64,000 bases of DNA from a virus: positions 1 through 64,000 of IMG/VR virus record IMGVR_UViG_3300026078_000024. The stretch is one strand, 5' to 3'. A program made the translations under genes and the position numbers. A model generated the notes under the pieces. It had not been told where the DNA came from, did no database searches, and saw nothing but the letters and a program-made list of their open reading frames with translations. Shown piece after piece: positions 1 through 64,000 of this stretch (position 1 is the first letter of the stretch; the number at the start of each line of letters is the position of its first letter).

Positions 1-166
1 GAAAGAGCTTGATCAACAACTGAGCGTTCTCCGGTGGAAGGTCCCGGGCGGCAGCCGGTTCGAGGACGTGGAGATCGAGGAAGGCGCACCGTCCTGGTGG
101 GCGGGTGACGAGGAGGCGTCCCAGTCGAGCCTGGCAGCGATGCGGGCGATGGGAGCGAAAGTCTGA
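1..166 (+). CDS. C-terminal end of an open gene upstream of the tape measure gene (partial)
   Basis: An open frame enters from the left edge (codons at 2, 5, 8...) and stops with TGA at 164-166. It encodes the last 54 residues of a protein ending in MGAKV, with an acidic stretch and a Trp pair (PSWWAGDEE). Its stop overlaps the tape measure ATG by one base (TGATG), so the two are probably translationally coupled. In siphophages this slot usually holds the tail assembly chaperone, often made by a programmed frameshift; that identity is inferred from position only, because the N-terminal part lies outside the window. Confidence 0.6.
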   Translation, partial: KELDQQLSVLRWKVPGGSRFEDVEIEEGAPSWWAGDEEASQSSLAAMRAMGAKV

Positions 167-3100
167 TGTCTGAGTCCATGGTGGTCGGGCGAGGTCTCGT
201 CGAGATCTTGCCCGACTTCCGGAAGTGGGGGAAGCAGCTCGCGGCCGACATGCGGGTTGCCCGGACTCAGCTGGTCACGCAGGGGCAGGGCTTCAAGGCG
301 GCTGCCGCAACCGTCGGCGCGTCCATGGTCAAGGTCGGCAAGGGCGCGTCCCTCGTCGGTCTCGGGGTGGCCGTGGCGGCTACCAAAATGGCCGGTGACT
401 TCCAGGCGGAGACGGCCGTCCTCCAGACGGCGGCCGGAGAGACGACCAAGGGCCTGGCCACGGTCCGGGCCGGGATCCTGAACATCTCGCAGAACACCGG
501 TACAGGGATCAAGAACCTGACCGACGGCATGTACACGATCGAGAAGGCCGGGTTCAGGGGCCGGGACGGTCTCAAGGTTCTCACCGCAGCGGCGCAGGGC
601 GCGCGTGAGGAGAATGCGAAGCTGGCCGACGTCACGAACGCCATGACGTCGATCATGGCGAGCTATCACCTCAAGGCCACGGACTCCGTCCGCGTCATGA
701 ACGGCATGAAGACTGCGGCGGGCGAGGGCAAGATCACCATGGAGGAATTCTCCGGGGCGATGTCCACGGTCCTCCCGATCGCTTCCGCCAACAAGATCGC
801 ATTTGAACAGGTGGCCGGTGCCGTGGCCACCCTCACCCAGCACGGCACGTCCGCCCGTGAGGCCACCCATGAACTCGGCGCGACCATCCGTGCCCTGGCG
901 TCCCCCAACATGGTGGCGCAACGCGAAATGGCCCGGTTCGGCCTGTCCTCCGTGGACGTCTCGCAGAACCTCGGAAAACGCGGCCTGACCGGCACGATCG
1001 AGCTACTGACCAAGACCATCCTGTCCAAGATGGGTCCGAGCGGCAAGATCCTCCTGAGTGCGTTCGAGGGGACCAAGCAGTCGGCCGAAGATGCCCGGAT
1101 CATGCTGTCCAAAATCCCGCCGGAGTTCCAGAAGACGGCGAAGGCGTTCATGGACGGGAAGATCGATGCGGACCAATGGAACGCGACGATCAAGGGAGCG
1201 CCGGTCAACATCGCCCCCATGCTGAGGGGCTTCAACACCCTGGTCAACCGGTCTCACGGTTTCTCCCGTGAGCTGAAGAGCGGCGGCCCGGCCGCCAAGA
1301 CCTACACCGACGCGCTCAAGAAAATGTCCGGCGGCGCTATCGGTCTCAACACGATCCTCCAACTGTCCGGCGAGTCGTTCGACGGGTTCAAAGAGAGGGT
1401 CGGCAAGGTCGGCGAGTCGTTCCACCACAGCTCGAAGGACGTCGAGGGGTGGAAGACGACACAGAAGCTCCTCAACGTCCAACTCGACATGGCCAAGCAG
1501 CGCCTCCAGGTGCTGATGATCACCATCGGGACCAAGCTGATCCCGGTGGTCACTGCGATTGTGAGGCTCTTCACCGAGCACAAAACGGTCACCATGCTCC
1601 TGGTGGCGGGCATGCTCTCCCTGGTCGGGATTCTCTCGGCCGCGTATATCGCGACCAAGGCATGGGCCGTGATCACCGGCATTGCCAGGACCGTCATGTT
1701 CGCGTGGAACGTGGCGACCATGGCACAGACCGAGTCGCTGGCGGTCATGCGCGCACAGCTCGCCGTTCTGTGGGTGATCCAGAAGGCGCAGGCCATTGCG
1801 ACCGGCATCGCCACGGCCGCGCAGTGGGCGTGGAACGCGGCCATGGACGCGAACCCGATCGGGTTGATCGTTCTGGCCATTGCCGCTCTGGTGGCTGGCA
1901 TCGTCTACGTGGCGACCAAGACCCAGTTTTTCCAGACGGTGTGGAAGGCGACCTGGGGTTTCGTAAAAAAGATCTTCACCGGGTTCGTCTCGTGGTTCAA
2001 GAAGAACTGGCAACTGATCACCTTCACGATCATGACCTTGGGTATCGGTCTGGCCGTGGCCATGATCGTGCGGCACTGGCAGGGTGTGAAGCACGCGTTC
2101 AGTGCCACGATCGATTGGATCAAGCACAACTGGCCCCTGCTCCTCTCGATCCTTCTCGGGCCCATTGCGGCAGCCGCGTATCAGATCTACAAGCACTGGG
2201 ACTTGATCAGCAAGGGAGCGATGATCGCCTTCCATGCTGTGATCAATTTCGCTGTCCAACTGGGCAAGGATCTCGGGTCGTTCTTCTCCAAGCTCCCCGG
2301 TGAACTGGGCCATTTCTTCTCGTCGTTGCCTGGCATCGTGGGCCATTGGTTCGTGGTCCTCGGCCAGAACATCGCGAAATTCTTCACCCACATCCTGCCG
2401 GATGCCGCCAAGTCCCTGAACAACGCTCAGGTGGCCCTTCTCCACGTCGGAGAGGATCTGATCAAGGGTTTGTTCCACGGCGCGGCCAACTTCTTCACCA
2501 AGACCGTTCCGGACTGGGCAAAGAGTGTGTGGCATGGGATCACGAGCTACTTCAAGGCCGTGTTCGGGATCCAGTCCCCGTCCACGGTCATGGCTGCGCT
2601 CGGCGTCGATCTGATCAAGGGCCTGTTCCAGGGAATGTTGAAGATCGCCCTCACCGTGACCAAGTTCCTCGGTGACCACATCGGCAAGCCGATCATCAAC
2701 CTGTTCACAAAGACCATCCCCGACGGCGCGAAGACCTTCTCCTCCAGGGTGAGCGGGTCGTGGAGCGCCGTGCAGAGCAACGTGGGCAAGTTCTTCGGCC
2801 TCATGAAGCACTCGTCGATCGATCCCCTGGTCCGTCTGTTCAACGCCACGATCCCGGGCGCGGGCAAGTCGATGCGCGACCTGATCATCGGCTTCGTCCG
2901 GGCCATGGTCCTGCATGTGATCGACGGCTTCGGAACGATCATCCATGGGGCAACCAAGCTCTTCGGGTGGGTGCCGGGTGTCGGCGGGAAGCTCAAGAAA
3001 GCCTCTGCCGCGTTCGACCGGTTCCGAGACGACGTGAACCGGGCCCTCGGCGGGATCAAGGACCGGCACCCCACCGTCGGCGTCGGTATGAAGATCATGA

Positions 3101-4107
3101 CTGGCAAGGATGCCGGACTGGTCAACATCGGCGGTATCGCCCGTGCGACCGGTGGCGAGATCCCGGGTCATCTCGGGAAGAGGGGCAAGGACAGTGTCCT
3201 TGCGGCCCTCATGCCGGACGAGCACGTGTGGACCGTCCGGGAGGTCATGGCGGTGGGCGGCCACAAGGCCATGGAACGCCTCCGGAAGCTCGCCCTCATG
3301 GGGATGCTCAAGGGCTACTCGACCGGCGGACAGATCAAGGGATACGCCTCCGGCGGTGCGGTCGACGCAAATACGAAGGCGCCCGGCTACGGCTCGATCC
3401 TCTCCGGGACCAACACCGCGTTCGGAAGCCTGATGCGGTCCGCCCTCCCCGCCCTGATCAAGCAGTTCAAGGCGCAGTACGCGGCCGTCACGAACGTCGG
3501 CGCGGGTGTCGGCGGCGGGGTGAAGCGCTGGACCGGCATGGTCCATTCCGTCCTCGGACAGCTTCACGAGTCCCTGGGGTGGACGGCCACGGTCCTGCGC
3601 CGGATGAACCAGGAGTCGGGCGGTAACCCCACGGTGGTCAACCGGTGGGACTCCAACTGGAAAGCCGGTCACCCCTCGGTCGGCCTCATGCAGGTGATCG
3701 CCGGGACCTTCCGTGCCTACGCCGGTCGCTACCGGGGTGTGGGCCCGTTCATGTACGGCGTGTCCGTCAACCCGACGGCCAACACCTACGCCGGTCTCAA
3801 CTACGCACTGCACCGTTACGGCTCCCTCTCCGCCCTGAACCGTCCCGGCGGATACGACCTGGGCGGTCTTGCGCGGCGCGCGGGGACGATCTTCAAGGGG
3901 ACGAACCAGCCGGAGCGGATCCTCTCGCCACGCCAGACGGCCGCGTTCGAGCGTCTCGTGAGCCGTCTCTCCCCAGCCGGAGCGGACGGGGGAGTCACCG
4001 TCAAGGAACTCCACCTGCACAACCACGGGGTGATCGGTTCGAAGCACGAGGTGGAGAACTGGCTCGTGGTTTCGATCGACCAGCTCAAGCGCAAGGGGAG
4101 GTTCTAG
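166..4107 (+). CDS. Tail tape measure protein with lytic transglycosylase domain
   Basis: A 1,313-residue protein that sets tail length and probably helps DNA cross the envelope. Residues about 60-250 resemble the TP901-type tape measure core (Ala-rich, with a TAAGEGKITMEEF stretch). Long hydrophobic segments lie near residues 474-500, 565-583, 617-636 and 655-674, as expected for a protein that inserts into the membrane. Residues about 1125-1215 form an SLT-like transglycosylase domain. The likely catalytic Glu1150 sits in RRMNQESGG, followed by SVGLMQVIAGTF, and this domain would open peptidoglycan locally at infection. The ATG overlaps the upstream stop. It is the longest tail gene in the window, as is usual, and is followed by minor tail genes. 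Confidence 0.96.
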   Translation: MSESMVVGRGLVEILPDFRKWGKQLAADMRVARTQLVTQGQGFKAAAATVGASMVKVGKGASLVGLGVAVAATKMAGDFQAETAVLQTAAGETTKGLATVRAGILNISQNTGTGIKNLTDGMYTIEKAGFRGRDGLKVLTAAAQGAREENAKLADVTNAMTSIMASYHLKATDSVRVMNGMKTAAGEGKITMEEFSGAMSTVLPIASANKIAFEQVAGAVATLTQHGTSAREATHELGATIRALASPNMVAQREMARFGLSSVDVSQNLGKRGLTGTIELLTKTILSKMGPSGKILLSAFEGTKQSAEDARIMLSKIPPEFQKTAKAFMDGKIDADQWNATIKGAPVNIAPMLRGFNTLVNRSHGFSRELKSGGPAAKTYTDALKKMSGGAIGLNTILQLSGESFDGFKERVGKVGESFHHSSKDVEGWKTTQKLLNVQLDMAKQRLQVLMITIGTKLIPVVTAIVRLFTEHKTVTMLLVAGMLSLVGILSAAYIATKAWAVITGIARTVMFAWNVATMAQTESLAVMRAQLAVLWVIQKAQAIATGIATAAQWAWNAAMDANPIGLIVLAIAALVAGIVYVATKTQFFQTVWKATWGFVKKIFTGFVSWFKKNWQLITFTIMTLGIGLAVAMIVRHWQGVKHAFSATIDWIKHNWPLLLSILLGPIAAAAYQIYKHWDLISKGAMIAFHAVINFAVQLGKDLGSFFSKLPGELGHFFSSLPGIVGHWFVVLGQNIAKFFTHILPDAAKSLNNAQVALLHVGEDLIKGLFHGAANFFTKTVPDWAKSVWHGITSYFKAVFGIQSPSTVMAALGVDLIKGLFQGMLKIALTVTKFLGDHIGKPIINLFTKTIPDGAKTFSSRVSGSWSAVQSNVGKFFGLMKHSSIDPLVRLFNATIPGAGKSMRDLIIGFVRAMVLHVIDGFGTIIHGATKLFGWVPGVGGKLKKASAAFDRFRDDVNRALGGIKDRHPTVGVGMKIMTGKDAGLVNIGGIARATGGEIPGHLGKRGKDSVLAALMPDEHVWTVREVMAVGGHKAMERLRKLALMGMLKGYSTGGQIKGYASGGAVDANTKAPGYGSILSGTNTAFGSLMRSALPALIKQFKAQYAAVTNVGAGVGGGVKRWTGMVHSVLGQLHESLGWTATVLRRMNQESGGNPTVVNRWDSNWKAGHPSVGLMQVIAGTFRAYAGRYRGVGPFMYGVSVNPTANTYAGLNYALHRYGSLSALNRPGGYDLGGLARRAGTIFKGTNQPERILSPRQTAAFERLVSRLSPAGADGGVTVKELHLHNHGVIGSKHEVENWLVVSIDQLKRKGRF

Positions 4108-4110
4108 ATC

Positions 4111-6522
4111 GTGGCGATCGGGTTCCGCTCCGTCGGCACTCGGACCAAGGCGGACGTGTCGGCCTCCGGCTCCCCGCAGTCGTTCGGCATGCCGCTCGGC
4201 CATGTCTCGACCGACTGGCTCCTCTGGGTAGTCGTCACGGACGACAACACCGGTCCGGCGGCCACTCCCTCCGGCTGGACCCTGCTCGGGCACTTCTCGG
4301 CCGGTACGTCCACGTCCTCGCCGTACGCCGGTCGGCCGCACGTCCACCTCTATCACCGGATCGACGACGGCACCCTTGGCTCGTCGCAGTCGATGACGTT
4401 CAACACCGGGTCCTGGCCGGGCGGAGACCCGTACGTTCTCGGGTTCATCGCGGCCTACACCGGGGCGGACCAGTCCTCACCGGTGGAGATCGTCTCCGGG
4501 GGAAACACCACCTCGACGGCCGCCGCGTTCGCGCACCCGCAGGTGACCACCGTGGCCCCGAACGACTGGCTGCTGTCCGTCCGGGGAGTCGTCTCGGACA
4601 ACACGAACCTGACCTTCACCGACTCGGTCGGCACGGACGTGGCCCGGGTGAACGAGGGCATGACCAACCCGTCATCTCCCTCCGTGGCGCTGTACGACTC
4701 GAACCTCGCCCTGACTGCCGGTCTCCAGACACAGAGGACGACGACCGCCTCCAATACCGTCACGTACGGTTCCGTCGGCATCACCCTCGCGCTCAAGCCC
4801 GCGAACGCGGCGAACGCGGTGACGGCGATCGCCGGAGTGGCGTCGATCTCGTTCCAGGCCAAGCAGGCGTCCTCGTCCGGCACGTCCGGCCCGTGGGATC
4901 TCTGCGGCACCGGCGGCCTGCCCATGTACGAGTTCGCGATCGACTGGAACAACGACGGGAACTTCACCACCTCGAACGCCATGCTGATGCTCGGGATCAT
5001 GGGCACCGGCGGGGTGGACGACGCGACCAACGAAGTGATCAGTGACATCTCGATCACGTACGGCCGGGACCAGGACCGGCAGTTGAACCCGGCGGCTGTC
5101 GGCAGCGCCGCGCTCTCATTGATCAACGTGTCCCGGAAGTACTCCCCGGAGTGGGTCTCGTCCGTCCTGTACGGCAACCTTGAACCGGCCCGTCCGTTCC
5201 GCGCTCAGGTCACGTGGGGCGGGTCCGTCTTCCCCCTCTTCCGTGGCCGAATCGACGACTTCAACGTCAAGGCGGACATGGCGGACCGGTCCGTCGATTT
5301 CACGTTCCTGGACGCGCTGAACGATCTCTCCAACGTCAAGCTGAGCACGCCGGTGTACGAGGAGATGCGCACCGGCGATCTGATCGATGTGATCTTGGAC
5401 GCGGTGGGCTGGACGGCCGGTCGGCAGATCGATCTCGGTGCCACTTTCGTGAGGTACTGGTGGGCAGAGGGGCAGAGCGCGTTCGACGCGATCAGTGACC
5501 TGGTCAAATCGGAGGGGGCCCCGTCGATCGCCTACGTGGCGCCGGACGGCACATTCGTCTTCCACGACCGGCACCACCGGATCCAGAACTCCTCGTCGAC
5601 CACGTCTCAGGCGACGTTCGCCCAGTCGGCCGTGTTCGACTGCGCCGTGGCTCCCCCTGCCGGTCTGCACTTCACCGCCCCGTTCACGTACCAGCACGGG
5701 TGGAGAGACATCGTCAACTCGGTCACGTTCGACGTGTCGGAGAGGACGGCGGACACCGACCTCTCCGTGGTGTGGACGTCGGACGACACGGTGAACCTGT
5801 CCAGCGGGCAGAGCGCCTCGATCGATATTTCGGGGTCGGACCCGTTCATCGGAGCGGTGCTGCCGGTGAGCGGCACGGACTACCTGAAGTCGGGACCCGG
5901 CACAGAAGTGATCAGCATCAGCCGGACGTCCGGCGCATCACTGACGATCACCGTTCTGGCCACGGGCGGAGCGGTGTCTCTTCAGAACTTCCAGCTCCGC
6001 GCGTTCGCGATCCCGGTCCGGAACACGATCAAGGTGCACCGGGAGGACTCCGGCTCGATCTCCATCCATGGAGAACGGGACTACCCGGACCAGGCACCGT
6101 GGGCGAACGCCAACGATGCCGAAGCGATCGCCGGAGCCATTCTCCTGCGGTACGCGCAGAGGCGCCCCACGGTCGATCTGCGGGTCGTGACGGAGGACCC
6201 GGTCCACTTCCTCCAGGTGGTGTCCCGGACGGTCGGAGACCGGATCCACATCCTCAACGGAGAGATGGGTCTCGACGACGACTTTTTCATCGAGAAGATC
6301 ACCCATCAGATTCAGCGGGTGAACGTGCCGGGACGGCCGCCGGTGCATGCAGTCATCTTCGGGTGCGAGAAGGCGGGGGTGCAGTCGGCCAACCCCTTCC
6401 GGTTCGACGTCCGGGGCGCGGGGTTCGATCAGGGTATCTTCGATCCAATCCAATCAGATAACCCGTTCACTGTGTTCCGGTTCGATCAGTCCGCGTTTGA
6501 CTCGTCACAGTTCGGGACGTGA
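4111..6522 (+). CDS. Minor tail protein
   Basis: 803 residues, GTG start with AAGGGGAGG at 4093-4101 just upstream and only three bases after the tape measure stop. The N-terminal 230 residues are Thr/Ser/Gly-rich and look like a beta-sandwich (PSGWTLLGHF, a pattern seen in phage and surface beta domains). Residues about 270-800 look like a distal tail or baseplate hub component: YEFAIDWNNDGNF, then SDISITYGRDQDRQLNP, then a FRGRIDDFNV segment. The position right after the tape measure supports a tail-tip role. No enzymatic motif is visible. Confidence 0.85.
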   Translation: MAIGFRSVGTRTKADVSASGSPQSFGMPLGHVSTDWLLWVVVTDDNTGPAATPSGWTLLGHFSAGTSTSSPYAGRPHVHLYHRIDDGTLGSSQSMTFNTGSWPGGDPYVLGFIAAYTGADQSSPVEIVSGGNTTSTAAAFAHPQVTTVAPNDWLLSVRGVVSDNTNLTFTDSVGTDVARVNEGMTNPSSPSVALYDSNLALTAGLQTQRTTTASNTVTYGSVGITLALKPANAANAVTAIAGVASISFQAKQASSSGTSGPWDLCGTGGLPMYEFAIDWNNDGNFTTSNAMLMLGIMGTGGVDDATNEVISDISITYGRDQDRQLNPAAVGSAALSLINVSRKYSPEWVSSVLYGNLEPARPFRAQVTWGGSVFPLFRGRIDDFNVKADMADRSVDFTFLDALNDLSNVKLSTPVYEEMRTGDLIDVILDAVGWTAGRQIDLGATFVRYWWAEGQSAFDAISDLVKSEGAPSIAYVAPDGTFVFHDRHHRIQNSSSTTSQATFAQSAVFDCAVAPPAGLHFTAPFTYQHGWRDIVNSVTFDVSERTADTDLSVVWTSDDTVNLSSGQSASIDISGSDPFIGAVLPVSGTDYLKSGPGTEVISISRTSGASLTITVLATGGAVSLQNFQLRAFAIPVRNTIKVHREDSGSISIHGERDYPDQAPWANANDAEAIAGAILLRYAQRRPTVDLRVVTEDPVHFLQVVSRTVGDRIHILNGEMGLDDDFFIEKITHQIQRVNVPGRPPVHAVIFGCEKAGVQSANPFRFDVRGAGFDQGIFDPIQSDNPFTVFRFDQSAFDSSQFGT

Positions 6523-6531
6523 GGAGAGACG

Positions 6532-6924
6532 ATGCCCAACATCACACCCCTGCCCCAGCCGGTCGTACCGGAAGAACCGGCCCGGCCGCAGGTTGCATGG
6601 GCGTACGTGTACGAGGGCGAATGGGTGGCCGACTGCCCGCGCGGCTGCAACAACGTGGAATATCTGTTCACCCAGTCGCGAATGGGCGGACCCCGGGACC
6701 AGAGGCGCCCGTTCTACCTCTGCTCCTATTGCGGGTACTCCTGCGAAAAGATCGTCTGGCCCCGCCAGGAGCACGAGATCATGCGCATCCTCATGCTCCG
6801 GCCGATCCCCCGGAACAGGAACTGGTACCCCCAAGATCACCCGGTGGCTCTGAAGTTCAACATCCCGCACGGTCAGTCTCCGGCCGACCTCCTGGCCGAG
6901 AACGAAGAGCACGGAGTGAGGTAA
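6532..6924 (+). CDS. Small zinc-ribbon-like protein in the tail operon
   Basis: 130 residues; start supported by GGAGAG nine bases upstream. Two Cys clusters, CPRGC (about residues 40-44) and CSYCGYSC (about 63-70), could bind one Zn or form disulphides. The N-terminus is Pro-rich. It is transcribed with the tail genes and sits between the minor tail protein and the first fibre-like paralogue. No function recognised; a structural or tail-associated role is inferred from context. Confidence 0.8.
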   Translation: MPNITPLPQPVVPEEPARPQVAWAYVYEGEWVADCPRGCNNVEYLFTQSRMGGPRDQRRPFYLCSYCGYSCEKIVWPRQEHEIMRILMLRPIPRNRNWYPQDHPVALKFNIPHGQSPADLLAENEEHGVR

Positions 6925-6927
6925 GCC

Positions 6928-7470
6928 ATGACGTGGTCGGCACCCATGACGGCAGTGGCGGGATCAACGTTCTCCGCCGCTCAGTTCAATCAGTACGTCC
7001 GGGACAACCTGAACGAAACCGCCCCGGCGAAGGCCACGGCCGCCGGGCAGTTTTTCGTGGCCACGGGTGCCAATGCCATTGCCGCGCGGACCCCCACCTC
7101 CGCCACGGTGGCCACGTCCGAGACGACCACCAGCACCAGCTACGCGGATCTTGCGACGGTCGGCCCGGCCGCGACCGTCACGACCGGAGTGGCAGCCATG
7201 GTCTTTATCAAGTCAGGCATCGACAACAACACGGCCAACATCGGGACGTTCATGAGCTTCGCCGTCTCGGGTGCGTCGTCCCAGGCGGCGGCCGACGCCA
7301 GCGCGGTCAACATCGCCGGGGTCACGGCGGCGAACCGGGTCAGGATCGGGGCCGCGTTCCGGGTGACCGGCTTGAACGCAGGGTCGAACATCTTCACCGC
7401 GAAATACAAGGTGGCCAGCGCCAGCACCGGGACCTTCACCCAGCGCGATCTGATCGTGCTGCCGTTCTGA
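6928..7470 (+). CDS. Fibre-like tail protein, paralogue 1 of 4
   Basis: 180 residues. It starts with the conserved signature SAPMTAVAG...FNQYVRDNLNE that recurs in the proteins at 7791, 8331 and 8877. A Thr/Ser-rich middle (TTTSTSYADL) and a C-terminal strand pattern (LNAGSNIFTAKYKV...LPF) also recur. The shared ends and divergent middles suggest a compact beta-rich module that attaches to the tail through the N-terminus and presents a variable face. A receptor-binding or decoration role is inferred. Confidence 0.85.
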   Translation: MTWSAPMTAVAGSTFSAAQFNQYVRDNLNETAPAKATAAGQFFVATGANAIAARTPTSATVATSETTTSTSYADLATVGPAATVTTGVAAMVFIKSGIDNNTANIGTFMSFAVSGASSQAAADASAVNIAGVTAANRVRIGAAFRVTGLNAGSNIFTAKYKVASASTGTFTQRDLIVLPF

Positions 7471-7480
7471 GGATCTGATC

Positions 7481-7789
7481 ATGCCCACCATCCCGCAGTA
7501 CGTGAAGATCATGAGAGACGCTGCCTGGGACGTCGCGGAGCGGTTCGGGGTGGACATCACCCAGGAGCCGAAGGCGTCCCGGGCTGAGCTGCTGTCCATT
7601 CTCGCGGTGCAGAGCGTCTTGATCAAAGCCCTGGTGGACAAGGGTGTGATCACGGACACGGAGCTTCTGGCTGCGGTCAACGCCATGCGTTCGTCTCCGT
7701 GGTCCCCCGGTCCTCTTCCGGTCCGTCCGGTCGACTGGGACACGGTCCCGGTCACAGGCGTCGGGGTCATCCCGGTTACGGGGGCATGA
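7481..7789 (+). CDS. Hypothetical small protein between fibre paralogues
   Basis: 102 residues, ATG within a GATCATG start context. The N-terminal 65 residues are predicted helical (YVKIMRDAAWDVAERF, ELLSILAVQSVLIKALVDK). The tail is Pro/Val-rich (PVRPVDWDTVPVTG). It interrupts the run of four paralogues and ends two bases before the next GTG. It could be a chaperone or a small virion component; no family recognised. Confidence 0.75.
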   Translation: MPTIPQYVKIMRDAAWDVAERFGVDITQEPKASRAELLSILAVQSVLIKALVDKGVITDTELLAAVNAMRSSPWSPGPLPVRPVDWDTVPVTGVGVIPVTGA

Positions 7790-7790
7790 C

Positions 7791-8321
7791 GTGGCGTGGA
7801 CAGCTCCCATGACGGCGGTCGCCGGTGCCTCGGTACTGGCGGCCGACTTCAACACGTTCGTGCGCGACAACCTCAATCAGACGGCCCCTGCCATTGCCAC
7901 CTCGGTCAGTTCATGGTTCCCGCACAGCGGGGTCAACACGCTGGCGGAGCGCTTCCCCACGCAGAACAACGCGACCGGAGCCAGCACCACCACCAGCACG
8001 ACGTACGGCAACCTGGCCGACACGGTGACCACCTCGGTTACGGTGACCACCGGAGTCCTGGCCCTGGTGCTGCTCTACTCGAACCTGAACAACTCTGCCG
8101 GTGGCAACCGGACTTGGTGCGCCTATGACATCTCCGGTGCGACCACCCGCGCGGCCGATGACACCCGGTCGGTGAACCATTCGTCGGCCGCCGGTATGCG
8201 GTGGGGAGCGACGTTCCTTGAATCGCTCAACGCCGGATCGAACACCTTCACGATGCGATACCGGGTCACCGCCGGTACCGGCACCTTCTCCGCCCGTCGT
8301 ATCGGCGTGATCCCTTTCTAG
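7791..8321 (+). CDS. Fibre-like tail protein, paralogue 2 of 4
   Basis: 176 residues, GTG start. The N-terminus WTAPMTAVAGASVL..FNTFVRDNLNQ matches paralogues 1, 3 and 4. The middle carries TTTSTTYGNL, and the C-terminus SLNAGSNTFTMRYRV...VIPF matches the family ending. Length and ends are conserved while the central 80 residues differ, consistent with diversification after tandem duplication. Confidence 0.85.
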   Translation: MAWTAPMTAVAGASVLAADFNTFVRDNLNQTAPAIATSVSSWFPHSGVNTLAERFPTQNNATGASTTTSTTYGNLADTVTTSVTVTTGVLALVLLYSNLNNSAGGNRTWCAYDISGATTRAADDTRSVNHSSAAGMRWGATFLESLNAGSNTFTMRYRVTAGTGTFSARRIGVIPF

Positions 8322-8330
8322 GAGGCAGCC

Positions 8331-8864
8331 ATGGCATGGACGGCACCCATGACCGCCGTGGCGGGCGCGGTGTTCTTCTCCGCCGACTACAACACGTACG
8401 TGCGGGACAACATGATCGAACTGGGGGTGGCGAAGGCGACCGTCCCCGGGAGCATCATCGCGGGCGCCGGGCCCAACACGGTGGAGCAGCGCACTCCCGC
8501 ATGGTCGGCGACCACTGCCGGATCGACCACCACCTCGACCTCCTACACGGATCTCGACGCCGGGGCGGGTCCGTCGTTGACGGTGCAGTCAGGATCGGTC
8601 ATCGCCATTTGGATCTTCTGCAATCAGTACAACACGAACGGCACGGCCGCATGGATGTCCTTCGCGATCTCCGGTGATTCGTCGATCTCCGCAGACGACA
8701 CCTGGGCGATCCAGTTCCAGGGGACGGACGGAGACCGGAACGGCGCCGGGTTCGTGTTCGACGGCCTGACCAAGGGATCGAACACGATCACCGCCAAGTA
8801 CCGGGTGTCGACGGCCGGTACCGGCTACTTCAGTCAGCGGCGGCTCGCCGCATGGCCGTTCTGA
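8331..8864 (+). CDS. Fibre-like tail protein, paralogue 3 of 4
   Basis: 177 residues; AGGAGG at 8321-8326 positions the ATG. It shares WTAPMTAVAGAVFF..YNTYVRDN, a STTTSTSYTDL segment and the ending TKGSNTITAKYRV...WPF with its neighbours. Probably a beta-rich tail appendage subunit. The four copies may form a hetero-oligomer or be alternative receptor-binding modules. Confidence 0.85.
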   Translation: MAWTAPMTAVAGAVFFSADYNTYVRDNMIELGVAKATVPGSIIAGAGPNTVEQRTPAWSATTAGSTTTSTSYTDLDAGAGPSLTVQSGSVIAIWIFCNQYNTNGTAAWMSFAISGDSSISADDTWAIQFQGTDGDRNGAGFVFDGLTKGSNTITAKYRVSTAGTGYFSQRRLAAWPF

Positions 8865-8876
8865 GAGGAGTGGGTC

Positions 8877-9434
8877 ATGGCGTGGAGTTCTCCCATGACG
8901 GCCGTGGCCGGTTCCGTGTGGACGGCGGCTCAGTGGAACACGTTCATCCGGGACAACCTGAACGAGTCCGAGACGTCGAAGGCGTTGACCACGAGCGGCT
9001 ACAGCGTGGTGACGTCTCTGCACCGGCTCTCCGAACGGGTCCCCCAGGTGGTCAACGACGCGGCCGAAGTGGTCACCGCAGAGACGTCCTACTCGGATCC
9101 CGAGACACTCGCAGCCGGGTCGCCGGTGGTACCGGGCCCGAGCATCACCGCGTTCACAGGGCAGAAGGCCCTCGTTGCGATCTACGGCGCTCCGCGCACG
9201 TCCGGCGGCACGGCCGCATGGATCAGTGTGGAGGTCTCCGGCGCGACGGACATACAGGCGGACGACACCCACTCGATCCAGAACCACGTCACCGACCCCG
9301 ACTCCTGGCGCTCCGGCGCCACCTTCGGCCTCGATCTCACCGAGGGGCTGAACACCTTCACCATGAAGTACCGGGTGTCCACGTCCGGCACCGGCCATTT
9401 CACCTCGCGCCGGATGGTGGTGATCCCGTTCTAG
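8877..9434 (+). CDS. Fibre-like tail protein, paralogue 4 of 4
   Basis: 185 residues, the longest of the set; GAGAGGAG lies upstream of the ATG. It has the conserved WSSPMTAVAGSVW..WNTFIRDNLNE start and the TEGLNTFTMKYRV...VIPF end. The middle (LSERVPQVVNDAAEVV) is the most divergent. It directly precedes the endolysin gene. Confidence 0.85.
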   Translation: MAWSSPMTAVAGSVWTAAQWNTFIRDNLNESETSKALTTSGYSVVTSLHRLSERVPQVVNDAAEVVTAETSYSDPETLAAGSPVVPGPSITAFTGQKALVAIYGAPRTSGGTAAWISVEVSGATDIQADDTHSIQNHVTDPDSWRSGATFGLDLTEGLNTFTMKYRVSTSGTGHFTSRRMVVIPF

Positions 9435-9442
9435 GGGAGATC

Positions 9443-10711
9443 ATGTCTGTTTCCTCAGTGATCGAAGCTCTCGCCAACTGCGCGGTCACCGACTCGTGGG
9501 AAGTCGGCATGTGCGGTCAGTTCTGCGCGGCGATGTACGGCTACGGCTTCTCCGGCTACCGGGACGCGGTGACCCAATGGGCCGAAACACCCTCCAGCAT
9601 CAAGCACGCGGCCAGCACAGAGGCTCCGGCGGGTGCCCTGGTGTTCTGGGGCGGGGGTTCCGCCGGACACGGCCACGTGGCCATAGCGGACGGAACGGGG
9701 AGTGTGTGGTCGATCGACATAGGCGGTCCCGGGACGGTCTCCCGTGTCTCCGCCGGTACGATCGCCTCCCGGTGGGGCCTTCCCTATCTCGGATGGTCGG
9801 CCCCGTACTTCCAGGGCGCGGAATGGAGCCCCCAGATGATCTATGGCGTGGACGTCAGTGCGTACCAGCCGATCAACTTCCCCCTCGTCACCCCGTCCGA
9901 CAACCACCCGGTCGACTTCGCGATCATCAAGATCACCGAGGGCATGTCGACGACGGCCGGTCAGGGGTACAACACGAAGTGGGTCAGCCAGCGGCAGTGG
10001 GCCCGTGATCACGGCCTGGTTGTGGGTTTCTACCACTTCGCCCGTCCCGGAGACATGGTTTCCCAGGCCGATCACTTCCTCTCGCAGATCAACCTCGCCC
10101 CCGGCGACGTTCTCGCGTTCGACTGGGAGGACACCGGGGTCACGAACGCGCAGAAGGACGCGTGGATCTCGTACGTGCAGGGACGCGCACCCGGCCACAA
10201 GGTGATCTTGTACTGCAACAAGGACTTCTGGCTGAACCGGGACCGGACGTCCTTCGCCGGGGACGGTCTGTGGATCGCCACCGGCGGGATCCCTGCCGGG
10301 TCTCCGGGGATCAAATCCCCGTGGCTGGTCCACCAGTACTCCACGTCCGGGAACCTCGATCACGACGTGGCACAATTCGCAGGCCGGGCAGACATGCTCA
10401 CATGGGCCGGAGGAGACGACATGGCACTCAGTGCGGACGACAAGGCGTGGATCAAGGATCTGTTCCTGGCGACGTCGCTGGTGGACAACAAGGCGCACGG
10501 TCTCGGGTACTACGCGGCGCATGCCGAGCAGGCCCTCGCGGCGGTCCTCGCGCAGGCGAGGGCGAACGGAACGGGGATCTCTGCGGCCGGGCTCAAGCTC
10601 GACGCGATCAAGACCGTCCTCGACGGCCTCGACCTCTCCGGCGTCTCGGACGCGGTTGCGGAGAAGATCAAGACGATCAAGTTCATCGTCACGTCCGAGC
10701 AGGGAGTCTGA
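9443..10711 (+). CDS. Endolysin with CHAP and GH25 muramidase domains
   Basis: 422 residues; the ATG at 9443 follows GGGGAGA and the preceding stop. Residues 1-125 are CHAP-like: Cys24 in GMCGQF and His78 in GHGHVAIADG are the expected catalytic pair (amidase or endopeptidase). Residues 132-330 form a GH25 lysozyme domain starting IYGVDVSAYQ (Asp137), with the acidic pair in FDWED (Asp227, Glu229) that cuts the MurNAc-GlcNAc bond. The C-terminal 85 residues are helical and Ala-rich, possibly a wall-binding or oligomerisation part. I could not identify a separate holin next to it; the holin may be one of the small TM proteins elsewhere. Confidence 0.93.
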   Translation: MSVSSVIEALANCAVTDSWEVGMCGQFCAAMYGYGFSGYRDAVTQWAETPSSIKHAASTEAPAGALVFWGGGSAGHGHVAIADGTGSVWSIDIGGPGTVSRVSAGTIASRWGLPYLGWSAPYFQGAEWSPQMIYGVDVSAYQPINFPLVTPSDNHPVDFAIIKITEGMSTTAGQGYNTKWVSQRQWARDHGLVVGFYHFARPGDMVSQADHFLSQINLAPGDVLAFDWEDTGVTNAQKDAWISYVQGRAPGHKVILYCNKDFWLNRDRTSFAGDGLWIATGGIPAGSPGIKSPWLVHQYSTSGNLDHDVAQFAGRADMLTWAGGDDMALSADDKAWIKDLFLATSLVDNKAHGLGYYAAHAEQALAAVLAQARANGTGISAAGLKLDAIKTVLDGLDLSGVSDAVAEKIKTIKFIVTSEQGV

Positions 10712-10713
10712 TC

Positions 10714-10962
10714 ATGTCCGATGAGCCCGAGGTCCGGGTGTTCGATTCGATCACGGCGGCGGTCGAGAATTCCGCCCAGCCCGCCCCTCCGCCGTACTCA
10801 GAGATCCAAAACCCACAGCTGCCCGTCTCCGGGCCCGAGGGGGAGGGGGAGGTACCCCCGCCTCGGAAGGGTCCTGCTCGCAAGCCAGCGACCAAAGCAG
10901 GCGGCGTGACGGCCCATGCTGGAGCGGCGCGGACCCAGGTGAAGGCGAAGGACCCTGAGTGA
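10714..10962 (+). CDS. Hypothetical Pro/Lys-rich protein
   Basis: 82 residues, low complexity and probably disordered: acidic N-terminus, Pro-rich middle (AQPAPPPYSEIQNP), Lys/Ala-rich end. It starts two bases after the endolysin stop and its TGA overlaps the next GTG (GTGA). No transmembrane segment, so it is not an obvious holin. Confidence 0.7.
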   Translation: MSDEPEVRVFDSITAAVENSAQPAPPPYSEIQNPQLPVSGPEGEGEVPPPRKGPARKPATKAGGVTAHAGAARTQVKAKDPE

Positions 10963-12128
10963 AGATCACTGTCTATCCGGCGGACAGCGGCGGGTGTGGA
11001 TTTTTCCGGCTCATCTGGGCGGCCGAGGAGCTGAAGCGGCAAGGGCATGACATTGATCTCAAACCGCCGGACAAGCGGGACATCCGCCTCCAGACGTCCG
11101 GGATCAAGAGGCTCAATCAGCGCCGGGACAGAGACGCGCGCACCGAGGACGTTCTCGATCTTGAGACGGACGTCATCGTGCTCCAGCGGATCACCCATCA
11201 GTTCATGGCCGAGGCGATCCCGATCATGCGCCGGAAAGGGATCGCGGTCGTCCTCGACGTGGACGACGACCTCACGTCGATCCACCCGAGCAATCCGGCT
11301 TACAACGGGTACCACCCCCGGAACGAATGGCGGATCGACCGGACCACCGGCGAGTACTCGCGCAACTCCTGGCACCACCTCGTCACGGCCGCCCGTGAGT
11401 CGACCGTGGTCACCGTCTCCACCCCGGCCCTCCTCGACGTCTACGGCCGCGCCGGGAACGGCCGGGTGATCTACAACCACCTGCCCTCCCACTACTACGA
11501 CGTGGATCATGCCGACAGTGAGCTGATCGGGTGGCCCGCCGCTCTCGTCTCCCACCCGGACGACCCGTCGGCCATGGGAGGGGCATTGGCACGTCTGCTC
11601 GGCCAGCCACGGGAGTTTCAGGTCGTGGGTGATGCAACCGGGTGCGGGTACGCATTCGGTCTTGTCTCCGACCCGTCCGGCTACGACGAGGTGATCGACC
11701 TCATGGCGTGGCCGGAGGCGGTCGCGCGTCTCGGGATCGGCGTGGCTCCCCTGGCCGACACGAAGTTCAACCGGTGCAAGTCGTGGCTCAAGCCGCTGGA
11801 GCTGTCCGCGTTGCGGGTGCCGTGGGTGGCATCACCCCGGGCGGAGTACACCCGGTGGTACAAGGAGGGCCTGAAGGAGGGGTACGTGATCGGCGCGCTG
11901 GCCGACACACCCCGCCGGTGGTTCAACGAACTCAAGAGGCTCAAGAACTCTCCGGCCCTGCGCCAGGAGCGGGCGGAGGGCGCCCGGCTGATCGCGGAGA
12001 AGTACCGGCTGGAGGCGAACGCGTGGCGCTGGCTGGAGGCGTGGCACGGAGCCTACGATCTTGAGCGGCGCGGGGACCGGGCGACCGCTGTGATCGACCT
12101 CGCGACCGGGCACCCGGTCGTCGGTTAG
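10959..12128 (+). CDS. Glycosyltransferase, GT-B fold (GT4-like)
   Basis: 389 residues, GTG start overlapping the previous stop. The N-terminus KITVYPADSGGCGFFRL is typical of phage and actinobacterial GT4-like enzymes that begin with a sugar-nucleotide-enzyme Rossmann half. DVDDDL near residue 107 is followed by VSTPALLDVYGR and IYNHLP. The C-terminal half has GIGVAPLADTKFNRCKSWLKPLELSA, a GT-B donor-binding pattern. It may glycosylate virion protein, DNA or a host glycan. Its position at the end of the tail operon favours a virion or surface target (inference). Confidence 0.85.
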   Translation: MKITVYPADSGGCGFFRLIWAAEELKRQGHDIDLKPPDKRDIRLQTSGIKRLNQRRDRDARTEDVLDLETDVIVLQRITHQFMAEAIPIMRRKGIAVVLDVDDDLTSIHPSNPAYNGYHPRNEWRIDRTTGEYSRNSWHHLVTAARESTVVTVSTPALLDVYGRAGNGRVIYNHLPSHYYDVDHADSELIGWPAALVSHPDDPSAMGGALARLLGQPREFQVVGDATGCGYAFGLVSDPSGYDEVIDLMAWPEAVARLGIGVAPLADTKFNRCKSWLKPLELSALRVPWVASPRAEYTRWYKEGLKEGYVIGALADTPRRWFNELKRLKNSPALRQERAEGARLIAEKYRLEANAWRWLEAWHGAYDLERRGDRATAVIDLATGHPVVG

Positions 12129-12370
12129 AGCGTCACCACGGGAATGGGCCCGGTGCCGCTGTCGGCGTGCGCCTCGCGCTCCTTGGTCATCCGGAGGGCC
12201 TGGCGCTCCAGCTCTCGGAGACGCGGTTCCAGGCAGTCGATCTCGTACCCGAGGGCGGCGCCGGTGACCGGGTCAGTGAAGATCATCCGCTCCAGACACG
12301 CCTTCTTCACTTCAAGATCTTCTCTTACCCGGGCGATGTGTCCATTGAGATCATTCAGGGACATGGTCAC
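12125..12370 (-). CDS. Hypothetical coiled-coil protein
   Basis: 81 residues, mostly helical and charged (LNGHIARVREDLEVKKACLERM; RLRELERQALRMTKEREAH). The GTG start overlaps the stop of the WhiB gene (GTGA), with GGAGG seven bases upstream. Its 3' end overlaps the convergent glycosyltransferase by four bases, marking the switch in strand. Confidence 0.75.
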   Translation of the reverse strand: MTMSLNDLNGHIARVREDLEVKKACLERMIFTDPVTGAALGYEIDCLEPRLRELERQALRMTKEREAHADSGTGPIPVVTL

Positions 12371-12750
12371 GATGCCGCCTCCAAGCGAAGATCAACGCGC
12401 CAGGAGACGGCGCACGCAATGCAGACCTGATAGGGGGTGTCCCCCACGGTCTCGATCATTGATTTGCTTCCGCACGCCGGGCACTTGGCCCGGTGCCGGG
12501 TGCGCGACATGGCGCGGCGTGTGGCCGTGGACGTGCCACCCCAGAAGCCGGTGTCTTGGTTGATCAGTGCGCTGTTGAGGCACTTCGCCTTGACGGGACA
12601 GAGATCACAGAAAAGAGACCGGACCTTGGTCAGGCGGGCCTCCGTTTCTTCGGCGGGAAAGAACAAATAGTCGGCGGCGCCCCCGCAGAGTGCGTCACCG
12701 TGCCAATCGGTCTTGATCGATGCATAGATCGTTTCGTCCGTCCCGTGCAC
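12367..12750 (-). CDS. WhiB-family iron-sulphur transcription factor
   Basis: 127 residues from a GTG with AAGGGGG six bases upstream; a longer open frame exists but has no better ribosome site. The four cluster-binding cysteines are Cys22, Cys48, Cys51 and Cys57 (C-X25-CxxC-X5-C), followed by the GFWGG turn at 68-72. This is the WhiB/Wbl signature found only in actinobacteria and their phages. An extra CPAC...C..C pair in the C-terminal 45 residues could bind Zn. Phage Wbl proteins are known to interfere with host Wbl/sigma-factor programmes; a host-takeover role here is inferred. It lies just downstream of an intrinsic terminator. Confidence 0.92.
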   Translation of the reverse strand: MHGTDETIYASIKTDWHGDALCGGAADYLFFPAEETEARLTKVRSLFCDLCPVKAKCLNSALINQDTGFWGGTSTATRRAMSRTRHRAKCPACGSKSMIETVGDTPYQVCIACAVSWRVDLRLEAAS

Positions 12751-12810
12751 CGGGCACCCCCTTGGGCACGGCTGGGTTATATGCCAAAGATGCTCTCGAA
12801 TTGAACAAAA

Positions 12811-12855
12811 GAAAAGCCGCCGTCCCATGGTCTTTTGGACCATGGAACGGCGGCT
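12811..12855 (-). terminator. Intrinsic terminator after the HU-like gene
   Basis: Long hairpin (arms 12815-12832 and 12838-12855, one mismatch) followed on the minus strand by a T-rich run (TTTTCTTTTG). It separates the HU-like gene from the WhiB gene, so WhiB probably has its own promoter in 12,751-12,811, where a TATAAC-like hexamer is visible. Confidence 0.85.
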
Positions 12856-12868
12856 CCGGAACTTCTGA

Positions 12869-13189
12869 TCAGGCTTGGCCCTGCCCCCGTTTCTTGAGAG
12901 TGGGCAGGACGTCTCCGGTGACCACGGCGTCACGGACGCGCGGGGACCACCGGAACCGGGGGTAGTAGGTGCGGGGAGCCATCCACTCCTCGCCCGACTG
13001 GGGGTCCCGCCGGACGCGCGGCGCGACCTCGGACGCGTACCAGGTACCGAAGTTGGTCACGGTGACGCGACCCTTCTCGATCACGGTACGGCCGATCACG
13101 TCGAACGTGGCCCGGAGGACCTTCGCGACGATCTTCTCTGATTCGCCGGACTCCTTCGCCACGGCTTCGATCAACTGGGTGTGGTTCAT
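12869..13189 (-). CDS. HU-like DNA-binding protein
   Basis: 106 residues, ATG in a GATCATG context with GAGG upstream. MNHTQLIEAVAKESG and the FDVIGRTVIEKGRVTVTNFGTW segment match the HU/IHF dimerisation helices and the start of the DNA-clasping arm. The arm (VAPRVRRDPQSGE) and the end (VRDAVV) differ from cellular HU by a longer basic/aromatic insertion. It probably compacts phage DNA or acts as an architectural factor for replication or transcription. Confidence 0.9.
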   Translation of the reverse strand: MNHTQLIEAVAKESGESEKIVAKVLRATFDVIGRTVIEKGRVTVTNFGTWYASEVAPRVRRDPQSGEEWMAPRTYYPRFRWSPRVRDAVVTGDVLPTLKKRGQGQA

Positions 13190-13203
13190 GATCCTCGTTC
13201 TCT

Positions 13204-13473
13204 CTACGACCAACCACCGGGAGTGTACGACGGGTTGTCCCCCGGCTTCGGGTTGGCCGGGAACGGCGCCTGCCCGGGATGCAGGAGGCGGTAGGTCCGC
13301 CCGTCGTGGTGGCCGTTCTCGTCGCGCGCCGGAACGACGCGCGGCGCGAACAGGAGCGGTACGACGGCGAGCACGAGACCGATGATCGCGGCGGGGAGCG
13401 CGAGCTTCTCGTCGAGACCGATCACGATCACGAGGATCGCCCACACGAACGCGTTCGTTTTGACGGCCCTCAT
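13204..13473 (-). CDS. Small membrane protein
   Basis: 89 residues with two adjacent hydrophobic segments (about 8-20 and 25-44) and a hydrophilic C-terminus (ENGHHDGRTYRLL). Overlaps the upstream gene stop by four bases. A small two-TM protein could be a holin candidate, but it lies far from the endolysin and in an early-type operon; no family recognised. Confidence 0.75.
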   Translation of the reverse strand: MRAVKTNAFVWAILVIVIGLDEKLALPAAIIGLVLAVVPLLFAPRVVPARDENGHHDGRTYRLLHPGQAPFPANPKPGDNPSYTPGGWS

Positions 13474-13742
13474 TCCCTGACCTCCCCGACGATCCCCCGG
13501 CCCGCTTCCAGTTCCTTGATCTGCTCGTCGAGCTGAAGATCACGGACCTTGCGCAGGACGGCCGCCCATTCGGTCATGTCCAGGAGGGTGTTGGTCACGA
13601 CCAGTGCCGAGACGAACCGGTGGCACGTGGCCGGTCCGTATCCCATCTTCGCTGCGAAGGCCACGGCCGTGACCACTTCCTCGGACACGGCCGCGTGCTT
13701 GCCGACGTCCACGGCGGAGAGGGTGAGATCTTCGATCTTCAC
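13470..13742 (-). CDS. Hypothetical helical protein
   Basis: 90 residues, predicted helical throughout (VVTAVAFAAKMGYGPATCHRF; VRDLQLDEQIKELEAG). Overlaps both neighbours by four bases (ATGA-type), so it belongs to the same translation-coupled operon. No known domain. Confidence 0.75.
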   Translation of the reverse strand: MKIEDLTLSAVDVGKHAAVSEEVVTAVAFAAKMGYGPATCHRFVSALVVTNTLLDMTEWAAVLRKVRDLQLDEQIKELEAGRGIVGEVRE

Positions 13743-13969
13743 CGGACGCGCCCCCTGACGATGTTGACCGTCTGGGACACCGTGGTTCCGGCGTCCTCCT
13801 CCGGGTCGGCCTCGATCTCCGCCCGGGACATGCGCGAGACCCGGTGGATCCCGTCGATCCCGGCGTGCTTCCCGTCGGACCCGTACGAGCCCTGAACGGC
13901 TTCCATGATCGCGGCACCGGCGGCGGTGAAGTCACCGGCCGCCAGCGCCTTGCGGTACTCCTCTGACAT
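13739..13969 (-). CDS. Hypothetical acidic protein
   Basis: 76 residues from the ATG at 13969, chosen because AAGGGATC lies eight bases upstream. Acidic and helical (MSEEYRKALAAGDFTAAG), with a basic C-terminal tail (VNIVRGRVR). Function unknown. Confidence 0.7.
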   Translation of the reverse strand: MSEEYRKALAAGDFTAAGAAIMEAVQGSYGSDGKHAGIDGIHRVSRMSRAEIEADPEEDAGTTVSQTVNIVRGRVR

Positions 13970-14008
13970 TTCTTGATCCCTTTCCTGTCCGGGTGGTGCT
14001 GGCATGGC

Positions 14009-14044
14009 GGAGGCCCGGCCACGGGGCAACGTGACCGGGCCTCC
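14009..14044 (-). terminator. GC-rich hairpin, probable terminator
   Basis: Perfect 10-bp inverted repeat (GGAGGCCCGG at 14009-14018 and its complement at 14035-14044) between the gene ending at 14153 and the next start at 13969. No T-run, so termination may be partial. A second hairpin (CCCCGCC/GGCGGGG) lies nearby at about 14079-14100. Confidence 0.55.
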
Positions 14045-14152
14045 TGGCGCCGGAGCGTTAGGGTTCTCCGACGGCTTCCCCGCCTTCAGGCAGGCGGGGC
14101 GTATGTGTCTCCGGCCGGGTGCCCTCGCCGGAGCGGCTGACCGGCGGCCGGA

Positions 14153-14503
14153 TCAGTACACGAACGGTTCCGGGGACGGCGTCCCGAGGACCACGTTCCG
14201 GTTGCGCCGGAACTGCGGAGGCTCGCCCGTCCGGGCGATCTCCACGAACCTCCAGGACGTCCAGGTGTAGATCACCTTGCGCTTCATCCGGTCGTCGTAC
14301 CCGTACACGAACAGGACCGGGACGAGGGCGCCCCGATAGAAGACCGTCCCGTACGTGACCTTCTCGATCACCACGTCCCGGGAGTTGCTGCCGAGGCCCT
14401 CGTTGCTGAACGTCTCGGTGTAGACGTCTCCGCGCCGGAGTTGGTGCGGCCTGACCACGGTGAGGTAGGTGCCCGGCCGGACGTCTGTTTCGGTGTCACT
14501 CAT
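14153..14503 (-). CDS. Hypothetical protein
   Basis: 116 residues, beta-rich (TYLTVVRPHQLRRGDVYTETF; KVIYTWTSWRFVEIARTG). Overlaps the upstream stop by eight bases. Shape and composition resemble small SH3-like or OB-like phage proteins, but no family is recognised. Confidence 0.75.
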   Translation of the reverse strand: MSDTETDVRPGTYLTVVRPHQLRRGDVYTETFSNEGLGSNSRDVVIEKVTYGTVFYRGALVPVLFVYGYDDRMKRKVIYTWTSWRFVEIARTGEPPQFRRNRNVVLGTPSPEPFVY

Positions 14504-14897
14504 GTTGATCCCTTTCCTCCCGCCACCGGCGGGTGCTCTCGCGGCGCTCCTCGCGCATGCGCCGGATGTTCTCCCGGCGCGCGGCCATACGGGCGCGCAA
14601 CGCCTCTCGCTGCGCGTCTCGCTGACGCTCTTCCTCGGACCGGCCCCGGTGGTCCGGGGGCGTCTCGGAACGCCCCCGGTGGCGACCGGCCGCCCGGCTG
14701 GCGGGCGTGGTCACCTTCCGGATGCTCGCCGGTCCGGGGCCTGAGACCGAGGTGGTGTGCCGACCGTTGGTCGACCGGGTGTGAGACACCGGTCCGATCT
14801 TGGTCGTCACGGAGACCGATTTCTTGTTGAGGTTCAGGGTGAACAGGCCACCCAGGAACGACTTCCGCTTGGTGAAGCGGAGATTCCAGCCGCCCAT
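14496..14897 (-). CDS. DUF4236-like protein with basic coiled tail
   Basis: 133 residues from the ATG at 14897 (GATCATG context; AAAGAGAGC upstream). Residues 1-58 (FTKRKSFLGGLFTLNLNKKSVSVTTKIG then GRHTTSVSGPG) match the DUF4236 beta-hairpin pattern seen in bacterial and phage proteins of unknown role. The remaining residues are Arg/Glu-rich helix (EEERQRDAQREALRARM). Confidence 0.75.
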   Translation of the reverse strand: MGGWNLRFTKRKSFLGGLFTLNLNKKSVSVTTKIGPVSHTRSTNGRHTTSVSGPGPASIRKVTTPASRAAGRHRGRSETPPDHRGRSEEERQRDAQREALRARMAARRENIRRMREERRESTRRWREERDQHE

Positions 14898-14899
14898 GA

Positions 14900-15385
14900 T
14901 CAGCTCTCTTTCAGGTAGTCGGACCAGCACCGGGCGCACAGGAAACCGGTCCAGGGGGTGTCGTCGGGCTTGACGATCTCGTGTGTCTCGGAGGTCGCCT
15001 CCCACGTGCGATCCGTGGTGTGCGAGCACATGTGGCACCGGGGCCGGTGCAGGGACCGGAACACCGGCGCGCCCGGCCGGGAGTTCAGCTCCCGCCGGAC
15101 GTCGTGCATGTGGCCGTAGATCTTGGACGAGGACCGGACCCGGTCGTCGTCGTGGAACCAGTCGAACACCTCCAGGCGCCGGACCAGCTCCTCCGTGGTG
15201 ATCTTCTTCCAGGCGGCGGTGAACGTGAGCCCCCGTTCCGCCTTGGCCAGGAACACGGACAGTTCGTCTCGGGTCGGCTCACGGAAGTTGGCCGGTGGCC
15301 AGACGATGTGACGCGCGGCGTAGGGGCCGCGCGTCAGGGCCGGAGACGTCTCGGTGTGGAGCATCCCGCCGGGGGGCTGGCTCAT
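14900..15385 (-). CDS. Hypothetical protein with C-terminal Cys cluster
   Basis: 161 residues from the ATG at 15385, chosen for its ATGA overlap with the small acidic gene upstream. A CHMCSH motif and a later LCARCW pair could form one Zn site. The middle is helical (ELSVFLAKAERGLTFTAAW). Function unknown. Confidence 0.75.
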   Translation of the reverse strand: MSQPPGGMLHTETSPALTRGPYAARHIVWPPANFREPTRDELSVFLAKAERGLTFTAAWKKITTEELVRRLEVFDWFHDDDRVRSSSKIYGHMHDVRRELNSRPGAPVFRSLHRPRCHMCSHTTDRTWEATSETHEIVKPDDTPWTGFLCARCWSDYLKES

Positions 15386-15513
15386 GACCGGCCGTCCGTC
15401 CACCACGGCCGCACCCATACCGGGGTGTCGTCCTCGTCGTCCCACGGGGCGCTGTTGGCGTCAACCGCGTCGTACGACCGGTCGTTGTCGTCGGCCGGGG
15501 AGTCGTCGAACAT
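15382..15513 (-). CDS. Small acidic protein (43 aa)
   Basis: 43 residues, strongly acidic (DDSPADDNDRSYDAVDA...DDEDD) with three Trp near the end. ATG in the GATCATG context; its TGA overlaps the next ATG (ATGA), which supports it as a real coupled gene despite its length. Such small acidic phage proteins can be DNA mimics or host-enzyme inhibitors; that is speculation here. Confidence 0.7.
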   Translation of the reverse strand: MFDDSPADDNDRSYDAVDANSAPWDDEDDTPVWVRPWWTDGRS

Positions 15514-15540
15514 GATCGGTCTTCCTATCCGGGTGGAAGA

Positions 15541-15801
15541 TCAGTTCCAGAGACTGATCTTGTGCTGATTCCTGATCCACTGGTCCACGGTCGTCTGTAG
15601 CTGCTGACCGCCCTCGCACAGAAGACCGTAGAGGTGATCCATCTCCTCCGGCGTCTCCGGCGGGTGGATCTTCGAAAGCTGATTGACGTGTTCGCACTGC
15701 ACGCACGCCGTGGTGTGATCCGTCCACTCCGCGAACGCGGGGACGTACGGCAGAGGGCTCTCACCTTCGAACGTGATCACCCTGATCTTGATCGCATGCA
15801 T
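15541..15801 (-). CDS. Hypothetical protein
   Basis: 86 residues; AGGAGGGATC sits directly before the ATG at 15801. Contains one CVQCEH pair and a helical region (PEEMDHLYGLLCEGGQQL). No family recognised. Confidence 0.75.
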   Translation of the reverse strand: MHAIKIRVITFEGESPLPYVPAFAEWTDHTTACVQCEHVNQLSKIHPPETPEEMDHLYGLLCEGGQQLQTTVDQWIRNQHKISLWN

Positions 15802-15817
15802 GATCCCTCCTAGGTCG

Positions 15818-15891
15818 TGGTCCCGGTCGGACTCGAACCGACGCGGACGGAGGTTAAGAGCCTCCCGCTCTGCCAACTGAGCTACGGGACC
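15818..15891 (-). tRNA. tRNA-Lys(CTT)
   Basis: Complete cloverleaf on the minus strand: 7-bp acceptor (GGTCCCG/CGGGACC), D-arm GCTC..GAGC, anticodon stem GGAGG/CCTCC with loop CTCTTAA (anticodon CTT), T-arm GTCGG-TTCGAGT-CCGAC, discriminator A. CCA is not encoded. It reads AAG, the favoured Lys codon in a GC-rich genome. Confidence 0.95.
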
Positions 15892-16010
15892 GATCCCGGC
15901 CGCCGGGTGGGATAGAGAACCGGCGGCCGGTGTTGCGCCCGGGAAAGGTACGAAACCGGACGGCTTCCTGATCTTTCAACCCACGGTCGGAACGCGGGCA
16001 GACCAGGCGA

Positions 16011-16193
16011 TCATGAAACCTGTGCGACGCTCCAGTCGATGACGTTGTAGGTCGTCTCGTCCACGTCGACCGTACCGGGGTCCGCGTCCTGGATTGCCTG
16101 CTCCAGTTGATCGGCCATCTCGTCACGGGAAACGAACTTCCCGGACTCCCGTTCCAAGGTGACCTCAACGGTGAAGGTGAAGACGTGCGCCAT
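16011..16193 (-). CDS. Hypothetical small protein
   Basis: 60 residues with a beta-start (MAHVFTFTVEVTLERESG) and a helix (RDEMADQLEQAIQDADPG); GATCATG start context. The pattern resembles small ferredoxin-fold phage proteins. A similar MAHT/VF..E start is seen in the 65-residue gene at 23680. Unknown role. Confidence 0.75.
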   Translation of the reverse strand: MAHVFTFTVEVTLERESGKFVSRDEMADQLEQAIQDADPGTVDVDETTYNVIDWSVAQVS

Positions 16194-16232
16194 GATCGTG
16201 ATTCCTTTCGGTCGGTTGTCGATCGTGGTGGG

Positions 16233-16305
16233 TGCCCGCAGAGGGATTCGAACCCCCGGCCCCCGCGTCCGTAGCGCGGCGCTCTGTCCTCTGAGCTATG
16301 CGGGC
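16233..16305 (-). tRNA. tRNA-Arg(ACG)
   Basis: Complete cloverleaf on the minus strand: acceptor GCCCGCA/TGCGGGC, D-arm GCTC..GAGC, anticodon stem CCGCG/CGCGG with loop CTACGGA (anticodon ACG, which after A-to-I editing reads CGN), T-arm GGGGG-TTCGAAT-CCCTC, discriminator A. The 73-nt length is normal. Confidence 0.95.
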
Positions 16306-16377
16306 GGGTGGCCGGTCCCTCCCGGGAAGCGGCCGACCGAGATGCAGACATGCACCCCGGAGATTGTGGATCACGTC

Positions 16378-16635
16378 CTAGTTCGTCCGGCCCTCGCGGA
16401 GCCGGTCCTCGTAGCTCATCCATGGCCGGGCGGATGCCGCCTTGCCGGGGCTGAGCGGGATCACCGGAGGAAGATCGTCGATCCCCTCGTGATCGGCCTG
16501 AACGCACGCGTCCGAGCAGTAGGTCGCGGACGTGACCGGGGGCGGCACTTCGCCCCCGCACCACGTGCAGCCCTTCTGGACCTTGGCCCGGAGGTTCCGG
16601 GCGTAGTCCTTGCGCCGTGCCGGACCCATGGTCAC
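16378..16635 (-). CDS. Zinc-ribbon protein
   Basis: 85 residues. CTWCGG followed by YCSDACVQADHEG gives a C-x2-C...C-x3-C Zn site, resembling the conserved phage/actinobacterial pattern for identifying ring-like Cys proteins. The basic N-terminus (RRKDYARNLRAKVQKG) suggests nucleic-acid contact. Overlaps the upstream gene stop. Confidence 0.8.
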   Translation of the reverse strand: MTMGPARRKDYARNLRAKVQKGCTWCGGEVPPPVTSATYCSDACVQADHEGIDDLPPVIPLSPGKAASARPWMSYEDRLREGRTN

Positions 16636-17465
16636 TTCTCGTCGAGACCGGGCAGGCCGAGGGCCTCCCCGAGAGCCGCGAGGGCGCCGAGCAGATCGGC
16701 CGGGTCCTCCCCCGGCTCGACCGGGAGAGGAGTCTTCTCGGTTCCGTGCCGGTCGTGGGAGAGGAACTCCTCCAGCTCCCGGCGGTGGTTGTCCGCGTCC
16801 TCCTTGTTCTCCGCCAGGAACGCGGCGACCGTCTCCGGCGTCTCGTTCGGGTCCTCCGCGAGGGACTTCTCGTACATCTCCGGGGTGATCTTCTGGGCGA
16901 GGGAGACGTGGAGGGCGGTGAGGCCGTTGCAGAACCGGGTCATCTGCATGCCCTCGATCAGAAGACCGAAGATCTCTGCCTCCGTGGCCTTCGACGTGTC
17001 CTCACCGGCGGCGAGCCGGTCGAACAGCTCCCGGGCGTGGTGCCGGTAGACCGGCTCCGGCGCCAGGAGATCCGTGTGTTCCAGGGCGGGCTTGACGATC
17101 ATGAACTCATCGTCGAACTTCTGCGGGTCCGTCTCCGGGTGCCGCTCCTTCGCGGCCTTCAGCTCCTGAGCCGCCCACTTGAACTGCTGGAACGACGTGC
17201 GCATGTGCTGGACCTCCGGCGGTTCGCCCCCGAGACCGAGAAGGGCCACGACCTCCGGGGGCAGACCGACCGGGCCCCCGAGACCGGCGAGGGCGCTCGC
17301 TCCCAGCCCGTCGAGGGCGGAGACCGGGAAGGCGACGGCCCTGAAGTCGTCGTCGTCAAAGATCACCTCTGCCCCCGGCAGGTCCGACGGGTCGAACGAG
17401 GGAGCGGACGATGACAGTTCGGGCAGGTCTTCGGCGCCCTCGGGGCGCTCGTTGCGTTCGGACAT
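16632..17465 (-). CDS. Hypothetical protein (277 aa)
   Basis: 277 residues from the ATG at 17465 (AAGGGATC upstream). Acidic disordered N-terminus (EGAEDLPELSSSAPSFDPSD), Gly/Leu-rich LGLGG stretches, then helices (QHMRTSFQQFKWAAQELKAAKER; VAAFLAENKEDADNHRRELEEFL). The C-terminus is again Leu/Gly/Ala-rich. It has no recognisable enzyme motif; it may be a scaffold-like or regulatory protein. Confidence 0.8.
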   Translation of the reverse strand: MSERNERPEGAEDLPELSSSAPSFDPSDLPGAEVIFDDDDFRAVAFPVSALDGLGASALAGLGGPVGLPPEVVALLGLGGEPPEVQHMRTSFQQFKWAAQELKAAKERHPETDPQKFDDEFMIVKPALEHTDLLAPEPVYRHHARELFDRLAAGEDTSKATEAEIFGLLIEGMQMTRFCNGLTALHVSLAQKITPEMYEKSLAEDPNETPETVAAFLAENKEDADNHRRELEEFLSHDRHGTEKTPLPVEPGEDPADLLGALAALGEALGLPGLDEK

Positions 17466-17638
17466 GATCCCTTTGCTTCCTTCTCGGGTGACCCCGTCTC
17501 CGGCGGAGACGGGACGTGCTTGGTGGTGAGGCTCTGATAGATCGCCATGACTCCGCAGAGGAACATCACAACGAACAGGATGGGCATGATCCAATGGACC
17601 CACAGGCCGAAGACCCACAGGAGTTGATCATCACTCAT
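17363..17638 (-). CDS. Small single-TM protein
   Basis: 91 residues; residues about 6-32 are a strong TM segment (VFGLWVHWIMPILFVVMFLCGVM). The ATG overlaps the upstream stop (ATGAGTGA). The frame runs about 100 bases into the next gene in another phase, an unusually long overlap, so the biological C-terminus is uncertain. The C-terminal part contains a CPNCH motif that could be fortuitous. Confidence 0.6.
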   Translation of the reverse strand: MSDDQLLWVFGLWVHWIMPILFVVMFLCGVMAIYQSLTTKHVPSPPETGSPEKEAKGSCPNATSAPRAPKTCPNCHRPLPRSTRRTCRGQR

Positions 17639-17978
17639 GATCATCGCCCTCGTAGTGGTTCTCGTGGACGTCGGACGTCTCGGACGCGAGGAGTTCCAGC
17701 GCCCGGGTGAACGAGATCTTCCCTTCGCTCTGATGTGTCCACGGCGTCCGCACCCGGGTGTAGATCACGGTGGGAACGCGGTCACGAGAGTGCCAGACGA
17801 ACGACATGAACTCGATCGAGTTGTAGGCGGGACCGGGGTACCACTCGTTCTTGATCGCGAACTCCGGCGTGACGTGCTCGCGCATCCGGCGCACGGTCGG
17901 CTGGCCGGGAACGATCTCCCAGCCACGGCCGACGGCGTCTTTGATCGCCTCAAGGGTCTGGGCGTAACGGTCAGCCAT
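17631..17978 (-). CDS. Hypothetical protein
   Basis: 115 residues from the ATG at 17978, preceded by GGAGGGGTGG. Contains AYNSIEFMSFVWHSRDRVPTVIY beta strands and an acidic end. Its composition and a WEIVPG-type start are shared loosely with the gene at 17971, suggesting distant paralogy (both have a GRGWE/EGWDR helix followed by an aromatic beta sheet). Unknown role. Confidence 0.7.
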   Translation of the reverse strand: MADRYAQTLEAIKDAVGRGWEIVPGQPTVRRMREHVTPEFAIKNEWYPGPAYNSIEFMSFVWHSRDRVPTVIYTRVRTPWTHQSEGKISFTRALELLASETSDVHENHYEGDDHE

Positions 17979-18330
17979 CGATCCCACCCCTCCGGGGTCC
18001 GCCACCGGCGGGACGTGTCTTGCGTCCACGCCTGACGAACGGGTGATCGCGCATACCCCATGCGTTCAGTACGAGGTACTGATGCTGAGACGTGGTCAGG
18101 GAGTACCCGACGTCCGGGACGATGGGGGTTCCGTCCGGCATGGTCCACCCAATCGGGGTGTCGTACGAGAGAACGACGTAGACCGCCTCTTGAAGGCTCT
18201 GCCAGTAGTTGATCGGCAGTTCGCCGTAGTCGACCCGGTCCCATCCTTCGATCCCGCTGAGTGTGTCGCGCATCCGGAACGGAACGCGGTTCTTGATCGC
18301 AACCTCTGCGGTCGCGAGAGTGTGCCCCAT
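17971..18330 (-). CDS. Hypothetical protein
   Basis: 119 residues from the ATG at 18330 in the GATCATG context. MGHTLATAEVAIKNRVPF, then YWQSLQEAVYVVLSYDTPIGW and HQYLVLNAWG give an alpha/beta pattern; the C-terminus is basic. Overlaps the next gene by eight bases. Confidence 0.75.
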   Translation of the reverse strand: MGHTLATAEVAIKNRVPFRMRDTLSGIEGWDRVDYGELPINYWQSLQEAVYVVLSYDTPIGWTMPDGTPIVPDVGYSLTTSQHQYLVLNAWGMRDHPFVRRGRKTRPAGGGPRRGGIDG

Positions 18331-18402
18331 GATCTTGTACCTCTCCGGGTGAGAGACCGGCCCCCGCCGGGGGGACAACGGGGACCGGTCGTACGGGACC
18401 GG

Positions 18403-18573
18403 TCAACGCCGGTCGTGCGGGACGGAGTCACCTCCGCCCTGGTACCAACCGCCCTCGGAGTTGCCGCCGCATGCGGCGCAGACACCGAGGGTCAGGATGG
18501 TGATCGCGACCCAGGCCAGAACCATGACCATGAACCGCTTCGTGATCATCTGACGGGCGATCGTGCTGTGCAT
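18403..18573 (-). CDS. Small membrane-anchored protein (56 aa)
   Basis: 56 residues; AAAGGGATCAC precedes the ATG. One strong TM segment (about 14-32, FMVMVLAWVAITILTLGV) is followed by CAACGG and a Gly-rich tail. The Cys after LGV could be a lipidation site, although the sequence fits a simple N-in anchor equally well. Lies just downstream of the tRNA-like element. Confidence 0.65.
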   Translation of the reverse strand: MHSTIARQMITKRFMVMVLAWVAITILTLGVCAACGGNSEGGWYQGGGDSVPHDRR

Positions 18574-18608
18574 GTGATCCCTTTCGTCCGTGGTGATCTT
18601 GTGGTGCG

Positions 18609-18745
18609 TACCCCCGGCCGGATTCGAACCGGCGCGGTCACGGCGGAATGCCGAGACGATCCCGGCTGCCGTGCCATGGGAGGGGCCTGGCGTTCCTCTC
18701 CCGTCCCGTTGTTAGGCGGCGCTCTGACCACTGAGCTACGGGGGC
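18609..18745 (-). ncRNA. tRNA-like RNA with ~64-nt insertion in the anticodon/variable region
   Basis: Minus strand. A 7-bp acceptor (GCCCCCG / CGGGGGT), a perfect D-arm (GCTC..GAGC) and a perfect T-arm (GCCGG-TTCGAAT-CCGGC) are present, but 137 nt separate the ends instead of about 73. The extra sequence (about 18634-18705) follows a loop reading CTAACAA and contains its own helices (a GGGAG/CTCCC stem and a CACGGC/GCCGTG stem). It could be an intron-like insert, a tRNA with a giant variable arm, or a tRNA mimic. The TATGGT box at 18829-18834 may be its promoter. Confidence 0.6.
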
Positions 18746-18828
18746 ATGGTGGGCGCTCTTGTCGGCGTGCGCCCGTCGGCCGTCCGGCGCGGGAGTCGGG
18801 AACCTCCCCGTATCTTCGAGACGGTTCG

Positions 18829-18834
18829 ACCATA
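18829..18834 (-). promoter_or_regulatory. GTGTATGGT box, possible promoter of the tRNA-like RNA
   Basis: TATGGT on the minus strand, within GTGTATGGTCGAACC. It resembles boxes ahead of the operons at 36133 and 37837 (TATGATCGAACC, TATCGTTCGACC). No convincing -35 is seen. The stretch 18,746-18,972 holds no gene. Confidence 0.35.
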
Positions 18835-18972
18835 CACCGGGCCGGGCCGAACCTGCGGAACGGGTCCGAGCCGGGGCGTGGCTGGCGTCTCCCGGGTTTT
18901 CACCCGGAGTTGGACCGGTTGTATCAACCCTGCCCTGCGCGGCCTGGAGACGGCCGCACAGAGGATCCGGAT

Positions 18973-19071
18973 CTAGTACGGAAGTCGGATCTTGCCGGAA
19001 GGGGACCGGTGGTCCTCGGGGACCGGTTCGGACGGTCGGCGGGTCTGTGTCTGGACCTTGACCTGTTTCAT
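18973..19071 (-). CDS. Very small basic protein (32 aa)
   Basis: 32 residues (MKQVKVQTQTRRPSEPV...GKIRLPY) read from an ATG that overlaps the upstream TGA as ATGA, the coupling used throughout this operon. Basic and Pro-rich; no domain. The start context is the main support. Confidence 0.45.
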   Translation of the reverse strand: MKQVKVQTQTRRPSEPVPEDHRSPSGKIRLPY

Positions 19072-19295
19072 GATCTCTTCCTTCCGACCACCCGGTCCCT
19101 CTTGGGGATCGAGTCGGCATAGATCACATCCGACGCGGCGGGAGCTTCGAGGGCGAGCTTATGCGCCAGGCGGAACCGGCCGCGCGCGACCGCCCAGTAG
19201 TACTCGCCCTCGACCAGAGAGAAATTCCGGTAGTACCGGGGACCGGGTTCGCCGGGGTCCCTCTCGAACCACCGGCGCCGGTATCGGCGAAACAT
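19068..19295 (-). CDS. Hypothetical basic protein
   Basis: 75 residues from the ATG at 19295 (AGGTG six bases upstream, GATCATG context). Arg-rich N-terminus (FRRYRRRWFERD) followed by aromatic residues (YYRNFSLVEGEYYWAVARG). Possibly nucleic-acid binding; unknown. Confidence 0.65.
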   Translation of the reverse strand: MFRRYRRRWFERDPGEPGPRYYRNFSLVEGEYYWAVARGRFRLAHKLALEAPAASDVIYADSIPKRDRVVGRKRS

Positions 19296-19339
19296 GATCA
19301 TCACCTAGATCCCGGATCTCGGTCACCCGCGAGCGGGTC

Positions 19340-19675
19340 TCACGCATGACCAAGATCCCCTCTTTGGAGGTATTCGCGGTAGGTCATCGTGCAGTCCGGG
19401 GACCCTTCGCACATCGATCCGTACGTAAGATCATCCGGGTTGAAGACGTGCTCATGATCCGATTTCCGGACCATGGTCCATGCCCGCGAGTACTCCGCCA
19501 CCGGTGTCAACGCGACCTTGAGGACGTACCGGGTGCCGTACTCCCCGTGGTGCCCGTCCTTGATCGCCTTACCGGCCGATTCGGGGGAGACGTACTCCGT
19601 GGGCGTCTCCTCGTCGGCAGGTTCGATCCGGTGCGGGGACTCCGAGACGATGTAGGTCTGGTGAACCGTTTCCAT
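19340..19675 (-). CDS. Hypothetical protein
   Basis: 111 residues from the ATG at 19675 (GATCATG). VHQTYIVSE, GTRYVLKVAL and EYSRAWTMVRKSDHEHVF suggest a small beta-sheet protein; the C-terminus contains two Cys (MCEGSPDCTMTYREYL). No family recognised. Confidence 0.75.
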   Translation of the reverse strand: METVHQTYIVSESPHRIEPADEETPTEYVSPESAGKAIKDGHHGEYGTRYVLKVALTPVAEYSRAWTMVRKSDHEHVFNPDDLTYGSMCEGSPDCTMTYREYLQRGDLGHA

Positions 19676-19677
19676 GA

Positions 19678-19887
19678 TCACGCCGCCTTCTCGACCGGCG
19701 GCTGACCGGTCCACAGGAGTTCGTCGATCGACCCGTCCAGGTTCGGGCTGTAGTCGATCAAGTGAGTGAACGGCTGGAGAACAACGATCTCCAGGATCGC
19801 CACTGCCTGCTCGCGCCGGTCGGTTTCTGCCAGTACGCGGGTGGACGGCGTGGTCGACACGTCGCGGTAGATGATCGAGTACGTCAT
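19678..19887 (-). CDS. Hypothetical protein
   Basis: 69 residues from the ATG at 19887; MTYSIIYRDVSTTPSTRVLAE then a helix (DRREQAVAILEIVVL). It resembles small phage proteins with a beta-beta-alpha start. Unknown. Confidence 0.7.
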   Translation of the reverse strand: MTYSIIYRDVSTTPSTRVLAETDRREQAVAILEIVVLQPFTHLIDYSPNLDGSIDELLWTGQPPVEKAA

Positions 19888-19889
19888 GA

Positions 19890-20363
19890 TCACTTCTCCT
19901 CGTTGAGTGCGTACGGGGTGGGCAGGTAGGGCACCGGCGCGTCGGGGTCGTACTGGCTTTCCAGCCATGCGCCCCATTCCTCGTCGAGGGCGTCGGCGGT
20001 GGGTTCCCCGAGACCGTCGGGGGCGGAGAACGATCCGACCGGGTCGTCCCATTCGGTGACCGAGGGGACGACCACGGGGGAGGCGTCCGGGCGCGGCACC
20101 CGGAACCGGCCGGATGCGTTCGCGACGCGGTACGCGTACAGGCGGTCGAACCGGAACGTCCGGTACTCGCGCGTCCGGCGGTCCATGGCCCGGAAGTACG
20201 GGTGCTTCACGCCGGTGTCCGCGCCCTGCACGACGAACGGCTCCACGACACGGACCGTGCGGGATCCGTCGGCCTTCTCGTAGTCGATCGTGACCGGTCG
20301 GCCGAGGATCATGGCAACGGTGACGTCTGCCTCGGTCGTCGTCGCGTTCGTGTTCCTGATCAT
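19890..20363 (-). CDS. WYL-domain-like regulator
   Basis: 157 residues from the ATG at 20363 (GGAG nine bases upstream; a GTG nine bases earlier is possible). Residues about 20-85 match a WYL domain: VTIDYEKADGSRTVRVVEPF, HPYFRAMDRRTREYRTFRFDRL. WYL domains sense ligands, often nucleic acids, in bacterial regulators and defence loci. Here the domain stands alone without a winged helix, so it may be an accessory sensor or a competitor of host WYL proteins (inference). The C-terminus is acidic and Trp-rich. Confidence 0.75.
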   Translation of the reverse strand: MIRNTNATTTEADVTVAMILGRPVTIDYEKADGSRTVRVVEPFVVQGADTGVKHPYFRAMDRRTREYRTFRFDRLYAYRVANASGRFRVPRPDASPVVVPSVTEWDDPVGSFSAPDGLGEPTADALDEEWGAWLESQYDPDAPVPYLPTPYALNEEK

Positions 20364-20412
20364 TTCATCCACTCCTATCCGGGGAGGTGGTTCGGGTTGA
20401 TCACCCGTGGCC

Positions 20413-20440
20413 GGGGACCGGACCCGAAGGATCCGGCCCC
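20413..20440 (-). terminator. Hairpin terminator after the DUF932 gene
   Basis: Imperfect GC-rich hairpin around a TTCG tetraloop on the minus strand (GGGGCCGGATCC-TTCG-GGTCCGG). It lies between the DUF932 stop and the WYL gene start. T-run absent. Confidence 0.55.
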
Positions 20441-20453
20441 CACCATGCTGTGA

Positions 20454-21647
20454 TCAGCTCTCGCGCCCGGAGACGTTGCCGAATCCGGCCGCTACGAGGG
20501 CGTCCGCGTCCATCTCGTACGCCCTGTCCGCGTCGATCTCGGGGGACTGGCTGTACGCGGTGATCGCGTTGACGAGGCCACCGCGCGTGCGGTCGCCTCC
20601 GTCCATGAACGCGGCCAGGAGACCCTTCGCGTCGGCCTTGGTGAAGGCCGGGCGGGTGGTGATCTCCGTGATCGTCTTCTCCACGTCGTCGATCGTCTCG
20701 TCCGACCCGGCTTCCAGCTGCCGGAGGACCCGGTTGAGGTAACCGGCGTCGAGGAAGGTGTCCATGGCGTCCTTGACCTGAGACGCGACGAGCTGGAGGT
20801 TCAGCCGCCGGGTCTCGTCACTGATCTTGGTCAGACCCTCGTCCAGCTTGCTGCCGAGGTGGGTCTTCCGGATCATGTCCTTCTTGATCGTCAGACCGTT
20901 GGTGCAGATCTGGACGACCAGCTCCGGGGTGATCGTGAACGCCCCGCCCCCGGTCTCGGAGTTGGAGATCACGATCCCCGCCTCCACGACCGGGTTGTCC
21001 GCTCCGCGCGCCCCGCCGTAGGGAGAGACGTAGTTGTGGAGGAGACCCGGGGCGAGGGCGGTGATCTCGGGGACCGACACCCGGAGGTACATCCGGTCGT
21101 CGGTGAGGTCCGCCTGCCGGACCACGTGCCCGTCAAACCCTGCGGCCGACAGACCCTTGATCACGGTCCAGAGAACGTCCCAGTTGTCGATGGGGCGGTA
21201 GGAGTCGGACAGGATCGCACGGGCGTAACCGTTCTGACCCGGCACGACCGGGGAGAACGTCCGCACGAAGAAGTTGCGCGAGTCGGGGTCCGCCTCGACC
21301 CCTCCGCCGGTGTGGCCGTGCAAGAGACCGTTGTAGACCGAGTCGACGATGTCCACCCGGCCGGTGTCGCGCAGGCCACGGATGAACTTCTGGCCGAGGG
21401 GACGACCGGGGGTGTAGAGCTTGCTGACCATGCCCGTGTCGAACACGCGCGACGGGGTGAGGGTCAGGTGACCGTCCTTCACGTCGTTGTCCGTGATGAC
21501 CGGGTCCCCGTAGCCGGAGAGGACGACGTTCCCGTTGTGGGACCACAGCTTGGACGCGGGGACGACGAGGTCGACCTTGTGCTCCTGCTGCTCCTGAAGC
21601 TCGTTCGCGAGATCTTCGAGGGTGCCCTTGCGGATCGTGAGCTGCAT
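20454..21647 (-). CDS. DUF932-family phage/plasmid protein
   Basis: 397 residues; AAAGGAC upstream and GATCATG start. It matches the DUF932 pattern: an N-terminal small beta domain (PASKLWSHNGNVVLSGY), RAILSDSYRPIDNWDVL, a Gly/Asn-rich middle (ISNSETGGGAFTITPELVVQICTNGL) and a helical C-terminus. DUF932 proteins are widespread on phages and plasmids; their function is not established, though replication or anti-defence roles have been suggested. It stands between two hairpins, so it may be transcribed alone. Confidence 0.85.
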   Translation of the reverse strand: MQLTIRKGTLEDLANELQEQQEHKVDLVVPASKLWSHNGNVVLSGYGDPVITDNDVKDGHLTLTPSRVFDTGMVSKLYTPGRPLGQKFIRGLRDTGRVDIVDSVYNGLLHGHTGGGVEADPDSRNFFVRTFSPVVPGQNGYARAILSDSYRPIDNWDVLWTVIKGLSAAGFDGHVVRQADLTDDRMYLRVSVPEITALAPGLLHNYVSPYGGARGADNPVVEAGIVISNSETGGGAFTITPELVVQICTNGLTIKKDMIRKTHLGSKLDEGLTKISDETRRLNLQLVASQVKDAMDTFLDAGYLNRVLRQLEAGSDETIDDVEKTITEITTRPAFTKADAKGLLAAFMDGGDRTRGGLVNAITAYSQSPEIDADRAYEMDADALVAAGFGNVSGRES

Positions 21648-21787
21648 GATCGTGTCCTTTCACTGATCTTGCCGGGTGGTTGGCCACCGGTCGGAAGCGA
21701 GTCGGTGTTGCGGGTCGCATGTCCGGCCGGTGGGTCTTGCTGACGCGGGCCCCGGGGGTCTTCCCGCCCGTGGGCCCGTGTCTCGTG

Positions 21788-21815
21788 CCCGGGGGAGGTT
21801 CGACCCTCCCCCGGG
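21788..21815 (-). terminator. Strong GC hairpin downstream of the gene at 21824
   Basis: Nearly perfect 11-12-bp stem (CCCGGGGGAGG and its complement) with a short TTCGA-type loop, eight bases after the stop of the 65-aa gene. The stretch 21,648-21,787 holds no gene and probably contains the promoter of the DUF932 gene. Confidence 0.65.
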
Positions 21816-21823
21816 CTGAGCAA

Positions 21824-22021
21824 TCAGCGCTTGCTCTGGCGCTTCCGGCGAGGCGCCGGGTCGAACATCTTGAGGAAGGTCGTGACCGGCATGGACGCGG
21901 GTCCTCCGGGGGTGATCAGTGCAACGGAGATCCCGTCGTACGACCGGACCCACACATGATCATGTGGGGGAAGGTGGCGCCGGTAGCGTTCGCCCACGGT
22001 CACCTGAAGATCGTCGTTCAT
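21824..22021 (-). CDS. Hypothetical basic protein
   Basis: 65 residues: MNDDLQVTVGERYRRHL, then HVWVRSYDGISVALITPGG and a basic tail (FDPAPRRKRQSKR). SH3-like beta pattern; a nucleic-acid role is plausible but unproven. ATGA overlap with the next upstream gene. Confidence 0.75.
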   Translation of the reverse strand: MNDDLQVTVGERYRRHLPPHDHVWVRSYDGISVALITPGGPASMPVTTFLKMFDPAPRRKRQSKR

Positions 22022-22263
22022 GATCCGGCCCCCAGGGAGAACCGGGGCGTGTACGTCGCCTTCGCGGAGTTGTACCCGCGTTCCCATCCGTCGTTCCATT
22101 CGGCGCTCTCGACCACCCGGAGCAGCTTGATCGCGTCCTCGTAGGACTCACCCGCGTCGTGCAGGACCGAGATGATGAAGTCCCGGGCGGCCTCCCGGTC
22201 CTCCTTGGACGGCGCCTCTGCCGCGCGGTAGTTCTTGATCGCTTGCATTGCCTTGGCGTTCAT
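22018..22263 (-). CDS. Hypothetical helical protein
   Basis: 81 residues; ribosome site CAGGAGCC before GATCATG, a cassette shared with the genes at 22857, 23579 and 24230. Helical (AMQAIKNYRAAEAPSKEDREAARDF) and ending with an aromatic region (EWNDGWERGYNSAKAT). Unknown. Confidence 0.75.
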   Translation of the reverse strand: MNAKAMQAIKNYRAAEAPSKEDREAARDFIISVLHDAGESYEDAIKLLRVVESAEWNDGWERGYNSAKATYTPRFSLGAGS

Positions 22264-22283
22264 GATCGGCTCCTGTGCCCGTC

Positions 22284-22502
22284 TCAGATGATGATTCCGG
22301 CGTTCGCGAAGAACCGGGCCCGGTCGAAACCGGCCGGGTTGTCGTCCTCGAACGCGTCGGCGAGCTTGACGGCGATGTCCCGGATCGTTTCGAGCGACGC
22401 GTGGACCTCGTTCTCCGTCCACGTCTCGCGGTTCGAATCGATCTTCTCGATCTCGTCCGCGAGGACGTCGGCCGTGGCGGTGTATGCCTTGACTGATCGC
22501 AT
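22284..22502 (-). CDS. Hypothetical helical protein
   Basis: 72 residues, helical and acidic (VLADEIEKIDSN; HASLETIRDIAVKLADAFEDD). GATCATG precedes... the start reads GATCATGCG in reverse with weak purine-rich spacing. Unknown function. Confidence 0.7.
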   Translation of the reverse strand: MRSVKAYTATADVLADEIEKIDSNRETWTENEVHASLETIRDIAVKLADAFEDDNPAGFDRARFFANAGIII

Positions 22503-22504
22503 GA

Positions 22505-22663
22505 TCAGCTCCCGGGGTGGTACGTGACGATGATCAAGGCGACCAGAGAGATGATCGCCATGCCGAACCGGTACGCGCACTGCACGTAGTACCGGCGATC
22601 ACTGATGTGCTGCCGCCGGGCCTTGCGCCCGGCGGCCTTGCGGGTCTTGGTCAAGGTGGTCAT
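22505..22663 (-). CDS. Small single-TM protein (52 aa)
   Basis: 52 residues: a basic N-terminus (TKTRKAAGRKARRQ) followed by one TM segment (GMAIISLVALIIVTY). Orientation by the positive-inside rule would be N-in. Possibly a membrane anchor or regulator of lysis; no family recognised. Confidence 0.65.
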   Translation of the reverse strand: MTTLTKTRKAAGRKARRQHISDRRYYVQCAYRFGMAIISLVALIIVTYHPGS

Positions 22664-22677
22664 GACGCGTGGTCCAC

Positions 22678-22857
22678 TCACGTGAGGTTGAAGCGCTTGA
22701 CGCTGGTGAGTTGCTGGCGCTCCGAGAAGGTCAACTCTGATTCGCGCTGGCCGGAACCCTCGGCCTGGACGACGGCCTCGACGGTCTGTCCGTCGACCCC
22801 GAGACGGGTGAGGGTGTCGGTGAGGCGTCGACTGAAGTCGTTGCTGCGAGTGCTCAT
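22678..22857 (-). CDS. Hypothetical protein (59 aa)
   Basis: 59 residues, ATG at 22857 with the CAGGAGCCGATCATG cassette. Helical, charged (FSRRLTDTLTRLGVDGQTVEA; SELTFSERQQLTSVKRF). Unknown. Confidence 0.7.
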   Translation of the reverse strand: MSTRSNDFSRRLTDTLTRLGVDGQTVEAVVQAEGSGQRESELTFSERQQLTSVKRFNLT

Positions 22858-22890
22858 GATCGGCTCCTGTGTCCGTATCTGCGGGTGGGT

Positions 22891-23019
22891 GATGATGCCA
22901 GCCACGCGGCCCGACTCGAACAGGGGCCGTACTCAAACGTGGACCAGATCAATGGCAACGCGCGCATCCTCGAACGGGCCGGAACCCGTTCTCCGCTGTA
23001 GCGCGTGGCTGGCATCATC
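22891..23019 (-). ncRNA. Structured intergenic RNA closed by a perfect 18-bp stem
   Basis: Arms 22891-22908 and 23002-23019 are exact reverse complements over 18 bp. They enclose about 93 nt with at least two internal hairpins: CGGCCC/GGGCCG around 22907-22929, whose loop holds TTCGAGT (the T-loop sequence of a tRNA), and a perfect 7-bp GAACGGG/CCCGTTC at 22972-22991. No open frame of note crosses it. It lies between the start of the gene at 22857 and the stop at 23080. It could be a processed small RNA, a tRNA relative or a recombination site. Confidence 0.55.
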
Positions 23020-23087
23020 AGGACCGGGGCACCACCCCCGGCCGACGGCAGGCCCTCCCGGGCGGCCGTTTCGCCATGATCATTCGT
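23007..23087. repeat. 81-bp direct repeat, copy 1
   Basis: Matches 23607-23687 at 79 of 81 positions, exactly 600 bp apart. It covers the stop codon and last residues of the minus-strand gene ending at 23080, plus a GACCGGGG hairpin. Its outer end coincides with the right arm of the 18-bp stem of the structured RNA. Confidence 0.9.
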
Positions 23088-23283
23088 GCCACACCATGTA
23101 GATCAACATGGGCCGCTCCGCCCCGGGGCGGAACACGCTCGCCATGTAAAACGCCCGGTCCCACAGGCGGCGGACGACGTATCCGCCTCCTTCGGAACCG
23201 TCGATGATGCCGTCCGCAAGCGCCGGGTCGATCTCGCGGATCTCGCCGGTCCGGACCACGGTTTCCGTCACGGTTGCGTTCAT
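23080..23283 (-). CDS. Hypothetical protein (67 aa)
   Basis: 67 residues: MNATVTETVVRTGEIREIDPALADG, then a beta region (GGYVVRRLWDRAFYMASVFRPG). Start GATCATG with GGAGGAGAC upstream. Its last codons fall inside the 81-bp repeat, so the C-terminal HE is shared by sequence duplication with the DE end of the gene at 23680. Confidence 0.75.
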   Translation of the reverse strand: MNATVTETVVRTGEIREIDPALADGIIDGSEGGGYVVRRLWDRAFYMASVFRPGAERPMLIYMVWHE

Positions 23284-23314
23284 GATCGTCTCCTCCACTG
23301 ATGATCCGTGGCCA

Positions 23315-23330
23315 CGGCCCCGAAGGGCCG
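23315..23330 (-). terminator. Small hairpin between genes
   Basis: Perfect 6-bp stem CGGCCC/GGGCCG with a TTCG tetraloop on the minus strand, in the 59-bp gap between the genes at 23080 and 23343. Weak terminator or mRNA-stabilising hairpin. Confidence 0.45.
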
Positions 23331-23342
23331 GACCAAAGATGA

Positions 23343-23579
23343 TCAGAAGTTCTTGCTCACCAGGCGCCACGAGTTGCGGTGGATCGCCAGGGCCGCCGTG
23401 TTCTCCGCGAACTGCCGGTCGTCCGTCTCGACCTTGATCAGTTCGTCGGTCTTACCGGCGACCAGGTGGAAGATCTCGACGGTGAAGATCTCTGCGGTGA
23501 GGGTGCCGTGCTCGTCGATGTCCTCGCGGCCCTGTTCGGTGAGACCCTCGTAGTACAGGTTCAGGTCGTAGTCGTTCAT
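23343..23579 (-). CDS. Hypothetical protein (78 aa)
   Basis: 78 residues beginning MNDYDLNLYYEGLTEQGREDIDEHG, acidic then amphipathic (IFTVEIFHLVAGKTDELIKV). Start has the CAGGAGCCGATCATG cassette. Function unknown. Confidence 0.75.
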   Translation of the reverse strand: MNDYDLNLYYEGLTEQGREDIDEHGTLTAEIFTVEIFHLVAGKTDELIKVETDDRQFAENTAALAIHRNSWRLVSKNF

Positions 23580-23606
23580 GATCGGCTCCTGTGTCCGTAT
23601 CGGTTC

Positions 23607-23687
23607 GGCTGGCATCATCAGGACCGGGGCACCACCCCCGGTCGACGGCAGGCCCTCCCGGGCGGCCGTTTCGCCGTGATCATTCGT
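23607..23687. repeat. 81-bp direct repeat, copy 2
   Basis: Second copy of 23007-23087 (differences at two positions). Contains a perfect 8-bp hairpin (GACCGGGG at 23622-23629 with its complement at 23636-23643) just downstream of the stop at 23680, so it probably works as a duplicated terminator module. Confidence 0.9.
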
Positions 23688-23877
23688 CGTAGTCGCCCGT
23701 CATGGCCCCGACCCACTCGGTGGCGTCCATGCCGTCCAGGGTGGGGAACCCGTCATCGTTCACGAAGTCGAGCGTCGTGAGCTGGATACCGGCGTCGGCC
23801 GCCTTGGTGATCAATGCGTACACCTTGGCCTGGAACTCGGGGGTTTCGTTCTCGATGTGAAACACGGTGTGCGCCAT
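23680..23877 (-). CDS. Hypothetical protein (65 aa)
   Basis: 65 residues: MAHTVFHIENETPEFQAKVYALITKAADAG, then VNDDGFPTLDGMDATEWVGAM. Its N-terminal beta-helix resembles the 60-residue protein at 16011 (MAHVFTF...). Unknown. Confidence 0.75.
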   Translation of the reverse strand: MAHTVFHIENETPEFQAKVYALITKAADAGIQLTTLDFVNDDGFPTLDGMDATEWVGAMTGDYDE

Positions 23878-23883
23878 GATCGT

Positions 23884-24042
23884 TCACCTTTCCGTTTTGG
23901 TCTTGGACGGTCCGTACGATGCGGCCAGAACGATCAGTTCGGACGCGATCTCGTCTGTCGGTGCCATGTTGCACGCGGCTTCGCATGTGAAGACCGTGAT
24001 CGTGAACTGGCGGATCTCGTTGATCTCTTCCGGGGTGCGCAT
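23884..24042 (-). CDS. Hypothetical protein (52 aa)
   Basis: 52 residues starting MRTPEEINEIRQFTITVFTCEAACN; two Cys and a helical end (DEIASELIVLAASYG). The ATG shares one base with the stop of the upstream gene (TGATG), supporting coupling. Unknown. Confidence 0.65.
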   Translation of the reverse strand: MRTPEEINEIRQFTITVFTCEAACNMAPTDEIASELIVLAASYGPSKTKTER

Positions 24043-24230
24043 CAGACCGCCTTGAATTCGATCATGTCTGCGTTCCGGTGGGTCTCACGGATCTTGCGGA
24101 GTAGCGCATCGGCCGCCCTCTGCTCGGACGACGCTCGGACCGTGGCGACCCTGCGCCGGACATCTCCGGGGGCCCATTCGGGGTCGGGGCGGTAGTCGAG
24201 GGTTACGCGGTAGTTGAACTGGATTCGCAT
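24042..24230 (-). CDS. Hypothetical protein (62 aa), first gene of its operon
   Basis: 62 residues, basic: MRIQFNYRVTLDYRPDPEW, then RRRVATVRASSEQRAADALLRKI. Start has the CAGGAGCCGATCATG cassette. It is the promoter-proximal gene of the leftward run of short genes, with the tRNA-like element and the TTGACA promoter upstream. Confidence 0.75.
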   Translation of the reverse strand: MRIQFNYRVTLDYRPDPEWAPGDVRRRVATVRASSEQRAADALLRKIRETHRNADMIEFKAV

Positions 24231-24317
24231 GATCGGCTCCTGTGTCCGTCTCGTGCTCGTGCATGGGGAGATCCACCGGCTTCCCCGTTCGAGATACGGT
24301 CGCGGCCGGTGGATCAG

Positions 24318-24392
24318 TAGCAACGGCGGGGATCGAACCCGCTAGACGCCTCTCGGTCCCCGGTTCCCCCGGGTGTTTATCGTCTCGCTGCC
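24318..24392 (-). ncRNA. tRNA-like element lacking a D-arm
   Basis: 75 nt on the minus strand, normal tRNA length. Acceptor GGCAGCG/CGTTGCT (two G-U pairs) and T-arm GCGGG-TTCGATC-CCCGC are intact, discriminator A. Where D- and anticodon arms should be, AGACG instead pairs with CGTCT and encloses a CCCGG/CCGGG hairpin. No U33 or anticodon loop fits a normal cloverleaf. It is either a decayed tRNA or a tRNA mimic. Confidence 0.45.
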
Positions 24393-24784
24393 ATGTGCGC
24401 CGGGTGTTTAACCGCAGACCCGGCGAAAGCGTTTGGTCCGTCAGTCACGCGATCAACGCGTGCATGTGATGACGGAATGTCGGTCCGATCCGCCGTTTGG
24501 GTTTCCGCCTCCGCCATCTGCCTTGATCTCTCAGCGCCGGTATGGCGGTGGTTTGTGATCAAGACCGTCCGGGTTCGATTCGGTCCGTCCCATTGGATCT
24601 TCCGGGATTTTTGGGGGCCCCCGGTGGGGCCGTCATCCCCGCATTGCAGCTCTTCGATCAGTCTCCCGACGATCAAGGCGGTGGGTTGTCTGCCTTCTTA
24701 GAAGATCACCCGCCGTGGTGGCCGGTGCGACGTCCGGTTTAAGATCACCGGGGCCGATCTTCCGTCGTTCTTTGGTACATCTCA
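24393..24784. other. Gene-poor leader region
   Basis: About 390 bp without a convincing gene. Short open frames exist on both strands but lack ribosome sites and normal codon bias. It carries the repeated CCGGGTGTTTA (24369 and 24409), a GC hairpin near 24615-24635 (GGGGGCCCCC), and is transcribed leftward from the promoter at 24785-24813 into the tRNA-like element. Confidence 0.5.
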
Positions 24785-24813
24785 AACATACGGCCGCTGG
24801 GGGCCCATGTCAA
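24785..24813 (-). promoter_or_regulatory. Consensus-like promoter, leftward
   Basis: On the minus strand TTGACA (24808-24813), a 17-bp spacer (24791-24807) and TATGTT (24785-24790). This is the best sigma-70/HrdB-type match in the window. It would drive the tRNA-like element and the cluster of short minus-strand genes from 24230. Confidence 0.7.
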
Positions 24814-24887
24814 ATGTTGAGAACCCCCTCTGACCTGCGAAGACAAAAGTCAATACAATCAATTTCTGCGTGTCCACGGTCAAGAAA

Positions 24888-24909
24888 ACGGGCCCCCGAG
24901 AGGGCCCGT
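24888..24909 (-). terminator. Intrinsic terminator after the gene at 24963
   Basis: Hairpin ACGGGCCC/GGGCCCGT followed on the minus strand by TTTTCTTG. It ends the transcript of the 133-aa membrane protein just upstream of the leftward promoter. Confidence 0.8.
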
Positions 24910-24938
24910 CGTTACCAATCTGTTATGAACCTTTTTCT

Positions 24939-24957
24939 GATCAAGCGCTGACCTGCG
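24939..24957. repeat. 19-bp direct repeat, left copy
   Basis: GATCAAGCGCTGACCTGCG, identical to 25509-25527. The two copies flank the gene 24963-25364. A shorter relative (CTGACCTGCGAA) occurs at 24832-24843. Could be an operator or a recombination junction. Confidence 0.85.
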
Positions 24958-24962
24958 GTGCT

Positions 24963-25364
24963 TCACCTCCTACGCGCGCGCGTACGTCCGCGTTCCATCA
25001 CCTTGGCCTCGGTTCTCGTGATCCTCAGAGACCGGACGGCCGCCGCGACGGCCACGGAGCACACCGCCGTGGCGATCAAGAGCGTCTCGATCATGGGGAC
25101 GATCATCACGAGAATGACCGCGAAGATCCCGGCGATGATCGTGAACCCGAGGTACAAGATCATGTACGGGGTGTACTTCGCGAGGGGATCCGGCGGAGGC
25201 GCCACCGGCGCCGGACGCGGCGCCTCGTTGATCGTGATGTTGATGATCGGTCGGCCGCTCTCGACGGCGCGGCGGACTTGATCGCCTTTGAGGTACTCGA
25301 CAAGATCCGGGAGCCGCTCGCGGTACAGCTCCACCGCGTGATCGTTTTCCCGTCCGTCTGCCAT
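24963..25364 (-). CDS. Two-TM membrane protein
   Basis: 133 residues from the ATG at 25364 (GAGGAG six bases upstream). N-terminal soluble part (ELYRERLPDLVEYLKGDQVRRAVESG), Pro-rich hinge, then two TM segments (about 70-88 MILYLGFTIIAGIFAVILV and 92-110) and a basic tail. Flanked by 19-bp direct repeats and its own terminator, suggesting a cassette acquired as a unit. No family recognised. Confidence 0.8.
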   Translation of the reverse strand: MADGRENDHAVELYRERLPDLVEYLKGDQVRRAVESGRPIINITINEAPRPAPVAPPPDPLAKYTPYMILYLGFTIIAGIFAVILVMIVPMIETLLIATAVCSVAVAAAVRSLRITRTEAKVMERGRTRARRR

Positions 25365-25508
25365 GGTCATCTCCTCGTTTCCGGCAGTGAGTGAAGATCT
25401 GAGAGAGCCCAGGTGGGAGGAGGTTCACTGGTCGGTTCACTCCGGGGTCTCACTGGCCATTCACAGTTATGCAGAATCATGTTGTACGGCGTAAGCGTTG
25501 ATCCGAAT

Positions 25509-25527
25509 GATCAAGCGCTGACCTGCG
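25509..25527. repeat. 19-bp direct repeat, right copy
   Basis: Exact copy of 24939-24957. Lies in the leader of the 133-aa membrane protein gene, between that gene and the 76-bp element. Confidence 0.85.
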
Positions 25528-25573
25528 AAAACTCTTTTGATCTTAGGGGTGGACCACTTATACCTTGGACCCT

Positions 25574-25649
25574 AAACGATCTCGTTAGCGGGGCGTACAG
25601 AGGTTTTCTCACCCTACGTGTTGGTAACTTCTCTTATTCTTACGCTGGG
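25574..25649 (-). promoter_or_regulatory. 76-bp conserved intergenic element, copy A
   Basis: 71 of 76 bases match 38779-38854. It is much richer in A+T than its surroundings. In both places it follows, on the minus strand, an intrinsic terminator hairpin and precedes a leader hairpin and a minus-strand gene. Its only open frame lacks a ribosome site. Probably a promoter/leader or regulator-binding element; it may form an imperfect AGAG/CTCT stem. The gap 25,365-25,698 otherwise holds no gene. Confidence 0.75.
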
Positions 25650-25660
25650 CAACCGGATAA

Positions 25661-25692
25661 CCGGTCGGATGGCTGCATAACCATCCGACCGG
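25661..25692 (-). terminator. Terminator after the FtsK-like gene
   Basis: Perfect 12-bp hairpin (CCGGTCGGATGG, complement at 25681-25692), loop of eight, seven bases downstream of the FtsK-like stop. Confidence 0.8.
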
Positions 25693-25698
25693 CGTTGA

Positions 25699-27639
25699 TC
25701 AGCCCTCTTCCTTCTCGATCATCGAAACGATCTCGTACTTCGCCGCCTTGCCCGGCACCCGGCGCAGTTCCTTGATCTCTACTCGGCGCGCCAGCTCCTT
25801 GAAGATCCACGTCCGGCTCTTCGGGAGGTCAAGATCGGCGAAGTCGTCCTTGGTCAACTCGGTGACTCCGGAGTCCGCCAGCTCCTTGATCCGCATGGTG
25901 ACAAGATCGCGGGCCTCGTTGTCGGCGTCGGCCGTCTCCACCCCTCCCTTGATCAGATACGGCCGGACGGCCGCGCCGGTGCGGAGGGGAGCCGGAGAAA
26001 GATCCACGTCCTCCGGCGGCTCCGGCCACTCGGGGAACGCGACGGCGGAGGAGACGGACGGCCGGACGGGGAGAGTGATCCCCCGGCTGAGCAGGTCGAA
26101 CGTCCCCGGGTCGCACTTCGCCCACCCGGCGCCCTGGGCCATCTCGATCACGGCCTGGATCTTCTCGTCCGATGCCTTGAAGGTCCGGTGGACCATGGGC
26201 CACTCGTCGGACGGGACCCCCGTGACCTCCTCGTAGTGGCGGCCGGGATGGTTGTTCGCCCACCTCGACGGGTCGGCACCGGCGTTCAGGGTCTCGTCGA
26301 GGAGCGCGAACCGGGCGTCGATCAGTTCACGCACGCCGAACGCGAGGGAGTTGCCGAACTGTGATCGGACTGCCCGGTCGATCTGCCGATAGCCCGCGAC
26401 CTGCAAAGACGCGCTCACCGGCATGCCGAGGGCCCGGCACAACGTGATCGCCTTCTGGAATGCGGGGGAGTTGGCCAGGTAGCCGGATGCCTCCTCCACG
26501 TGGATCGGCTGGACCGGGATCCGGAACCGCGTCCACGCCTCCGGCACCCACCCCTTGTGGAACCCGTGCTGTCCGAGAAGCCGGGCCCGGTACCGCATGG
26601 CGTCCGGCAGGTTGCTGATCAGCTGTGCCGTGTCGTCCGGCCCGTCCGCGTAGAGATCAAAGACGTGCATGACGTGTCCGAAGGACAGCATGAACTTCTC
26701 CGGGTCGGCCACGATCGGCGGGGCGCAGTCCGTCCGGGTGATCATCTCCAGCATCGCCAGGATGAACGCCTCGGTCTTGCCGGACCCCGTCATGCCGGAG
26801 TAGAGGGTCGCGGACGCGGCGCGGGACTGTTCGTCCGACCCGGTGATCCAGTGCCCGGACTCCTGTCCGTCCTCCCGGCGTCCGGTCCGCAGCGGTCCGG
26901 CGGTGATCGACTGTCCGGGCCTGGACGGACCCTCGTACTCGATCACGTCCGTCGTCGGGTTGGTCAGGCGGATGGTCACGCGTGTCTGGTCACCCCGTCC
27001 GTCCACCTCGGACACCCGGACATTGTCCGGTCCGACGGAGTGGAGTCCGGCGATGTTGTCCTTCCGGCGCCGGACGTCCTTCGTGGTGTTCCGTCCGTCC
27101 GGGTGGTTCAAGATGATCTCCACCCGCTTCCCGGCCTTGTCCGTGATCTCCTTCACCTTGCCGGTGACGGTGTTCTTCAGGCCCTTCACCTTGGAGATCG
27201 AATCGACCGGCCCCTCCTTCACCCCGTCGTGCTTGTTGGTCGGCGTGATCCCGGCGTAGCGGATGTTCCACGCCAGGCAGAGGTAGGCGCCCCCGAAGAT
27301 CCACGACCACACGATGGCCGAGGTCAGGGGGCCGAGGGCGGTAGCCAGGGCGAGCCATACACCCATGCCGACCACGAAGGCGGTCGCGGCCAGGCGGGCG
27401 TGTTCGTGGCGGCGCCCCCAGGTCTCCCAGGTCCACCACCCGAGACCGGGGCCCATGGTCGCGAGGAACGCCTGAGCGACCGGCCCGTGGGCGAAGTGGT
27501 GCGTGACCAGCGCCGCAAGGAAGATCAGCCCCATGATCGCCCACGGAGTGAGGAACGGCTGCACCCGGTACCGCAGCGGCAGGTGACGGAGGCGGGTGAC
27601 CTTCACCGAGGTCTCGTCCGTCATGGCGGTCTTGCTCAT
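25699..27639 (-). CDS. FtsK/TraB-like membrane DNA translocase
   Basis: 646 residues. Four TM segments occupy roughly 31-48, 52-70, 83-101 and 104-124. The Walker A motif GMTGSGKT lies at 282-289, followed by VADPEKF and a probable Walker B region around IPVQPIHVEEASGYL. The C-terminal 60 residues look like a winged helix (ELTKDDFADLDLPKSRTWIFKELARRVEI), as in the gamma domain of FtsK. The closest known architecture is the single-protein conjugation translocase TraB/FtsK of Streptomyces plasmids and ICEs. The start overlaps the upstream gene by ATGA, so it is coupled to a Spd-like membrane protein. It may move DNA between hyphal compartments or help segregate phage DNA (inference). Confidence 0.88.
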   Translation of the reverse strand: MSKTAMTDETSVKVTRLRHLPLRYRVQPFLTPWAIMGLIFLAALVTHHFAHGPVAQAFLATMGPGLGWWTWETWGRRHEHARLAATAFVVGMGVWLALATALGPLTSAIVWSWIFGGAYLCLAWNIRYAGITPTNKHDGVKEGPVDSISKVKGLKNTVTGKVKEITDKAGKRVEIILNHPDGRNTTKDVRRRKDNIAGLHSVGPDNVRVSEVDGRGDQTRVTIRLTNPTTDVIEYEGPSRPGQSITAGPLRTGRREDGQESGHWITGSDEQSRAASATLYSGMTGSGKTEAFILAMLEMITRTDCAPPIVADPEKFMLSFGHVMHVFDLYADGPDDTAQLISNLPDAMRYRARLLGQHGFHKGWVPEAWTRFRIPVQPIHVEEASGYLANSPAFQKAITLCRALGMPVSASLQVAGYRQIDRAVRSQFGNSLAFGVRELIDARFALLDETLNAGADPSRWANNHPGRHYEEVTGVPSDEWPMVHRTFKASDEKIQAVIEMAQGAGWAKCDPGTFDLLSRGITLPVRPSVSSAVAFPEWPEPPEDVDLSPAPLRTGAAVRPYLIKGGVETADADNEARDLVTMRIKELADSGVTELTKDDFADLDLPKSRTWIFKELARRVEIKELRRVPGKAAKYEIVSMIEKEEG

Positions 27640-28484
27640 GATGCGCGTCCCTTCTCGAACCTCTTCCGTGCGACGTAAAAGGTGTTGTCCGGCGTGCCGG
27701 GGTGGAGCTTCCGCATGGCCTCGTACAGATCGTCATTCGGCGCGTCCGGGTGGTCCGTCAGGTACTGCCGGACGTCCGACGCGGGGGAGCCCCGGCCTAT
27801 GTCCGGTGTCCGGGCGGACGCTCCAGCCGTCCGGTTCGCGGCGTCCGTCTCGGCGTGTCCGGTCCACGTGGCCATGTCCGGCGTCTCGTGTCCGGTCCAC
27901 GTGACCATGTCCGGCGCGGTGTCCGGCGCGGTGTCCGGCGCGGTGTCCGGCGCGGTGTCCGGCGTCTTGACCGGCCGCTTGTCAGCTTTCGGACGTGCTG
28001 TCCGGCGCACCTTCGGCGCGGCGGCGCCCATGTGCAGGAGATGTCCGAACACGGCGGCCGGGATGCAGCTCACGATGATCGTGAGAATGAACCGGTGTCC
28101 GGTGATCAACTGCTGCTCGTAGAGGTGCGCGACCGGCTGCGCGGCCATGGCCACCAGGATCGACAGAACGGCCCCTGTAACGGCCGTCATCCGGCCCGGC
28201 GCCCCTTTGGGCCGCTTGGTGGCCACGACGGCGGAGATGCCCGCGTAGGCCGTCAGGGCGGCCGGTGTGAGCCACGCCATGCCCCTGGTCCATCCGGCCA
28301 TGACTCCGAGGTAGTGCTCACCCGGGGCACACATGACCAGGATCATCACTGCGACAACGGGACGGCCGACGTCGAGCATGAGGGTGACCCACCAGGGGTC
28401 ATGATCGTCACGTCCGTTCTGACGCTGTTCGATCTTGTCCTTCAGCCACCGGACGAACCGGCGCGTCCTCGTTTCGGTGTCCAT
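27636..28484 (-). CDS. Multi-TM protein resembling Streptomyces Spd/DUF2637 transfer proteins
   Basis: 282 residues from the ATG at 28484 (GGATCATG). Four TM segments at about 34-52, 68-86, 99-117 and 130-150 are followed by a basic linker, a PDTA repeat at 175-190 and a C-terminal helical domain (ASDVRQYLTDHPDAPNDDLYEAMRKLHP) that looks like a small DNA-binding or plasmid partner domain. This layout matches the DUF2637/SpdB-type proteins found beside TraB in actinobacterial plasmids. It is co-translated with the FtsK-like protein. Confidence 0.75.
   Translation of the reverse strand: MDTETRTRRFVRWLKDKIEQRQNGRDDHDPWWVTLMLDVGRPVVAVMILVMCAPGEHYLGVMAGWTRGMAWLTPAALTAYAGISAVVATKRPKGAPGRMTAVTGAVLSILVAMAAQPVAHLYEQQLITGHRFILTIIVSCIPAAVFGHLLHMGAAAPKVRRTARPKADKRPVKTPDTAPDTAPDTAPDTAPDMVTWTGHETPDMATWTGHAETDAANRTAGASARTPDIGRGSPASDVRQYLTDHPDAPNDDLYEAMRKLHPGTPDNTFYVARKRFEKGRAS
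27909..27965. repeat. 12-bp tandem repeat coding for PDTA
   Basis: GGTGTCCGGCGC repeated about four times in a row within the Spd-like gene, encoding the PDTA tetrapeptide repeats. Likely to vary by slippage. Confidence 0.9.
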
Positions 28485-28500
28485 GATCCCAGTTTGCCTA

Positions 28501-28514
28501 TCTTTTGGTCGGTC
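28501..28514 (-). promoter_or_regulatory. Leader 14-mer shared with the 37837 operon
   Basis: The minus-strand GACCGACCAAAAGA here is identical at 37855-37868. Both copies lie 17-31 bases upstream of a GATC-ATG/GATCA-ATG start. Probably part of a conserved transcription start or operator. Confidence 0.5.
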
Positions 28515-28539
28515 CAATGAACGTCCACTGTGGCACGAA

Positions 28540-28572
28540 AATGTCCGGCCGTCCAACTGACGGCCGGACATT
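28540..28572 (-). terminator. Intrinsic terminator
   Basis: Perfect 13-bp stem (AATGTCCGGCCGT and complement) with a 7-nt loop, followed on the minus strand by TTTTCG. Ends the transcript of the gene at 28588, just before the leader of the Spd-like/FtsK operon. Confidence 0.88.
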
Positions 28573-28587
28573 GTCCGTTGTGGCTGG

Positions 28588-28827
28588 TCAGCGTGTCAGG
28601 GATGCCTCCCGGTCCGCTGCGTCCCGCGAAACGAACTGATCTACGAAGGACATGATGTCCGGCACGGTGTCCGGGTCGGCGGACACCCCGGGGAGAGCGG
28701 ACACGGCCTGACGGAGAGCCTCGCGGGCGGACATGATGTCCGGCGCATGGGCGATCGTCCGGCGCGCGGCCTCTGTCCGGCGCGCATGCTTCGCGGCCAC
28801 GTCCGCGAAGACTTGATCTCTGCTCAT
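28588..28827 (-). CDS. Hypothetical helical protein
   Basis: 79 residues, helical (RDQVFADVAAKHARRTEAARRT; MSAREALRQAVSAL; IMSFVDQFVSRDAADREA). ATGA overlap with the glycosyltransferase upstream. The gene is rich in the TGTCCGG motif seen in the neighbouring Spd-like gene. Confidence 0.75.
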   Translation of the reverse strand: MSRDQVFADVAAKHARRTEAARRTIAHAPDIMSAREALRQAVSALPGVSADPDTVPDIMSFVDQFVSRDAADREASLTR

Positions 28828-29486
28828 GATCCCGGCTTTCCGGCTGTTGAGTTGGGATTTACCATCCAGTACCAGGTGCGCTGATCAAGGTGCTCGAACA
28901 CCGCCCCGGCGTCCAGGAGATTGATCAAGTACCGCTCGTCCTCACCCTGGTACCGGCCGTTGTCCAGGGTGCGGCCCTCGGGGAAGCCGCCGACGCGGCG
29001 CACGGTCTCGGTCCGCACGAGGTGCGTGATCGGGATGAACGATCCGACGTGCTTGATGTGCGCGGCCATCTCGGGAGTGAACCTGAGTCCCCACGGAGAG
29101 ACCGGGAACCGGCCTTGATGGGTGACGGCCGTCGGGTCCCTCCCGTTGACCATCTGCGGCCGGGGGTAGACAAGATCGACAGCAAAGCTGTTCTCGATCA
29201 CCCGCATGCACGCCTTGAGGTGGTTCGGCCGGAGCCAGTCGTCATCGTCCAGCCAGGCGATCACGTCCGACTCGACCCGCTCCAGGAGACGGTTCCGGGT
29301 CGCGGCGGCGCCGGTGCGGTCCTTGTCGACCTCGATCAAGAACTGGTCCGGCTGCCGGTCCTGCTTCATCACGCTCATCTCGGCGCGCATGAGGTCGACC
29401 TCGCGGCCGGGCAGGGTTGGAATGCATACGGCCACCGTGAGGTGCCTCGGGTTGGGCCGGTTCCCCCGGCGCTTCGCTTCACCCAT
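28824..29486 (-). CDS. Glycosyltransferase family 2 protein (GT-A)
   Basis: 220 residues from the ATG at 29486. LTVAVCIPTLPGRE is the nucleotide-binding strand. AWLDDDDWLRPNHL carries the DxD-type metal site. VRRVGGFPEG and EDERYLINLLDAGAVF are the acceptor-side motifs of GT2. The end HLDQRTWYWMVNPNSTAGKPG is nearly the same as that of the protein at 30291, so the two are paralogues. Confidence 0.9.
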   Translation of the reverse strand: MGEAKRRGNRPNPRHLTVAVCIPTLPGREVDLMRAEMSVMKQDRQPDQFLIEVDKDRTGAAATRNRLLERVESDVIAWLDDDDWLRPNHLKACMRVIENSFAVDLVYPRPQMVNGRDPTAVTHQGRFPVSPWGLRFTPEMAAHIKHVGSFIPITHLVRTETVRRVGGFPEGRTLDNGRYQGEDERYLINLLDAGAVFEHLDQRTWYWMVNPNSTAGKPGS

Positions 29487-29494
29487 GATCTTCC

Positions 29495-29710
29495 TTACTT
29501 CCCGAACCGGACGGCCTGGCACACCGGGCACGGACAAGACGGTACGGGGGTCCCGACGTCTCCGATGTGGCCGGACCATTCCAAGATCTCTGCGTTGTAC
29601 GCGTCCCTGATCGCCTGGTTGAACTCCCGGGCGGTCATGACGCGGCGGCTCCGCCGGGCATGCCTGGCGGCACGGTCCGGCGACGTCCACCTGATGATCG
29701 TCCGGGTCAC
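29495..29710 (-). CDS. Hypothetical protein with CPCPVC motif
   Basis: 71 residues from a GTG overlapping the HNH gene stop (GTGA). Basic N-terminus (RWTSPDRAARHARRSRRVM), helix (AREFNQAIRDAYNAEI) and a C-terminal CPCPVCQ that could bind Zn. An internal ATG at 29639 is an alternative start. Confidence 0.65.
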   Translation of the reverse strand: MTRTIIRWTSPDRAARHARRSRRVMTAREFNQAIRDAYNAEILEWSGHIGDVGTPVPSCPCPVCQAVRFGK

Positions 29711-30297
29711 CACATATCACCCCGTTGGAGCATGATTGCGTTTCGGGCCGCGCTCCGGTTCGCGTAGCCAACCTCTTTGGCTACTTGATCAAATGTCATC
29801 CCTTGATCCCTGAGTTCCACGGCCTTGATCCGTTTGAGTTCCAGCTCTCGTCTGTGTGGTGCAGGCTCCCCCACTCGGCGGCACGCACGGCAGAACTTCT
29901 TTCCGCGATGCCAGTACGTGTTCGCCTCGTCGTAGGCATGACCCCGGAGACATTGATCGACTGGCCCTGATCTTCCGGCCAGATCGTTTTCCCGGTGGGT
30001 AGCCAGCCGCATGTGACGTTTCCAGTTCATGCACATCCGGTGCGGGCAGGTACTCCCGCCCTCGCACTCCGGATCTTCGTTGTGGCATGTGTGGTCGACT
30101 TCGAGTCCCTCCGGGATCTCGCCGACCATGAGCAGCCAGGCTGCTTTGTGGGCACCCACGTAATGACCACGGAGCCAGAAGTTCCCGTAACCGTGGCCTG
30201 TCTTGGCTCCGATGAACGGCCAGCAGGCATCCGGCCCGCCCGATTGATCAATCTTGGACAGGAGACGCGCTCTGTCGTCCCCGGTGATCCTTACCAT
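29707..30297 (-). CDS. HNH homing-type endonuclease
   Basis: 196 residues. The N-terminal half has the HNH fold: CWPFIGAKTGHGYGNFW, EVDHTCHN and CMNWKRHMRLATHREN. The C-terminal half has two further CxxC-like pairs (CLRGH, CRAC) and a helix-turn-helix (MTFDQVAKEVGYANRSAARNAI) for DNA recognition. It sits between two paralogous GT2 genes, a typical place for a free-standing homing endonuclease. Confidence 0.9.
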   Translation of the reverse strand: MVRITGDDRARLLSKIDQSGGPDACWPFIGAKTGHGYGNFWLRGHYVGAHKAAWLLMVGEIPEGLEVDHTCHNEDPECEGGSTCPHRMCMNWKRHMRLATHRENDLAGRSGPVDQCLRGHAYDEANTYWHRGKKFCRACRRVGEPAPHRRELELKRIKAVELRDQGMTFDQVAKEVGYANRSAARNAIMLQRGDMW

Positions 30298-30890
30298 CTG
30301 TCTCCCCGGCCGCTCGTATTACCAGGATGCCAATGATAATACCAAGTGCGCTCGTTCAGATGGTGGAACGTCGCCCCGGCGTCCAGGAGCTTGAGCCACA
30401 ACCCCCATTCGTCGCATGGGCTCGCGCCCGGCTCCCTGCTCTTGTTCCGGTCCTCGAACCCGCCGACGGACATAGCCAGCTCGGTACGAACCAGGAGAGT
30501 CACCGGAATGTAGTTCTGGATCTTCCTGAGCGCATGCTCGTTGAACGGTTGCCCCTCGTACTCCGGGAAAGGATCCCACCCGGACGGCACGGTGAACCAC
30601 GGATAGATCACATCGGCGCCGGACTCCTGTGCGGCCCGTAGCAGAGATCCAATGTGCCCCGGGCGCAGTGTGTCGTCGTCGTCCAAAAACGCAGTCCATT
30701 CGGTCGTCACGCCAGCGAGAGCCCGGTTTCTGGTGATGGCCGAACCTTCATGCGCCGTATCCACAGCAATGCTGATCCCGTCCACCGGATGTTCTTGCCG
30801 GAGAACGGAATCCATCGCCCTGGGCAGAAGGGTACGGGCCCGGGGCGGGATGCTCGGAGTGACCACGGTCACACCTGGCCTGTAGATCAC
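30291..30890 (-). CDS. Glycosyltransferase family 2 protein (GT-A)
   Basis: 199 residues, GTG start overlapping the previous stop. GVTVVTPSIPPRARTLL, TAFLDDDDTLRPGHI (DxD site), VGGFED and CDEWGLWLKLLDAGATF are GT2 motifs. The ending HLNERTWYYHWHPGNTSGRGD aligns with the paralogue at 28824. The two probably act in sequence on one glycan, or are duplicates separated by the HNH gene. Confidence 0.9.
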   Translation of the reverse strand: MIYRPGVTVVTPSIPPRARTLLPRAMDSVLRQEHPVDGISIAVDTAHEGSAITRNRALAGVTTEWTAFLDDDDTLRPGHIGSLLRAAQESGADVIYPWFTVPSGWDPFPEYEGQPFNEHALRKIQNYIPVTLLVRTELAMSVGGFEDRNKSREPGASPCDEWGLWLKLLDAGATFHHLNERTWYYHWHPGNTSGRGDRW

Positions 30891-31024
30891 GGCTTCCTCC
30901 GGTCCTTGATGTCCCGTGCGACAAGACCGGCGATCGCCCCCAGGCAGACACCGATCACTCCCATCACGATCAACCCGAGGACCGGGCCGTAGAAGCCGGT
31001 GAAGTAGTCGATCACGGCGGTCAC
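30887..31024 (-). CDS. Small membrane protein (45 aa)
   Basis: 45 residues from a GTG that overlaps the dehydrogenase stop; its TGA overlaps the next GTG. One long hydrophobic segment (YGPVLGLIVMGVIGVCLGAI) and a basic tail (RDIKDRRKP). Coupled on both sides, so likely real. Possibly anchors the glycan enzymes at the membrane (speculation). Confidence 0.65.
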   Translation of the reverse strand: MTAVIDYFTGFYGPVLGLIVMGVIGVCLGAIAGLVARDIKDRRKP

Positions 31025-32280
31025 AGTTTCCTCCCCAGGCGGATCAAGGTAACGCCGGACTGGTCGACGATGATCCCCGTCGGATCGATGACCACGGATC
31101 CGGGGGCGAACCGCAGAGACCGGAACTCCTCATGCCCGCATCCGATCACGAACACCGACCGGTGCTGGACCACCTCCGGGTTCCAGTGATCGTCAGTGTG
31201 CGGGTCCGTGGTATAGACCGGCACGATCTCCGCGAGTTGCTGGAAGAGAAGGAGCGCGGCCGACCCACCGGCGAGATCACTGCCCGGCCGGTACGCGTTG
31301 CCGAGGATCACCACGGGAAGGTCGGTGAGGGCGTGGTAATCGATCGCGAGGGACGCGATCCACGACGACTGCGCCTCCCGCGCCCTCTGGAGGAACCCGA
31401 AGATATCGGCGGAGAGATCCAGCCGGTCGGCGAGATGCGACATGGCCACCACGTCCCGGGGGTGGCAGTACCCGCCTCCACCCATGCCGCCCTTGAGATA
31501 CCTCCGGCTCATCAGGTTCGTGGTGGCGAGGGCGAGGGTGGTGGAGACGTCGTCCACGTCCGCGCCGGTCTTCTCGGCCAGCTCCAGCATCGTGTTCGCG
31601 AAAACGATCTTCATGGACGTGTACGTGTTGTACGCGACCTTGGTCAACTCCGCCGACGGGATCCTCATGGTCCTGATCGGCCGGGAGTGCAAGGACGTGT
31701 AGATCTCCGTCACCGCGAGGGCGTCCTCGTAGGTGTCGGCACCCACGATCACGAACTCCGGGTTGAGGAGATCGTCGGCCACAGACCCGAGGGAGATCAG
31801 GGACGGGGTGTAGACCAGTCGGGTGTGATCGTTGAGGAGCGGCCGGAGCAACCTGTCGCACGTGCCGGGGAGCACTGTGGAGATCACCGCGATCGTGATC
31901 GTCTTGTGTGCCATGTCGGCCGCGCGCGCCAGCGACCGGACGGCGTTGATCAGGTAGGCGTAATCGAAGTCGCGCCGGGTCTCGGGGTCGAGGTTCGGCA
32001 CGGTCCCGTCGAGGTGCGCCGGGTGCGGAGTCTGCACCGCTACAAAGATCGTGTCGGCGTTCGCGACGAGGGTCGCCGGGTCGTTGACGACGTTCATGCG
32101 GTTCAGGGCGAGGAGGTTGTCGATCTGTACCTCCTGCGGCGGCACGGCCTTGCCGGAGATGATGTCGAGGGGGTGCCGGGACATGTCGCACCCGGTCACC
32201 CGGTGTTTCCCGTGGACGTCGAGAACGAGGGCAAAGACGAGGCCCAGCTTCCCGAGACCGAGGACACCGACGTCAGCCAT
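31021..32280 (-). CDS. UDP-glucose/GDP-mannose-type NDP-sugar dehydrogenase
   Basis: 419 residues from the ATG at 32280. The N-terminal Rossmann domain begins VGVLGLGKLGLVFA. STVLPGT and the long helix with AELTKVAYNTYTSMKI are family motifs. The catalytic Cys272 lies in GGGGYCHPRD, where the family usually has GGxCFPKD. The C-terminal NAD-domain contains ILGNAYRPGSD. It oxidises an NDP-sugar C6 alcohol to a uronate. It is operonic with methyltransferases, an epimerase/dehydratase and GT2 enzymes, so it supplies an acidic sugar donor. Confidence 0.9.
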   Translation of the reverse strand: MADVGVLGLGKLGLVFALVLDVHGKHRVTGCDMSRHPLDIISGKAVPPQEVQIDNLLALNRMNVVNDPATLVANADTIFVAVQTPHPAHLDGTVPNLDPETRRDFDYAYLINAVRSLARAADMAHKTITIAVISTVLPGTCDRLLRPLLNDHTRLVYTPSLISLGSVADDLLNPEFVIVGADTYEDALAVTEIYTSLHSRPIRTMRIPSAELTKVAYNTYTSMKIVFANTMLELAEKTGADVDDVSTTLALATTNLMSRRYLKGGMGGGGYCHPRDVVAMSHLADRLDLSADIFGFLQRAREAQSSWIASLAIDYHALTDLPVVILGNAYRPGSDLAGGSAALLLFQQLAEIVPVYTTDPHTDDHWNPEVVQHRSVFVIGCGHEEFRSLRFAPGSVVIDPTGIIVDQSGVTLIRLGRKL

Positions 32281-32282
32281 GG

Positions 32283-33041
32283 TCAGTCCTTCCGGGTGAG
32301 GATCGCGGCGCAGTACCGCCGGTCCGGGGTGAGGTAGTCGAAGTCGGTGATCGTGAACAGGTCTCCGAACCGCCGGTCGAGCTTCTCGCGGTCGTACCAC
32401 GTGGCGTAGGTCCCGGTACCGTCGAAGAACCGCACGAATTGATCGAACTTCTCGTGCTCCTCCACCGGCTCCCGGGGCGGCTCGGTGCCGGTGGCGATCC
32501 TCCAGCCCTCGTCGCTGTAGACCATGAGCCGGATCTTCCCGTCCGGAGCCAGCATGAGATCGAACATTTCCATGGTCAGGCGGGCCTTGCGGATGTGGTG
32601 CAGCACCCCGCAGCAGTGGATCTCGTCGTACGTGTCGGTCAGGGCATGGATGTACGGCCACTCTTCAGTGATCTTGTACATGTTCTTCGGGCCCCGGCCG
32701 GTCTCCAGACTCATCACGTGCGCGGCCAGTTCCACGTTCGCGGAGGACAGGTCGGCGATCGAGACGATGGCGCCGGTCCTGGCGATCTCCGCCGCTTCCA
32801 TGCCCACCCCGCAGCCGTACTCCAGCACCCGTTGCCCGTACCGGTTCTCGTCCAGTGCCATGTAACGGCGCCACAGGCCGTCGTGGTTGCGCCAGCCGGT
32901 GTAACGGGTCTGGCGCATACGCTCGATCACTTCGTGAAGGTGATCATCGTTCCACGTGAGCATCTCGGCGGACGAGAGATACCCGACGTCGTCCACCGGC
33001 GGCAGGGACCATGCAGTCACGGTGTCGGCCCACTCGGTCAT
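32283..33041 (-). CDS. SAM-dependent methyltransferase (class I)
   Basis: 252 residues from the ATG at 33041 (ATGA overlap). LEYGCGVGMEAAEIAR (about 72-87) is the SAM loop, with the acidic residue in IVSIADLSS. ITEEWPYIHALTDTYDEIHCCGVLHHI is the usual post-II/III region. The long N-terminal helical part and cluster position suggest a sugar methyltransferase, but protein or small-molecule targets are not excluded. Confidence 0.85.
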   Translation of the reverse strand: MTEWADTVTAWSLPPVDDVGYLSSAEMLTWNDDHLHEVIERMRQTRYTGWRNHDGLWRRYMALDENRYGQRVLEYGCGVGMEAAEIARTGAIVSIADLSSANVELAAHVMSLETGRGPKNMYKITEEWPYIHALTDTYDEIHCCGVLHHIRKARLTMEMFDLMLAPDGKIRLMVYSDEGWRIATGTEPPREPVEEHEKFDQFVRFFDGTGTYATWYDREKLDRRFGDLFTITDFDYLTPDRRYCAAILTRKD

Positions 33042-34309
33042 GACTTCCCCACGATCTCGAAGTGCGGCAAAGGAAAGATCATCCGGCCGCCGTTCTTCAG
33101 GTAGTCGGCTTCCCGTTCGAGGAACACGGACCGGAAGAACCACGGGGAGATCAGGAGGTACTCCGGGTGGACGGCCCGCATGCCGGACTCATCCATGATC
33201 GGAATCCCGGTCGCGGACATGATCTTTCCGACCTTGGCCGGTGACCGTTCCACGGCGTACGGCAGGAGATCCGGCCCGGCGTCGATCATCTGGAGGAACG
33301 TCCCGCCCCGGGTGGACGCGCCGTACAGATAGACCGTCTCGCCCCGGTCGGCCGCCTTCTCCAGGAACGCCCGGGTGAGATCGAGTTCCTGCTTGACCGA
33401 CCGGCCCCACTCCTGCCACACCTCCGGTCGTTGCAGCCCCTTGATCACCTCGGTCTCGTACACGTCCTGCACGCTGGCCGACTGCGGCCGGTCTCCGATG
33501 CGGGACACGGCCGTCCGGATGCACCCGCCGTTGACGGACGAGAAGGTGACATCGTTGATCTCCAGGCCGTGACGCTCCAGGAGGATCATGAGGGGGAGGA
33601 GCGCGAAGTACGTCACGTGTTCGTGGCACACGTTGTCGACTGCGTTCCGGCGGAGCATGTCCCCGGCGTAGTTCTGCTGAATGATCCACACCCCGCCGGG
33701 GGCGAGGCACTGCTCCACCCCGTGGACGAACCGGTTCGGATCATCGAGGTCGTAGAACATGGACACGGACGTGATCACGTCGAACTCGCCGGGCTGGAAG
33801 AACCGGGGAGAAAAGTAGTTGTAGATCACCCGGTCGGCCGCGCCGGTCCGGCGCGCGTCCCGGGCGATCACGTGGACCGGGTCGATCCCCGTGCGGGTGA
33901 TCCCTGCCGGGACGTGACTGAGGAGGGTCCCGTCGTTGCAGGCGATGTCCAGCCACCGGCGCGGGTCGTGGCGGAAGGCGAGGGCGTAGTCGACCACGTC
34001 TTTGAGGTCCCGGACGATCGCCTCGTTCGTGCCGGACCGGAAGCCGTATCGATCATGGTAGAGCTTCTCGCGCGGCGTCGACTCCCCGAGCTGAAGAAGG
34101 GTGCAGTCGAGGCAGATCTTGAGCTTGAGGGGGTACGTCTCGGCGTCCGACCGGTAGTCGTCCGGGTCCACGAAGTCGGGGAGGCGGTGATTGCCGAGAT
34201 CGATCACGTCCACGAGGTGGAGGGAGCCGCAGGACCGGCACACCACCCCGGGAACGCCCTCAATCAACGCCTGCATGTTCCGCAGGCCCGCATCCGTGGT
34301 CTTGCTCAC
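33038..34309 (-). CDS. Sugar C-methyltransferase-like protein
   Basis: 423 residues, GTG start overlapping the previous stop. It has the three-part layout of NDP-hexose C-methyltransferases: an N-terminal Zn site (CRSCGS near the start, then CLDC), a central SAM domain (WLDIACNDGTLLSHVPAG; then a VCHEHVTYF motif typical of this family), and a C-terminal domain (VYLYGASTRGGTFLQMI; AVERSPAKVGKIMSATGIPI). Such enzymes make branched deoxysugars; here it would decorate the sugar produced by the neighbouring dehydrogenase/dehydratase. Confidence 0.9.
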   Translation of the reverse strand: MSKTTDAGLRNMQALIEGVPGVVCRSCGSLHLVDVIDLGNHRLPDFVDPDDYRSDAETYPLKLKICLDCTLLQLGESTPREKLYHDRYGFRSGTNEAIVRDLKDVVDYALAFRHDPRRWLDIACNDGTLLSHVPAGITRTGIDPVHVIARDARRTGAADRVIYNYFSPRFFQPGEFDVITSVSMFYDLDDPNRFVHGVEQCLAPGGVWIIQQNYAGDMLRRNAVDNVCHEHVTYFALLPLMILLERHGLEINDVTFSSVNGGCIRTAVSRIGDRPQSASVQDVYETEVIKGLQRPEVWQEWGRSVKQELDLTRAFLEKAADRGETVYLYGASTRGGTFLQMIDAGPDLLPYAVERSPAKVGKIMSATGIPIMDESGMRAVHPEYLLISPWFFRSVFLEREADYLKNGGRMIFPLPHFEIVGKS

Positions 34310-35196
34310 TGGCTCCTCCAGTAGCTCATGACGTCGGACAACATGGAATGCAGGGAGGTGGTCGGCCGCCAGCCGGTCACCGTCTTGATCTTCGCGTTGC
34401 TCGGGACCGGCCAGACCTGCGCGTCCCGGTGGACCAGGAGCGGATCTTCCTTCAGCTCGATCTCCGCCGTGGACATGCTCGCGAGGGTGTGCATGACGTG
34501 TTCCATGGTCACGTTGTTGGCCGAGCACACGTTGTAGATCCCCGGCTCCGCGTCGATCACGGCCGCGTATGCCTGCACCACGTCCCGGACCGAGGTGAAG
34601 TTGCGGTACGCGGAGAGATCACCGTGTGAGACGAAGTCGGCGTGGCCCCGCTCCACGGCCACGATCCGGCGCGCGAAAGACGACTCCGCGTTCGCCGACT
34701 GGCGGCCCCACCCCGTATGGTTCCAGGCCCTCGTGCAGACGACGTGCATTCCGTACCGGCGCGCGTACGCCTGACCGGCCGTCGTCGCCCCCAGCTTCGC
34801 CGCTCCGTACGGCGTGGTCGGGAAGCATGGGGACAGCTCGGTGATGATCTCCGCCCCGTCCGGCCGCTCGTATCCGTACTCCTCCGACGTGCCGGTGATC
34901 AGGATCCTCGCGTGTGCGCCGGTGGTCCGGACGGCCTCCAGGGTGTTCAAGGTTCCGCCCACGTTGACGTCGAACACCCGGCGCGGATTGCGGAGCGACT
35001 CTCCCGGCCACGAGACGGCTGCCAGGTGGAAGATCTTGTCAGGCTGGAACTCGCTGACCATGTGCCGGACGGTCTCGAAGTCGCGGACGTCGCACGCGGC
35101 GAGGGTGCACCCCTGAACGGTGTGCCCCTGGTTCTCCAGCAGCTTGCGGAGGTGAGGCCCAACGAAGCCCCCCGCGCCCGTGATCATTGCTTTCAC
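34306..35196 (-). CDS. NAD(P)-dependent sugar epimerase/dehydratase
   Basis: 296 residues, GTG start. ITGAGGFVGPHL is the NAD loop; FHLAAVSWPGES, ITGTSEEYG and YGAAKLGATTAG (Tyr-x3-Lys) are the catalytic SDR-e motifs, closest in pattern to GDP-mannose 4,6-dehydratase. CTRAWNHTGWGRQS matches the family's substrate loop. It makes a 4-keto-6-deoxy or epimerised NDP-sugar. Confidence 0.9.
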   Translation of the reverse strand: MKAMITGAGGFVGPHLRKLLENQGHTVQGCTLAACDVRDFETVRHMVSEFQPDKIFHLAAVSWPGESLRNPRRVFDVNVGGTLNTLEAVRTTGAHARILITGTSEEYGYERPDGAEIITELSPCFPTTPYGAAKLGATTAGQAYARRYGMHVVCTRAWNHTGWGRQSANAESSFARRIVAVERGHADFVSHGDLSAYRNFTSVRDVVQAYAAVIDAEPGIYNVCSANNVTMEHVMHTLASMSTAEIELKEDPLLVHRDAQVWPVPSNAKIKTVTGWRPTTSLHSMLSDVMSYWRSQ

Positions 35197-35903
35197 TGCG
35201 CCGCCTTACTGATCGCGTTCATGAGCTTCCCGACGTCTTCCTGACGTTTCGGAAACAACTGGTTCCACAGTTGATCGACATTGTCTTGGCTGTGCCGTGC
35301 CAGTCGATCTTGGTGGGTTTGATCGAGCGGGCCTTTGCCGACGGCGGGATGTAGATGTTCGGTGAACACGTCCGGGAGGAAGTGCAACCGGCCGACGCCC
35401 TGCGCCACCTGGTGGAGCCAGAGATCGTTGTAGTCGGACGAGAAGTACGGCGGGACGAAGTACCCGACGGCGTCCACCCAGGCCCGGGTGATGAACCCGT
35501 GAGTGGCCAGATTCTGATCATGGATTCCGTCGCGGCCGTAGACGAGCCCGATCTTGTCCGGCCAGAGATCGAACGCCTCCCGTACCCGGATGTCCCAGTG
35601 ATCGGTGCGGTAGACCGTCTCGTCGCACGAGTGCTGCATGATCATGCTGCTCTCGTCGGCGATCGCATAGCACTCGTTCCACAACTGGGAGAGGTTCAAT
35701 GTGCCCCGGGGCCCGTGGGTCCAGAACACATCCCCGCCCTCGTTGTGCAGCGTGATCGCCATGTCCCGGGAGGGGGTGTCATCATCGTCGATGTAGAACA
35801 CGTACTCCACCCGGTCACCGCACGTGACCCGGCCGGAGTCGACCATGCGTCGCATGTTGTGCGGACGGCCGCGCGTCGGCACGAGGACACTGATCACGGG
35901 CAT
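35193..35903 (-). CDS. Glycosyltransferase family 2-like protein
   Basis: 236 residues from the ATG at 35903. VISVLVPTRGRPHNMRRM is the donor-binding strand; YVFYIDDDDTPSRDM carries the metal DxD site; then GLVYGRDGIHDQNLATHGFI. The C-terminus (DHLHPAVGKGPLDQTHQD-like) is shared in pattern with phage GT2 proteins that glycosylate DNA or virions. Third GT2 in this cluster. Confidence 0.85.
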   Translation of the reverse strand: MPVISVLVPTRGRPHNMRRMVDSGRVTCGDRVEYVFYIDDDDTPSRDMAITLHNEGGDVFWTHGPRGTLNLSQLWNECYAIADESSMIMQHSCDETVYRTDHWDIRVREAFDLWPDKIGLVYGRDGIHDQNLATHGFITRAWVDAVGYFVPPYFSSDYNDLWLHQVAQGVGRLHFLPDVFTEHLHPAVGKGPLDQTHQDRLARHSQDNVDQLWNQLFPKRQEDVGKLMNAISKAAQ

Positions 35904-36133
35904 GGACTCCCCGTCTCGGCCGTCCACAGGGTCTCGTTCGTCCCCTGATCGATGCACCGCTTCGCCTCCCCGGCCTCCCGGAGACGGAAGAGGGAGAGGT
36001 AGGCGAGTTGGGGGGTGATGTCCAGGGCGGCGGCGATCTCGTTCCGGGAGGCCATTCTGTGATCTTTCAGGTACGCCTTGACCGCCTTGTCCCGGTCCAC
36101 CACGTCCTGCGGCCGTGTTCCCTTCCAAGCCAT
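35894..36133 (-). CDS. Winged-helix DNA-binding protein
   Basis: 79 residues. DRDKAVKAYLKDHRMASRNEIAAALDITPQLAYLSLFRLREAGEAKR is a compact winged helix-turn-helix. It is the first gene of the sugar-cluster operon and lies 29 bases downstream of the TATGAT box, so it may autoregulate the cluster (inference). Confidence 0.8.
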   Translation of the reverse strand: MAWKGTRPQDVVDRDKAVKAYLKDHRMASRNEIAAALDITPQLAYLSLFRLREAGEAKRCIDQGTNETLWTAETGSPCP

Positions 36134-36162
36134 GTGTGGCTCCTGTTCTTTCGCTTGGTTCG

Positions 36163-36168
36163 ATCATA
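36163..36168 (-). promoter_or_regulatory. GTCGTATGAT box upstream of the sugar-cluster operon
   Basis: The minus-strand 10-mer GTCGTATGAT (TATGAT at 36163-36168) also occurs at 40950 and 53483, each time just upstream of the first gene of an operon. No matching -35 is seen, so it may be an extended -10 or a phage-specific promoter. Confidence 0.55.
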
Positions 36169-36179
36169 CGACATGGGGG

Positions 36180-36223
36180 AGCCCGCGCCGGGGAGCTGGG
36201 AGAGTCACTCCGGCACGGGCTCA
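36180..36223 (-). terminator. Terminator after the GH16-like gene
   Basis: Inverted repeat GAGCCCG-C-GCCGG with its complement (one mismatch) around a long loop, between the GH16-like stop and the box at 36163. T-run absent. Confidence 0.55.
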
Positions 36224-36245
36224 TCATGGACGCGCACGAACCATA

Positions 36246-37190
36246 TCAGGGAGCGTAGCGGTAGCACGTCAACCATGAAGTCAGCACGTCCACCGAAGAT
36301 CCCTTGGCGGCGTACGCACCGGCCAGCGCGGATTCGTTCTGGAGCACCCAGTCCGCCCGGTCCGGGAAGTCGGCGTGCACCGTCTTGAAGAGCTTCCCGT
36401 CGTAGTAGAACCTCACCGAATTCGGCACGATCTCCGTGCTGTAGGTGTGCCATCCGGTCCAGGCGGCGTTACCGGCGGCGTCACTGCCGGACTCGGCGAA
36501 CCCGTGAGTGAACTCGCTGATGGGATCACTATCGAAGTTGCCCCCGGCCTCGGGGTAATCCACCTCGTTCGGCGTGTAGCGCAGGTGCGCCATTTTGTAC
36601 CCCGGCGTCCGTGCCGAGACGCGGAAGCGCTCGGTGAACTTCCCGTATCGCAGACCCATGCACCGAAGGGGAACGGGAGCGGACACGTGGTTGGAACCAC
36701 CGGAGGACGAACGCCACATGTGGACCCGCATGATCCCGTCACCGGTGGACGATTTGACGACGCTGATCGTGGTGGGAGGGTCGTACCACCCGCCGAAGGT
36801 CCGGTCGTTCCCGTTGGAGTGGTTCGTGGGGTTGGCGGTGTCTCCCCACCCGTTGGGATAAGCGCCAAGGGTGGCGTAGTAGTGGGGGTAAGCAGACTTG
36901 AGCCCTGCACACCGGAAGTCCCCGTCTCCGGCGCAGTGGTTGAACGCCCCGAGGGGGACAGAAGCGACCACGCCACCGGGGTTGAAGCTATCCCGGTAGA
37001 GCTGGTGGAACGGTCCGCAGTTGCCGACGGGGGTTGCGTTGTTCGTTGTGTGGCATGCGTCCTGGCTTGGGGTGACCGCTCCGGCGGGGGAGGGCCCCAG
37101 AAAGAGGGCACCGACAAGAGCCAGCACCCCCATCACCCCCGTGATCAGATAGCGCCACTTCGGACGGCGGCGCGCGTGCTTGCCGGTCAT
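36246..37190 (-). CDS. Secreted GH16-like glycoside hydrolase
   Basis: 314 residues. The signal peptide has a basic start, a hydrophobic core (YLITGVMGVLALVGALFLG) and a probable cut after AGA38. The body is the GH16 beta-jelly-roll pattern; E209-V-D211-Y-P-E214 fits the catalytic ExDxxE signature. Later strands (WHTYSTEIVPNSVRFYYDGK) also match GH16. GH16 enzymes cut beta-1,3/1,4-glucans, agar and related polymers. A phage enzyme with an export signal is unusual: it would act outside the infected cell, perhaps opening extracellular matrix around hyphae or the surface glycan relevant to the adjacent sugar genes. Confidence 0.85.
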   Translation of the reverse strand: MTGKHARRRPKWRYLITGVMGVLALVGALFLGPSPAGAVTPSQDACHTTNNATPVGNCGPFHQLYRDSFNPGGVVASVPLGAFNHCAGDGDFRCAGLKSAYPHYYATLGAYPNGWGDTANPTNHSNGNDRTFGGWYDPPTTISVVKSSTGDGIMRVHMWRSSSGGSNHVSAPVPLRCMGLRYGKFTERFRVSARTPGYKMAHLRYTPNEVDYPEAGGNFDSDPISEFTHGFAESGSDAAGNAAWTGWHTYSTEIVPNSVRFYYDGKLFKTVHADFPDRADWVLQNESALAGAYAAKGSSVDVLTSWLTCYRYAP

Positions 37191-37220
37191 GTCCGGCTCC
37201 TCTCACTCAGCCGGGCATGA

Positions 37221-37258
37221 TACGGCCCCCGGCGACAGAGCATGCACCGGGGGCCGTA
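37221..37258 (-). terminator. Terminator after the lipoprotein gene
   Basis: Perfect 12-bp hairpin (TACGGCCCCCGG and its complement), loop of 14. Its far side carries TATCAT (37217-37222), which could start the GH16 transcript. Confidence 0.7.
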
Positions 37259-37289
37259 GCGGAGGGGCGTCTCCGAGAGGGACGATACC

Positions 37290-37592
37290 TCAGCCGTTCT
37301 TGCGCACCTGACTGTAGTCGATCGCGTGCTGCTTGAACTGCTCGCAGAACTTGTCCAGCTTGGGGACCAGGTGCCAGGCTCCGGCGCCGGTGCGGGTCGT
37401 GGTCATGACGGCCACACCCCGGATGCACTGAAGCGTCGTGTTCGGATACTGATCACCGTTCGTGTAGGTCTCGGAGTAGTCGGCGTCCCACGACTTGATG
37501 TTCTCCTGGTCGCGGGTGTTGTTGGCTCCGCACCCGGTCAGAACACCGGCCCCGAGCAGCAGGGCCGCAACAGCGGCAACGGTCTTCTTCAT
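37290..37592 (-). CDS. Predicted lipoprotein
   Basis: 100 residues. Signal MKKTVAAVAALLLGAGVLTGC with the lipobox LTGC; the mature part is 80 residues, hydrophilic, with two further Cys and TTTRTGAGAWHLVPKLDKFC. ATGA overlap with the gene upstream. Phage-coded lipoproteins often block superinfection at the membrane or modify the envelope; that role is inferred. It sits beside the secreted GH16 enzyme. Confidence 0.85.
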   Translation of the reverse strand: MKKTVAAVAALLLGAGVLTGCGANNTRDQENIKSWDADYSETYTNGDQYPNTTLQCIRGVAVMTTTRTGAGAWHLVPKLDKFCEQFKQHAIDYSQVRKNG

Positions 37593-37837
37593 GATCCGTT
37601 CTCCCCTCGGAGGACTTTCTCGAACTCATGAGCGGCACGCTTCACAGTGCCGATCTTGTACTCCTCCGACTCGATCCCGGATGCGAGATGGGGGAGGGCG
37701 GCCACGGCCTGATCAAGGGCGACCATGCGGATCCTGAGATCCCATTCCCGCTCCTCTGCGGCGGCCCGGTCGATCTCGGGACGGTAGGGAGCCCACTCGT
37801 CCTCGCCCGGAGAATCCGCTTCAAATTTTTCGGTCAT
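37589..37837 (-). CDS. Hypothetical acidic protein
   Basis: 82 residues, acidic and helical (MTEKFEADSPGEDEWAPYRPEIDRAAAEEREWDLRIRMVAL split over two helices). First gene of the lipoprotein operon; AGGAAAAAG precedes GATCA-ATG. Unknown role. Confidence 0.75.
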   Translation of the reverse strand: MTEKFEADSPGEDEWAPYRPEIDRAAAEEREWDLRIRMVALDQAVAALPHLASGIESEEYKIGTVKRAAHEFEKVLRGENGS

Positions 37838-37854
37838 TGATCTTTTTCCTCGTT

Positions 37855-37876
37855 TCTTTTGGTCGGTCGAACGATA
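37855..37876 (-). promoter_or_regulatory. TATCGT box and conserved leader 14-mer
   Basis: Minus-strand TATCGT (37871-37876) in GTGTATCGTTCGACC is directly followed by GACCGACCAAAAGA (37855-37868), identical to the 28501 leader. Likely promoter and start region of the operon beginning at 37837. Confidence 0.5.
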
Positions 37877-37891
37877 CACCGGCGGTCGATG

Positions 37892-38170
37892 CTACTCGTA
37901 GGAACGCCAGCGGTGGTAGTTCTCACAGGAGTTGAGCCATCCGGGGCCGGACCGGGTGGACCGCACCTGCACCACGGCCTCACACGTCGGGCACCAGTCC
38001 TTGACGGTGACCTGAGTGATCGGCCCGAGAACGCGCGCGAGACGATCCTCGTCCGACTCCTTCTGGATTCCCGGCCCGGCGACACACTCGGGGCAGCCGC
38101 ACGGATCCGAGACGATCGGCTTGCTTCCGGGTTTGGCCGGTGCGTACGCCGGTCCGTCGGCTGCCCCCAT
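37892..38170 (-). CDS. Zinc-ribbon-like protein
   Basis: 92 residues. CGCPEC near residue 24 and CPTCEA near residue 60, with a final Cys, could bind one or two Zn. The middle is charged (KESDEDRLARVLGPITQ). Unknown. Confidence 0.75.
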   Translation of the reverse strand: MGAADGPAYAPAKPGSKPIVSDPCGCPECVAGPGIQKESDEDRLARVLGPITQVTVKDWCPTCEAVVQVRSTRSGPGWLNSCENYHRWRSYE

Positions 38171-38172
38171 GA

Positions 38173-38403
38173 TCAGTCCTTCCGGGTGATCTCGACGCCA
38201 GTCAAGCCGTCCTTGTCGAACGTGAACAGGCACGATATCCGCTCATCCATGGTCACGTTCGCGGCGGCCGTCGCCTCCTTGAACATCCGGGTCATGTCCC
38301 GGAGGAGATGCGGGTGGGTCTCGGGGGTGAAGCCCATTGCGTACAGATGATCGACCAACTGCCGGGGAGGATTCGGATCCGTCGGATCGAGCCGATGGTC
38401 CAT
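38173..38403 (-). CDS. Hypothetical protein
   Basis: 76 residues: MDHRLDPTDPNPPRQLVDHLYAMG, then HLLRDMTRMFKEATAAANVTMDERISC and a beta pair (FTFDKDGLTGVEI). GATCATG start. Unknown. Confidence 0.75.
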   Translation of the reverse strand: MDHRLDPTDPNPPRQLVDHLYAMGFTPETHPHLLRDMTRMFKEATAAANVTMDERISCLFTFDKDGLTGVEITRKD

Positions 38404-38405
38404 GA

Positions 38406-38669
38406 TCAGTTCCCCCAGTGCGGATGCGGGATGTGCCGGAGGAGCTTCTTGACCGGCGGGGGGTTCTCGGATCCCCGGCAGTTCGGGCAGCGGTCGTTCC
38501 CGTTGGCGGCGTGCACCCACCCCTTCAGGCGAGCGTCGTACCGTGCGTCCACCACCCCGGACGGGGCGGGAACGACCAGGTGGACAAGATCCCGGAGGGT
38601 CATGCCCGGGGCGAGTGCGGTGATCCCGCACCCGTCACACTTCAAGATCACTACCTTGTGGGCCGTCAT
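38406..38669 (-). CDS. Zinc-finger protein
   Basis: 87 residues. CDGCGI (residues 11-16) and CPNCRG (about 64-69) form a likely CxxC...CxxC Zn ribbon. GAGGAG lies eleven bases upstream of the ATG. First gene after the second 76-bp element, so probably transcribed from it. Confidence 0.75.
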   Translation of the reverse strand: MTAHKVVILKCDGCGITALAPGMTLRDLVHLVVPAPSGVVDARYDARLKGWVHAANGNDRCPNCRGSENPPPVKKLLRHIPHPHWGN

Positions 38670-38778
38670 GGTTATGCGGTCTCCTCGTTTACGGTGTATG
38701 GGTTGATCCGATTGATCATGTCTTGACCTGGGCAAATCCCGCTCAGCACCACCCCTATCCACTCATAGGGGGGACCTC

Positions 38779-38854
38779 AAACGATCTCGTTAGCGGGGCA
38801 GCCAGAGGTTTTCTCACCCTACGTGTTGGTAACTTCTCTTATTTTCACGCTGGG
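38779..38854 (-). promoter_or_regulatory. 76-bp conserved intergenic element, copy B
   Basis: Copy of 25574-25649 (71/76 identical). It lies between the terminator at 38865-38898 and a leader hairpin (CCCCTAT/ATAGGGG at about 38753-38770), 110 bases upstream of the gene starting at 38669. Same arrangement as copy A. Probably promoter/leader or operator. Confidence 0.75.
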
Positions 38855-38864
38855 TGTCCGGATA

Positions 38865-38898
38865 CCCGGCCGCATGGACGCATATCCATGCGGCCGGG
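38865..38898 (-). terminator. Terminator after the ParB-like gene
   Basis: Perfect 13-bp stem (CCCGGCCGCATGG and its complement), eight-base loop, six bases after the gene stop. The analogous hairpin follows the FtsK-like gene at 25661. Confidence 0.85.
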
Positions 38899-38904
38899 TG
38901 TGGA

Positions 38905-39714
38905 TCACGCCTCGATCCGCTTCGACCTGCGGTTCGCGTTGTAGATCTCCACCGTCCGGTAGTACGCGGCCTGCGGGAGGGACAGAGACGGCCACGCGCG
39001 GTAGGTGTCGTGCACCTGGCTGAAGAACTTGTTGAAGCCGAGCTTCGCCAGCTTGGTCACGAACCCCGCCGTGTCGAGGCCACCGTGGGAAGCGTAGAGG
39101 CCCCCGATACCGTTGATCGACTCACCGCACACCGCGCCGACCTGACCCGGCCATGCAGCGTCGATCACCGCGAAGGTCCGGTCGAGGGTGGCGCCGGTCC
39201 CGTCGGCGAAGTAGATCTTCTTTGCGGCAGAGATCGCGTTGAACCGGCGCTGCCCCTTCTCCGCCGTACCGGCAACCGCCCAGTTGTACTTCGCGGCGAT
39301 GTTCCGGATGTTGACCGCCCACTCCTCCTCCGCCACGAGAGCGATGCGGAAGGTGTCCAGCGGGGTGACCGCCTTCCGGTTGTTGTGCTTGAGGAACATC
39401 GCGGCCTCCTCCTGGAGGGTGAGGCCGGTGTAGACGTCCGCCGGGATCGTGCACGTGGTGGTGTCCACCCCGCACACCGCCTTGAGGGCGTTCCAGCGAG
39501 TCTGCCCGTCGAGGATGATCCATTCCTCCTTGGCGTCTCCACCGATCATCGCCAGGCCGGGGACGCGGTGCGAGACGGTGATCGTCCCGACGTAGAGATC
39601 GTTCCAGTTGGCGGCGATCTCTGCGACCCGGCGCGGGTCCACAATCCGCTGAACGCGCGGGTCTATCGAGAGCTGGGCTGCGGACAGCTCCAGCGTTTCC
39701 TTGGTGATCCCCAT
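38905..39714 (-). CDS. ParB-like nuclease/partition-domain protein
   Basis: 269 residues. The N-terminal 90 residues form a ParB/Srx-type fold: PRVQRIVDPRRVAEIAANWN, then EEWIILDGQTRWNALKAV in place of the ParB GERR box. The rest is helical with NNRKAVTPLDTFRIAL. This DGQTRW variant is common in actinophages. The function is not settled: DNA binding, CTP switching or nuclease are all possible. It follows a second ParB-like gene. Confidence 0.8.
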   Translation of the reverse strand: MGITKETLELSAAQLSIDPRVQRIVDPRRVAEIAANWNDLYVGTITVSHRVPGLAMIGGDAKEEWIILDGQTRWNALKAVCGVDTTTCTIPADVYTGLTLQEEAAMFLKHNNRKAVTPLDTFRIALVAEEEWAVNIRNIAAKYNWAVAGTAEKGQRRFNAISAAKKIYFADGTGATLDRTFAVIDAAWPGQVGAVCGESINGIGGLYASHGGLDTAGFVTKLAKLGFNKFFSQVHDTYRAWPSLSLPQAAYYRTVEIYNANRRSKRIEA

Positions 39715-39720
39715 GATCCC

Positions 39721-40716
39721 TTACTTGCCTTCCTCGGTTCCCTCGCCGTTCTTCGCGGCCAGGTCGATCTTGTTGAGTGCGGTGGAGAGGAGCGCGGGCT
39801 GCTTGCCCGGCAGGGTCCACTCCGGGACCAGAACCTCGGACAGGAGGGTGAGGAGCTGGGACGCGGCGCGGCGCGACTCCTCAAGATCCTTGACGAACGA
39901 CCGGAGATCGTCTCCGTCCAGTTCCTTGATCTTGTCCTTGTTGTCGGTCCAGAACTTGTTGATCAGGACCACGTCCCGGATGCCGGACTGGTGGCCGGTC
40001 ATGTGGCCCTTCATGGACAGGACCGGGTTGACCTTCCTCGCCGGGGACTGCTTGGTCTTGAGGGTCTCGCGCCGGGTCACCGCGTCGGCGGGCTTCGAGT
40101 CGGCCATGACCTCTTCCTGCTCCTCCGGCGGAAGATCGGCGATCCGGTCGGCCGCGTTGAGGGTGAGGTCCCCGTCGCGGACGGCCTTCTGAACCTTCGG
40201 GGTGGCCCGCTTGCGGACCTTCGCGGCCTTCGCCATGCCCCGGACCGTGGCGCCGGTCTCCTTCGCGATCACCTTCCGGGTCTTGGGCTCATCCGTGGTG
40301 CCGGGCTGCATCTCGGTCTTGCTCTTCGCGGCGTTCCGGTTGCCCGGCTTCCCGCCCCACCCCAGTTCTTCGAGGGCCTGGGCGGCGAAGTCGATCTGTC
40401 CCTGGGAGAGGTGACGCCGGACCACGTTGTGTGACCAGACGTAGTCGGCCGGGTCGCGGCCCGGCCACTTCTGGTCGAACTTGATCTCCGTGTGCGGCAT
40501 CCGCTCGGCGACCGGCAGGTCCTTGTTGATCTCTTCGATCGCCAGGTACCGGTTGCGGCCGTCGAGGATCAGGCCCTCGAACATCACGATGGGGTCCATC
40601 TGGCCGTTGGCCCGGATGTCCTTGACCAGTTCGGCGAACTCCGCTTCTCCCAGGAGGGGGAAGACGTTCGCGAGACGGTGGAACCGAGGGTTTTCCTCGG
40701 GGGAGGTGGTGGTCAT
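39721..40716 (-). CDS. ParB N-domain protein
   Basis: 331 residues from the ATG at 40716. PLLGEAEFAELVKDIRANGQMDPIVMFEGLILDGRNRYLAIEEI read as ParB box I plus the GERR-like DGRNRY box (about 47-63). HNVVRRHLSQGQIDFAAQ, then a basic region with helix-turn-helix potential (KVIAKETGATVRGMAKAAKVRKRA). Could bind phage DNA for partition, transcription control or replication. ATGA overlap with the RHH gene. Confidence 0.85.
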   Translation of the reverse strand: MTTTSPEENPRFHRLANVFPLLGEAEFAELVKDIRANGQMDPIVMFEGLILDGRNRYLAIEEINKDLPVAERMPHTEIKFDQKWPGRDPADYVWSHNVVRRHLSQGQIDFAAQALEELGWGGKPGNRNAAKSKTEMQPGTTDEPKTRKVIAKETGATVRGMAKAAKVRKRATPKVQKAVRDGDLTLNAADRIADLPPEEQEEVMADSKPADAVTRRETLKTKQSPARKVNPVLSMKGHMTGHQSGIRDVVLINKFWTDNKDKIKELDGDDLRSFVKDLEESRRAASQLLTLLSEVLVPEWTLPGKQPALLSTALNKIDLAAKNGEGTEEGK

Positions 40717-40943
40717 GAACGGTGCCCCTTCTGGGCGAGGTAGTCGGCGGTCAGGCGGACCAGGGTCTCCTGGTCCAGTGGATCGTGCGTCTCCAGCCAT
40801 TCCTTGATCGCCTGGCGCACGATGTATCCGAGCTTGGTTTCCCGGCGGACGGCGACGTCGTCGAGATGAGCGCGTGTCACGGGGTTGGTGACCACGGTCA
40901 ACATCTCCGTGAGGCGCTCCTCTTCCTGTAGCTTCTTTGGCAT
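40713..40943 (-). CDS. Ribbon-helix-helix-like regulator
   Basis: 76 residues. TNPVTRAHLDDVAVRRETKLGYIVRQAIKEWLE matches an RHH/CopG fold. First gene of the ParB operon, so probably an autorepressor acting at the divergent promoter region 40944-40997. Confidence 0.7.
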   Translation of the reverse strand: MPKKLQEEERLTEMLTVVTNPVTRAHLDDVAVRRETKLGYIVRQAIKEWLETHDPLDQETLVRLTADYLAQKGHRS

Positions 40944-40949
40944 ACCCCC

Positions 40950-40955
40950 ATCATA
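40950..40955 (-). promoter_or_regulatory. GTCGTATGAT box, promoter of the ParB operon
   Basis: The exact 10-mer GTCGTATGAT again; TATGAT sits only seven bases before the RHH gene ATG, so the mRNA would be nearly leaderless. The 54-bp gap also serves the divergent RuvC-like gene. Confidence 0.6.
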
Positions 40956-40997
40956 CGACACCACCCCAGAAGATAAGAGATCTTGTTGGAGGGCACC

Positions 40998-41573
40998 ATG
41001 CGGATCATGGGCGTTGATCCATCGATCAGTTCCACCGGCGTCTCGTTCCCGGACGCGGAAACCATGGCGATCAAACCCCGGTCCAAGGGCGATCTCCGGC
41101 TCACCGAGATCGGTGATCAGCTCATGTTCGGCGTGCGGACGGCCCTGCCGGACCTCGTGGTGATCGAAGATCTCGCCGGGGTGTACCCGGGGAAGTCGGC
41201 GCGGATCATCCCCATGCTCCACGGGGTGATCAGAGACCGGCTGCAACAGGACCGCGTCCCGTTCATGCTCCTCAACCCGAGAACCGTCAAGATCTTCGCC
41301 ACGGACAACGGCGGGGCCGACAAGGACGAGATGGCGCTAGCTGCCCGTCGGAGGCTCGGCCGGACGTACGGGACCGATGACGAGTGCGACGCGGACTGGT
41401 GCCGGGTAGCGGGCCGTACGGCCTACGGTCTCGGGGAATGGACCGGGTACGACGACTGGCTCCGCATCCCGGTCGAACAGACCGGCTACCTGCGGGTGAC
41501 CAAGGGCGGGGAACGGATCGTGTGGCCGGTGGTCGGCAATCACCGGCCGTGGCCGAAGGTCGTTCTGCGGTGA
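40998..41573 (+). CDS. RuvC-like Holliday junction resolvase
   Basis: 191 residues; TTGGAGGG places the ATG at 40998. The RNase-H-type acidic residues are visible: Asp7 in IMGVDPSISSTGV, Glu57 in VVIEDLAG, and Asp108/Asp110 or Asp131/Asp133 in GADKDEMALAARRRLG..DDECDAD. It would resolve recombination or replication junctions before packaging. It is the only plus-strand gene among minus-strand neighbours. Confidence 0.9.
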   Translation: MRIMGVDPSISSTGVSFPDAETMAIKPRSKGDLRLTEIGDQLMFGVRTALPDLVVIEDLAGVYPGKSARIIPMLHGVIRDRLQQDRVPFMLLNPRTVKIFATDNGGADKDEMALAARRRLGRTYGTDDECDADWCRVAGRTAYGLGEWTGYDDWLRIPVEQTGYLRVTKGGERIVWPVVGNHRPWPKVVLR

Positions 41574-41580
41574 TCATGCG

Positions 41581-41615
41581 GAAGGCCCCGCCGGATGGTG
41601 GACGGCGGGGCCTTC
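41581..41615. terminator. Bidirectional terminator between RuvC-like and SSB-like genes
   Basis: Perfect 12-bp stem (GAAGGCCCCGCC with its complement) centred between two convergent genes. It can end both transcripts. Confidence 0.8.
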
Positions 41616-41628
41616 GGTCAGGGGAAGA

Positions 41629-42294
41629 TCAGAACGGAGGTTCCGAGTCGTCCCCGCCCTCCCACGGGGAATCGTCGTCCGGCCCGGCGGCGGAGTCGAC
41701 CATCTTGTCCTGGTACGCCGGGTTGTGCGCAGCCGGGGTCCACACCACCTCGTAGGTGTAGGCGTAGTAGTCGTTCGGCTTCTTCACGTCCTCGCCGCGC
41801 GTGATCGCCACGTGCGCGCCGACCTCCAGGGGCGCGAACTGGCGGCCGAGGTTGTACTTCTGTGCGGCGGCCTGGCGGCCCTTGCGGAACGCCTTCGCCA
41901 GTTCGCCATGGATGTACGCGGTACGGACACCGTCGTCATCCGGCAGTTCACGCCGGATGTACCGGTTCGACTCCCAGGTGTAGCCGGTCGGCTCGCACTG
42001 GAGGTCCACGGTGATCTGCATGCACGGGTTCTGCTTCGACGTCTCCGGGAACCGGAGCTTCGACTCGATCACCCGCTTCTTACCCTCCCAGTACTGGGGC
42101 TCGCCGGTGTCCTTGTCGGTCATCTGGACCTCGGTGGGGGACCACCCGATCACGTCCCCGACCACCTTGGCCCCGACCTTCGGCCACTTCGCCGCGACGG
42201 ACGCGCCACCGTCGAGATACTCCTCGGCACTGCGCACCTGACGCTGTGGTTCGACCCGCTGCCGACCGGCGAACGGGCCCGTGGATGTCGTCAT
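41629..42294 (-). CDS. SSB-like single-stranded DNA-binding protein
   Basis: 221 residues. The body is beta-rich with conserved aromatics (WPKVGAKVVGDVIGWSP; MQITVDLQCEPTG; YAYTYEVVWTP), consistent with an OB fold. The acidic disordered tail (AAGPDDDSPWEGGDDSEPPF) ends in EPPF, like the PF-ending tails of SSB and T7 gp2.5 that recruit repair proteins. Next to RuvC-like, exonuclease and helicase genes. No sequence match confirmed, so the OB call is inference. Confidence 0.75.
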   Translation of the reverse strand: MTTSTGPFAGRQRVEPQRQVRSAEEYLDGGASVAAKWPKVGAKVVGDVIGWSPTEVQMTDKDTGEPQYWEGKKRVIESKLRFPETSKQNPCMQITVDLQCEPTGYTWESNRYIRRELPDDDGVRTAYIHGELAKAFRKGRQAAAQKYNLGRQFAPLEVGAHVAITRGEDVKKPNDYYAYTYEVVWTPAAHNPAYQDKMVDSAAGPDDDSPWEGGDDSEPPF

Positions 42295-42490
42295 GATCTT
42301 CCTGTCTGCTTGAGTGCTTCGATCTTCTGTGGGGGCCCCGCGCAGCTACGAGGCTTGCCTGCCGTGATCTCGGATGCCATGTCACCACGGCCCAACTGCT
42401 ATCCCTTGATCACTGGCTTACAGACCAGGTACCTGATCTGCAATCGCCGGTAGGCGATGTCTCTATGATACGACCGCTTGGATCAGCCCG
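42295..42490 (-). promoter_or_regulatory. Leader and promoter region of the SSB-like gene
   Basis: About 196 bp without a gene. GTCGTATCAT (TATCAT at 42465-42470) is a one-base variant of the operon-start box. The leader between it and the ATG is about 170 nt and contains a short CGCCTACCGGCG hairpin, leaving room for post-transcriptional control. Confidence 0.5.
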
Positions 42491-44944
42491 CTACGCCCTG
42501 GCCAGCCGGTCTTGCATGATCCGGACCAGCTTGTCCCGGTACTCCTTCGCGGCCGGTCGCTTCTCCTCCGGCATGGTCTTGATCTTGTCGTTGATCTCTT
42601 TGAACACGGCCGACGCTTCCGCCTTCGTCGTCACGGCATGGGCCCGGTCGGTCAGACTGCGTCCGTCCCGGGGCGTGGCTGGCGGCTCCGGGGTTTTCTC
42701 CGTCTCCTGGACCGGTTGGGTCGGGGAGGGGGTGTCGGGCCGGGAGACGGCCGTCTGTGCCTTTGGATCACCCAGCTTGACCAGCGCCACGAGGGCCTTG
42801 ATCGTGTCGTCCGGGACCCCGGCGCGCTTCGCCCTCCTCCAGAGATCGTTCGCCTGGTCCCGGGTCTCGGCGCTCTTGAATGCGTCCGTCCACTGCTGGA
42901 GGGACAGCTCCCCCCACTCCGGCATGGGTGCGGCCAGGTCGGGGTCAGGGCCGCATCCGTCGGTGTCGTGGTCGCAGGCGTTCGCGGTTTCGATGTTGTC
43001 CCACTTCGCCCCGCACGCGCACGTGTACTGATCCATCTCGTACATCTCGCGGGCGGCGGCTTCCTTGATCGCCCGGATCTTCTCCTTCTCCTCCTTCTCG
43101 CGCCGGACCGACTCCGCCCACTCCGGCCCCGATGCGACGGTGTGCGAGACGTGGCCGGGGTCCGGCCGTTCCGTTGCATCCGCCCCGGTGGCGTCCTCTT
43201 TGATCGATTCGACCAACTCGGCCATGGCGGCGTCCCGCTCCTCCTGGGTGATCATGGCGGCCATGGCTTCGTCGTCGGCCGCCCGGTTCTCCATGGCCAG
43301 CTGATCTACCGACGGCTCCTCCGGGGTCGACTCCGGTTCCTCCCCCTGCTCGTAGTCCACCTCGGACCCGACGTCCGTCGCGGAGAACGTCGCGAACGGC
43401 ACCTGGGGGAGTTCGATCTTCCAGAAGTCGCGGTTCGCCTTGCAGATCTGCGCACCCCGCCAGCCGGTGACGAGGTCGGCCGGGTAGAACTTGCACTCCC
43501 CCGACCCGTACGGGACGTGCATCACGACACCCACGTCCTCGCGCACCCGGGCGGGTTTGCCGTAGTCGGACAGACCGAAGTCCTCCAGCGGGGCCCACCG
43601 GAACGGGCCTCCCGGTTCGTCCTGCACGGCCACCCCGTTCTCGTTGATCGCGTGCGCGTAGATCGCCTCCTGGATCAGGATCTCCAGCCACGGGGATTCG
43701 ATGTTGTCCCCCGACTTCACGTCCCCGATCACGAACTCTCCGGCGTGAATGGTCGTCGCGCGGCCGTCGAGATCGAGAACCTCCGTGTCCCTCACGCATT
43801 CGAGGACCCGGTCGAACGTGCCGGAGACACCCAGCTCCGAGGAGTAGACGGACCGCTCGATCAACCCCTTCACCGGTCGGAAACCGCATTCGGCCAGGGC
43901 GAGACGGTAGGCGACGGCGTCCCGGTAGTAGTCCTCCGGGACGTCTTCCAACTCCCGTTGTCCCGCGTCGACTTCCTCGGTGTACTTGTGGAGGGTCGTC
44001 CCTTTCTCGGCCCGTTTCTTGGACCCGGCTGCCAGCATCGCTTCCTCCGCCCGGGAGTTGAGGAAGGCGCGGCGGACCTTGACGGCCTCCAGGGGTTCGA
44101 GGTTGCGGATGCCGGACGCGACCTTCTCCAAGATCTCCGGGTCCTGGAGGAGACCGATCAGGATCATCCGGTGGCGCCATTGGTCGAGGGCGTAGGAGTC
44201 GGCGATCCCCTCCGCGTACTTGCTGGCCCGGCTGCCGGAGATCGGTTTCCCCGTCTCGGGGTCCGGCAGCTTGTACCGGCCATTGACCACCGGCAGGGTC
44301 CGGGCGACGATCTTCGGACGGTCTTCCACCCGGTCCTGCTCCCGGGCGTACGGCCCGCAGCAGTCCTCGGCCTCGTAGCCGCCGTCCGCGCGCCGGATGT
44401 TCTCGCCTTCGAGGAAGTGTGATCCACAAGAGACACAGTTCCCGTCGTACCGGGCGGGCCAGAACCTCGGCCCATCGTCGACAACGTCCTCCCCCTCCTC
44501 CTCGTTCTCGTCCCCGTCGAGGAAGTCGTCCGCACCCCGGGGGACGTACGGCTCGGCCGCTGCGGGCCGCTCCGTCTCCCCCCGGTGGGATTGGGCGTTG
44601 TCGTGGAGTCCGCCCGGGAGCGGGTCGCGGAACGGGTTGGGCGGCGGCGGGACGTGGATCGAGGGATCGTCCGCCATGGTCGGGCCCTCGTCCGGTTCGG
44701 CCATGCCGCAGTCGTCCACGGTGCAGAAGGAGCCGGAGTGTCCGTTCTCGTCGTCGGCCCACGTGAACCGGTGGGTGTGCAACTCGGTGTTCTGGACGGG
44801 GAAGTTGGATCCCTCGGGGCATGCCGGGTTGTCCGGCCCCACCCTCTTGCCGTTCGGCGCGTGCGACCGCACCCGGCCATTGCGCGTCAACGTGAGATCG
44901 TCTCGGGTGCACCCCTGGCAGGAGTATGTTTGCCGGTCGGTCAT
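42491..44944 (-). CDS. PD-(D/E)XK exonuclease (Cas4/RecB-like) with zinc fingers
   Basis: 817 residues from the ATG at 44944 (GATCATG). The N-terminus has several Cys motifs (CQGC, CTVDDC, CVSCGSHF, CCGPY). The nuclease core is at about 375-425: GVSGTFDRVLECV, then FVIGDVKSGDNIESPW with Asp408 and Lys410, then the helix EILIQEAIYAHAI. The C-terminus is long, acidic and Lys/Glu-rich, with another CACGAKWDN. The core resembles phage recombination exonucleases; the flanking Zn fingers are not typical. Coupled to the helicase gene, so the pair may act together on DNA ends. Confidence 0.88.
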   Translation of the reverse strand: MTDRQTYSCQGCTRDDLTLTRNGRVRSHAPNGKRVGPDNPACPEGSNFPVQNTELHTHRFTWADDENGHSGSFCTVDDCGMAEPDEGPTMADDPSIHVPPPPNPFRDPLPGGLHDNAQSHRGETERPAAAEPYVPRGADDFLDGDENEEEGEDVVDDGPRFWPARYDGNCVSCGSHFLEGENIRRADGGYEAEDCCGPYAREQDRVEDRPKIVARTLPVVNGRYKLPDPETGKPISGSRASKYAEGIADSYALDQWRHRMILIGLLQDPEILEKVASGIRNLEPLEAVKVRRAFLNSRAEEAMLAAGSKKRAEKGTTLHKYTEEVDAGQRELEDVPEDYYRDAVAYRLALAECGFRPVKGLIERSVYSSELGVSGTFDRVLECVRDTEVLDLDGRATTIHAGEFVIGDVKSGDNIESPWLEILIQEAIYAHAINENGVAVQDEPGGPFRWAPLEDFGLSDYGKPARVREDVGVVMHVPYGSGECKFYPADLVTGWRGAQICKANRDFWKIELPQVPFATFSATDVGSEVDYEQGEEPESTPEEPSVDQLAMENRAADDEAMAAMITQEERDAAMAELVESIKEDATGADATERPDPGHVSHTVASGPEWAESVRREKEEKEKIRAIKEAAAREMYEMDQYTCACGAKWDNIETANACDHDTDGCGPDPDLAAPMPEWGELSLQQWTDAFKSAETRDQANDLWRRAKRAGVPDDTIKALVALVKLGDPKAQTAVSRPDTPSPTQPVQETEKTPEPPATPRDGRSLTDRAHAVTTKAEASAVFKEINDKIKTMPEEKRPAAKEYRDKLVRIMQDRLARA

Positions 44945-44946
44945 GA

Positions 44947-46593
44947 TCAGACCTTCCTCATGTGGTGATCGAACTTCTCGGAGGCCGCCCCGATCGCGAT
45001 CAGGTCGGCCATGTCTCCCTTGGTTGGGTTCTCGGGGATCATGAACCCGTACTGCCGTGCCTTGCCGATCATCACCGGGTGCGCGGCCTCCTTCCGCCAC
45101 CGGGCCGACTTCTCGCCGGTGCGCGACTTGTACGCGGTCAGATCGTCCGCCTCCGTCTCCGCCCACGCCTGTGCGGTGCCGAGGGGGAGGGAACGGTGGA
45201 GGCGGCGCCATTTGCCGCGCGCCGGTGCGGCGCACACGTCCCACCGGCCGTTTCCGTCGGCCCAGAGGAACACGAACCCGTGGCCGACCGGGATGAACAA
45301 CACCCCGGCGTCCGTGCGCAGCCACGCCTTGGACGAGGACGCGAACATGTCCATGTCCCGGTGCTTCAACGCGAACGCCAGAGACCCGGCCTCGTAGATC
45401 GTGTCCTGTTCCGTCTCGTACCGGATCGCGGCCTGCGCGAGGCTCTCGCCGGAATGGACGGTGTCCACCTCGCCGGGGGCGAGATCGATCAACGTGGAGA
45501 GACGGCCGCCGGTCCCGGCGACGTCGAGAACCAACGCGTCCTGCTTGCCCGGCCACGGGCGCAGCACCCGGCCGACCATTTGCTGATAGAGGGCCGGGGA
45601 CTTGGTGGGGCGGGCGATGACCACGCAGTCGGCCCAGGGGGCGTCGAATCCCTCCGTGAGAACCATGCAGTTGACGATCACCCGGAGTTCACCGGTCTCG
45701 AACCTCTTGTAGATCAGCTGTCGCTCTTCCACCGGCGTCCCGCCGGTGACCACGACCGCACCCCGGCCGATCGCGCGCATCGTCGCGACCGCACTGAACA
45801 CGTCGGGACAGAAGACGATCGATCTCCGGTGCGGCGCGTACTTCCGCAGGGCCTCGGCCACGAGGGTCGGGGATCCCGCGTCCACCATGGCGGACCCGAG
45901 AGCACCGGCTTGATAATCCCCGGCTGTGGTCCGGATCCGGGAAAGATCGAGATCGTCCAGTTCGATCCGCTGCCCGCGCACGTCCACCAGGTAGTTCCGG
46001 GAGATCATCCACAGGACGGACTTGGAATAGACCACGTCCTCCCACACCGACCCGAGACCCGTTCCGTCGCCCCGGGAGAGGGTCGCGGTGAACCCGGCGT
46101 TCAACGTGTCGGGGAACGCGTCGTAGATCTTCCGGTACGACGGCGCGGCGGCATGATGGCACTCGTCGGTGACGATCAGGCCGATCTCGCCGTACATGTC
46201 CTGATCATGGATCAGGCGCTCCAGGCGGCTGCCCCGTGAGAGGGTCTGGACGGACGCGACCATGACCGTGGCCCCGGTGTCGTCCGACTCGGCCTTGATC
46301 AGACCGGTGTCGAGATCCGGCGCGACCATGGCGAGCTTGTCGAGGGTCTGGCGGGCGAGTTCGTCCCGGTGCACGAGGATCACCTGACGGCGCGGATCCC
46401 GTTCCGTCCCGGCGGCGTCGGCGTAGGTGCGCCATTGGTAGAAGTCACGGGCGAGGGCGGAGAAGACGATCGTCTTTCCGGCCCCGGTCGGCAAGACCTC
46501 CGCCGGTCGGCGCATCCCGTCACCCCAGGCGCGGAACAACGCCCGGACGGCTTCCTCCTGGTAGTCCCTCAAGGTGATCAAGCCGTGGCTCAC
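44947..46593 (-). CDS. SF2 DNA/RNA helicase (DEAD/DEAH type)
   Basis: 548 residues, GTG start overlapping the previous stop. LRDYQEEAVRALF (Q-motif-like), Walker A PTGAGKT at 35-41, DECH at 143-146, then GFTATLSRGDGTGLG (motif III region), VNCMVLTEGFDAPWAD (motif V) and QMVGRVLRPWPGKQDA (motif VI). A unique C-terminus (about 440-548) is Trp-rich. Similar to the RecG/UvsW-like branch-migration and Type III restriction helicases. Follows the exonuclease gene. Confidence 0.92.
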   Translation of the reverse strand: MSHGLITLRDYQEEAVRALFRAWGDGMRRPAEVLPTGAGKTIVFSALARDFYQWRTYADAAGTERDPRRQVILVHRDELARQTLDKLAMVAPDLDTGLIKAESDDTGATVMVASVQTLSRGSRLERLIHDQDMYGEIGLIVTDECHHAAAPSYRKIYDAFPDTLNAGFTATLSRGDGTGLGSVWEDVVYSKSVLWMISRNYLVDVRGQRIELDDLDLSRIRTTAGDYQAGALGSAMVDAGSPTLVAEALRKYAPHRRSIVFCPDVFSAVATMRAIGRGAVVVTGGTPVEERQLIYKRFETGELRVIVNCMVLTEGFDAPWADCVVIARPTKSPALYQQMVGRVLRPWPGKQDALVLDVAGTGGRLSTLIDLAPGEVDTVHSGESLAQAAIRYETEQDTIYEAGSLAFALKHRDMDMFASSSKAWLRTDAGVLFIPVGHGFVFLWADGNGRWDVCAAPARGKWRRLHRSLPLGTAQAWAETEADDLTAYKSRTGEKSARWRKEAAHPVMIGKARQYGFMIPENPTKGDMADLIAIGAASEKFDHHMRKV

Positions 46594-46811
46594 GTGATCG
46601 CCTCCTGGCGGTTGTGCATCTCGGCCATGCCGAGAAGGAGACGGTAGTCGGAAGCGCGGGCTTCGAGATCCCGGACCCGGCGACCGGCGGCCGACGCATG
46701 CGGAGATGTGGGGACCAACCCCCGCCAGTACGACCGCTGTTGCTCTGCCCTGAGTTCCAACTCGGCCACTTTCGACCGGAGTTCGGCCATGGTGAGAGTG
46801 GAGAGTCTCAT
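46590..46811 (-). CDS. Coiled-coil protein
   Basis: 73 residues, a single predicted coiled coil (STLTMAELRSKVAELELRAEQQ; RRVRDLEARASDYRLLLGM). ATGA overlaps on both sides. Possibly an assembly factor for the helicase/exonuclease; unproven. Confidence 0.7.
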   Translation of the reverse strand: MRLSTLTMAELRSKVAELELRAEQQRSYWRGLVPTSPHASAAGRRVRDLEARASDYRLLLGMAEMHNRQEAIT

Positions 46812-47056
46812 TCCCGCCCCCTGACGATGTGGGTTTCACCCGTGTCGGCCACCGGCGTGCTCTCCTGCAACCGGCGCAACCTCGGGCCGGTCCGGGCGGA
46901 GATCTCGGCGCTGATCAGATCGAGGAGGGTTTCGACGTTGTCCCGGAAAGCCCTCAGCTCTCCGTCGAGGAACTGCTCGTGGATCCGTTCGGCCGCCGCT
47001 TCGGTGCGGCCTTCCAGGACGGCGTGGAGAATGGTGCCTTCAACCGAGTTGATCAT
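46808..47056 (-). CDS. Helical protein
   Basis: 82 residues from the ATG at 47056. INSVEGTILHAVLEGRTEAAAERIHEQFLDGELRAF then a basic helix (ARTGPRLRRLQEST). Helix-rich, no known domain. Confidence 0.7.
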   Translation of the reverse strand: MINSVEGTILHAVLEGRTEAAAERIHEQFLDGELRAFRDNVETLLDLISAEISARTGPRLRRLQESTPVADTGETHIVRGRE

Positions 47057-47280
47057 TCTTTGTCCTTCCGGTGCATGAAGGCCATGTGGCCGTTCCCGCA
47101 CGTGACGATCCATGTCTTGCTCCCGGCGCCCTCGGTCACCTCAAGATCGATGGACGTGCAGTCCTTCGCCGGACACTCAACGACGATCGGTGCGCCGGTG
47201 GAGTCGACCGGCAGGGGCGCGGTCTTGGATTCGGTCACCCGGAATCCCTGGGGGAGTTCGTAACCACGGTCCTCATTCAT
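47053..47280 (-). CDS. Small Cys-containing protein
   Basis: 75 residues. VVECPAKDCTSIDLEV and VTCGNGHM give a CX4C...C pattern, possibly a Zn ribbon as in the carboxysome/transcription-factor type. Overlaps neighbours by ATGAATGA. Confidence 0.75.
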   Translation of the reverse strand: MNEDRGYELPQGFRVTESKTAPLPVDSTGAPIVVECPAKDCTSIDLEVTEGAGSKTWIVTCGNGHMAFMHRKDKE

Positions 47281-47704
47281 TCGTCCTGGGCCTCCAGTCC
47301 GTGTTGCTGTCCTTGCAGAACATGCACCGGGCCTCCCGCTCGGGGTGACCGCAGTAGGCGCAGCGCTTGTCGGGGTTCTCGGAATGCTCGGCGCCCCGCA
47401 GGTCGGCGAGACGGAGAGCGACCGCTTCACCGGACGACCGGGCGTAATGCCCGGAGCGCTGCCAGCCGCAGGTGCAGACGACCGCCCACCACCCGCCCCC
47501 GTCCGCGTCCGGGTGCGTGTCGGCCGTGGTGTGGTGGAAGATCTCCGGGTCCTCCTGATCGAGGGCGGCCCTGACCCGGGCGGCCTCCTGCGCCTCCTTC
47601 AGGTCGGCGTCCCGTTCCAGGGCCTCCCAGCATTTCGGGCAGTCGAACGCCTCCCCCAGCTGCCGGGTGCGGGTACCGATGCACACATGGTCTTTTACGG
47701 TCAT
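47273..47704 (-). CDS. Zinc-binding protein with three Cys clusters
   Basis: 143 residues from the ATG at 47704. CPKCWEAL near the start, VCTCGWQRSGHY in the middle and CAYCGHPEREARCMFCKD at the end could bind two or three Zn. The first helical part (RDADLKEAQEAARVRAALDQED) is coiled. Likely nucleic-acid binding, unknown. Confidence 0.8.
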   Translation of the reverse strand: MTVKDHVCIGTRTRQLGEAFDCPKCWEALERDADLKEAQEAARVRAALDQEDPEIFHHTTADTHPDADGGGWWAVVCTCGWQRSGHYARSSGEAVALRLADLRGAEHSENPDKRCAYCGHPEREARCMFCKDSNTDWRPRTNE

Positions 47705-47847
47705 GACGTCCTCCTCCGCCCCGTGGGGCGCGTCAGGAGCTGGGATGCGATGACCATGATCACGCCGAGTGATCCGAACAGGATCATGATCCACATCTGG
47801 AACGGGGTGACGGTGAGAGAACCGGACCGGCGGTGCCTGCCCCTCAT
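47701..47847 (-). CDS. Small single-TM protein (48 aa)
   Basis: 48 residues: basic N-terminus (MRGRHRRSGSL), one TM segment (MWIMILFGSLGVIMVIASQLL) and a basic tail. ATGA overlaps on both sides. Possible membrane anchor; unrecognised. Confidence 0.65.
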   Translation of the reverse strand: MRGRHRRSGSLTVTPFQMWIMILFGSLGVIMVIASQLLTRPTGRRRTS

Positions 47848-48281
47848 GCGTCCTCCTCCGGGTGGTTCTTCACCCAGTCGCGGATGACGGATTCGAGGGC
47901 GAGGAGCTTCTCGTTCCCGAGGTTGATCGCGAGGTTGTTCTCGGGGGTGCCGGTGCCGGTCCTCTGGGCGGTCCGCCACTGGACCCGGAACTCCTCGCTC
48001 AACCCGGCGAGCTGGTCCTTGAGGCGCATCAGCTCGCGGATCCGCAGATGATCGGTTACCAAGATTTGAGACATCTTGAGATGCAGGGCTGCATGTTCGT
48101 CCCGGAGTGCCTCGTCGTAGTGGTGCGCGTGCATCGAACTGCCGTGGCTGCTCCCGCACTTGGCGCACACCGGGACGGAGAACGAGGAGATCAGATTGGT
48201 CTTGACCGTCCCGCATTCGCACGTCCACCTCACGCACAACGGGCACGGCGGGACGTACCACCGGCCTTTACGACTGGGCAC
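47844..48281 (-). CDS. Zinc-ribbon and helical protein
   Basis: 145 residues from the GTG at 48281, chosen for GGAGGGG eight bases upstream. YVPPCPLCVRWTCECG, then VCAKCGSSHGSS give two CxxC pairs. The remainder is helical (RIRELMRLKDQLAGLSEEFRVQ). Overlaps the next gene by 14 bases. Function unknown. Confidence 0.7.
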   Translation of the reverse strand: MPSRKGRWYVPPCPLCVRWTCECGTVKTNLISSFSVPVCAKCGSSHGSSMHAHHYDEALRDEHAALHLKMSQILVTDHLRIRELMRLKDQLAGLSEEFRVQWRTAQRTGTGTPENNLAINLGNEKLLALESVIRDWVKNHPEEDA

Positions 48282-48468
48282 GGTGCGGTCCCCTCCGGAC
48301 CGGACGGTGACCGAGGTCGGCGGCATCCGTGGGGGACGGGACGCATCGGGGGCACCGGCGGTGTTCCGTCGGCGCGGCGGTGAGGTACGGGCGGAACGTC
48401 CACGCCCCGCACGTGTCGCACCGTGGGCCTCTCGCGGTGATCGCCGCAAGAGTGGCTTGCCAGTTCAT
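48268..48468 (-). CDS. Small zinc-finger protein
   Basis: 66 residues: ARGPRCDTCGAWTFRP and HRRCPRCVPS form a likely CxxC...CxxC site. GGGATCAACATG start. It is the first gene of the long leftward run starting near 48.47 kb. Confidence 0.7.
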   Translation of the reverse strand: MNWQATLAAITARGPRCDTCGAWTFRPYLTAAPTEHRRCPRCVPSPTDAADLGHRPVRRGPHRAQS

Positions 48469-48550
48469 GTTGATCCCTTCTCCGGGCCGTTGTTTCGCAT
48501 GTACCAAGAATACGTCCCAGTGACTGATCACCACAAACGCATGCGGGGGG

Positions 48551-48556
48551 TCATAA
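48551..48556 (+). promoter_or_regulatory. CATAAT -10-like box ahead of the rightward replication operon
   Basis: CATAAT lies seven bases before the ATG at 48564, so transcription would begin at or next to the start codon (leaderless mRNA, common in actinobacteria). A clear -35 is not visible. The divergent gap 48,469-48,563 separates leftward and rightward gene blocks. Confidence 0.5.
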
Positions 48557-48563
48557 TGGATGC

Positions 48564-48785
48564 ATGACCCTTACGCGCGCCCGGACGGGCACCCCAGACG
48601 TTCTCATCTCACGGCGGGACGCGGCCGACCGGCTCGGATGCCATATCCGGTCGATCGACTACTACCTCAACACCCGGAAGCTGACACGGTACAAGGACGG
48701 ACGCGGCCGGGTGGGGATCGACCCGGAAGAGCTGGACCGCCTCACTTCCTTCACTCCGGCGGTAATCTCTCCGAACCCCCGCTGA
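48564..48785 (+). CDS. Helix-turn-helix DNA-binding protein
   Basis: 73 residues. PDVLISRRDAADRLGCHIRSIDYYLNTRKLTRYKDGRGRVGIDPEELDRL is a MerR/excisionase-type winged helix (HTH_17-like). First gene of the rightward block, probably leaderless. It could regulate the divergent region or serve as an excisionase/initiation factor. Confidence 0.75.
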   Translation: MTLTRARTGTPDVLISRRDAADRLGCHIRSIDYYLNTRKLTRYKDGRGRVGIDPEELDRLTSFTPAVISPNPR

Positions 48786-48815
48786 CCGCCCCGCACCCGG
48801 AAAGGCAAGATCACC

Positions 48816-49052
48816 ATGGACTTTCTGACGTGGTGCCGGTCGAGCGACCGGTGGCGTTCGCATGCATGGGCCAATGATCGTCGTGTCCGGCTGCCCGCAG
48901 ACACCCCCGAGACCCGGGAGGCGTACGAGGAGACCTTCGTCTCCGCCGGGTACGGCGGATACCTGCACCGGCTCGCGGAGGAGACGGTGCACACCGGGTC
49001 GTCCGCATGGGCGGAGTACGTCACGGCCATGGGTGCGGAGGGCGGCTCATGA
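48816..49052 (+). CDS. Hypothetical protein
   Basis: 78 residues (MDFLTWCRSSDRWRSHAW; ETREAYEETFVSAGYGGYLHRLAEE). Start has GGAAAGGCAAGATCACC upstream. ATGA overlap with the polymerase fusion. Function unknown. Confidence 0.7.
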   Translation: MDFLTWCRSSDRWRSHAWANDRRVRLPADTPETREAYEETFVSAGYGGYLHRLAEETVHTGSSAWAEYVTAMGAEGGS

Positions 49053-52000
49053 CCACGGATGCGGAGATCGCTCAGCAGAACGGTCATGTGGAGGGGGCTC
49101 AGGAGAGGGTCCTCGACGCCCTCGGGCACCCGTTCTCCCCCGAGTCGCTGCGAGTGCTGGCGGAGTCGGCGATCACACCGGAGACGGCGGCACGGTACGG
49201 GATCACCGCCGTGGCGGATCCCGATCACATCCCTGACGAGATCTTCGGATCGTGGCACGCGTTCCTCGGCGAGGCCGAGACCGGCATGATCTTCACCTGG
49301 CGGGACACCGACCGGGAGATCCCTCAGTACCGTCCGGACGTGGCGGTGCAGACGCCGGACGAGAAGATCCACAAATACCTCGTCCCGCGCGACTCCGGCA
49401 CCTTCCTCAACCATCTGCGGAACCCCGTCGGCCCGGACGACCCGGTGTTGTTCGTGGAGGGGTCGAAGCAAGGCGTGGCTGCGGCAGCGTGGGCCCCGGA
49501 GGGGTGGGGGGTTGTGGCGGTACCCGGGTGCAACAACTGGGTCGGCACAGACCTCTCATGGGCCGACGGCCGCAAGGTGATCATTCTCTTCGATGCGGAC
49601 TTCACGTCGAACCGTGACGTGTACGACGCGGCAGCCGGGCTGAAGGAGGCGCTGGAGGTCGAGGGCGCGGCGGAGGTGCGGTTCGCGCATCTCGCCGGGG
49701 CACGCAACAAGGACGGTCTCGACGACGTTCTCGGACGGCGGCCGGAGAACCGGCGGACCCTGTACATCGAACGGATCGCCGACATGGCGGCCGACCGTCT
49801 CGGACGGCGGCCCACCCGTTCCGTGCGCGCATCCGCGTATTTCGACGAGAAGGGCCTGTTGGCCCGGACGTCCGCCCTCACCGTTCTCGGCAATCAACCG
49901 GCGGCCCTCGCGGACGGATCCATGATCGCTCTGTACCGGGACGGCGTGTACCGGATCGATCTCGGGGACGAACCGCTGATCGAACAGGTCAAGGATCTCC
50001 TGGGTGAGGACTACCGGCCCGCGCACCGGAAGACGATCGAGGAATATCTCGTCGGCGAGCTGTCCGGTCGAAACCTCCGGGTCGGGCAGAGGTCCACGGA
50101 ACCGCTCCTGAACACCGCGTCGTGCATGATCGACCTCCGCACCGGCGAGGTACTGGATCATGATCCGAAATACCTGAGCACGTTGCAGATCCCGGTCCCG
50201 TGGGTGCCGGACGCGGCGTGTCCGACGTACGAGGCGTGGCTTGAGGACGTGATCCCCGGCCAGGCCGAGGCACTGGAGGAACTCGCGTCCACGATGCTCG
50301 ACCCGTCCCGGACGCCCTTCAAGGCGGCGTTCCTCTACGGGCCGACGCACTCCGGCAAGTCGACGTTCCTGCGGATCATGGAAGCGGTCGCGGGTGCGGC
50401 GAACCGGTCGGCCGTCGATCTCCACCAGCTCGTCGATGATCATTTCATGTCTGCCGAGCTGTATCAGAAGATCTTGAACATCGGGTCCGACATGTCAGCC
50501 GCCCACATCTCCGACGTCTCCCTGTTCAAGAAACTCACCGGCGAGGACCCGGTGCAGGCGAACCGGAAATACGGCCGGACGTTCACCTTCACGAACCGCG
50601 CCCTGTTCGCCTTCTCCGCAAACGAGATCCCCACCGTCGGCGAGACCTCCCGGGCGTACGTGCAACGCATGATGCCATTCCACTTCTTCAACTCGTTCGC
50701 CGGTAACGAACGGCCGGAAATTGAAGAGCGGATGCTCCGCGAGGAACTCCCGGGGATTCTCCGCCGCTGGGTCTCGGCGTGGCGCCGGTTCTCCGAACGC
50801 GGGATCTACCTACCGGTTCCGGAGGACGTGCAGACGGAGTTCGAGACGTCGAGCGACCGAGTCGCCCGGTGGGTGCAGCTCCGGTGCGACGTGCACCCCG
50901 AGGCAATCGGGCAGATGGTCGGCGCGGACAAGGGAGAGACGATCTCCGCTCTCTACTCCTCATTCAAGATCTGGGCGAGGGAGGACGGACCGGCAAACGT
51001 CATGTCACGGCAGAAGTTCTCGGAGCGTCTCCGGCGCATGGATGGGGTCGGGGAGGTACGTCTCGCGCACCGGAACAAGAACCGGGGTCTGAACATCACC
51101 ACGCGGACCGGAGAGGACCGGGAGATCGTTCATGTCCGTTCTGCCCCAGTGACTGACGGAGATGACCGGAATGCCCCGGTGACTGACGCGGATGACCCGA
51201 AGGCTTCCGGTACTGACGGAGATGACCGGAATGCCCCGGTGACTGACGCGGACGCACCAAATGAACCGGTGTCTACCAAGAACGTACGGAATGACAGCAA
51301 TGTCGGTGTCCGTTCTGCCCCAGTCTCTACCGGAAACGTGACGGTTCGTCCCGGTGTGGGTGTGGGTGGTGTTGGTCGAACCCCGGTAAAGGGCATAGCA
51401 GTGGTTCAGAACAAGATCAACGATCTTTCCTCTGAAACTCCCTCATGGACCGAATTCTCTGATAAGACCCACACCGCCAACACCGCCCAGGTCAGAGATG
51501 GTTCTTATACTCACACCGAAGTCACACCCCCCAGGTCAGGGGCCACACCAAGACCCACACCGGGGCAAACCGGTACATCTCCGATAGACACTGGGGCAAA
51601 ACCGGACACCCCCGCTCCCGCGCCCCCCGACAAGACAGGACCGGCCGTGACTTCGAAAACACCCACACTTCCCACACCCCCCAGGTCAGAGCACTGCCCC
51701 GACCCGTTCGCCGACCACACCCCGCCTCCGTCCGCCGTGCCGGTGGGTCTCGACCTGGAGGCATGGGACGCGGAAGATCTCTTCCGTCACGACACCCCGG
51801 TCCTCGGTCCGTACGTCCGTCTCGTGGGTGCCGGTCCGGTCGGAGACGTGGCCACCGGTCGCGCGGAGGTTCTCGAACGCATCCGGGGAGACAACCCGAT
51901 CGTGGGCGTGAACCTCGCCCTGTTCGATCTCCCCGCCCTTGACGTGCACGAGGGGATCCCGGTGGAGGAGACGATCCCCCGGGCGCATGACATCCGGTTC

Positions 52001-53464
52001 GTGGCATTCCAGGACGACCCGCCGACGAGTTACGAGACGAAAGCCGGGCCGCATTACAAGCACTACAACCTGGAATCGCTCGCCAATCGGTATCTCGACG
52101 ACCACAAGTCGGATCTCGGAAAGGCACTCGCCAAAGAATACGGCGGGTGGGGACATATCGCGTACGAGGACGCGCGGTATCACGACTACTGCCGGGACGA
52201 CGTAAACAAGGCTCTCCGTCTCGCGGACGTCCTCCCCATGACCGACTACGACCGGCGGGAAATGCGCGTGGCCGCGATCCTGGCGCGCGCGTCCATCGAG
52301 GGGTTCCGGGTGGACGTCCCGGCCCTCGAACGGCGGATCACGGAGCAGGCGGAGCAGACGGCCGCCGGTCGGCAGATGCTCCACGACCGGTTCGGGTTCC
52401 CCACCCACACCGCCGACGGGAAGAACGTTTCGAAGGCCCCGCAACGGACGGTGGCGGGGAAGAGGGCGTTCGAGGAGGCGCTGAAGTCGTTCGGTGTGGA
52501 TCTAGGTGACTGGCCCCGTGGCAAGGACGGGTCCCTCTCCCTCGGCAAAGAGATCATGGCCGAGGCGATCGTGTGGGCGGAGACGGAGAACCATCCCGCC
52601 CTGGCGATCATGAAGGCGGTCGCCGAGATGAACGGCCTCCGCTCGAACGCGGCCAACATCATGCGGTGCGTGGTGGGGGACCGGGTCCACCCGAGGTTCG
52701 AACCGTTCCAAGCGTTCGGCCGGTGGTCGGTCACCGAGCCGGGCCTGACGGTGCTCAAGAAGAGCTACGAGGACTCCGACCGGATCTTCATGCTGCCCGA
52801 CCCGGGCGAGGCTCTCGTGTCGTTCGACGCGGACCAAGTGGACATCCGGTGCGTGGCGTTCCACTCCCAGGACCCAGGTCTCCTCGCGATCATGCAGGAC
52901 CCGGACCGGGACATCCACTCCGAGATCTCCGATCTCGCGTTCGGCGATCATGAACCCGATCACCGGTTCCACGCCAAGTCGTGCGACCTGGGATGGCTGT
53001 ACGGCCGCACCGTCAACGGTCTGGCCAACACCCCGGGGATCACCCGCGAGGCGGCCGAACGGGTGGACATGACGATGCGGACGCAGTTCAACTCCGTGCC
53101 GGACTGGCAGCATGACGTGCGGCGGGCGGCAGAGGGCCGCGCGTTGCTCGACAACGGGTTCGGGAGGCACTTCCGGTGCGACGAGGGCAGGGAGTACACC
53201 CAGGCACCGGCGGGACACGGTCAGTCGATGACACGGGACGTGGTGGCCGAAGGACTCCTGCGCATGAAGGACCGGCACCCCGAACTGATCCCCCGTCTCC
53301 GCGTCGTCGTCCATGACGAGATCGTGATGTCCATCCCCAGGGCTGATCTTGAGGACGTGAAGCGGGCGGTGATCGAGGATATGACGATCGAACGGGGCGG
53401 CGTGCCGTTCACGTGGGGATCTTCCCCCGCCGGAGACAACTGGGCCGAGTGCTACAAGAAGTGA
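49049..53464 (+). CDS. Primase-helicase-exonuclease-DNA polymerase A fusion
   Basis: 1,471 residues from the ATG that overlaps the previous stop. (i) Residues about 20-260: TOPRIM-like DUF3854 domain, Glu137 in LFVEGSKQG and Asp182/Asp184 in LFDAD. (ii) About 350-690: D5/SF3 helicase, Walker A GPTHSGKST (431-439), then FSANEIPTV (sensor). (iii) About 693-895: low-complexity linker of VTDGDD-type repeats, Pro/Thr-rich. (iv) About 898-1080: 3'-5' exonuclease, Asp902/Glu904 in DLEAW, VNLALFDLPAL and YHDYCRDDV. (v) About 1090-1471: PolA palm/fingers, Asp1260 in SFDADQVD, motif B RFHAKSCDLGWLYG, motif C His1422-Asp1423-Glu1424. Normally these activities sit in two or three genes. The frame is uninterrupted, so all catalytic residues are in one chain and a replisome-in-one is likely. 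Confidence 0.92.
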   Translation: MTTDAEIAQQNGHVEGAQERVLDALGHPFSPESLRVLAESAITPETAARYGITAVADPDHIPDEIFGSWHAFLGEAETGMIFTWRDTDREIPQYRPDVAVQTPDEKIHKYLVPRDSGTFLNHLRNPVGPDDPVLFVEGSKQGVAAAAWAPEGWGVVAVPGCNNWVGTDLSWADGRKVIILFDADFTSNRDVYDAAAGLKEALEVEGAAEVRFAHLAGARNKDGLDDVLGRRPENRRTLYIERIADMAADRLGRRPTRSVRASAYFDEKGLLARTSALTVLGNQPAALADGSMIALYRDGVYRIDLGDEPLIEQVKDLLGEDYRPAHRKTIEEYLVGELSGRNLRVGQRSTEPLLNTASCMIDLRTGEVLDHDPKYLSTLQIPVPWVPDAACPTYEAWLEDVIPGQAEALEELASTMLDPSRTPFKAAFLYGPTHSGKSTFLRIMEAVAGAANRSAVDLHQLVDDHFMSAELYQKILNIGSDMSAAHISDVSLFKKLTGEDPVQANRKYGRTFTFTNRALFAFSANEIPTVGETSRAYVQRMMPFHFFNSFAGNERPEIEERMLREELPGILRRWVSAWRRFSERGIYLPVPEDVQTEFETSSDRVARWVQLRCDVHPEAIGQMVGADKGETISALYSSFKIWAREDGPANVMSRQKFSERLRRMDGVGEVRLAHRNKNRGLNITTRTGEDREIVHVRSAPVTDGDDRNAPVTDADDPKASGTDGDDRNAPVTDADAPNEPVSTKNVRNDSNVGVRSAPVSTGNVTVRPGVGVGGVGRTPVKGIAVVQNKINDLSSETPSWTEFSDKTHTANTAQVRDGSYTHTEVTPPRSGATPRPTPGQTGTSPIDTGAKPDTPAPAPPDKTGPAVTSKTPTLPTPPRSEHCPDPFADHTPPPSAVPVGLDLEAWDAEDLFRHDTPVLGPYVRLVGAGPVGDVATGRAEVLERIRGDNPIVGVNLALFDLPALDVHEGIPVEETIPRAHDIRFVAFQDDPPTSYETKAGPHYKHYNLESLANRYLDDHKSDLGKALAKEYGGWGHIAYEDARYHDYCRDDVNKALRLADVLPMTDYDRREMRVAAILARASIEGFRVDVPALERRITEQAEQTAAGRQMLHDRFGFPTHTADGKNVSKAPQRTVAGKRAFEEALKSFGVDLGDWPRGKDGSLSLGKEIMAEAIVWAETENHPALAIMKAVAEMNGLRSNAANIMRCVVGDRVHPRFEPFQAFGRWSVTEPGLTVLKKSYEDSDRIFMLPDPGEALVSFDADQVDIRCVAFHSQDPGLLAIMQDPDRDIHSEISDLAFGDHEPDHRFHAKSCDLGWLYGRTVNGLANTPGITREAAERVDMTMRTQFNSVPDWQHDVRRAAEGRALLDNGFGRHFRCDEGREYTQAPAGHGQSMTRDVVAEGLLRMKDRHPELIPRLRVVVHDEIVMSIPRADLEDVKRAVIEDMTIERGGVPFTWGSSPAGDNWAECYKK

Positions 53465-53482
53465 TCATGCGCCGACCGGTCG

Positions 53483-53488
53483 TATGAT
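53483..53488 (+). promoter_or_regulatory. GTCGTATGAT box, promoter of the 53.5-kb operon
   Basis: TATGAT in the exact 10-mer GTCGTATGAT, 33 bases before the ATG at 53521 and 19 bases after the polymerase stop. Same box as at 36163 and 40950, here on the plus strand. Confidence 0.55.
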
Positions 53489-53520
53489 GGTGATGGACGA
53501 GAGATAGGACACAAGGGATC

Positions 53521-53964
53521 ATGACGCACAGCATGGACGGGTACGACGACCCCCACGGGCGTGAGTTGGATCTTGCACCCCGTTGGGACGCGGCCCCCGG
53601 TGGGTGGGGGATCGTTCAGGTGAGGATCGCGGGTGCATCGGCCCGCCGGACCTACGCGTACGAGACGGACGAACCGCTGATGATCGGTGACTGGGTGACC
53701 ATCCCCGGCAACGTGGTCAACGAGTTCGGAGGGTTCGGGGTGGTCAAGAGCTATGGCCGCGACGGGTACACCGGTCCCCTGAAGAAGATCATGGCGAAGA
53801 TCCCCGAACCGCCGGAGCTGATGATCCGCATGTCCGTGGTCAAGAGCAAGGACCGGGCGGCGGAGATCTACGATCAGGCGGTGCGCGATGGGTGGCGCGG
53901 TGACCGGCTCACCGCGCTGGCGGTCCTCGGTGAGTCGCGTCTGCGGTCGCGGGGTGTGCGATGA
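53521..53964 (+). CDS. Hypothetical protein (147 aa)
   Basis: 147 residues; AAGGGATC directly before the ATG. A beta-rich middle (GWGIVQVRIAGASARRTYAYETDEPLMIGDWV split into strands; PGNVVNEFGGFGVVKSYG) resembles an SH3/OB barrel; the C-terminus is a basic helix (RAAEIYDQAVRDGW). First gene of a rightward operon of small genes leading to the deazaguanine island. Confidence 0.75.
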   Translation: MTHSMDGYDDPHGRELDLAPRWDAAPGGWGIVQVRIAGASARRTYAYETDEPLMIGDWVTIPGNVVNEFGGFGVVKSYGRDGYTGPLKKIMAKIPEPPELMIRMSVVKSKDRAAEIYDQAVRDGWRGDRLTALAVLGESRLRSRGVR

Positions 53965-54878
53965 TCCTTCTCTGGTTCAAGATCATCTCGTACAAGATCT
54001 ACAAGATGATCACCAAGGAACCCTCGAACCGTGCCGACACAGGGGCAGAGATCGATGTTCCGCGCGCACACGTGAGCTGTGATCATTGCCTGCACGAGGC
54101 GCACGACCGGTCGTGTGCGGAGTGCGGGTGCACGGCGCGACCGGACCTCCCGGACGGGGATGCAGGCGTGCATGTCGGCCTCGACCCGTCCGCTCCCGGC
54201 GGTATCGCTCCGGTGTTCGCCCGGGACGCCCTCCGTCTGGCGGCTCTCGACGAGGACCGCCGGGCGCGGGAGGAGGCCGCCGGTCTCGACCCGTCACGGT
54301 GCCCGTGCGGCGGCCGTCACTTCCCCTCCGCCGACGCGTGCCGGTGGTGCCTGTGCCACGACCCGAGCCGGGTGAACCACCTGAGCCAGGAAGCGGTGGA
54401 CCGTCTCCGGTACGACATGAGCGTCCCCCCGTTCCCGACCCACCCCGTGGCAGAGATCATCCGGAACAGCTACCGTCCGTGCTCGGTGTGCGGCGCGCCG
54501 GACCATGCCGGGGTGACCCACCCCGGGACCGTGGACGGGATCATGGACACCGGGCGCGAGCGGTTCCCCGGACTGGAGACGATCACCCCGGAGGACGTCC
54601 ACGCCGAGATCATGGACAGCTCGCCCGCTAAAGAGATCGTTGTGTGTGGCAGGTGTGGTCACCCCGACCACGGGGCCGGAGACGGCCGCTGCGCCTTCCA
54701 GGTGGCAAGCCGGATGCAGGACGAGGGGTTCCACATGTGCCCCTGCACCGTTCCCCGACATGACCCGCACAAGTGCGAGCATCAGGTGAGTGAGCATGTG
54801 GACAGCGGCTGCATGGTGACCGGCTGCCGGTGCGAGTCCTCGTACGGCACGGCTTGCGGCCGGGAGGGGAACTCATGA
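53961..54878 (+). CDS. Cys-rich multi-zinc-ribbon protein
   Basis: 305 residues with more than twenty Cys in repeated pairs: CDHCLH, CAECGC, CPCGGRHFP, CRWCLCH, CSVCGAPDH, CGRCGHPDHG, CPCTVP, CMVTGCRCES. This could hold six to eight Zn ions. The N-terminus is basic/hydrophobic (MILLWFKIISYKIYKMITK). No enzyme motif. Similar zinc-ribbon arrays in phages bind nucleic acid or RNA polymerase. Unknown. Confidence 0.75.
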   Translation: MILLWFKIISYKIYKMITKEPSNRADTGAEIDVPRAHVSCDHCLHEAHDRSCAECGCTARPDLPDGDAGVHVGLDPSAPGGIAPVFARDALRLAALDEDRRAREEAAGLDPSRCPCGGRHFPSADACRWCLCHDPSRVNHLSQEAVDRLRYDMSVPPFPTHPVAEIIRNSYRPCSVCGAPDHAGVTHPGTVDGIMDTGRERFPGLETITPEDVHAEIMDSSPAKEIVVCGRCGHPDHGAGDGRCAFQVASRMQDEGFHMCPCTVPRHDPHKCEHQVSEHVDSGCMVTGCRCESSYGTACGREGNS

Positions 54879-55030
54879 TCTTCCTTGAGGTTCTCGCGGC
54901 TGCGTGCTGGATCTTCTACACCTTCTGGAAGTTGATGAAGGTGGTCCTCGACCCGCGTCTCGACTGGTCCGTCTCGCCCCTCGCCCTCATGTTCCTCACC
55001 GTCCTCGACGTGCGCAGGAAGCTGGCGTGA
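54875..55030 (+). CDS. Small membrane protein (51 aa)
   Basis: 51 residues with one or two hydrophobic stretches (FLEVLAAACWIFYTFW; PLALMFLTVLDV). ATGA overlap with the previous gene and one-base overlap with the next. Unknown. Confidence 0.65.
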   Translation: MIFLEVLAAACWIFYTFWKLMKVVLDPRLDWSVSPLALMFLTVLDVRRKLA

Positions 55031-55164
55031 TGTGGTGGTGGGTGGTCGGCATGCCGGTCCTGTGGTTCCGCCGGTTGCTGTGCCGCGCCGGTCTCCACGA
55101 CGACATGACCGACGAGTTCGGCGGCTACTCCCCGGTGTGTTTCCGGTGTCACGAGAGGATCTGA
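55030..55164 (+). CDS. Small membrane/Zn protein (44 aa)
   Basis: 44 residues. MWWWVVGMPVLWFRRLLC then CFRCHERI at the end. Coupled to its neighbours (TGATG overlap upstream). Unknown. Confidence 0.6.
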   Translation: MWWWVVGMPVLWFRRLLCRAGLHDDMTDEFGGYSPVCFRCHERI

Positions 55165-55166
55165 CC

Positions 55167-55277
55167 ATGAAGGTGTGCTGCCCCAACTGCCACAGCGAGG
55201 ACGTGAAGGCATCCCCGTCCGGCACGATCTTCCGGTGTCTCGCGTGCCTCTACTCGTGGGTGGTGGCACCGGCATGA
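55167..55277 (+). CDS. Zinc-ribbon micro-protein (36 aa)
   Basis: 36 residues: VCCPNCHSEDVKAS and FRCLACLYSW give a classic CxxC...CxxC rubredoxin-like Zn ribbon. ATGA overlap with the nuclease gene. Could be a Zn-ribbon partner of that nuclease. Confidence 0.65.
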   Translation: MKVCCPNCHSEDVKASPSGTIFRCLACLYSWVVAPA

Positions 55278-55741
55278 GGGCGCGCCGTGCCGAGCACCCG
55301 GGGATCACGTTCCGGTCCAAGCTCGAAGCCCAGTGGTCGGCGATCTTCGATGAGATGGGGTGGACATGGGAGTACGAGCCCGTCCGGTTCGATCTTCCGT
55401 CCGGGATCTACATTCCCGACTTCAAGATCCGCCCACGGGCCGGTGATCCGTTCTGGGTGGAGATCAAAGGACCATGGCCGAACGCCCGTGAGTTCGAGGT
55501 GGCGACGGAAGTCAACATCTACGCACAGACTCCGTTGATCATTCTGTCCGGAGACGTGCCACGGCAGATCAACGGCGGCACGGCGTGGTGGTTCGACCCG
55601 GCAACCGACCGGTGGTCCATGCTGCGCTCCGAGGAGGGCCTGATCCGGGTGTTGTGGCCGGACGCGGCCGACCGGCCGGAACGTCTCGCCGGGTGGGATG
55701 ACGTCCTGGAGAACGGACGCCGGGCGGAGATCATCACATGA
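55274..55741 (+). CDS. PD-(D/E)XK nuclease
   Basis: 155 residues. TFRSKLEAQWSAIFDEMGWTWEYEP is the phage endonuclease start helix; YIPDFKIRPRAGDPFWVEIKGP has the Asp and the Glu-x-Lys of the nuclease core. Similar to phage/Vsr-like single-domain nucleases. It may cut host or unmodified DNA; it sits just upstream of the DNA-modification operon. Confidence 0.87.
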   Translation: MRARRAEHPGITFRSKLEAQWSAIFDEMGWTWEYEPVRFDLPSGIYIPDFKIRPRAGDPFWVEIKGPWPNAREFEVATEVNIYAQTPLIILSGDVPRQINGGTAWWFDPATDRWSMLRSEEGLIRVLWPDAADRPERLAGWDDVLENGRRAEIIT

Positions 55742-55787
55742 GGCGACGTGGTCGCCGGACCTACTCAACGAGGAGCCCTGATGGATC

Positions 55788-55940
55788 ATGTGCTACATCC
55801 CGCGCTGGTACGAGACGGTTCGCGAGGCGAATGAGATCATGCTCCGGCAGTGGCGCCGGGGCGACTGGCGGTTCGGTCATGTGGAGTGGTGTGCGCAGCA
55901 CCACGCCTACCACCTCATGAAGGGCGTGGTCCGTGTTTGA
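55788..55940 (+). CDS. Hypothetical protein (50 aa)
   Basis: 50 residues with many aromatics (MCYIPRWYETVREANEIMLRQWRRGDWRFGH) and His near the end. GAGGAG is 15 bases upstream; the start is in GATCATG. Unknown. Confidence 0.6.
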   Translation: MCYIPRWYETVREANEIMLRQWRRGDWRFGHVEWCAQHHAYHLMKGVVRV

Positions 55941-56148
55941 GGAACTGAAGATCAGGATCAGACAACGGGGGATCGATGTGTTCGGCACGGTGCACGTCGT
56001 GCAGCTCGAAATGCCGATGATCGATTACGACACGGACGGTGTGCCGGAGAACGTGGAGGCGTTGATCCGGAAGATCTTCGAAGAGAAGTTCCCCGGCGCG
56101 GTGCAGGACCCGTTCACCGAGGTGGACCGGGATACCCTCCGGCCATGA
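55933..56148 (+). CDS. Hypothetical protein (71 aa)
   Basis: 71 residues, GTG start overlapping the previous gene by eight bases. Ferredoxin-like alternation (FEELKIRIRQRG; FGTVHVVQLEMPMIDYD; NVEALIRKIFEEKFPG). Unknown. Confidence 0.65.
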   Translation: MFEELKIRIRQRGIDVFGTVHVVQLEMPMIDYDTDGVPENVEALIRKIFEEKFPGAVQDPFTEVDRDTLRP

Positions 56149-56351
56149 ACAATCCTTCGGATGTTCTTCCGAACAAAGAACTGAAGGCACTGGCGGCACA
56201 TCACCGCCGGTGCCTTCTCTGCCGCTATCTGTTCGGGTGCCGTGTCTCCGACCGTCTCCTCACCGCATATCATCACTCCGTTCACATCCCCATGGAGGCG
56301 CCCGGTGCTCCGGTTCCTGCGGTACGAGAAGATCCCCCTCGACGAGCTTGA
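56145..56351 (+). CDS. Small Cys-containing protein
   Basis: 68 residues, ATGA overlap with the previous gene. RRCLLCRYLFGCR may form a Cys site. Its last 47 bases overlap the start of the ParB-TGT gene, so the C-terminus is uncertain. Confidence 0.5.
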   Translation: MNNPSDVLPNKELKALAAHHRRCLLCRYLFGCRVSDRLLTAYHHSVHIPMEAPGAPVPAVREDPPRRA

Positions 56352-57690
56352 TCTCTTCCCCGGCAACGCGAACGTCGGCAACGTCCCGGCGATCGTGGAG
56401 TCCTTGATCGAGAATTCACAGTTCCGCAGTCTGATCGTTCGCGAGGTGGACGGGCGGCACGTGGTCATGGCCGGGAACCATACGAAGCTGGCCATGGTCG
56501 AACACGGCGCACAGCTCTGCGACCGGGCGCGGCGGCACGCCGAGAACCCGGACGACAACCCTGCGTGCGGCCTGTGCGTGGACGATCAACCGTTCGACGG
56601 TCGGCCACGGTGCGAGATCTACGAATGCGACGACGACGATGCGATCAAGGTCAACGTCGCGGACAACCGGATCCAGGAGTTCGGGCACCGGGACGATCAG
56701 CTTCTGGCCGACCAGCTCGGCACGTTGGAAGATCTCGCGGGCACCGGTTACGACTACCACGACTACGAGTCGATCACGCACCGCCTCTTGGAGGGCAGCT
56801 ACATAGATCAGCAGACGGCGGAGGTACTGGCCACCCAGGAACCGGTGAGCGCCCCGGAGCCGGGAAGCCAGGCACCACCCGACCCCCCTCGGGTCATCTC
56901 CCGCACCGTCCCCCTCGACGCCATGTTCTGTTGCCGCTACAACTCGATCTCCCTCGCGGCGTACGAGATGGGTTTCCTGCCCGGCATGATCTCGTCCAAG
57001 ACCGATGCCTGGCGCAAGATCCTGGACCGCAACCCAGGCATCCGTATCGGTCTCATGGACAACGACTGGCACGACTACGATCATGCCGCGCACATCGCCG
57101 GGGTGACGGAGGCGAAACCGAAATACGCCACGGTCCGGGACGTCATGACCAAGGCGCAGTGCGAGGCGGCCGGGGTGGAGTTCTTCCCGGTCGAACAGAT
57201 CCTGGACATGGCGGCCGAGGTCGCGGAACACGCCGACCACGTGATCGTGATCCCGAAGTACGACTGCCTTGACAAGATCCCCGAAGAGTACGTGATCGGG
57301 TTCTCCGTGCCCACGTCCTACGGCGGTACCCCCATGCCCGCCTCGATGCTCCAAGGACGCCGGGTCCACCTCCTCGGCGGATCATGGAAGAACCAGCGCG
57401 CGTTCCTGGAGATCCTCGGCGAGGACGTGGTGTCTCTGGACAACAACCACGTCTTGAGGATCTGCGAGTTCGGGAACTTCTCGTTCCCCGACGGGTCCAC
57501 GTCCCGTCTCGCCAATCTCGACCCACGGATGCCGCGCACCTGGCAGGCCGCCGCGATCTTGTCTCTTGCCTCCATCCGGGACGAACTCAACGCCCGGTAT
57601 GCGGCAGGGATCACGTCGGCGGCCGACGAGGTGCCGGACGTGACGGAGTACGTGCACGACGATCAAGAGGACAACGAGGAGACGGAATGA
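56305..57690 (+). CDS. ParB-like domain fused to DpdA/TGT-like DNA transglycosylase
   Basis: 461 residues from the GTG at 56305 (GGAGG six bases upstream). Residues 1-75 look like a ParB N-domain: RYEKIPLDELDLFPGNANVG, VREVDGRHVVMAGNHTKLAMVEHG. Residues about 197-440 resemble phage DpdA-type guanine transglycosylases: LMDNDWHDYD around Asp252, VIPKYDC, GFSVPTSYGGTPMP (about 333) and VHLLGGSWKNQRAFLEILG (about 354). It would swap guanine in DNA for a deazaguanine made by the neighbouring enzymes. The ParB half may give DNA recognition or positioning. It leads the queF-queC-queD-queE-folE genes, all overlapping. Confidence 0.82.
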   Translation: MLRFLRYEKIPLDELDLFPGNANVGNVPAIVESLIENSQFRSLIVREVDGRHVVMAGNHTKLAMVEHGAQLCDRARRHAENPDDNPACGLCVDDQPFDGRPRCEIYECDDDDAIKVNVADNRIQEFGHRDDQLLADQLGTLEDLAGTGYDYHDYESITHRLLEGSYIDQQTAEVLATQEPVSAPEPGSQAPPDPPRVISRTVPLDAMFCCRYNSISLAAYEMGFLPGMISSKTDAWRKILDRNPGIRIGLMDNDWHDYDHAAHIAGVTEAKPKYATVRDVMTKAQCEAAGVEFFPVEQILDMAAEVAEHADHVIVIPKYDCLDKIPEEYVIGFSVPTSYGGTPMPASMLQGRRVHLLGGSWKNQRAFLEILGEDVVSLDNNHVLRICEFGNFSFPDGSTSRLANLDPRMPRTWQAAAILSLASIRDELNARYAAGITSAADEVPDVTEYVHDDQEDNEETE

Positions 57691-58079
57691 CCAAGGTTCT
57701 CGGAGAACGCACGAGCGCCCCGATCAAGGCGGCGGATCTCGACGTGATCGACGTCGACAACCTCGCCCGGCCGGTGCGCTACACCACCAAGGAGCTGAAC
57801 GCCCTCTGCCCGGTCACCGGCCAGCCGGACCAGTACGAGGTGATCATTCAGTACGACGCGCCGGGGAAGACGATCGAGTCCAAGTCCCTGAAGCTCTACC
57901 TCTGGTCGTTCCGGGACCGGGGGATCTTCGCGGAGGATCTCGCCGCGACGATCGCGAAAGATCTCTGCAAGGCGTTGCGGTTCCCGGTCCGGGTGCATCT
58001 CACGCAACAGGTCCGGGGCGGGTTGGTCCTGGAGGTCGACGCGTTCGGAGAACCGGTCATGGGGAGTGACGACGTATGA
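57687..58079 (+). CDS. queF: QueF-like 7-cyano-7-deazaguanine reductase
   Basis: 130 residues, unimodular size class. The catalytic thioimide Cys41 (NALCPVTGQPDQ) and Asp48 are spaced as Cys55/Asp62 in the Bacillus enzyme. ESKSLKLYLWSFRDRG (from Glu64) is the NADPH motif. The following FHED of QueF is here FAED: Ala82 at the His96 position, Glu83 retained. So the fold, substrate covalent site and cofactor loop look intact, but one catalytic residue is missing. The enzyme may be slower, use preQ0 differently or release an intermediate. ATGA/overlap links it to the TGT fusion and to queC. Confidence 0.85.
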   Translation: MTKVLGERTSAPIKAADLDVIDVDNLARPVRYTTKELNALCPVTGQPDQYEVIIQYDAPGKTIESKSLKLYLWSFRDRGIFAEDLAATIAKDLCKALRFPVRVHLTQQVRGGLVLEVDAFGEPVMGSDDV

Positions 58080-58759
58080 AGGCGATCATCTGTTTCTCCG
58101 GCGGGATGGACTCCACCGTCCTCGCCACGTCGTACCTCCACCAGGGGTACAAGCTGGGCCTGTTGTCGTTCGACTACGGGCAACGCCACAAGGCGGCCGA
58201 GCTGGCGGCCGGTGCGCGCGTCGCCGGGTATCTCGACAACCTCGGCATCGCGCCCGTGTCCCGCCAGGTGGTCGATCTCGGGGTCCTCGGGGATCTCCTC
58301 CCCGGTTCCGCGTTGACGGATCCGGAGGTCGACGTGCCGGACGGGCATTACGCGGCCGAGACGATGCGCGCCACCGTGGTCCCGAACCGCAATGCGATCA
58401 TGGCGAACATCGCGATTGGGGTTGCGTCGGCGGTGGAGGCGGACGTGATCGCCCTCGGGATGCATGCCGGGGACCACGCGATCTACCCCGACTGCCGACC
58501 CGAGTTCGTCCGGGCGTTGCGTCAGACCATGGTCCACGCCCTCAAGGGGTTCCACACCCCGCGTCTCGACACGCCGTTCATCGGCATCAGCAAGACCAAC
58601 ATCGCCCGCCTCGGGGACACCCTCGGCGCGCCGGTGCATCTCTCCTGGTCCTGCTACAAGGGCGGCGATTTGCACTGCGGCACCTGTGGCACGTGCACAG
58701 AGCGCAAAGAGGCGTTCAAGGACGCCGGTGTCCATGATCCGACGGAGTACCTGGCGTGA
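58076..58759 (+). CDS. queC: QueC, 7-cyano-7-deazaguanine synthase
   Basis: 227 residues. The PP-loop SGGMDS is at 8-13 (ATP binding). LLSFDYGQRH follows. The Zn site is Cys193, Cys201, Cys204, Cys207 in SCYKGGDLHCGTCGTC. Converts 7-carboxy-7-deazaguanine to preQ0 in two ATP-dependent steps. ATGA overlap with queF, GTGA with queD. Confidence 0.95.
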   Translation: MKAIICFSGGMDSTVLATSYLHQGYKLGLLSFDYGQRHKAAELAAGARVAGYLDNLGIAPVSRQVVDLGVLGDLLPGSALTDPEVDVPDGHYAAETMRATVVPNRNAIMANIAIGVASAVEADVIALGMHAGDHAIYPDCRPEFVRALRQTMVHALKGFHTPRLDTPFIGISKTNIARLGDTLGAPVHLSWSCYKGGDLHCGTCGTCTERKEAFKDAGVHDPTEYLA

Positions 58760-59133
58760 GCTACACGATCTGCAAGACGTTCCGGTTCGAGGCCGCGCAC
58801 CAGTTGCACGGCCTCCCGCCGGACCACCAGTGCGCCCGGATGCACGGCCACTCCTACCGGATCGACCTGGAACTCACTGAGTTGGGTGCCGAGTTGGACT
58901 ACCCCGGGTTCGTGGTCGACTTCGGGCGCCTGAAGCCGTTCAAGGAGTGGATCGACAAGACCCTCGATCACCGCGTCCTGAACGAGATCCTGCCGGTCGA
59001 ACCGACAGCGGAGAACCTCGCCGCATGGATCTTCTCCGTGGTCGAGATCGCCCTCCCGGAATGGATCTCCGGCAAGGTCGCGGCCGTGAGGGTCCACGAG
59101 ACCGAGACATCCTGGGCGGAGTACCGGCCGTGA
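58756..59133 (+). CDS. queD: QueD, 6-carboxy-tetrahydropterin synthase
   Basis: 125 residues, GTG start. Zn ligands His15, His30 and His32 in FEAAHQL and ARMHGHSY; catalytic Cys26; LDHRVLNEI and PTAENLA-type catalytic loops are present. Makes 6-carboxy-tetrahydropterin from 7,8-dihydroneopterin triphosphate, the FolE product. Confidence 0.95.
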   Translation: MSYTICKTFRFEAAHQLHGLPPDHQCARMHGHSYRIDLELTELGAELDYPGFVVDFGRLKPFKEWIDKTLDHRVLNEILPVEPTAENLAAWIFSVVEIALPEWISGKVAAVRVHETETSWAEYRP

Positions 59134-59777
59134 GGCCCGACTCCGTGGACAAGATCGTCGTCCAGTACTTCGGTGCCGTGACGGCGCAGCGGTTCGAGTA
59201 CCGGGGCGTGGTGCACGACGTGCCGCGCCTCACCGTCTCCCCCGGCCTCCTGCGCGGTTACACCTGCCCGGCCGGATGCGGCGGGTGCTGTCCCCGCTTC
59301 TCGTTGGACTACCTGCCGACCGAGACGCGGCCGGACGGCACCACGCCCCGGATGATCGACTTCAACGGGTACCAGGTGGAGATCTTCTCGGATCTCCAGG
59401 ACGACCACCGTTCCGACCGCTGCCGGAACCTGATGCCCGACGGCCGGTGCGGCATCCATCCGGTCCGCCCGTTCTCGTGCGACTTCGAGCTGATCCGGTT
59501 CATGGCCCGGCCGGGCACGGCGCACATGAATCAGCGCCTGTTCTCCCGTGGGTGGAACATGAAGCGCACCGACGGCGGCCGGGGCGCCAAGTGCGAGATG
59601 CTCCCGGCCGACCCGTCCACCGTGGCGGACGTGATCCGTAAGCTCGGCCGTCTGGCGGAATGGGCCGACCACTTCGGGATCTCCACCCGCACCGGCCTGA
59701 TCGTCGACTGGGTGGAGAAGATCAAGGACGATCCCATGTCGGCCGACAACCTCGTCCTTCCGGGGAGGTCGCGGTGA
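59130..59777 (+). CDS. YkgJ-family Cys-cluster protein inside the deazaguanine operon
   Basis: 215 residues, GTG start overlapping queD; the stop overlaps queE (GTGA). CPAGCGGCC (Cys46, 50, 53, 54) and then DRCRNLMPDGRCGIHPVRPFSC DFE are the two Cys groups of the YkgJ/Fe-S- or Zn-chelating family (PF03692-like). The C-terminus is helical. YkgJ proteins often act in modification or maturation of metal-containing or methylated targets, but no reaction is established. Its place between queD and queE, in all likelihood co-translated, points to a tailoring or assembly step of the deazaguanine base. It is the least explained gene of the operon. Confidence 0.8.
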   Translation: MRPDSVDKIVVQYFGAVTAQRFEYRGVVHDVPRLTVSPGLLRGYTCPAGCGGCCPRFSLDYLPTETRPDGTTPRMIDFNGYQVEIFSDLQDDHRSDRCRNLMPDGRCGIHPVRPFSCDFELIRFMARPGTAHMNQRLFSRGWNMKRTDGGRGAKCEMLPADPSTVADVIRKLGRLAEWADHFGISTRTGLIVDWVEKIKDDPMSADNLVLPGRSR

Positions 59778-60529
59778 GCTACCAGGACAACCACGACACC
59801 GTGACCCCGTCTCTCGTCGTCTCGGAGATCTTCGGGCCGACCGTGTCCGGCGAGGGCGCGACGTTGGGGCGCCGGTGCGGCTTCCTCCGCCTCATGGGCT
59901 GCAACCTTCACTGCACGTGGTGCGACACGGCGTACACCTGGGATGCGCGCCGGTTCGATCTCGTCGCGCAGGGCCACCGGATGACATGGCCGGTGATCGT
60001 GGAGCAACTGATCGCGATGAACGTCGACCTGGTGATCGTCTCCGGCGGAGAACCTCTCCTCCACCAGGACCAGCGGGCTTGGGAGTTGATCCTCCGCTCC
60101 CTGACCGGCGCCGGTATCGGGGTCGAGGTCGAGACGAACGGTACGAAGATCCCGAACCAGGCCAGCCGGGACTTCGTGCGCCGGTTCACCGTCTCCCCCA
60201 AGCTGGCGCACGCCGGTGATCCCGAGTCGGCGCGCATCGTGCCGGAGGCGATCGGTGCCTTTCGGCTGATCATGGACCAGCTGGGTGAGTGGAAGGACAG
60301 GGTGATCTTCAAGTTCGTGTGCGCCACCCCGGAGCACGTGGCCGAGGTGCAGCGCTGGGTGAAGATCTTCCAGATCAGGCCGGAGTGCGTATGGATCATG
60401 CCGGAGGGCGTCGACACTCCGGCCTTGTGCGATCATCTGGCTGTGATCACGGATCCTGCCGTGGCTGCCGGGTTCAACGTCACGACCCGCCTCCACATCC
60501 ATGTGTGGGGCGACGAAAGAGGCCACTGA
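59774..60529 (+). CDS. queE: QueE, 7-carboxy-7-deazaguanine synthase (radical SAM)
   Basis: 251 residues, GTG start. ReadsVVSEIFGPTVSGEGATLGRR then Cys43, Cys47, Cys50 in GCNLHCTWCDT for the [4Fe-4S] cluster; SGGEPLLHQD is the SAM-binding GGE motif. Catalyses ring contraction of 6-carboxy-tetrahydropterin to CDG. Coupled to the YkgJ-like gene. Confidence 0.95.
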   Translation: MSYQDNHDTVTPSLVVSEIFGPTVSGEGATLGRRCGFLRLMGCNLHCTWCDTAYTWDARRFDLVAQGHRMTWPVIVEQLIAMNVDLVIVSGGEPLLHQDQRAWELILRSLTGAGIGVEVETNGTKIPNQASRDFVRRFTVSPKLAHAGDPESARIVPEAIGAFRLIMDQLGEWKDRVIFKFVCATPEHVAEVQRWVKIFQIRPECVWIMPEGVDTPALCDHLAVITDPAVAAGFNVTTRLHIHVWGDERGH

Positions 60530-60531
60530 TC

Positions 60532-61167
60532 ATGTGCACTGACGCCTGTTCCGAGATGCATACCTACATCCCCGGTTGTGATCTCTCCGTGGGTTTCGCC
60601 GCGCCGACGGCGGCCGACATGTTCCGCGACGGCATGCGCGGCATGTTCTCGTACCTCGGTCTCGACCCGGACGGCGAGGAACTGGTGGACACCCCCGGCC
60701 GGTGGATCCGGGCCATGGAAGAGTTCACGCAGGGGTATCAGGAAGATCCCGGTCGGATCCTGGAACGGACCTTCCCCGTGGCCCGGTCCGGCGCGGAACC
60801 AATCGGCGTGTCCCATATCCCGTTCACGTCCATCTGTGCCCACCACCTGTTGCCGTTCTCCGGCACGGCGATGATCGCCTACATGCCCGGCGAGGGTGAC
60901 CGGGTGGTGGGTCTCTCCAAGCTCCCGCGTCTTCTCGACGCGTTCGCCCGACGTCTCCAGACCCAGGAACGGATCACGGTGCAGATCACCGAAGCGATCG
61001 ACAAGCATCTGTCGCCCCGGGGTGCGGCGTGCGTGATCCGGTCCGAACACGGGTGCCTCGCGCACCGGGGAGCACGGAAGCCCGGCGCGGTCATGGTGAC
61101 CTCGTCCTTTACGGGATACTTCAGAGATCCGGACCGTCGGCGGGAGCTTCTCGACCTCATGCGGTGA
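60532..61167 (+). CDS. folE: FolE, GTP cyclohydrolase I
   Basis: 211 residues. DTPGRWIRAMEEFTQGY, the Zn site SICAHHLLPF (Cys102, His104, His105; usual form CEHH) and SEHGCLAHRGARKPG (Cys175). Converts GTP to dihydroneopterin triphosphate, entry step of the pathway. With QueD, QueE and QueC it makes preQ0 de novo, independent of host queuosine genes, which streptomycetes often lack. Confidence 0.94.
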   Translation: MCTDACSEMHTYIPGCDLSVGFAAPTAADMFRDGMRGMFSYLGLDPDGEELVDTPGRWIRAMEEFTQGYQEDPGRILERTFPVARSGAEPIGVSHIPFTSICAHHLLPFSGTAMIAYMPGEGDRVVGLSKLPRLLDAFARRLQTQERITVQITEAIDKHLSPRGAACVIRSEHGCLAHRGARKPGAVMVTSSFTGYFRDPDRRRELLDLMR

Positions 61168-61194
61168 GATTTGGATCTAGAAGGAAATTGAATC

Positions 61195-61791
61195 ATGACG
61201 GCACCCGAACGATTCGAAGATCCCGAGCGGTTGGAACGGATCAGGCAGGCCGCACACCTGAAGGTGGTCGTCGGCATGACCTGGGACGATGCGGCGCGCG
61301 CCACCGGCTTCAACTCCCCCCAGGCGTGTTCGGCGGCGGTGAAGGCGCACGTCAAGAACCTCGCCCGGGAGACGGAGAAGGAGTTGGAGGCCCTCGTCCA
61401 GCAGTCGGACATGCGGTACGACGCCATGCGGCGCCGGGCTCACGCGATCATGGTGGCCGACCATCCGTTGGTGCAGGGCGGAGAGATCGTGAGGGACGAC
61501 CAGGGGCGGCCGTTGCGGGACGCCGGTCCACAACTCGCGGCGCTCAATGCCCTGTTGAGAATCGAGTCGCAGTGGTCCGATCTGCACGGGATCAACGCCT
61601 CCAAAAAGCTGGAGATCGCCCTCAACGTCCGGGCCGACGTGGAGTCGAATCTTGTGGCAGAGGCGGTTCTCGCGGCGGCTGAAGCCCTTGGCTTGGAACC
61701 CCAACAGCGCATGCTCGCCCTGGAAGCGGCAGCGGCGCGTCTCGACGCGGTGGACGGAGAGGTGATCTCGGATGAGCAGACCCCTGAGTGA
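61195..61791 (+). CDS. DNA-binding protein, possible terminase small subunit
   Basis: 198 residues. RLERIRQAAHLKVVVGMTWDDAARATGFNSPQACSAAVKAHVKNL is a helix-turn-helix typical of small terminase DNA-binding domains; a long helical oligomerisation part follows (LARETEKELEALVQQSDMRYDAM; RLDAVDGEVI). Ends near genes that in circular order would precede the head genes, which fits, but the large subunit is not in the window. It could instead be a generic HTH protein. Confidence 0.55.
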   Translation: MTAPERFEDPERLERIRQAAHLKVVVGMTWDDAARATGFNSPQACSAAVKAHVKNLARETEKELEALVQQSDMRYDAMRRRAHAIMVADHPLVQGGEIVRDDQGRPLRDAGPQLAALNALLRIESQWSDLHGINASKKLEIALNVRADVESNLVAEAVLAAAEALGLEPQQRMLALEAAAARLDAVDGEVISDEQTPE

Positions 61792-61930
61792 AGACGATGC
61801 GGCGGCCCGGCGGAAAGACGAGAACGGTTCATGGGGCGTGATCGTCATGTGCGACACCGAACAGCAGCAGATCGAGCTGCTCCAGCGCATGATCGACGAA
61901 GGCCGGGTCGTCCGCGCCCTGATCAAATGA
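61772..61930 (+). CDS. Hypothetical protein (52 aa)
   Basis: 52 residues, overlapping the previous gene by 20 bases and ending in ATGA shared with the GNAT gene. MSRPLSEDDAAARRKDENG, then WGVIVMCDTEQQQIELLQRMIDEG. Small alpha/beta protein, probably related to phage proteins with a D-T-E-x-Q-x-x-I pattern. Unknown. Confidence 0.6.
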   Translation: MSRPLSEDDAAARRKDENGSWGVIVMCDTEQQQIELLQRMIDEGRVVRALIK

Positions 61931-62457
61931 CCGGGTTCACGTGGCACCGGTCGACCGGCCATCCATTCGTCCCGTTGTGCATTCACAAGATCGACCGGTC
62001 CCTGTGGCCCATGTTCTCCCGCCACCACTACCTGAGCGCCGATATCAACTCCTCCGCACAGTGTTACGGCGGGTTCATCGGGGAAGATCTCGTGGCGTTC
62101 ATGGCGTACATCCATTTCCCCCATCCCAAGGTCCGGAACATCAAACGCGGGCATCGCACCGTCGTCCTCCCCGACTTCCAAGGGCTCGGGATCTCCGGGG
62201 TCATGGCGGAAACCATCGGCCAGATGCTGCACGATCAAGGCTTCCGTTACCGGCGCGTCATCGCCCACCCGGCAGTGATCTCCTACTGCTCCCGGTCACC
62301 GCGTTGGAGGGAAACCACCAACACCTCTCGCAAGGTTCCTGACCGGCCGACCGGAGACAGGTGGAGTGTGGCGGGAGAACGGACCCCGGTGAAACGGATC
62401 ATCGATCCCCGCGTCCTGTCCATGAGATCGTTCGAGTATGTGCCGGTGATCAGGTGA
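61927..62457 (+). CDS. GNAT-family acyltransferase
   Basis: 176 residues, ATGA start. FSRHHYLSADINSSAQCYGGFIGEDLVAFM, then HRTVVLPDFQGLGISGVMAETIGQMLHDQG, where QGLGISG is the acetyl-CoA pyrophosphate loop. Coupled to an ABC-type ATPase. GNAT proteins of this shape in phages include Mom-like DNA modifiers, but the target here is unknown. Lies next to a DNA-modification operon, so DNA is a fair hypothesis. Confidence 0.75.
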   Translation: MTGFTWHRSTGHPFVPLCIHKIDRSLWPMFSRHHYLSADINSSAQCYGGFIGEDLVAFMAYIHFPHPKVRNIKRGHRTVVLPDFQGLGISGVMAETIGQMLHDQGFRYRRVIAHPAVISYCSRSPRWRETTNTSRKVPDRPTGDRWSVAGERTPVKRIIDPRVLSMRSFEYVPVIR

Positions 62458-63128
62458 AGAGGGACATCGAGGTCTTTACGGAGATCAACGTCACGCCCCG
62501 GGTTCTCCAGGTGTCCGGCATGTTCGACGTCCCGGCGTCCGGCAGGGTCACCGCCCAGTGGAGTGTGGATCTTCCCATCGAGGACCGTGAGTGGAATGTC
62601 GGTCTTATCGTCGGCCCGTCCGGTTCGGGCAAGTCGGTCATGGCGCGCACATTGTTCCCCGAGGCGACCCGTGCCGTTCATTCCTGGGACGACCGGGCCC
62701 TTGTCGACTGCTTCCCTCCCGGTATGGGGATCAAAGACGTGGTCGGCCTCCTCACCTCGGTGGGTCTCGGTTCTCCCCCGGCGTGGATACGCCCCTACCG
62801 GACCCTCTCCACCGGTGAGGCGTTCCGCGCCTCCGTCGCCCGTACATTGGCCCAGGCCGAGGGAGTGTGCGTGGTGGACGAGTTCACGTCCACCGTGGAC
62901 CGGCAGGTTGCGAAGATCGCCAGTCATGCGATTCAGAAGACAGTGCGGCGGCGCGGCCAGCAACTGATCGCCGTCACCTGCCACTACGATGTGATCGACT
63001 GGCTTCAGCCGGATTGGATCTACGACACCGGAACGTCACACGCGGCACTCGGCGGAGAAGATCCGGCGGTCATTGAGAAGATCAACCCCACCGGCCCGTG
63101 CGTCCACCAGACAAGGATCTCCTCATGA
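62454..63128 (+). CDS. ABC-type ATPase paired with the GNAT protein
   Basis: 224 residues, GTG start coupled to the GNAT gene. LQVSGMFDVPAS, then Walker A GPSGSGKS (54-61), the Q-loop region, LSTGEAFRASVARTLAQ (signature-like), Walker B VCVVDEF (Asp142, Glu143) and the switch His in TCHYDVIDW. No transmembrane partner is encoded nearby, so a soluble ABC ATPase. Such soluble ATPases appear in restriction and modification loci. Proposed partner of the acyltransferase. Confidence 0.82.
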   Translation: MKRDIEVFTEINVTPRVLQVSGMFDVPASGRVTAQWSVDLPIEDREWNVGLIVGPSGSGKSVMARTLFPEATRAVHSWDDRALVDCFPPGMGIKDVVGLLTSVGLGSPPAWIRPYRTLSTGEAFRASVARTLAQAEGVCVVDEFTSTVDRQVAKIASHAIQKTVRRRGQQLIAVTCHYDVIDWLQPDWIYDTGTSHAALGGEDPAVIEKINPTGPCVHQTRISS

Positions 63129-63466
63129 GTCCGAGTGACTTCAACCCGATCGGGCCGGACGCGTTCGATCTCGGTCATGATCATTGGGGCGCCTACTCCG
63201 CATGGGCACCGGACCGGGAACTGAATCCCCACCGTGCGCACCTGCCGGACGTGGAGAAGTGGGGGATCTTGATCTACCACAAGAACCCGGCCGGTAAGTG
63301 GTGCGCCGGGTTCTGCACCTTCGCCGGAGACGTGCAACGGGAGGTGGCACCGACGGCGGTCACGTGGGACGTGATCAGTTGGGAACCGTTGACGATCTCT
63401 CCGTCCGTTCTCTGTTCGTGCGGTGATCATGGTTATGTGCGCGAAGGGGCATGGGTGCCTGCCTGA
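63125..63466 (+). CDS. Hypothetical protein (113 aa)
   Basis: 113 residues, ATGA overlap with the ATPase gene. Beta-rich and aromatic (HWGAYSAWAPDRELNP; WGILIYHKNPAGKWCAGFC) with CSCGDHG near the end. Probably part of the same module; unrecognised. Confidence 0.7.
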   Translation: MSPSDFNPIGPDAFDLGHDHWGAYSAWAPDRELNPHRAHLPDVEKWGILIYHKNPAGKWCAGFCTFAGDVQREVAPTAVTWDVISWEPLTISPSVLCSCGDHGYVREGAWVPA

Positions 63467-63494
63467 CATTACGGGGATCACGTACCATTGATCC

Positions 63495-64000
63495 ATGGAT
63501 CAAAAGTGCTGCACCAAGTGCAAGACGATCAAGCCTCTCGATCAGTTCTACCGGCGCAAGCGTGCCAAGGACGGCCGGACATCAGAGTGCGCCGAATGCC
63601 GGAATGCTGCGGTGAAGCAGTGGAGGATCGACAACCCGGAGAGAGCCAAGAAGATCGAACACAACCGGGCGCGCGATTACTCGAAAGAGATCTCAAGAAC
63701 GAAGGCATACCGCGCGACCCCCGAAGGGAAGCGCCGGATGCGCGGGTACCGGTTGAAGGCCGAATACGGGATCAGCTTGGAGCAGTACGAAGATCTATTG
63801 GACGAACAAGGCGGGGTGTGCGCGATCTGCAAGCGTCCACCGTCCGGCGAGAATCACGCCAACACGTACCTGCATGTCGATCATGACCATGTGTCCGGCC
63901 ATGTCCGAGGTCTTCTCTGCCACCCGTGCAATACCGCAATCGGTCTGCTCGGCGATGATCCGGAACGAATCCAGGCGGCGGCCAGTTACGTGCATCACAG
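63495..64000 (+). CDS. Endonuclease VII-like HNH protein (3' end outside window)
   Basis: At least 168 residues; continues past the right edge. N-terminal Zn site CCTKCKTIKPLDQFY...CAECRN. C-terminal core YGISLEQYEDLLDEQGGVCAICKRPP...LHVDHDHVSGHVRGLLCHPCNTAIG is the recombination endonuclease VII/HNH signature with the Zn Cys pairs and catalytic His. ATG preceded by TGATCC, with TACCAT about ten bases upstream. Could resolve packaging junctions or spread as a homing nuclease. Confidence 0.9.
   Translation, partial: MDQKCCTKCKTIKPLDQFYRRKRAKDGRTSECAECRNAAVKQWRIDNPERAKKIEHNRARDYSKEISRTKAYRATPEGKRRMRGYRLKAEYGISLEQYEDLLDEQGGVCAICKRPPSGENHANTYLHVDHDHVSGHVRGLLCHPCNTAIGLLGDDPERIQAAASYVHH

Follow-up and report, generated by a model that had tools for sequence, protein, structure and literature searches.

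Organization of the operon

The window analyzed here is the whole stretch of 64,000 nucleotides that forms positions 1 to 64,000 of the 92.9-kb virus record IMGVR_UViG_3300026078_000024, which comes from a phage whose hosts are probably Streptomyces-like bacteria. Between positions 56305 and 61167, seven genes follow one another on the plus strand (Table 1); five of the junctions are 4-nt overlaps and the final gap is 2 nt. These ORF positions agree with the first-pass annotation, made from the sequence alone, which had described an operon of overlapping or abutting genes. Each of the enzymes it had listed for preQ0 supply, FolE, QueD, QueE and QueC, matched its own family. The QueF-like enzyme was confirmed both by its PF14489 match and by its residues, since the catalytic Cys41 and Asp48, the ESKSLKLY motif (E64xK66xxK69xY71) and Glu83 were unchanged across seven relatives; its TIGR03139 score (76 bits, 1.6e-21) lies under the 86.9-bit cut-off of that model. 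QueF is rare in phages, being found in 25 of 50,697 phage records. Six roles had been named for the seven genes and these stood, but the fifth gene had been left without a name, and we found that it encodes a CxxCxxCC (PF03692, YkgJ-like) protein.

Table 1. Genes and domains of the operon and the evidence for each.
Feature	Coordinates	Strand	Evidence or remark
ParB-DUF6610 fusion	56305-57690	+	GTG start, GGAGG upstream
ParB/sulfiredoxin-like domain, residues 1-186	56305..56862	+	phrog_723 E 3e-27
DUF6610 domain, proposed DNA guanine transglycosylase (DpdA-like barrel)	56863..57690	+	PF20314
QueF-like nitrile reductase (preQ0 to preQ1)	57687-58079	+	PF14489 5e-15
QueC, 7-cyano-7-deazaguanine synthase	58076-58759	+	PF06508 5e-57
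QueD, 6-carboxytetrahydropterin synthase	58756-59133	+	PF01242 1e-31
CxxCxxCC (PF03692, YkgJ-like) protein	59130-59777	+	PF03692; proposed tailoring enzyme
QueE, radical SAM 7-carboxy-7-deazaguanine synthase	59774-60529	+	PF04055 1e-9; phrog_2076 5e-56
FolE, GTP cyclohydrolase I	60532-61167	+	PF01227 5e-55

Base composition gave no hint that the cassette was acquired recently, its GC content being 65.9% against 65.3% for the window. PADLOC gave no matches on the proteins of the window.

The ParB half is a shared head

The first gene had been described as a ParB-like domain fused to a TGT/DpdA-like domain. The ParB part of this description is supported by the match to phrog_723 and by a Foldseek match of the predicted model to the ParB-CDP structure 6sdk (E 4e-4). 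When the profile of the DUF6610-fusion family was compared with Spo0J, Noc and ParB chains, the E-values were 5e-8 (Spo0J) and weaker. PF02195 did not match the ParB half of this fusion. The GxxR-type motif of ParB reads GNHT here, with Thr replacing Arg, a change that we count against the explanation given below. At the same locus of a related phage (L004), a ParB head 50% identical to this one is fused to a DNA methyltransferase. Since ParB heads a methyltransferase in that phage and DUF6610 in ours, different DNA modifiers share this domain as their head. The role of ParB domains fused to DNA modifiers has been stated as an open question (PMC12783734).

The DUF6610 half has a predicted TGT-like fold

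The C-terminal half of the fusion belongs to DUF6610 (PF20314, E 7.5e-38, 130.6 bits against a gathering cut-off of 27). The fusion protein matched neither PF01702 nor the phage DpdA families phrog_887 and phrog_7068, while the controls did match. With hhalign, the comparisons of DUF6610 with TGT (E 0.41) and DpdA profiles were not significant, and the TGT result counts against base exchange; a known phage DpdA, that of Pan1, was likewise weak in the same test (E 0.006). The AlphaFold2 model of this half shows eight strands alternating with helices, that is, a TIM barrel, and Foldseek placed the TGTs 6rkq and 2z1w among the best PDB matches of this predicted model (E 7e-4, prob 1.0). Its viral matches included phage queuine ribosyltransferases, among them that of Arthrobacter phage Mufasa8 (E 1e-5). 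The E-values for the TGTs are modest and other TIM barrels come close behind, which must also be set against base exchange. A fold unlike that of TGT was one finding named beforehand as contradicting the first-pass annotation, and the predicted fold is TGT-like; the classical TGT/DpdA family, in contrast, does not apply, the domain being DUF6610 without the zinc motif. Indeed, no TGT zinc site (CxCxxC...H) was conserved in the family alignment, and after D379 one Cys is found here, C386; this absence, too, speaks against base exchange.

The catalytic Asp pair of the Z. mobilis TGT, D102 and D280, is located at strand ends. In the DUF6610 half, D252 ends the predicted strand 250-252 and D379 ends the strand 375-379, and both are invariant in the 19-row alignment. 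The hhalign comparison places D379 on the TGT nucleophile, in an alignment that is itself non-significant. The predicted fold and these strand-end positions look catalytic, and D252 and D379 are candidate catalytic residues.

We then considered where DUF6610 is found. In the collections, 19 of 19 distinct DUF6610 loci have Que genes, QueF, YhhQ/QueT or a PF03692-type region adjoining or fused, and in five of the contigs (L002, L003, L020, L023 and L040), where a transporter and the fusion stand alone, the fusion was the sole base-exchange candidate seen. A search of the 92.9-kb record for a second DpdA/TGT with PF01702, the DpdA of Mycobacterium phage Rinkes, phrog_887 and phrog_7068 found none. 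PF01702 is insufficient as the sole test for DpdA because the Rinkes DpdA gives no Pfam match; phrog_887 does detect it. As a search query, the full alignment of eight sequences proved too diverse. A phrog_887 DpdA was found neither in this record nor in the contig of L001, the latter giving a weak phrog_7068 match (14.8 bits), and none was found in HVTV-1, HF2 and the 13 DUF6610 contigs of the viral collection, some of which are short fragments. The operon had been called self-contained and, within the 92.9-kb record, it is. Taken together, these data make it very likely that the DUF6610 half is a DNA base-exchange enzyme.

A putative tailoring enzyme

PF03692, which is annotated as metal-chelating and nothing more, matched 15 of 15 scanned members of the CxxCxxCC family (best 9.8e-8), and eight Cys are invariant in this family. 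The model of the protein is confident (pLDDT 87) and had no PDB fold match. This protein may be a DpdM-like N-methylase. The FliB model NF038110, like NCBIfam as a whole, gave no match, and the FliB profile was weakly similar with hhalign (E 0.004), the similarity lying in the Cys motifs. Together with the eight invariant Cys and the metal-chelating annotation, this leaves an appreciable chance, somewhat less than even, that the protein is instead an iron-sulfur or zinc helper (for QueE, for example) or an oxidoreductase that works on the base once it is in place. The distribution of the gene argues against this alternative: it is co-located with QueF/DpdA in unrelated phages (Knocker, Pan1, phiSM and most viral contigs), and in phiSM, Pan1 and several contigs it tracks QueF and DpdA, not QueE, whereas Rinkes, Mufasa8 and L001 have preQ0 clusters with QueE but without it. 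This linkage to QueF/DpdA rather than to QueE points to tailoring after preQ1. From linkage and chemistry, the CxxCxxCC protein may be a preQ1 amine N-methylase or another tailoring enzyme.

Comparison with known deazaguanine systems

Rosebush-type mycobacteriophages, represented here by Bananafish, carry a ParB gene, a transglycosylase, QueC, QueD, QueE and FolE in the same order at one locus, but their ParB and DpdA are separate, the DpdA is of the classical phage type, and both QueF and the CxxCxxCC gene are missing. In Arthrobacter phage Mufasa8 the order DpdA, ParB, QueF, QueC, QueD, QueE, FolE matches ours, again with a classical DpdA and ParB as separate genes and with the CxxCxxCC gene absent. 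The fusion occupies the position of the DpdA and ParB pair of these phages. In the Mycobacterium phages Rinkes and Knocker, gene 1 is homologous to the ParB-DUF6610 fusion over its full length (35-36%) and belongs to a QueF/QueC/QueD/QueE/FolE operon, with the CxxCxxCC gene also shared by Knocker; Funsized has a matching gene order, and its gene 1 is presumably of the ParB-DUF6610 type. These three phages differ from ours by an additional classical DpdA, and their gene 1 is annotated just as ParB.

The gp69 protein of halovirus HVTV-1, reportedly the class named DpdA4 in Cui et al. 2023, has the DUF6610 domain and its invariant residues and lies inside a preQ0/QueF cluster with the biosynthetic genes found here, but it belongs to an archaeal virus, no ParB domain was detected in it, and overall identity is 23%. 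About 30% of G is dPreQ1 in HVTV-1 DNA, and the 2019 survey reported that this virus encodes no DpdA (PMC6884629). A DUF6610 protein in a virus with dPreQ1 and no reported DpdA supports base exchange by DUF6610. The bacterial Dpd system also pairs a transglycosylase with a ParB-superfamily partner, DpdA working with the ParB-like ATPase DpdB (PMC12839542, PMC6392294); it differs in using two proteins with a restriction module attached.

The separate DpdA of Rinkes, Knocker and Funsized would suit a fusion that acts as an accessory factor, a DpdB-like helper, with the base exchanged by a missed host or phage enzyme. The lack of a significant TGT profile match goes in the same direction, and a host DpdA has been offered as the inserter for HVTV-1 (PMC6884629). 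We nevertheless consider this role of the fusion unlikely, given its predicted fold and conserved strand-end residues, the contigs in which it is the sole candidate beside a transporter, and the searches described above, in which phrog_887 found no DpdA in our record, the L001 contig, HVTV-1, HF2 or the 13 contigs, fragments included. That the operon supplies queuosine precursor for host tRNA without DNA modification, as raised for phages without DpdA (PMC6884629) and as the identical biosynthetic genes of tRNA queuosine would allow, is very improbable, since gene 1 bears a DNA-associated ParB domain whose close relative in L004, at the equivalent locus, is fused to a DNA methyltransferase, and since related ParB and DpdA operons modify DNA, dPreQ0 having been measured at 28% of G in Rosebush (PMC6884629).

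Discussion

As in a modification cluster, the preQ0 genes lie at one locus with a putative transglycosylase, assigned by its fold and context. We thus regard the operon as, in all likelihood, a phage 7-deazaguanine DNA-modification system in which the DUF6610 half is a DpdA-type transglycosylase. For the catalysis, the base made, the role of ParB, the methylation step and the protection, we infer the following. FolE, QueD, QueE and QueC would convert GTP into preQ0, and QueF would reduce preQ0 to preQ1. The DUF6610 half would cut the glycosidic bond of a DNA guanine, with the sugar held on an aspartate (candidate D379, D252 being the acid/base), and would then insert the 7-deazaguanine. The ParB half would recruit the enzyme to DNA or license it, perhaps with a nucleotide, and one polypeptide would do the job of the separate ParB beside DpdA in other phages. 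The CxxCxxCC protein would further alter the base, the likeliest step being the transfer of a methyl group to the aminomethyl group of preQ1. The modified base would render phage DNA resistant to restriction, and the modification probably shields the phage genome against restriction enzymes.

Two observations go beyond the first-pass annotation, namely the swap of the ParB head in L004 and the CxxCxxCC gene that travels with QueF and DpdA. A joint reading, which we put forward tentatively and with some doubt, would make DUF6610 a zinc-less transglycosylase class, widespread in bacterial phages and missed by current TGT/DpdA models, with an exchangeable ParB head that recruits unrelated modifiers at one locus, while the CxxCxxCC protein would methylate preQ1 and yield a methylated base in DNA.

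The swap between ParB-methyltransferase and ParB-DUF6610 offers a direct handle on the role of ParB in fused DNA modifiers, and the CxxCxxCC gene is a testable candidate for the preQ1 tailoring step. Altogether, for phages annotated merely with ParB and a domain of unknown function, DNA modification is now a likely reading, and it extends to contigs that have a precursor transporter but no biosynthesis genes.

A probable operon for deazaguanine modification and its surroundings

The virus record to which the window belongs is 92,877 bases long, with a GC content of 65%. Looking at the run of genes that the first-pass annotation had described as a deazaguanine DNA-modification operon, we confirmed seven consecutive genes, which overlap by 4 nt at five junctions and lie 2 nt apart at the sixth. 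In 5' to 3' order they encode a ParB-DUF6610 fusion, QueF, QueC, QueD, a CxxCxxCC protein, QueE and FolE; the fifth had been left undescribed in that annotation. The operon reading stands and is strengthened by the fold, context and gene content described below. The system is a variation on the already known phage 7-deazaguanine modification, and modified DNA is predicted here from the genes.

Coordinates of the features discussed (window unless a contig is named)
Feature	Position	Strand	Remarks
tRNA-Lys (CTT)	15817-15891	-
tRNA-Arg (ACG)	16231-16305	-
Primase/polymerase ORF	49007-53464		1485 aa
Small ORF	55175-55741		weak DUF790 match
Seven-gene run	56305-61167	+
ParB-DUF6610 fusion	56305-57690	+	461 aa; GTG start at 56305, GGAGG upstream
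CxxCxxCC protein (PF03692, YkgJ-like)	59130-59777	+
phrog_11143-related protein	61831-62457
phrog_11143-related protein	62361-63128
ParB-methyltransferase, contig L004	5885-7483
Three-part ORF, contig L028	7170-8759
ParB and DUF6610, contig L026	2-1228

The host is likely Streptomyces-like, since Streptomyces phages carry the closest annotated counterparts of the long primase/polymerase ORF and the fusion has its closest homolog in a Streptomyces griseocarneus contig. The long ORF combines a primase-helicase of the D5 type (DUF3854, D5_N, DUF5906) and a DNA polymerase of family A, which are two genes in the nearest Streptomyces phages; the related contig L004 matches it in a single uninterrupted BLAST segment. 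Two other proteins both match phrog_11143 (357 aa), the N-terminal half of which corresponds to the ABC-ATPase-like member of the pair and the C-terminal half to the acetyltransferase-like one. Because they cover the two halves of the same PHROG, they probably represent a single protein that has been split and rearranged here.

The C-terminal domain has a TGT/DpdA-like predicted fold

Pfam assigned the C-terminal half of the fusion to DUF6610, a family of unknown function (E 7.5e-38), and did not assign TGT to it. Against a profile of 30 TGTs, DUF6610 gave no significant match (E 0.41), a comparison in which the DpdA of Pan1, a known phage enzyme, also scored weakly (E 0.006); in this non-significant alignment D379 fell on the TGT nucleophile and the next hairpin on GTVFTSDG. 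The TGT zinc motif is absent from the domain.

We then considered the AlphaFold2 model of the fusion, obtained from a 19-sequence alignment (mean pLDDT 82 overall). Residues 201-430 form a barrel in which most ten-residue blocks have a pLDDT of 82-98 (one has 76), with strands at 205-209, 225-229, 250-252, 274-276, 312-315, 330-334, 354-357 and 375-379 and helices between them. The active site of a TIM barrel sits at or just after the strand ends, and the invariant D252, D279, P317-C321, S334/S338, H355-G359 and D379 are found at or just past these ends. In a Foldseek search of the PDB, chains of ParB-CDP and of TGT ranked near the top (6rkq and 2z1w for TGT, at 7e-4, probability 1.0). Aldolases, which are TIM barrels as well, come close behind at 3e-3, so that this ranking by itself is only suggestive of a TGT. 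Among viral models the matches included a full-length ParB/sulfiredoxin protein (4e-34), a halovirus DUF6610 (2e-13) and the queuine ribosyltransferases of Mufasa8 (1e-5, TM 0.54) and of the Sulfolobales virus SBRV1 (1.7e-4). Thus the TGT/DpdA-like domain proposed in the first-pass annotation is upheld by predicted fold and genomic context, yet by sequence (Pfam, profile and zinc motif) it does not qualify for that family. A fourth class of DpdA, confined to viruses of archaea, was reportedly named in 2023; we take it to be, probably, the DUF6610 family.

Relatives of the fusion lie among deazaguanine genes

In a tblastn search of 50,697 phage records, the C-terminal half was matched in haloviruses HVTV-1, HF1/HF2, HRTV and others, and the full-length fusion in Rinkes and Knocker, two mycobacteriophages in which its annotation is simply ParB. 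The DUF6610 gene of HVTV-1 immediately follows FolE inside a preQ0/QueF cluster. In the DNA of this virus dPreQ1 makes up about 30% of G; a 2019 survey, which found no viral DpdA there, offered a host enzyme as its sole suggestion (PMC6884629).

A locus search with the conserved core gave 21 viral and 3 genome loci, leaving 19 distinct loci once near-identical contigs were removed. The loci span Streptomyces, Chloroflexota, Peptococcaceae and diverse metagenomes, though they do not count as strictly independent events. At 18 of the 19, at least one of QueC/D/E/F, FolE, YhhQ and QueT adjoins the fusion by BLAST (YhhQ and QueT of contigs L002 and L003 are Pfam-confirmed). QueF occurs in 25 of the 50,697 phage records but adjoins the fusion at 9 of the 19 distinct loci. 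At the nineteenth, L028, and also in L029, one ORF carries a CxxCxxCC (PF03692)-type region, a shortened ParB and DUF6610, with a YhhQ-like ORF directly upstream in L028. The three-part ORF may naturally unite the tailoring and insertion steps in one chain, or it may have arisen by a deletion.

ParB profiles matched 16 of the 19 rows of a structural alignment of the window and 18 loci. As to the other three, L032 is cut at the contig edge, L026 has ParB in a separate upstream frame, and L035 has no ParB and an adjoining methyltransferase. One stop codon separates the in-frame ParB and DUF6610 of L026, meaning either two genes or an interrupted fusion.

The whole record contains no match to PF01702 (the TGT model), to the phage DpdA families phrog_887 and phrog_7068, or to the DpdA of Rinkes. 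Likewise, with Rinkes as the positive control, no phrog_887 DpdA was found in 13 of the viral contigs (several being short fragments), HVTV-1 or HF2. Rinkes and Knocker have ParB-DUF6610 as gene 1 and a separate classical DpdA as gene 3 of one operon, as does Funsized, where the size and order of the genes point to ParB-DUF6610 as gene 1. One possibility is that the two enzymes of such an operon differ in their target motifs.

A ParB head shared by a methyltransferase and the proposed base-exchange domain

A ParB gene often lies beside dpdA in phages proven or annotated for the pathway. ParB, DpdA, QueC, QueD, QueE and FolE follow in order in Rosebush relatives, DpdA, ParB, QueF, QueC, QueD, QueE and FolE in Mufasa8, and DpdA and ParB are neighbours in phiSM, whereas in the window ParB and the proposed base-exchange half form one chain. 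In bacteria DpdA works with a second protein, the ParB-superfamily ATPase DpdB (PMC12839542, PMC6392294). By analogy with both arrangements, the fusion looks like the two partners, ParB and a DpdA-type enzyme, in a single polypeptide. The GxxR-type motif of its head reads GNHT.

The strongest new observation of this analysis comes from L004, which runs colinear with the window on either side of the locus, where DNA identity is about 70-75%. Within these shared flanks, L004 has a fusion of the same ParB head (50% identical over 160 residues) to an N4/N6 DNA methyltransferase (PF01555, 2e-35), and this fusion takes the place of ParB-DUF6610 and the deazaguanine genes; none of the latter is present from the ParB head to the next shared gene. 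ParB heads on DNA methyltransferases are already known, their function being described as unknown (PMC12783734). This swap behind one head suggests that the ParB head serves DNA modification generally. The small nuclease-like ORF beside the ParB locus is kept in L004 (62% identity).

QueF and a candidate tailoring gene

The catalytic Cys, Asp and Glu of QueF and its ESKSLKLY motif are kept in seven relatives, and preQ1 is therefore the expected level of modification. Mass data show this level in HVTV-1, in Dp-1 and in a Vibrio phage with QueF.

Relatives of the CxxCxxCC protein occur in Knocker and Pan1 (53%), phiSM (42%) and Vibrio schizotequatroviruses (32%). Its gene adjoins QueF and DpdA in phiSM and Pan1, and Que genes lie within about 6 kb at 11 of 15 viral loci. 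The protein model is confident (pLDDT 87, pTM 0.85) and had no fold match in the PDB (best E 0.95). The cysteine pattern recalls the flagellin lysine methylase FliB; this is a lead only, because the profile similarity is weak and PF03692 matches FliB itself at no better than 0.0067. The group that FliB methylates is a primary amine, which preQ1 also has, and phiSM is reportedly a phage with methylated preQ1, with which a methylase would fit. We give even chances to the candidate role of preQ1 methylase.

Altogether, two features are worth testing: a probable base-exchange domain of an unrecognised class, joined to a ParB head that can be exchanged, and the uncharacterised gene with its candidate tailoring role.
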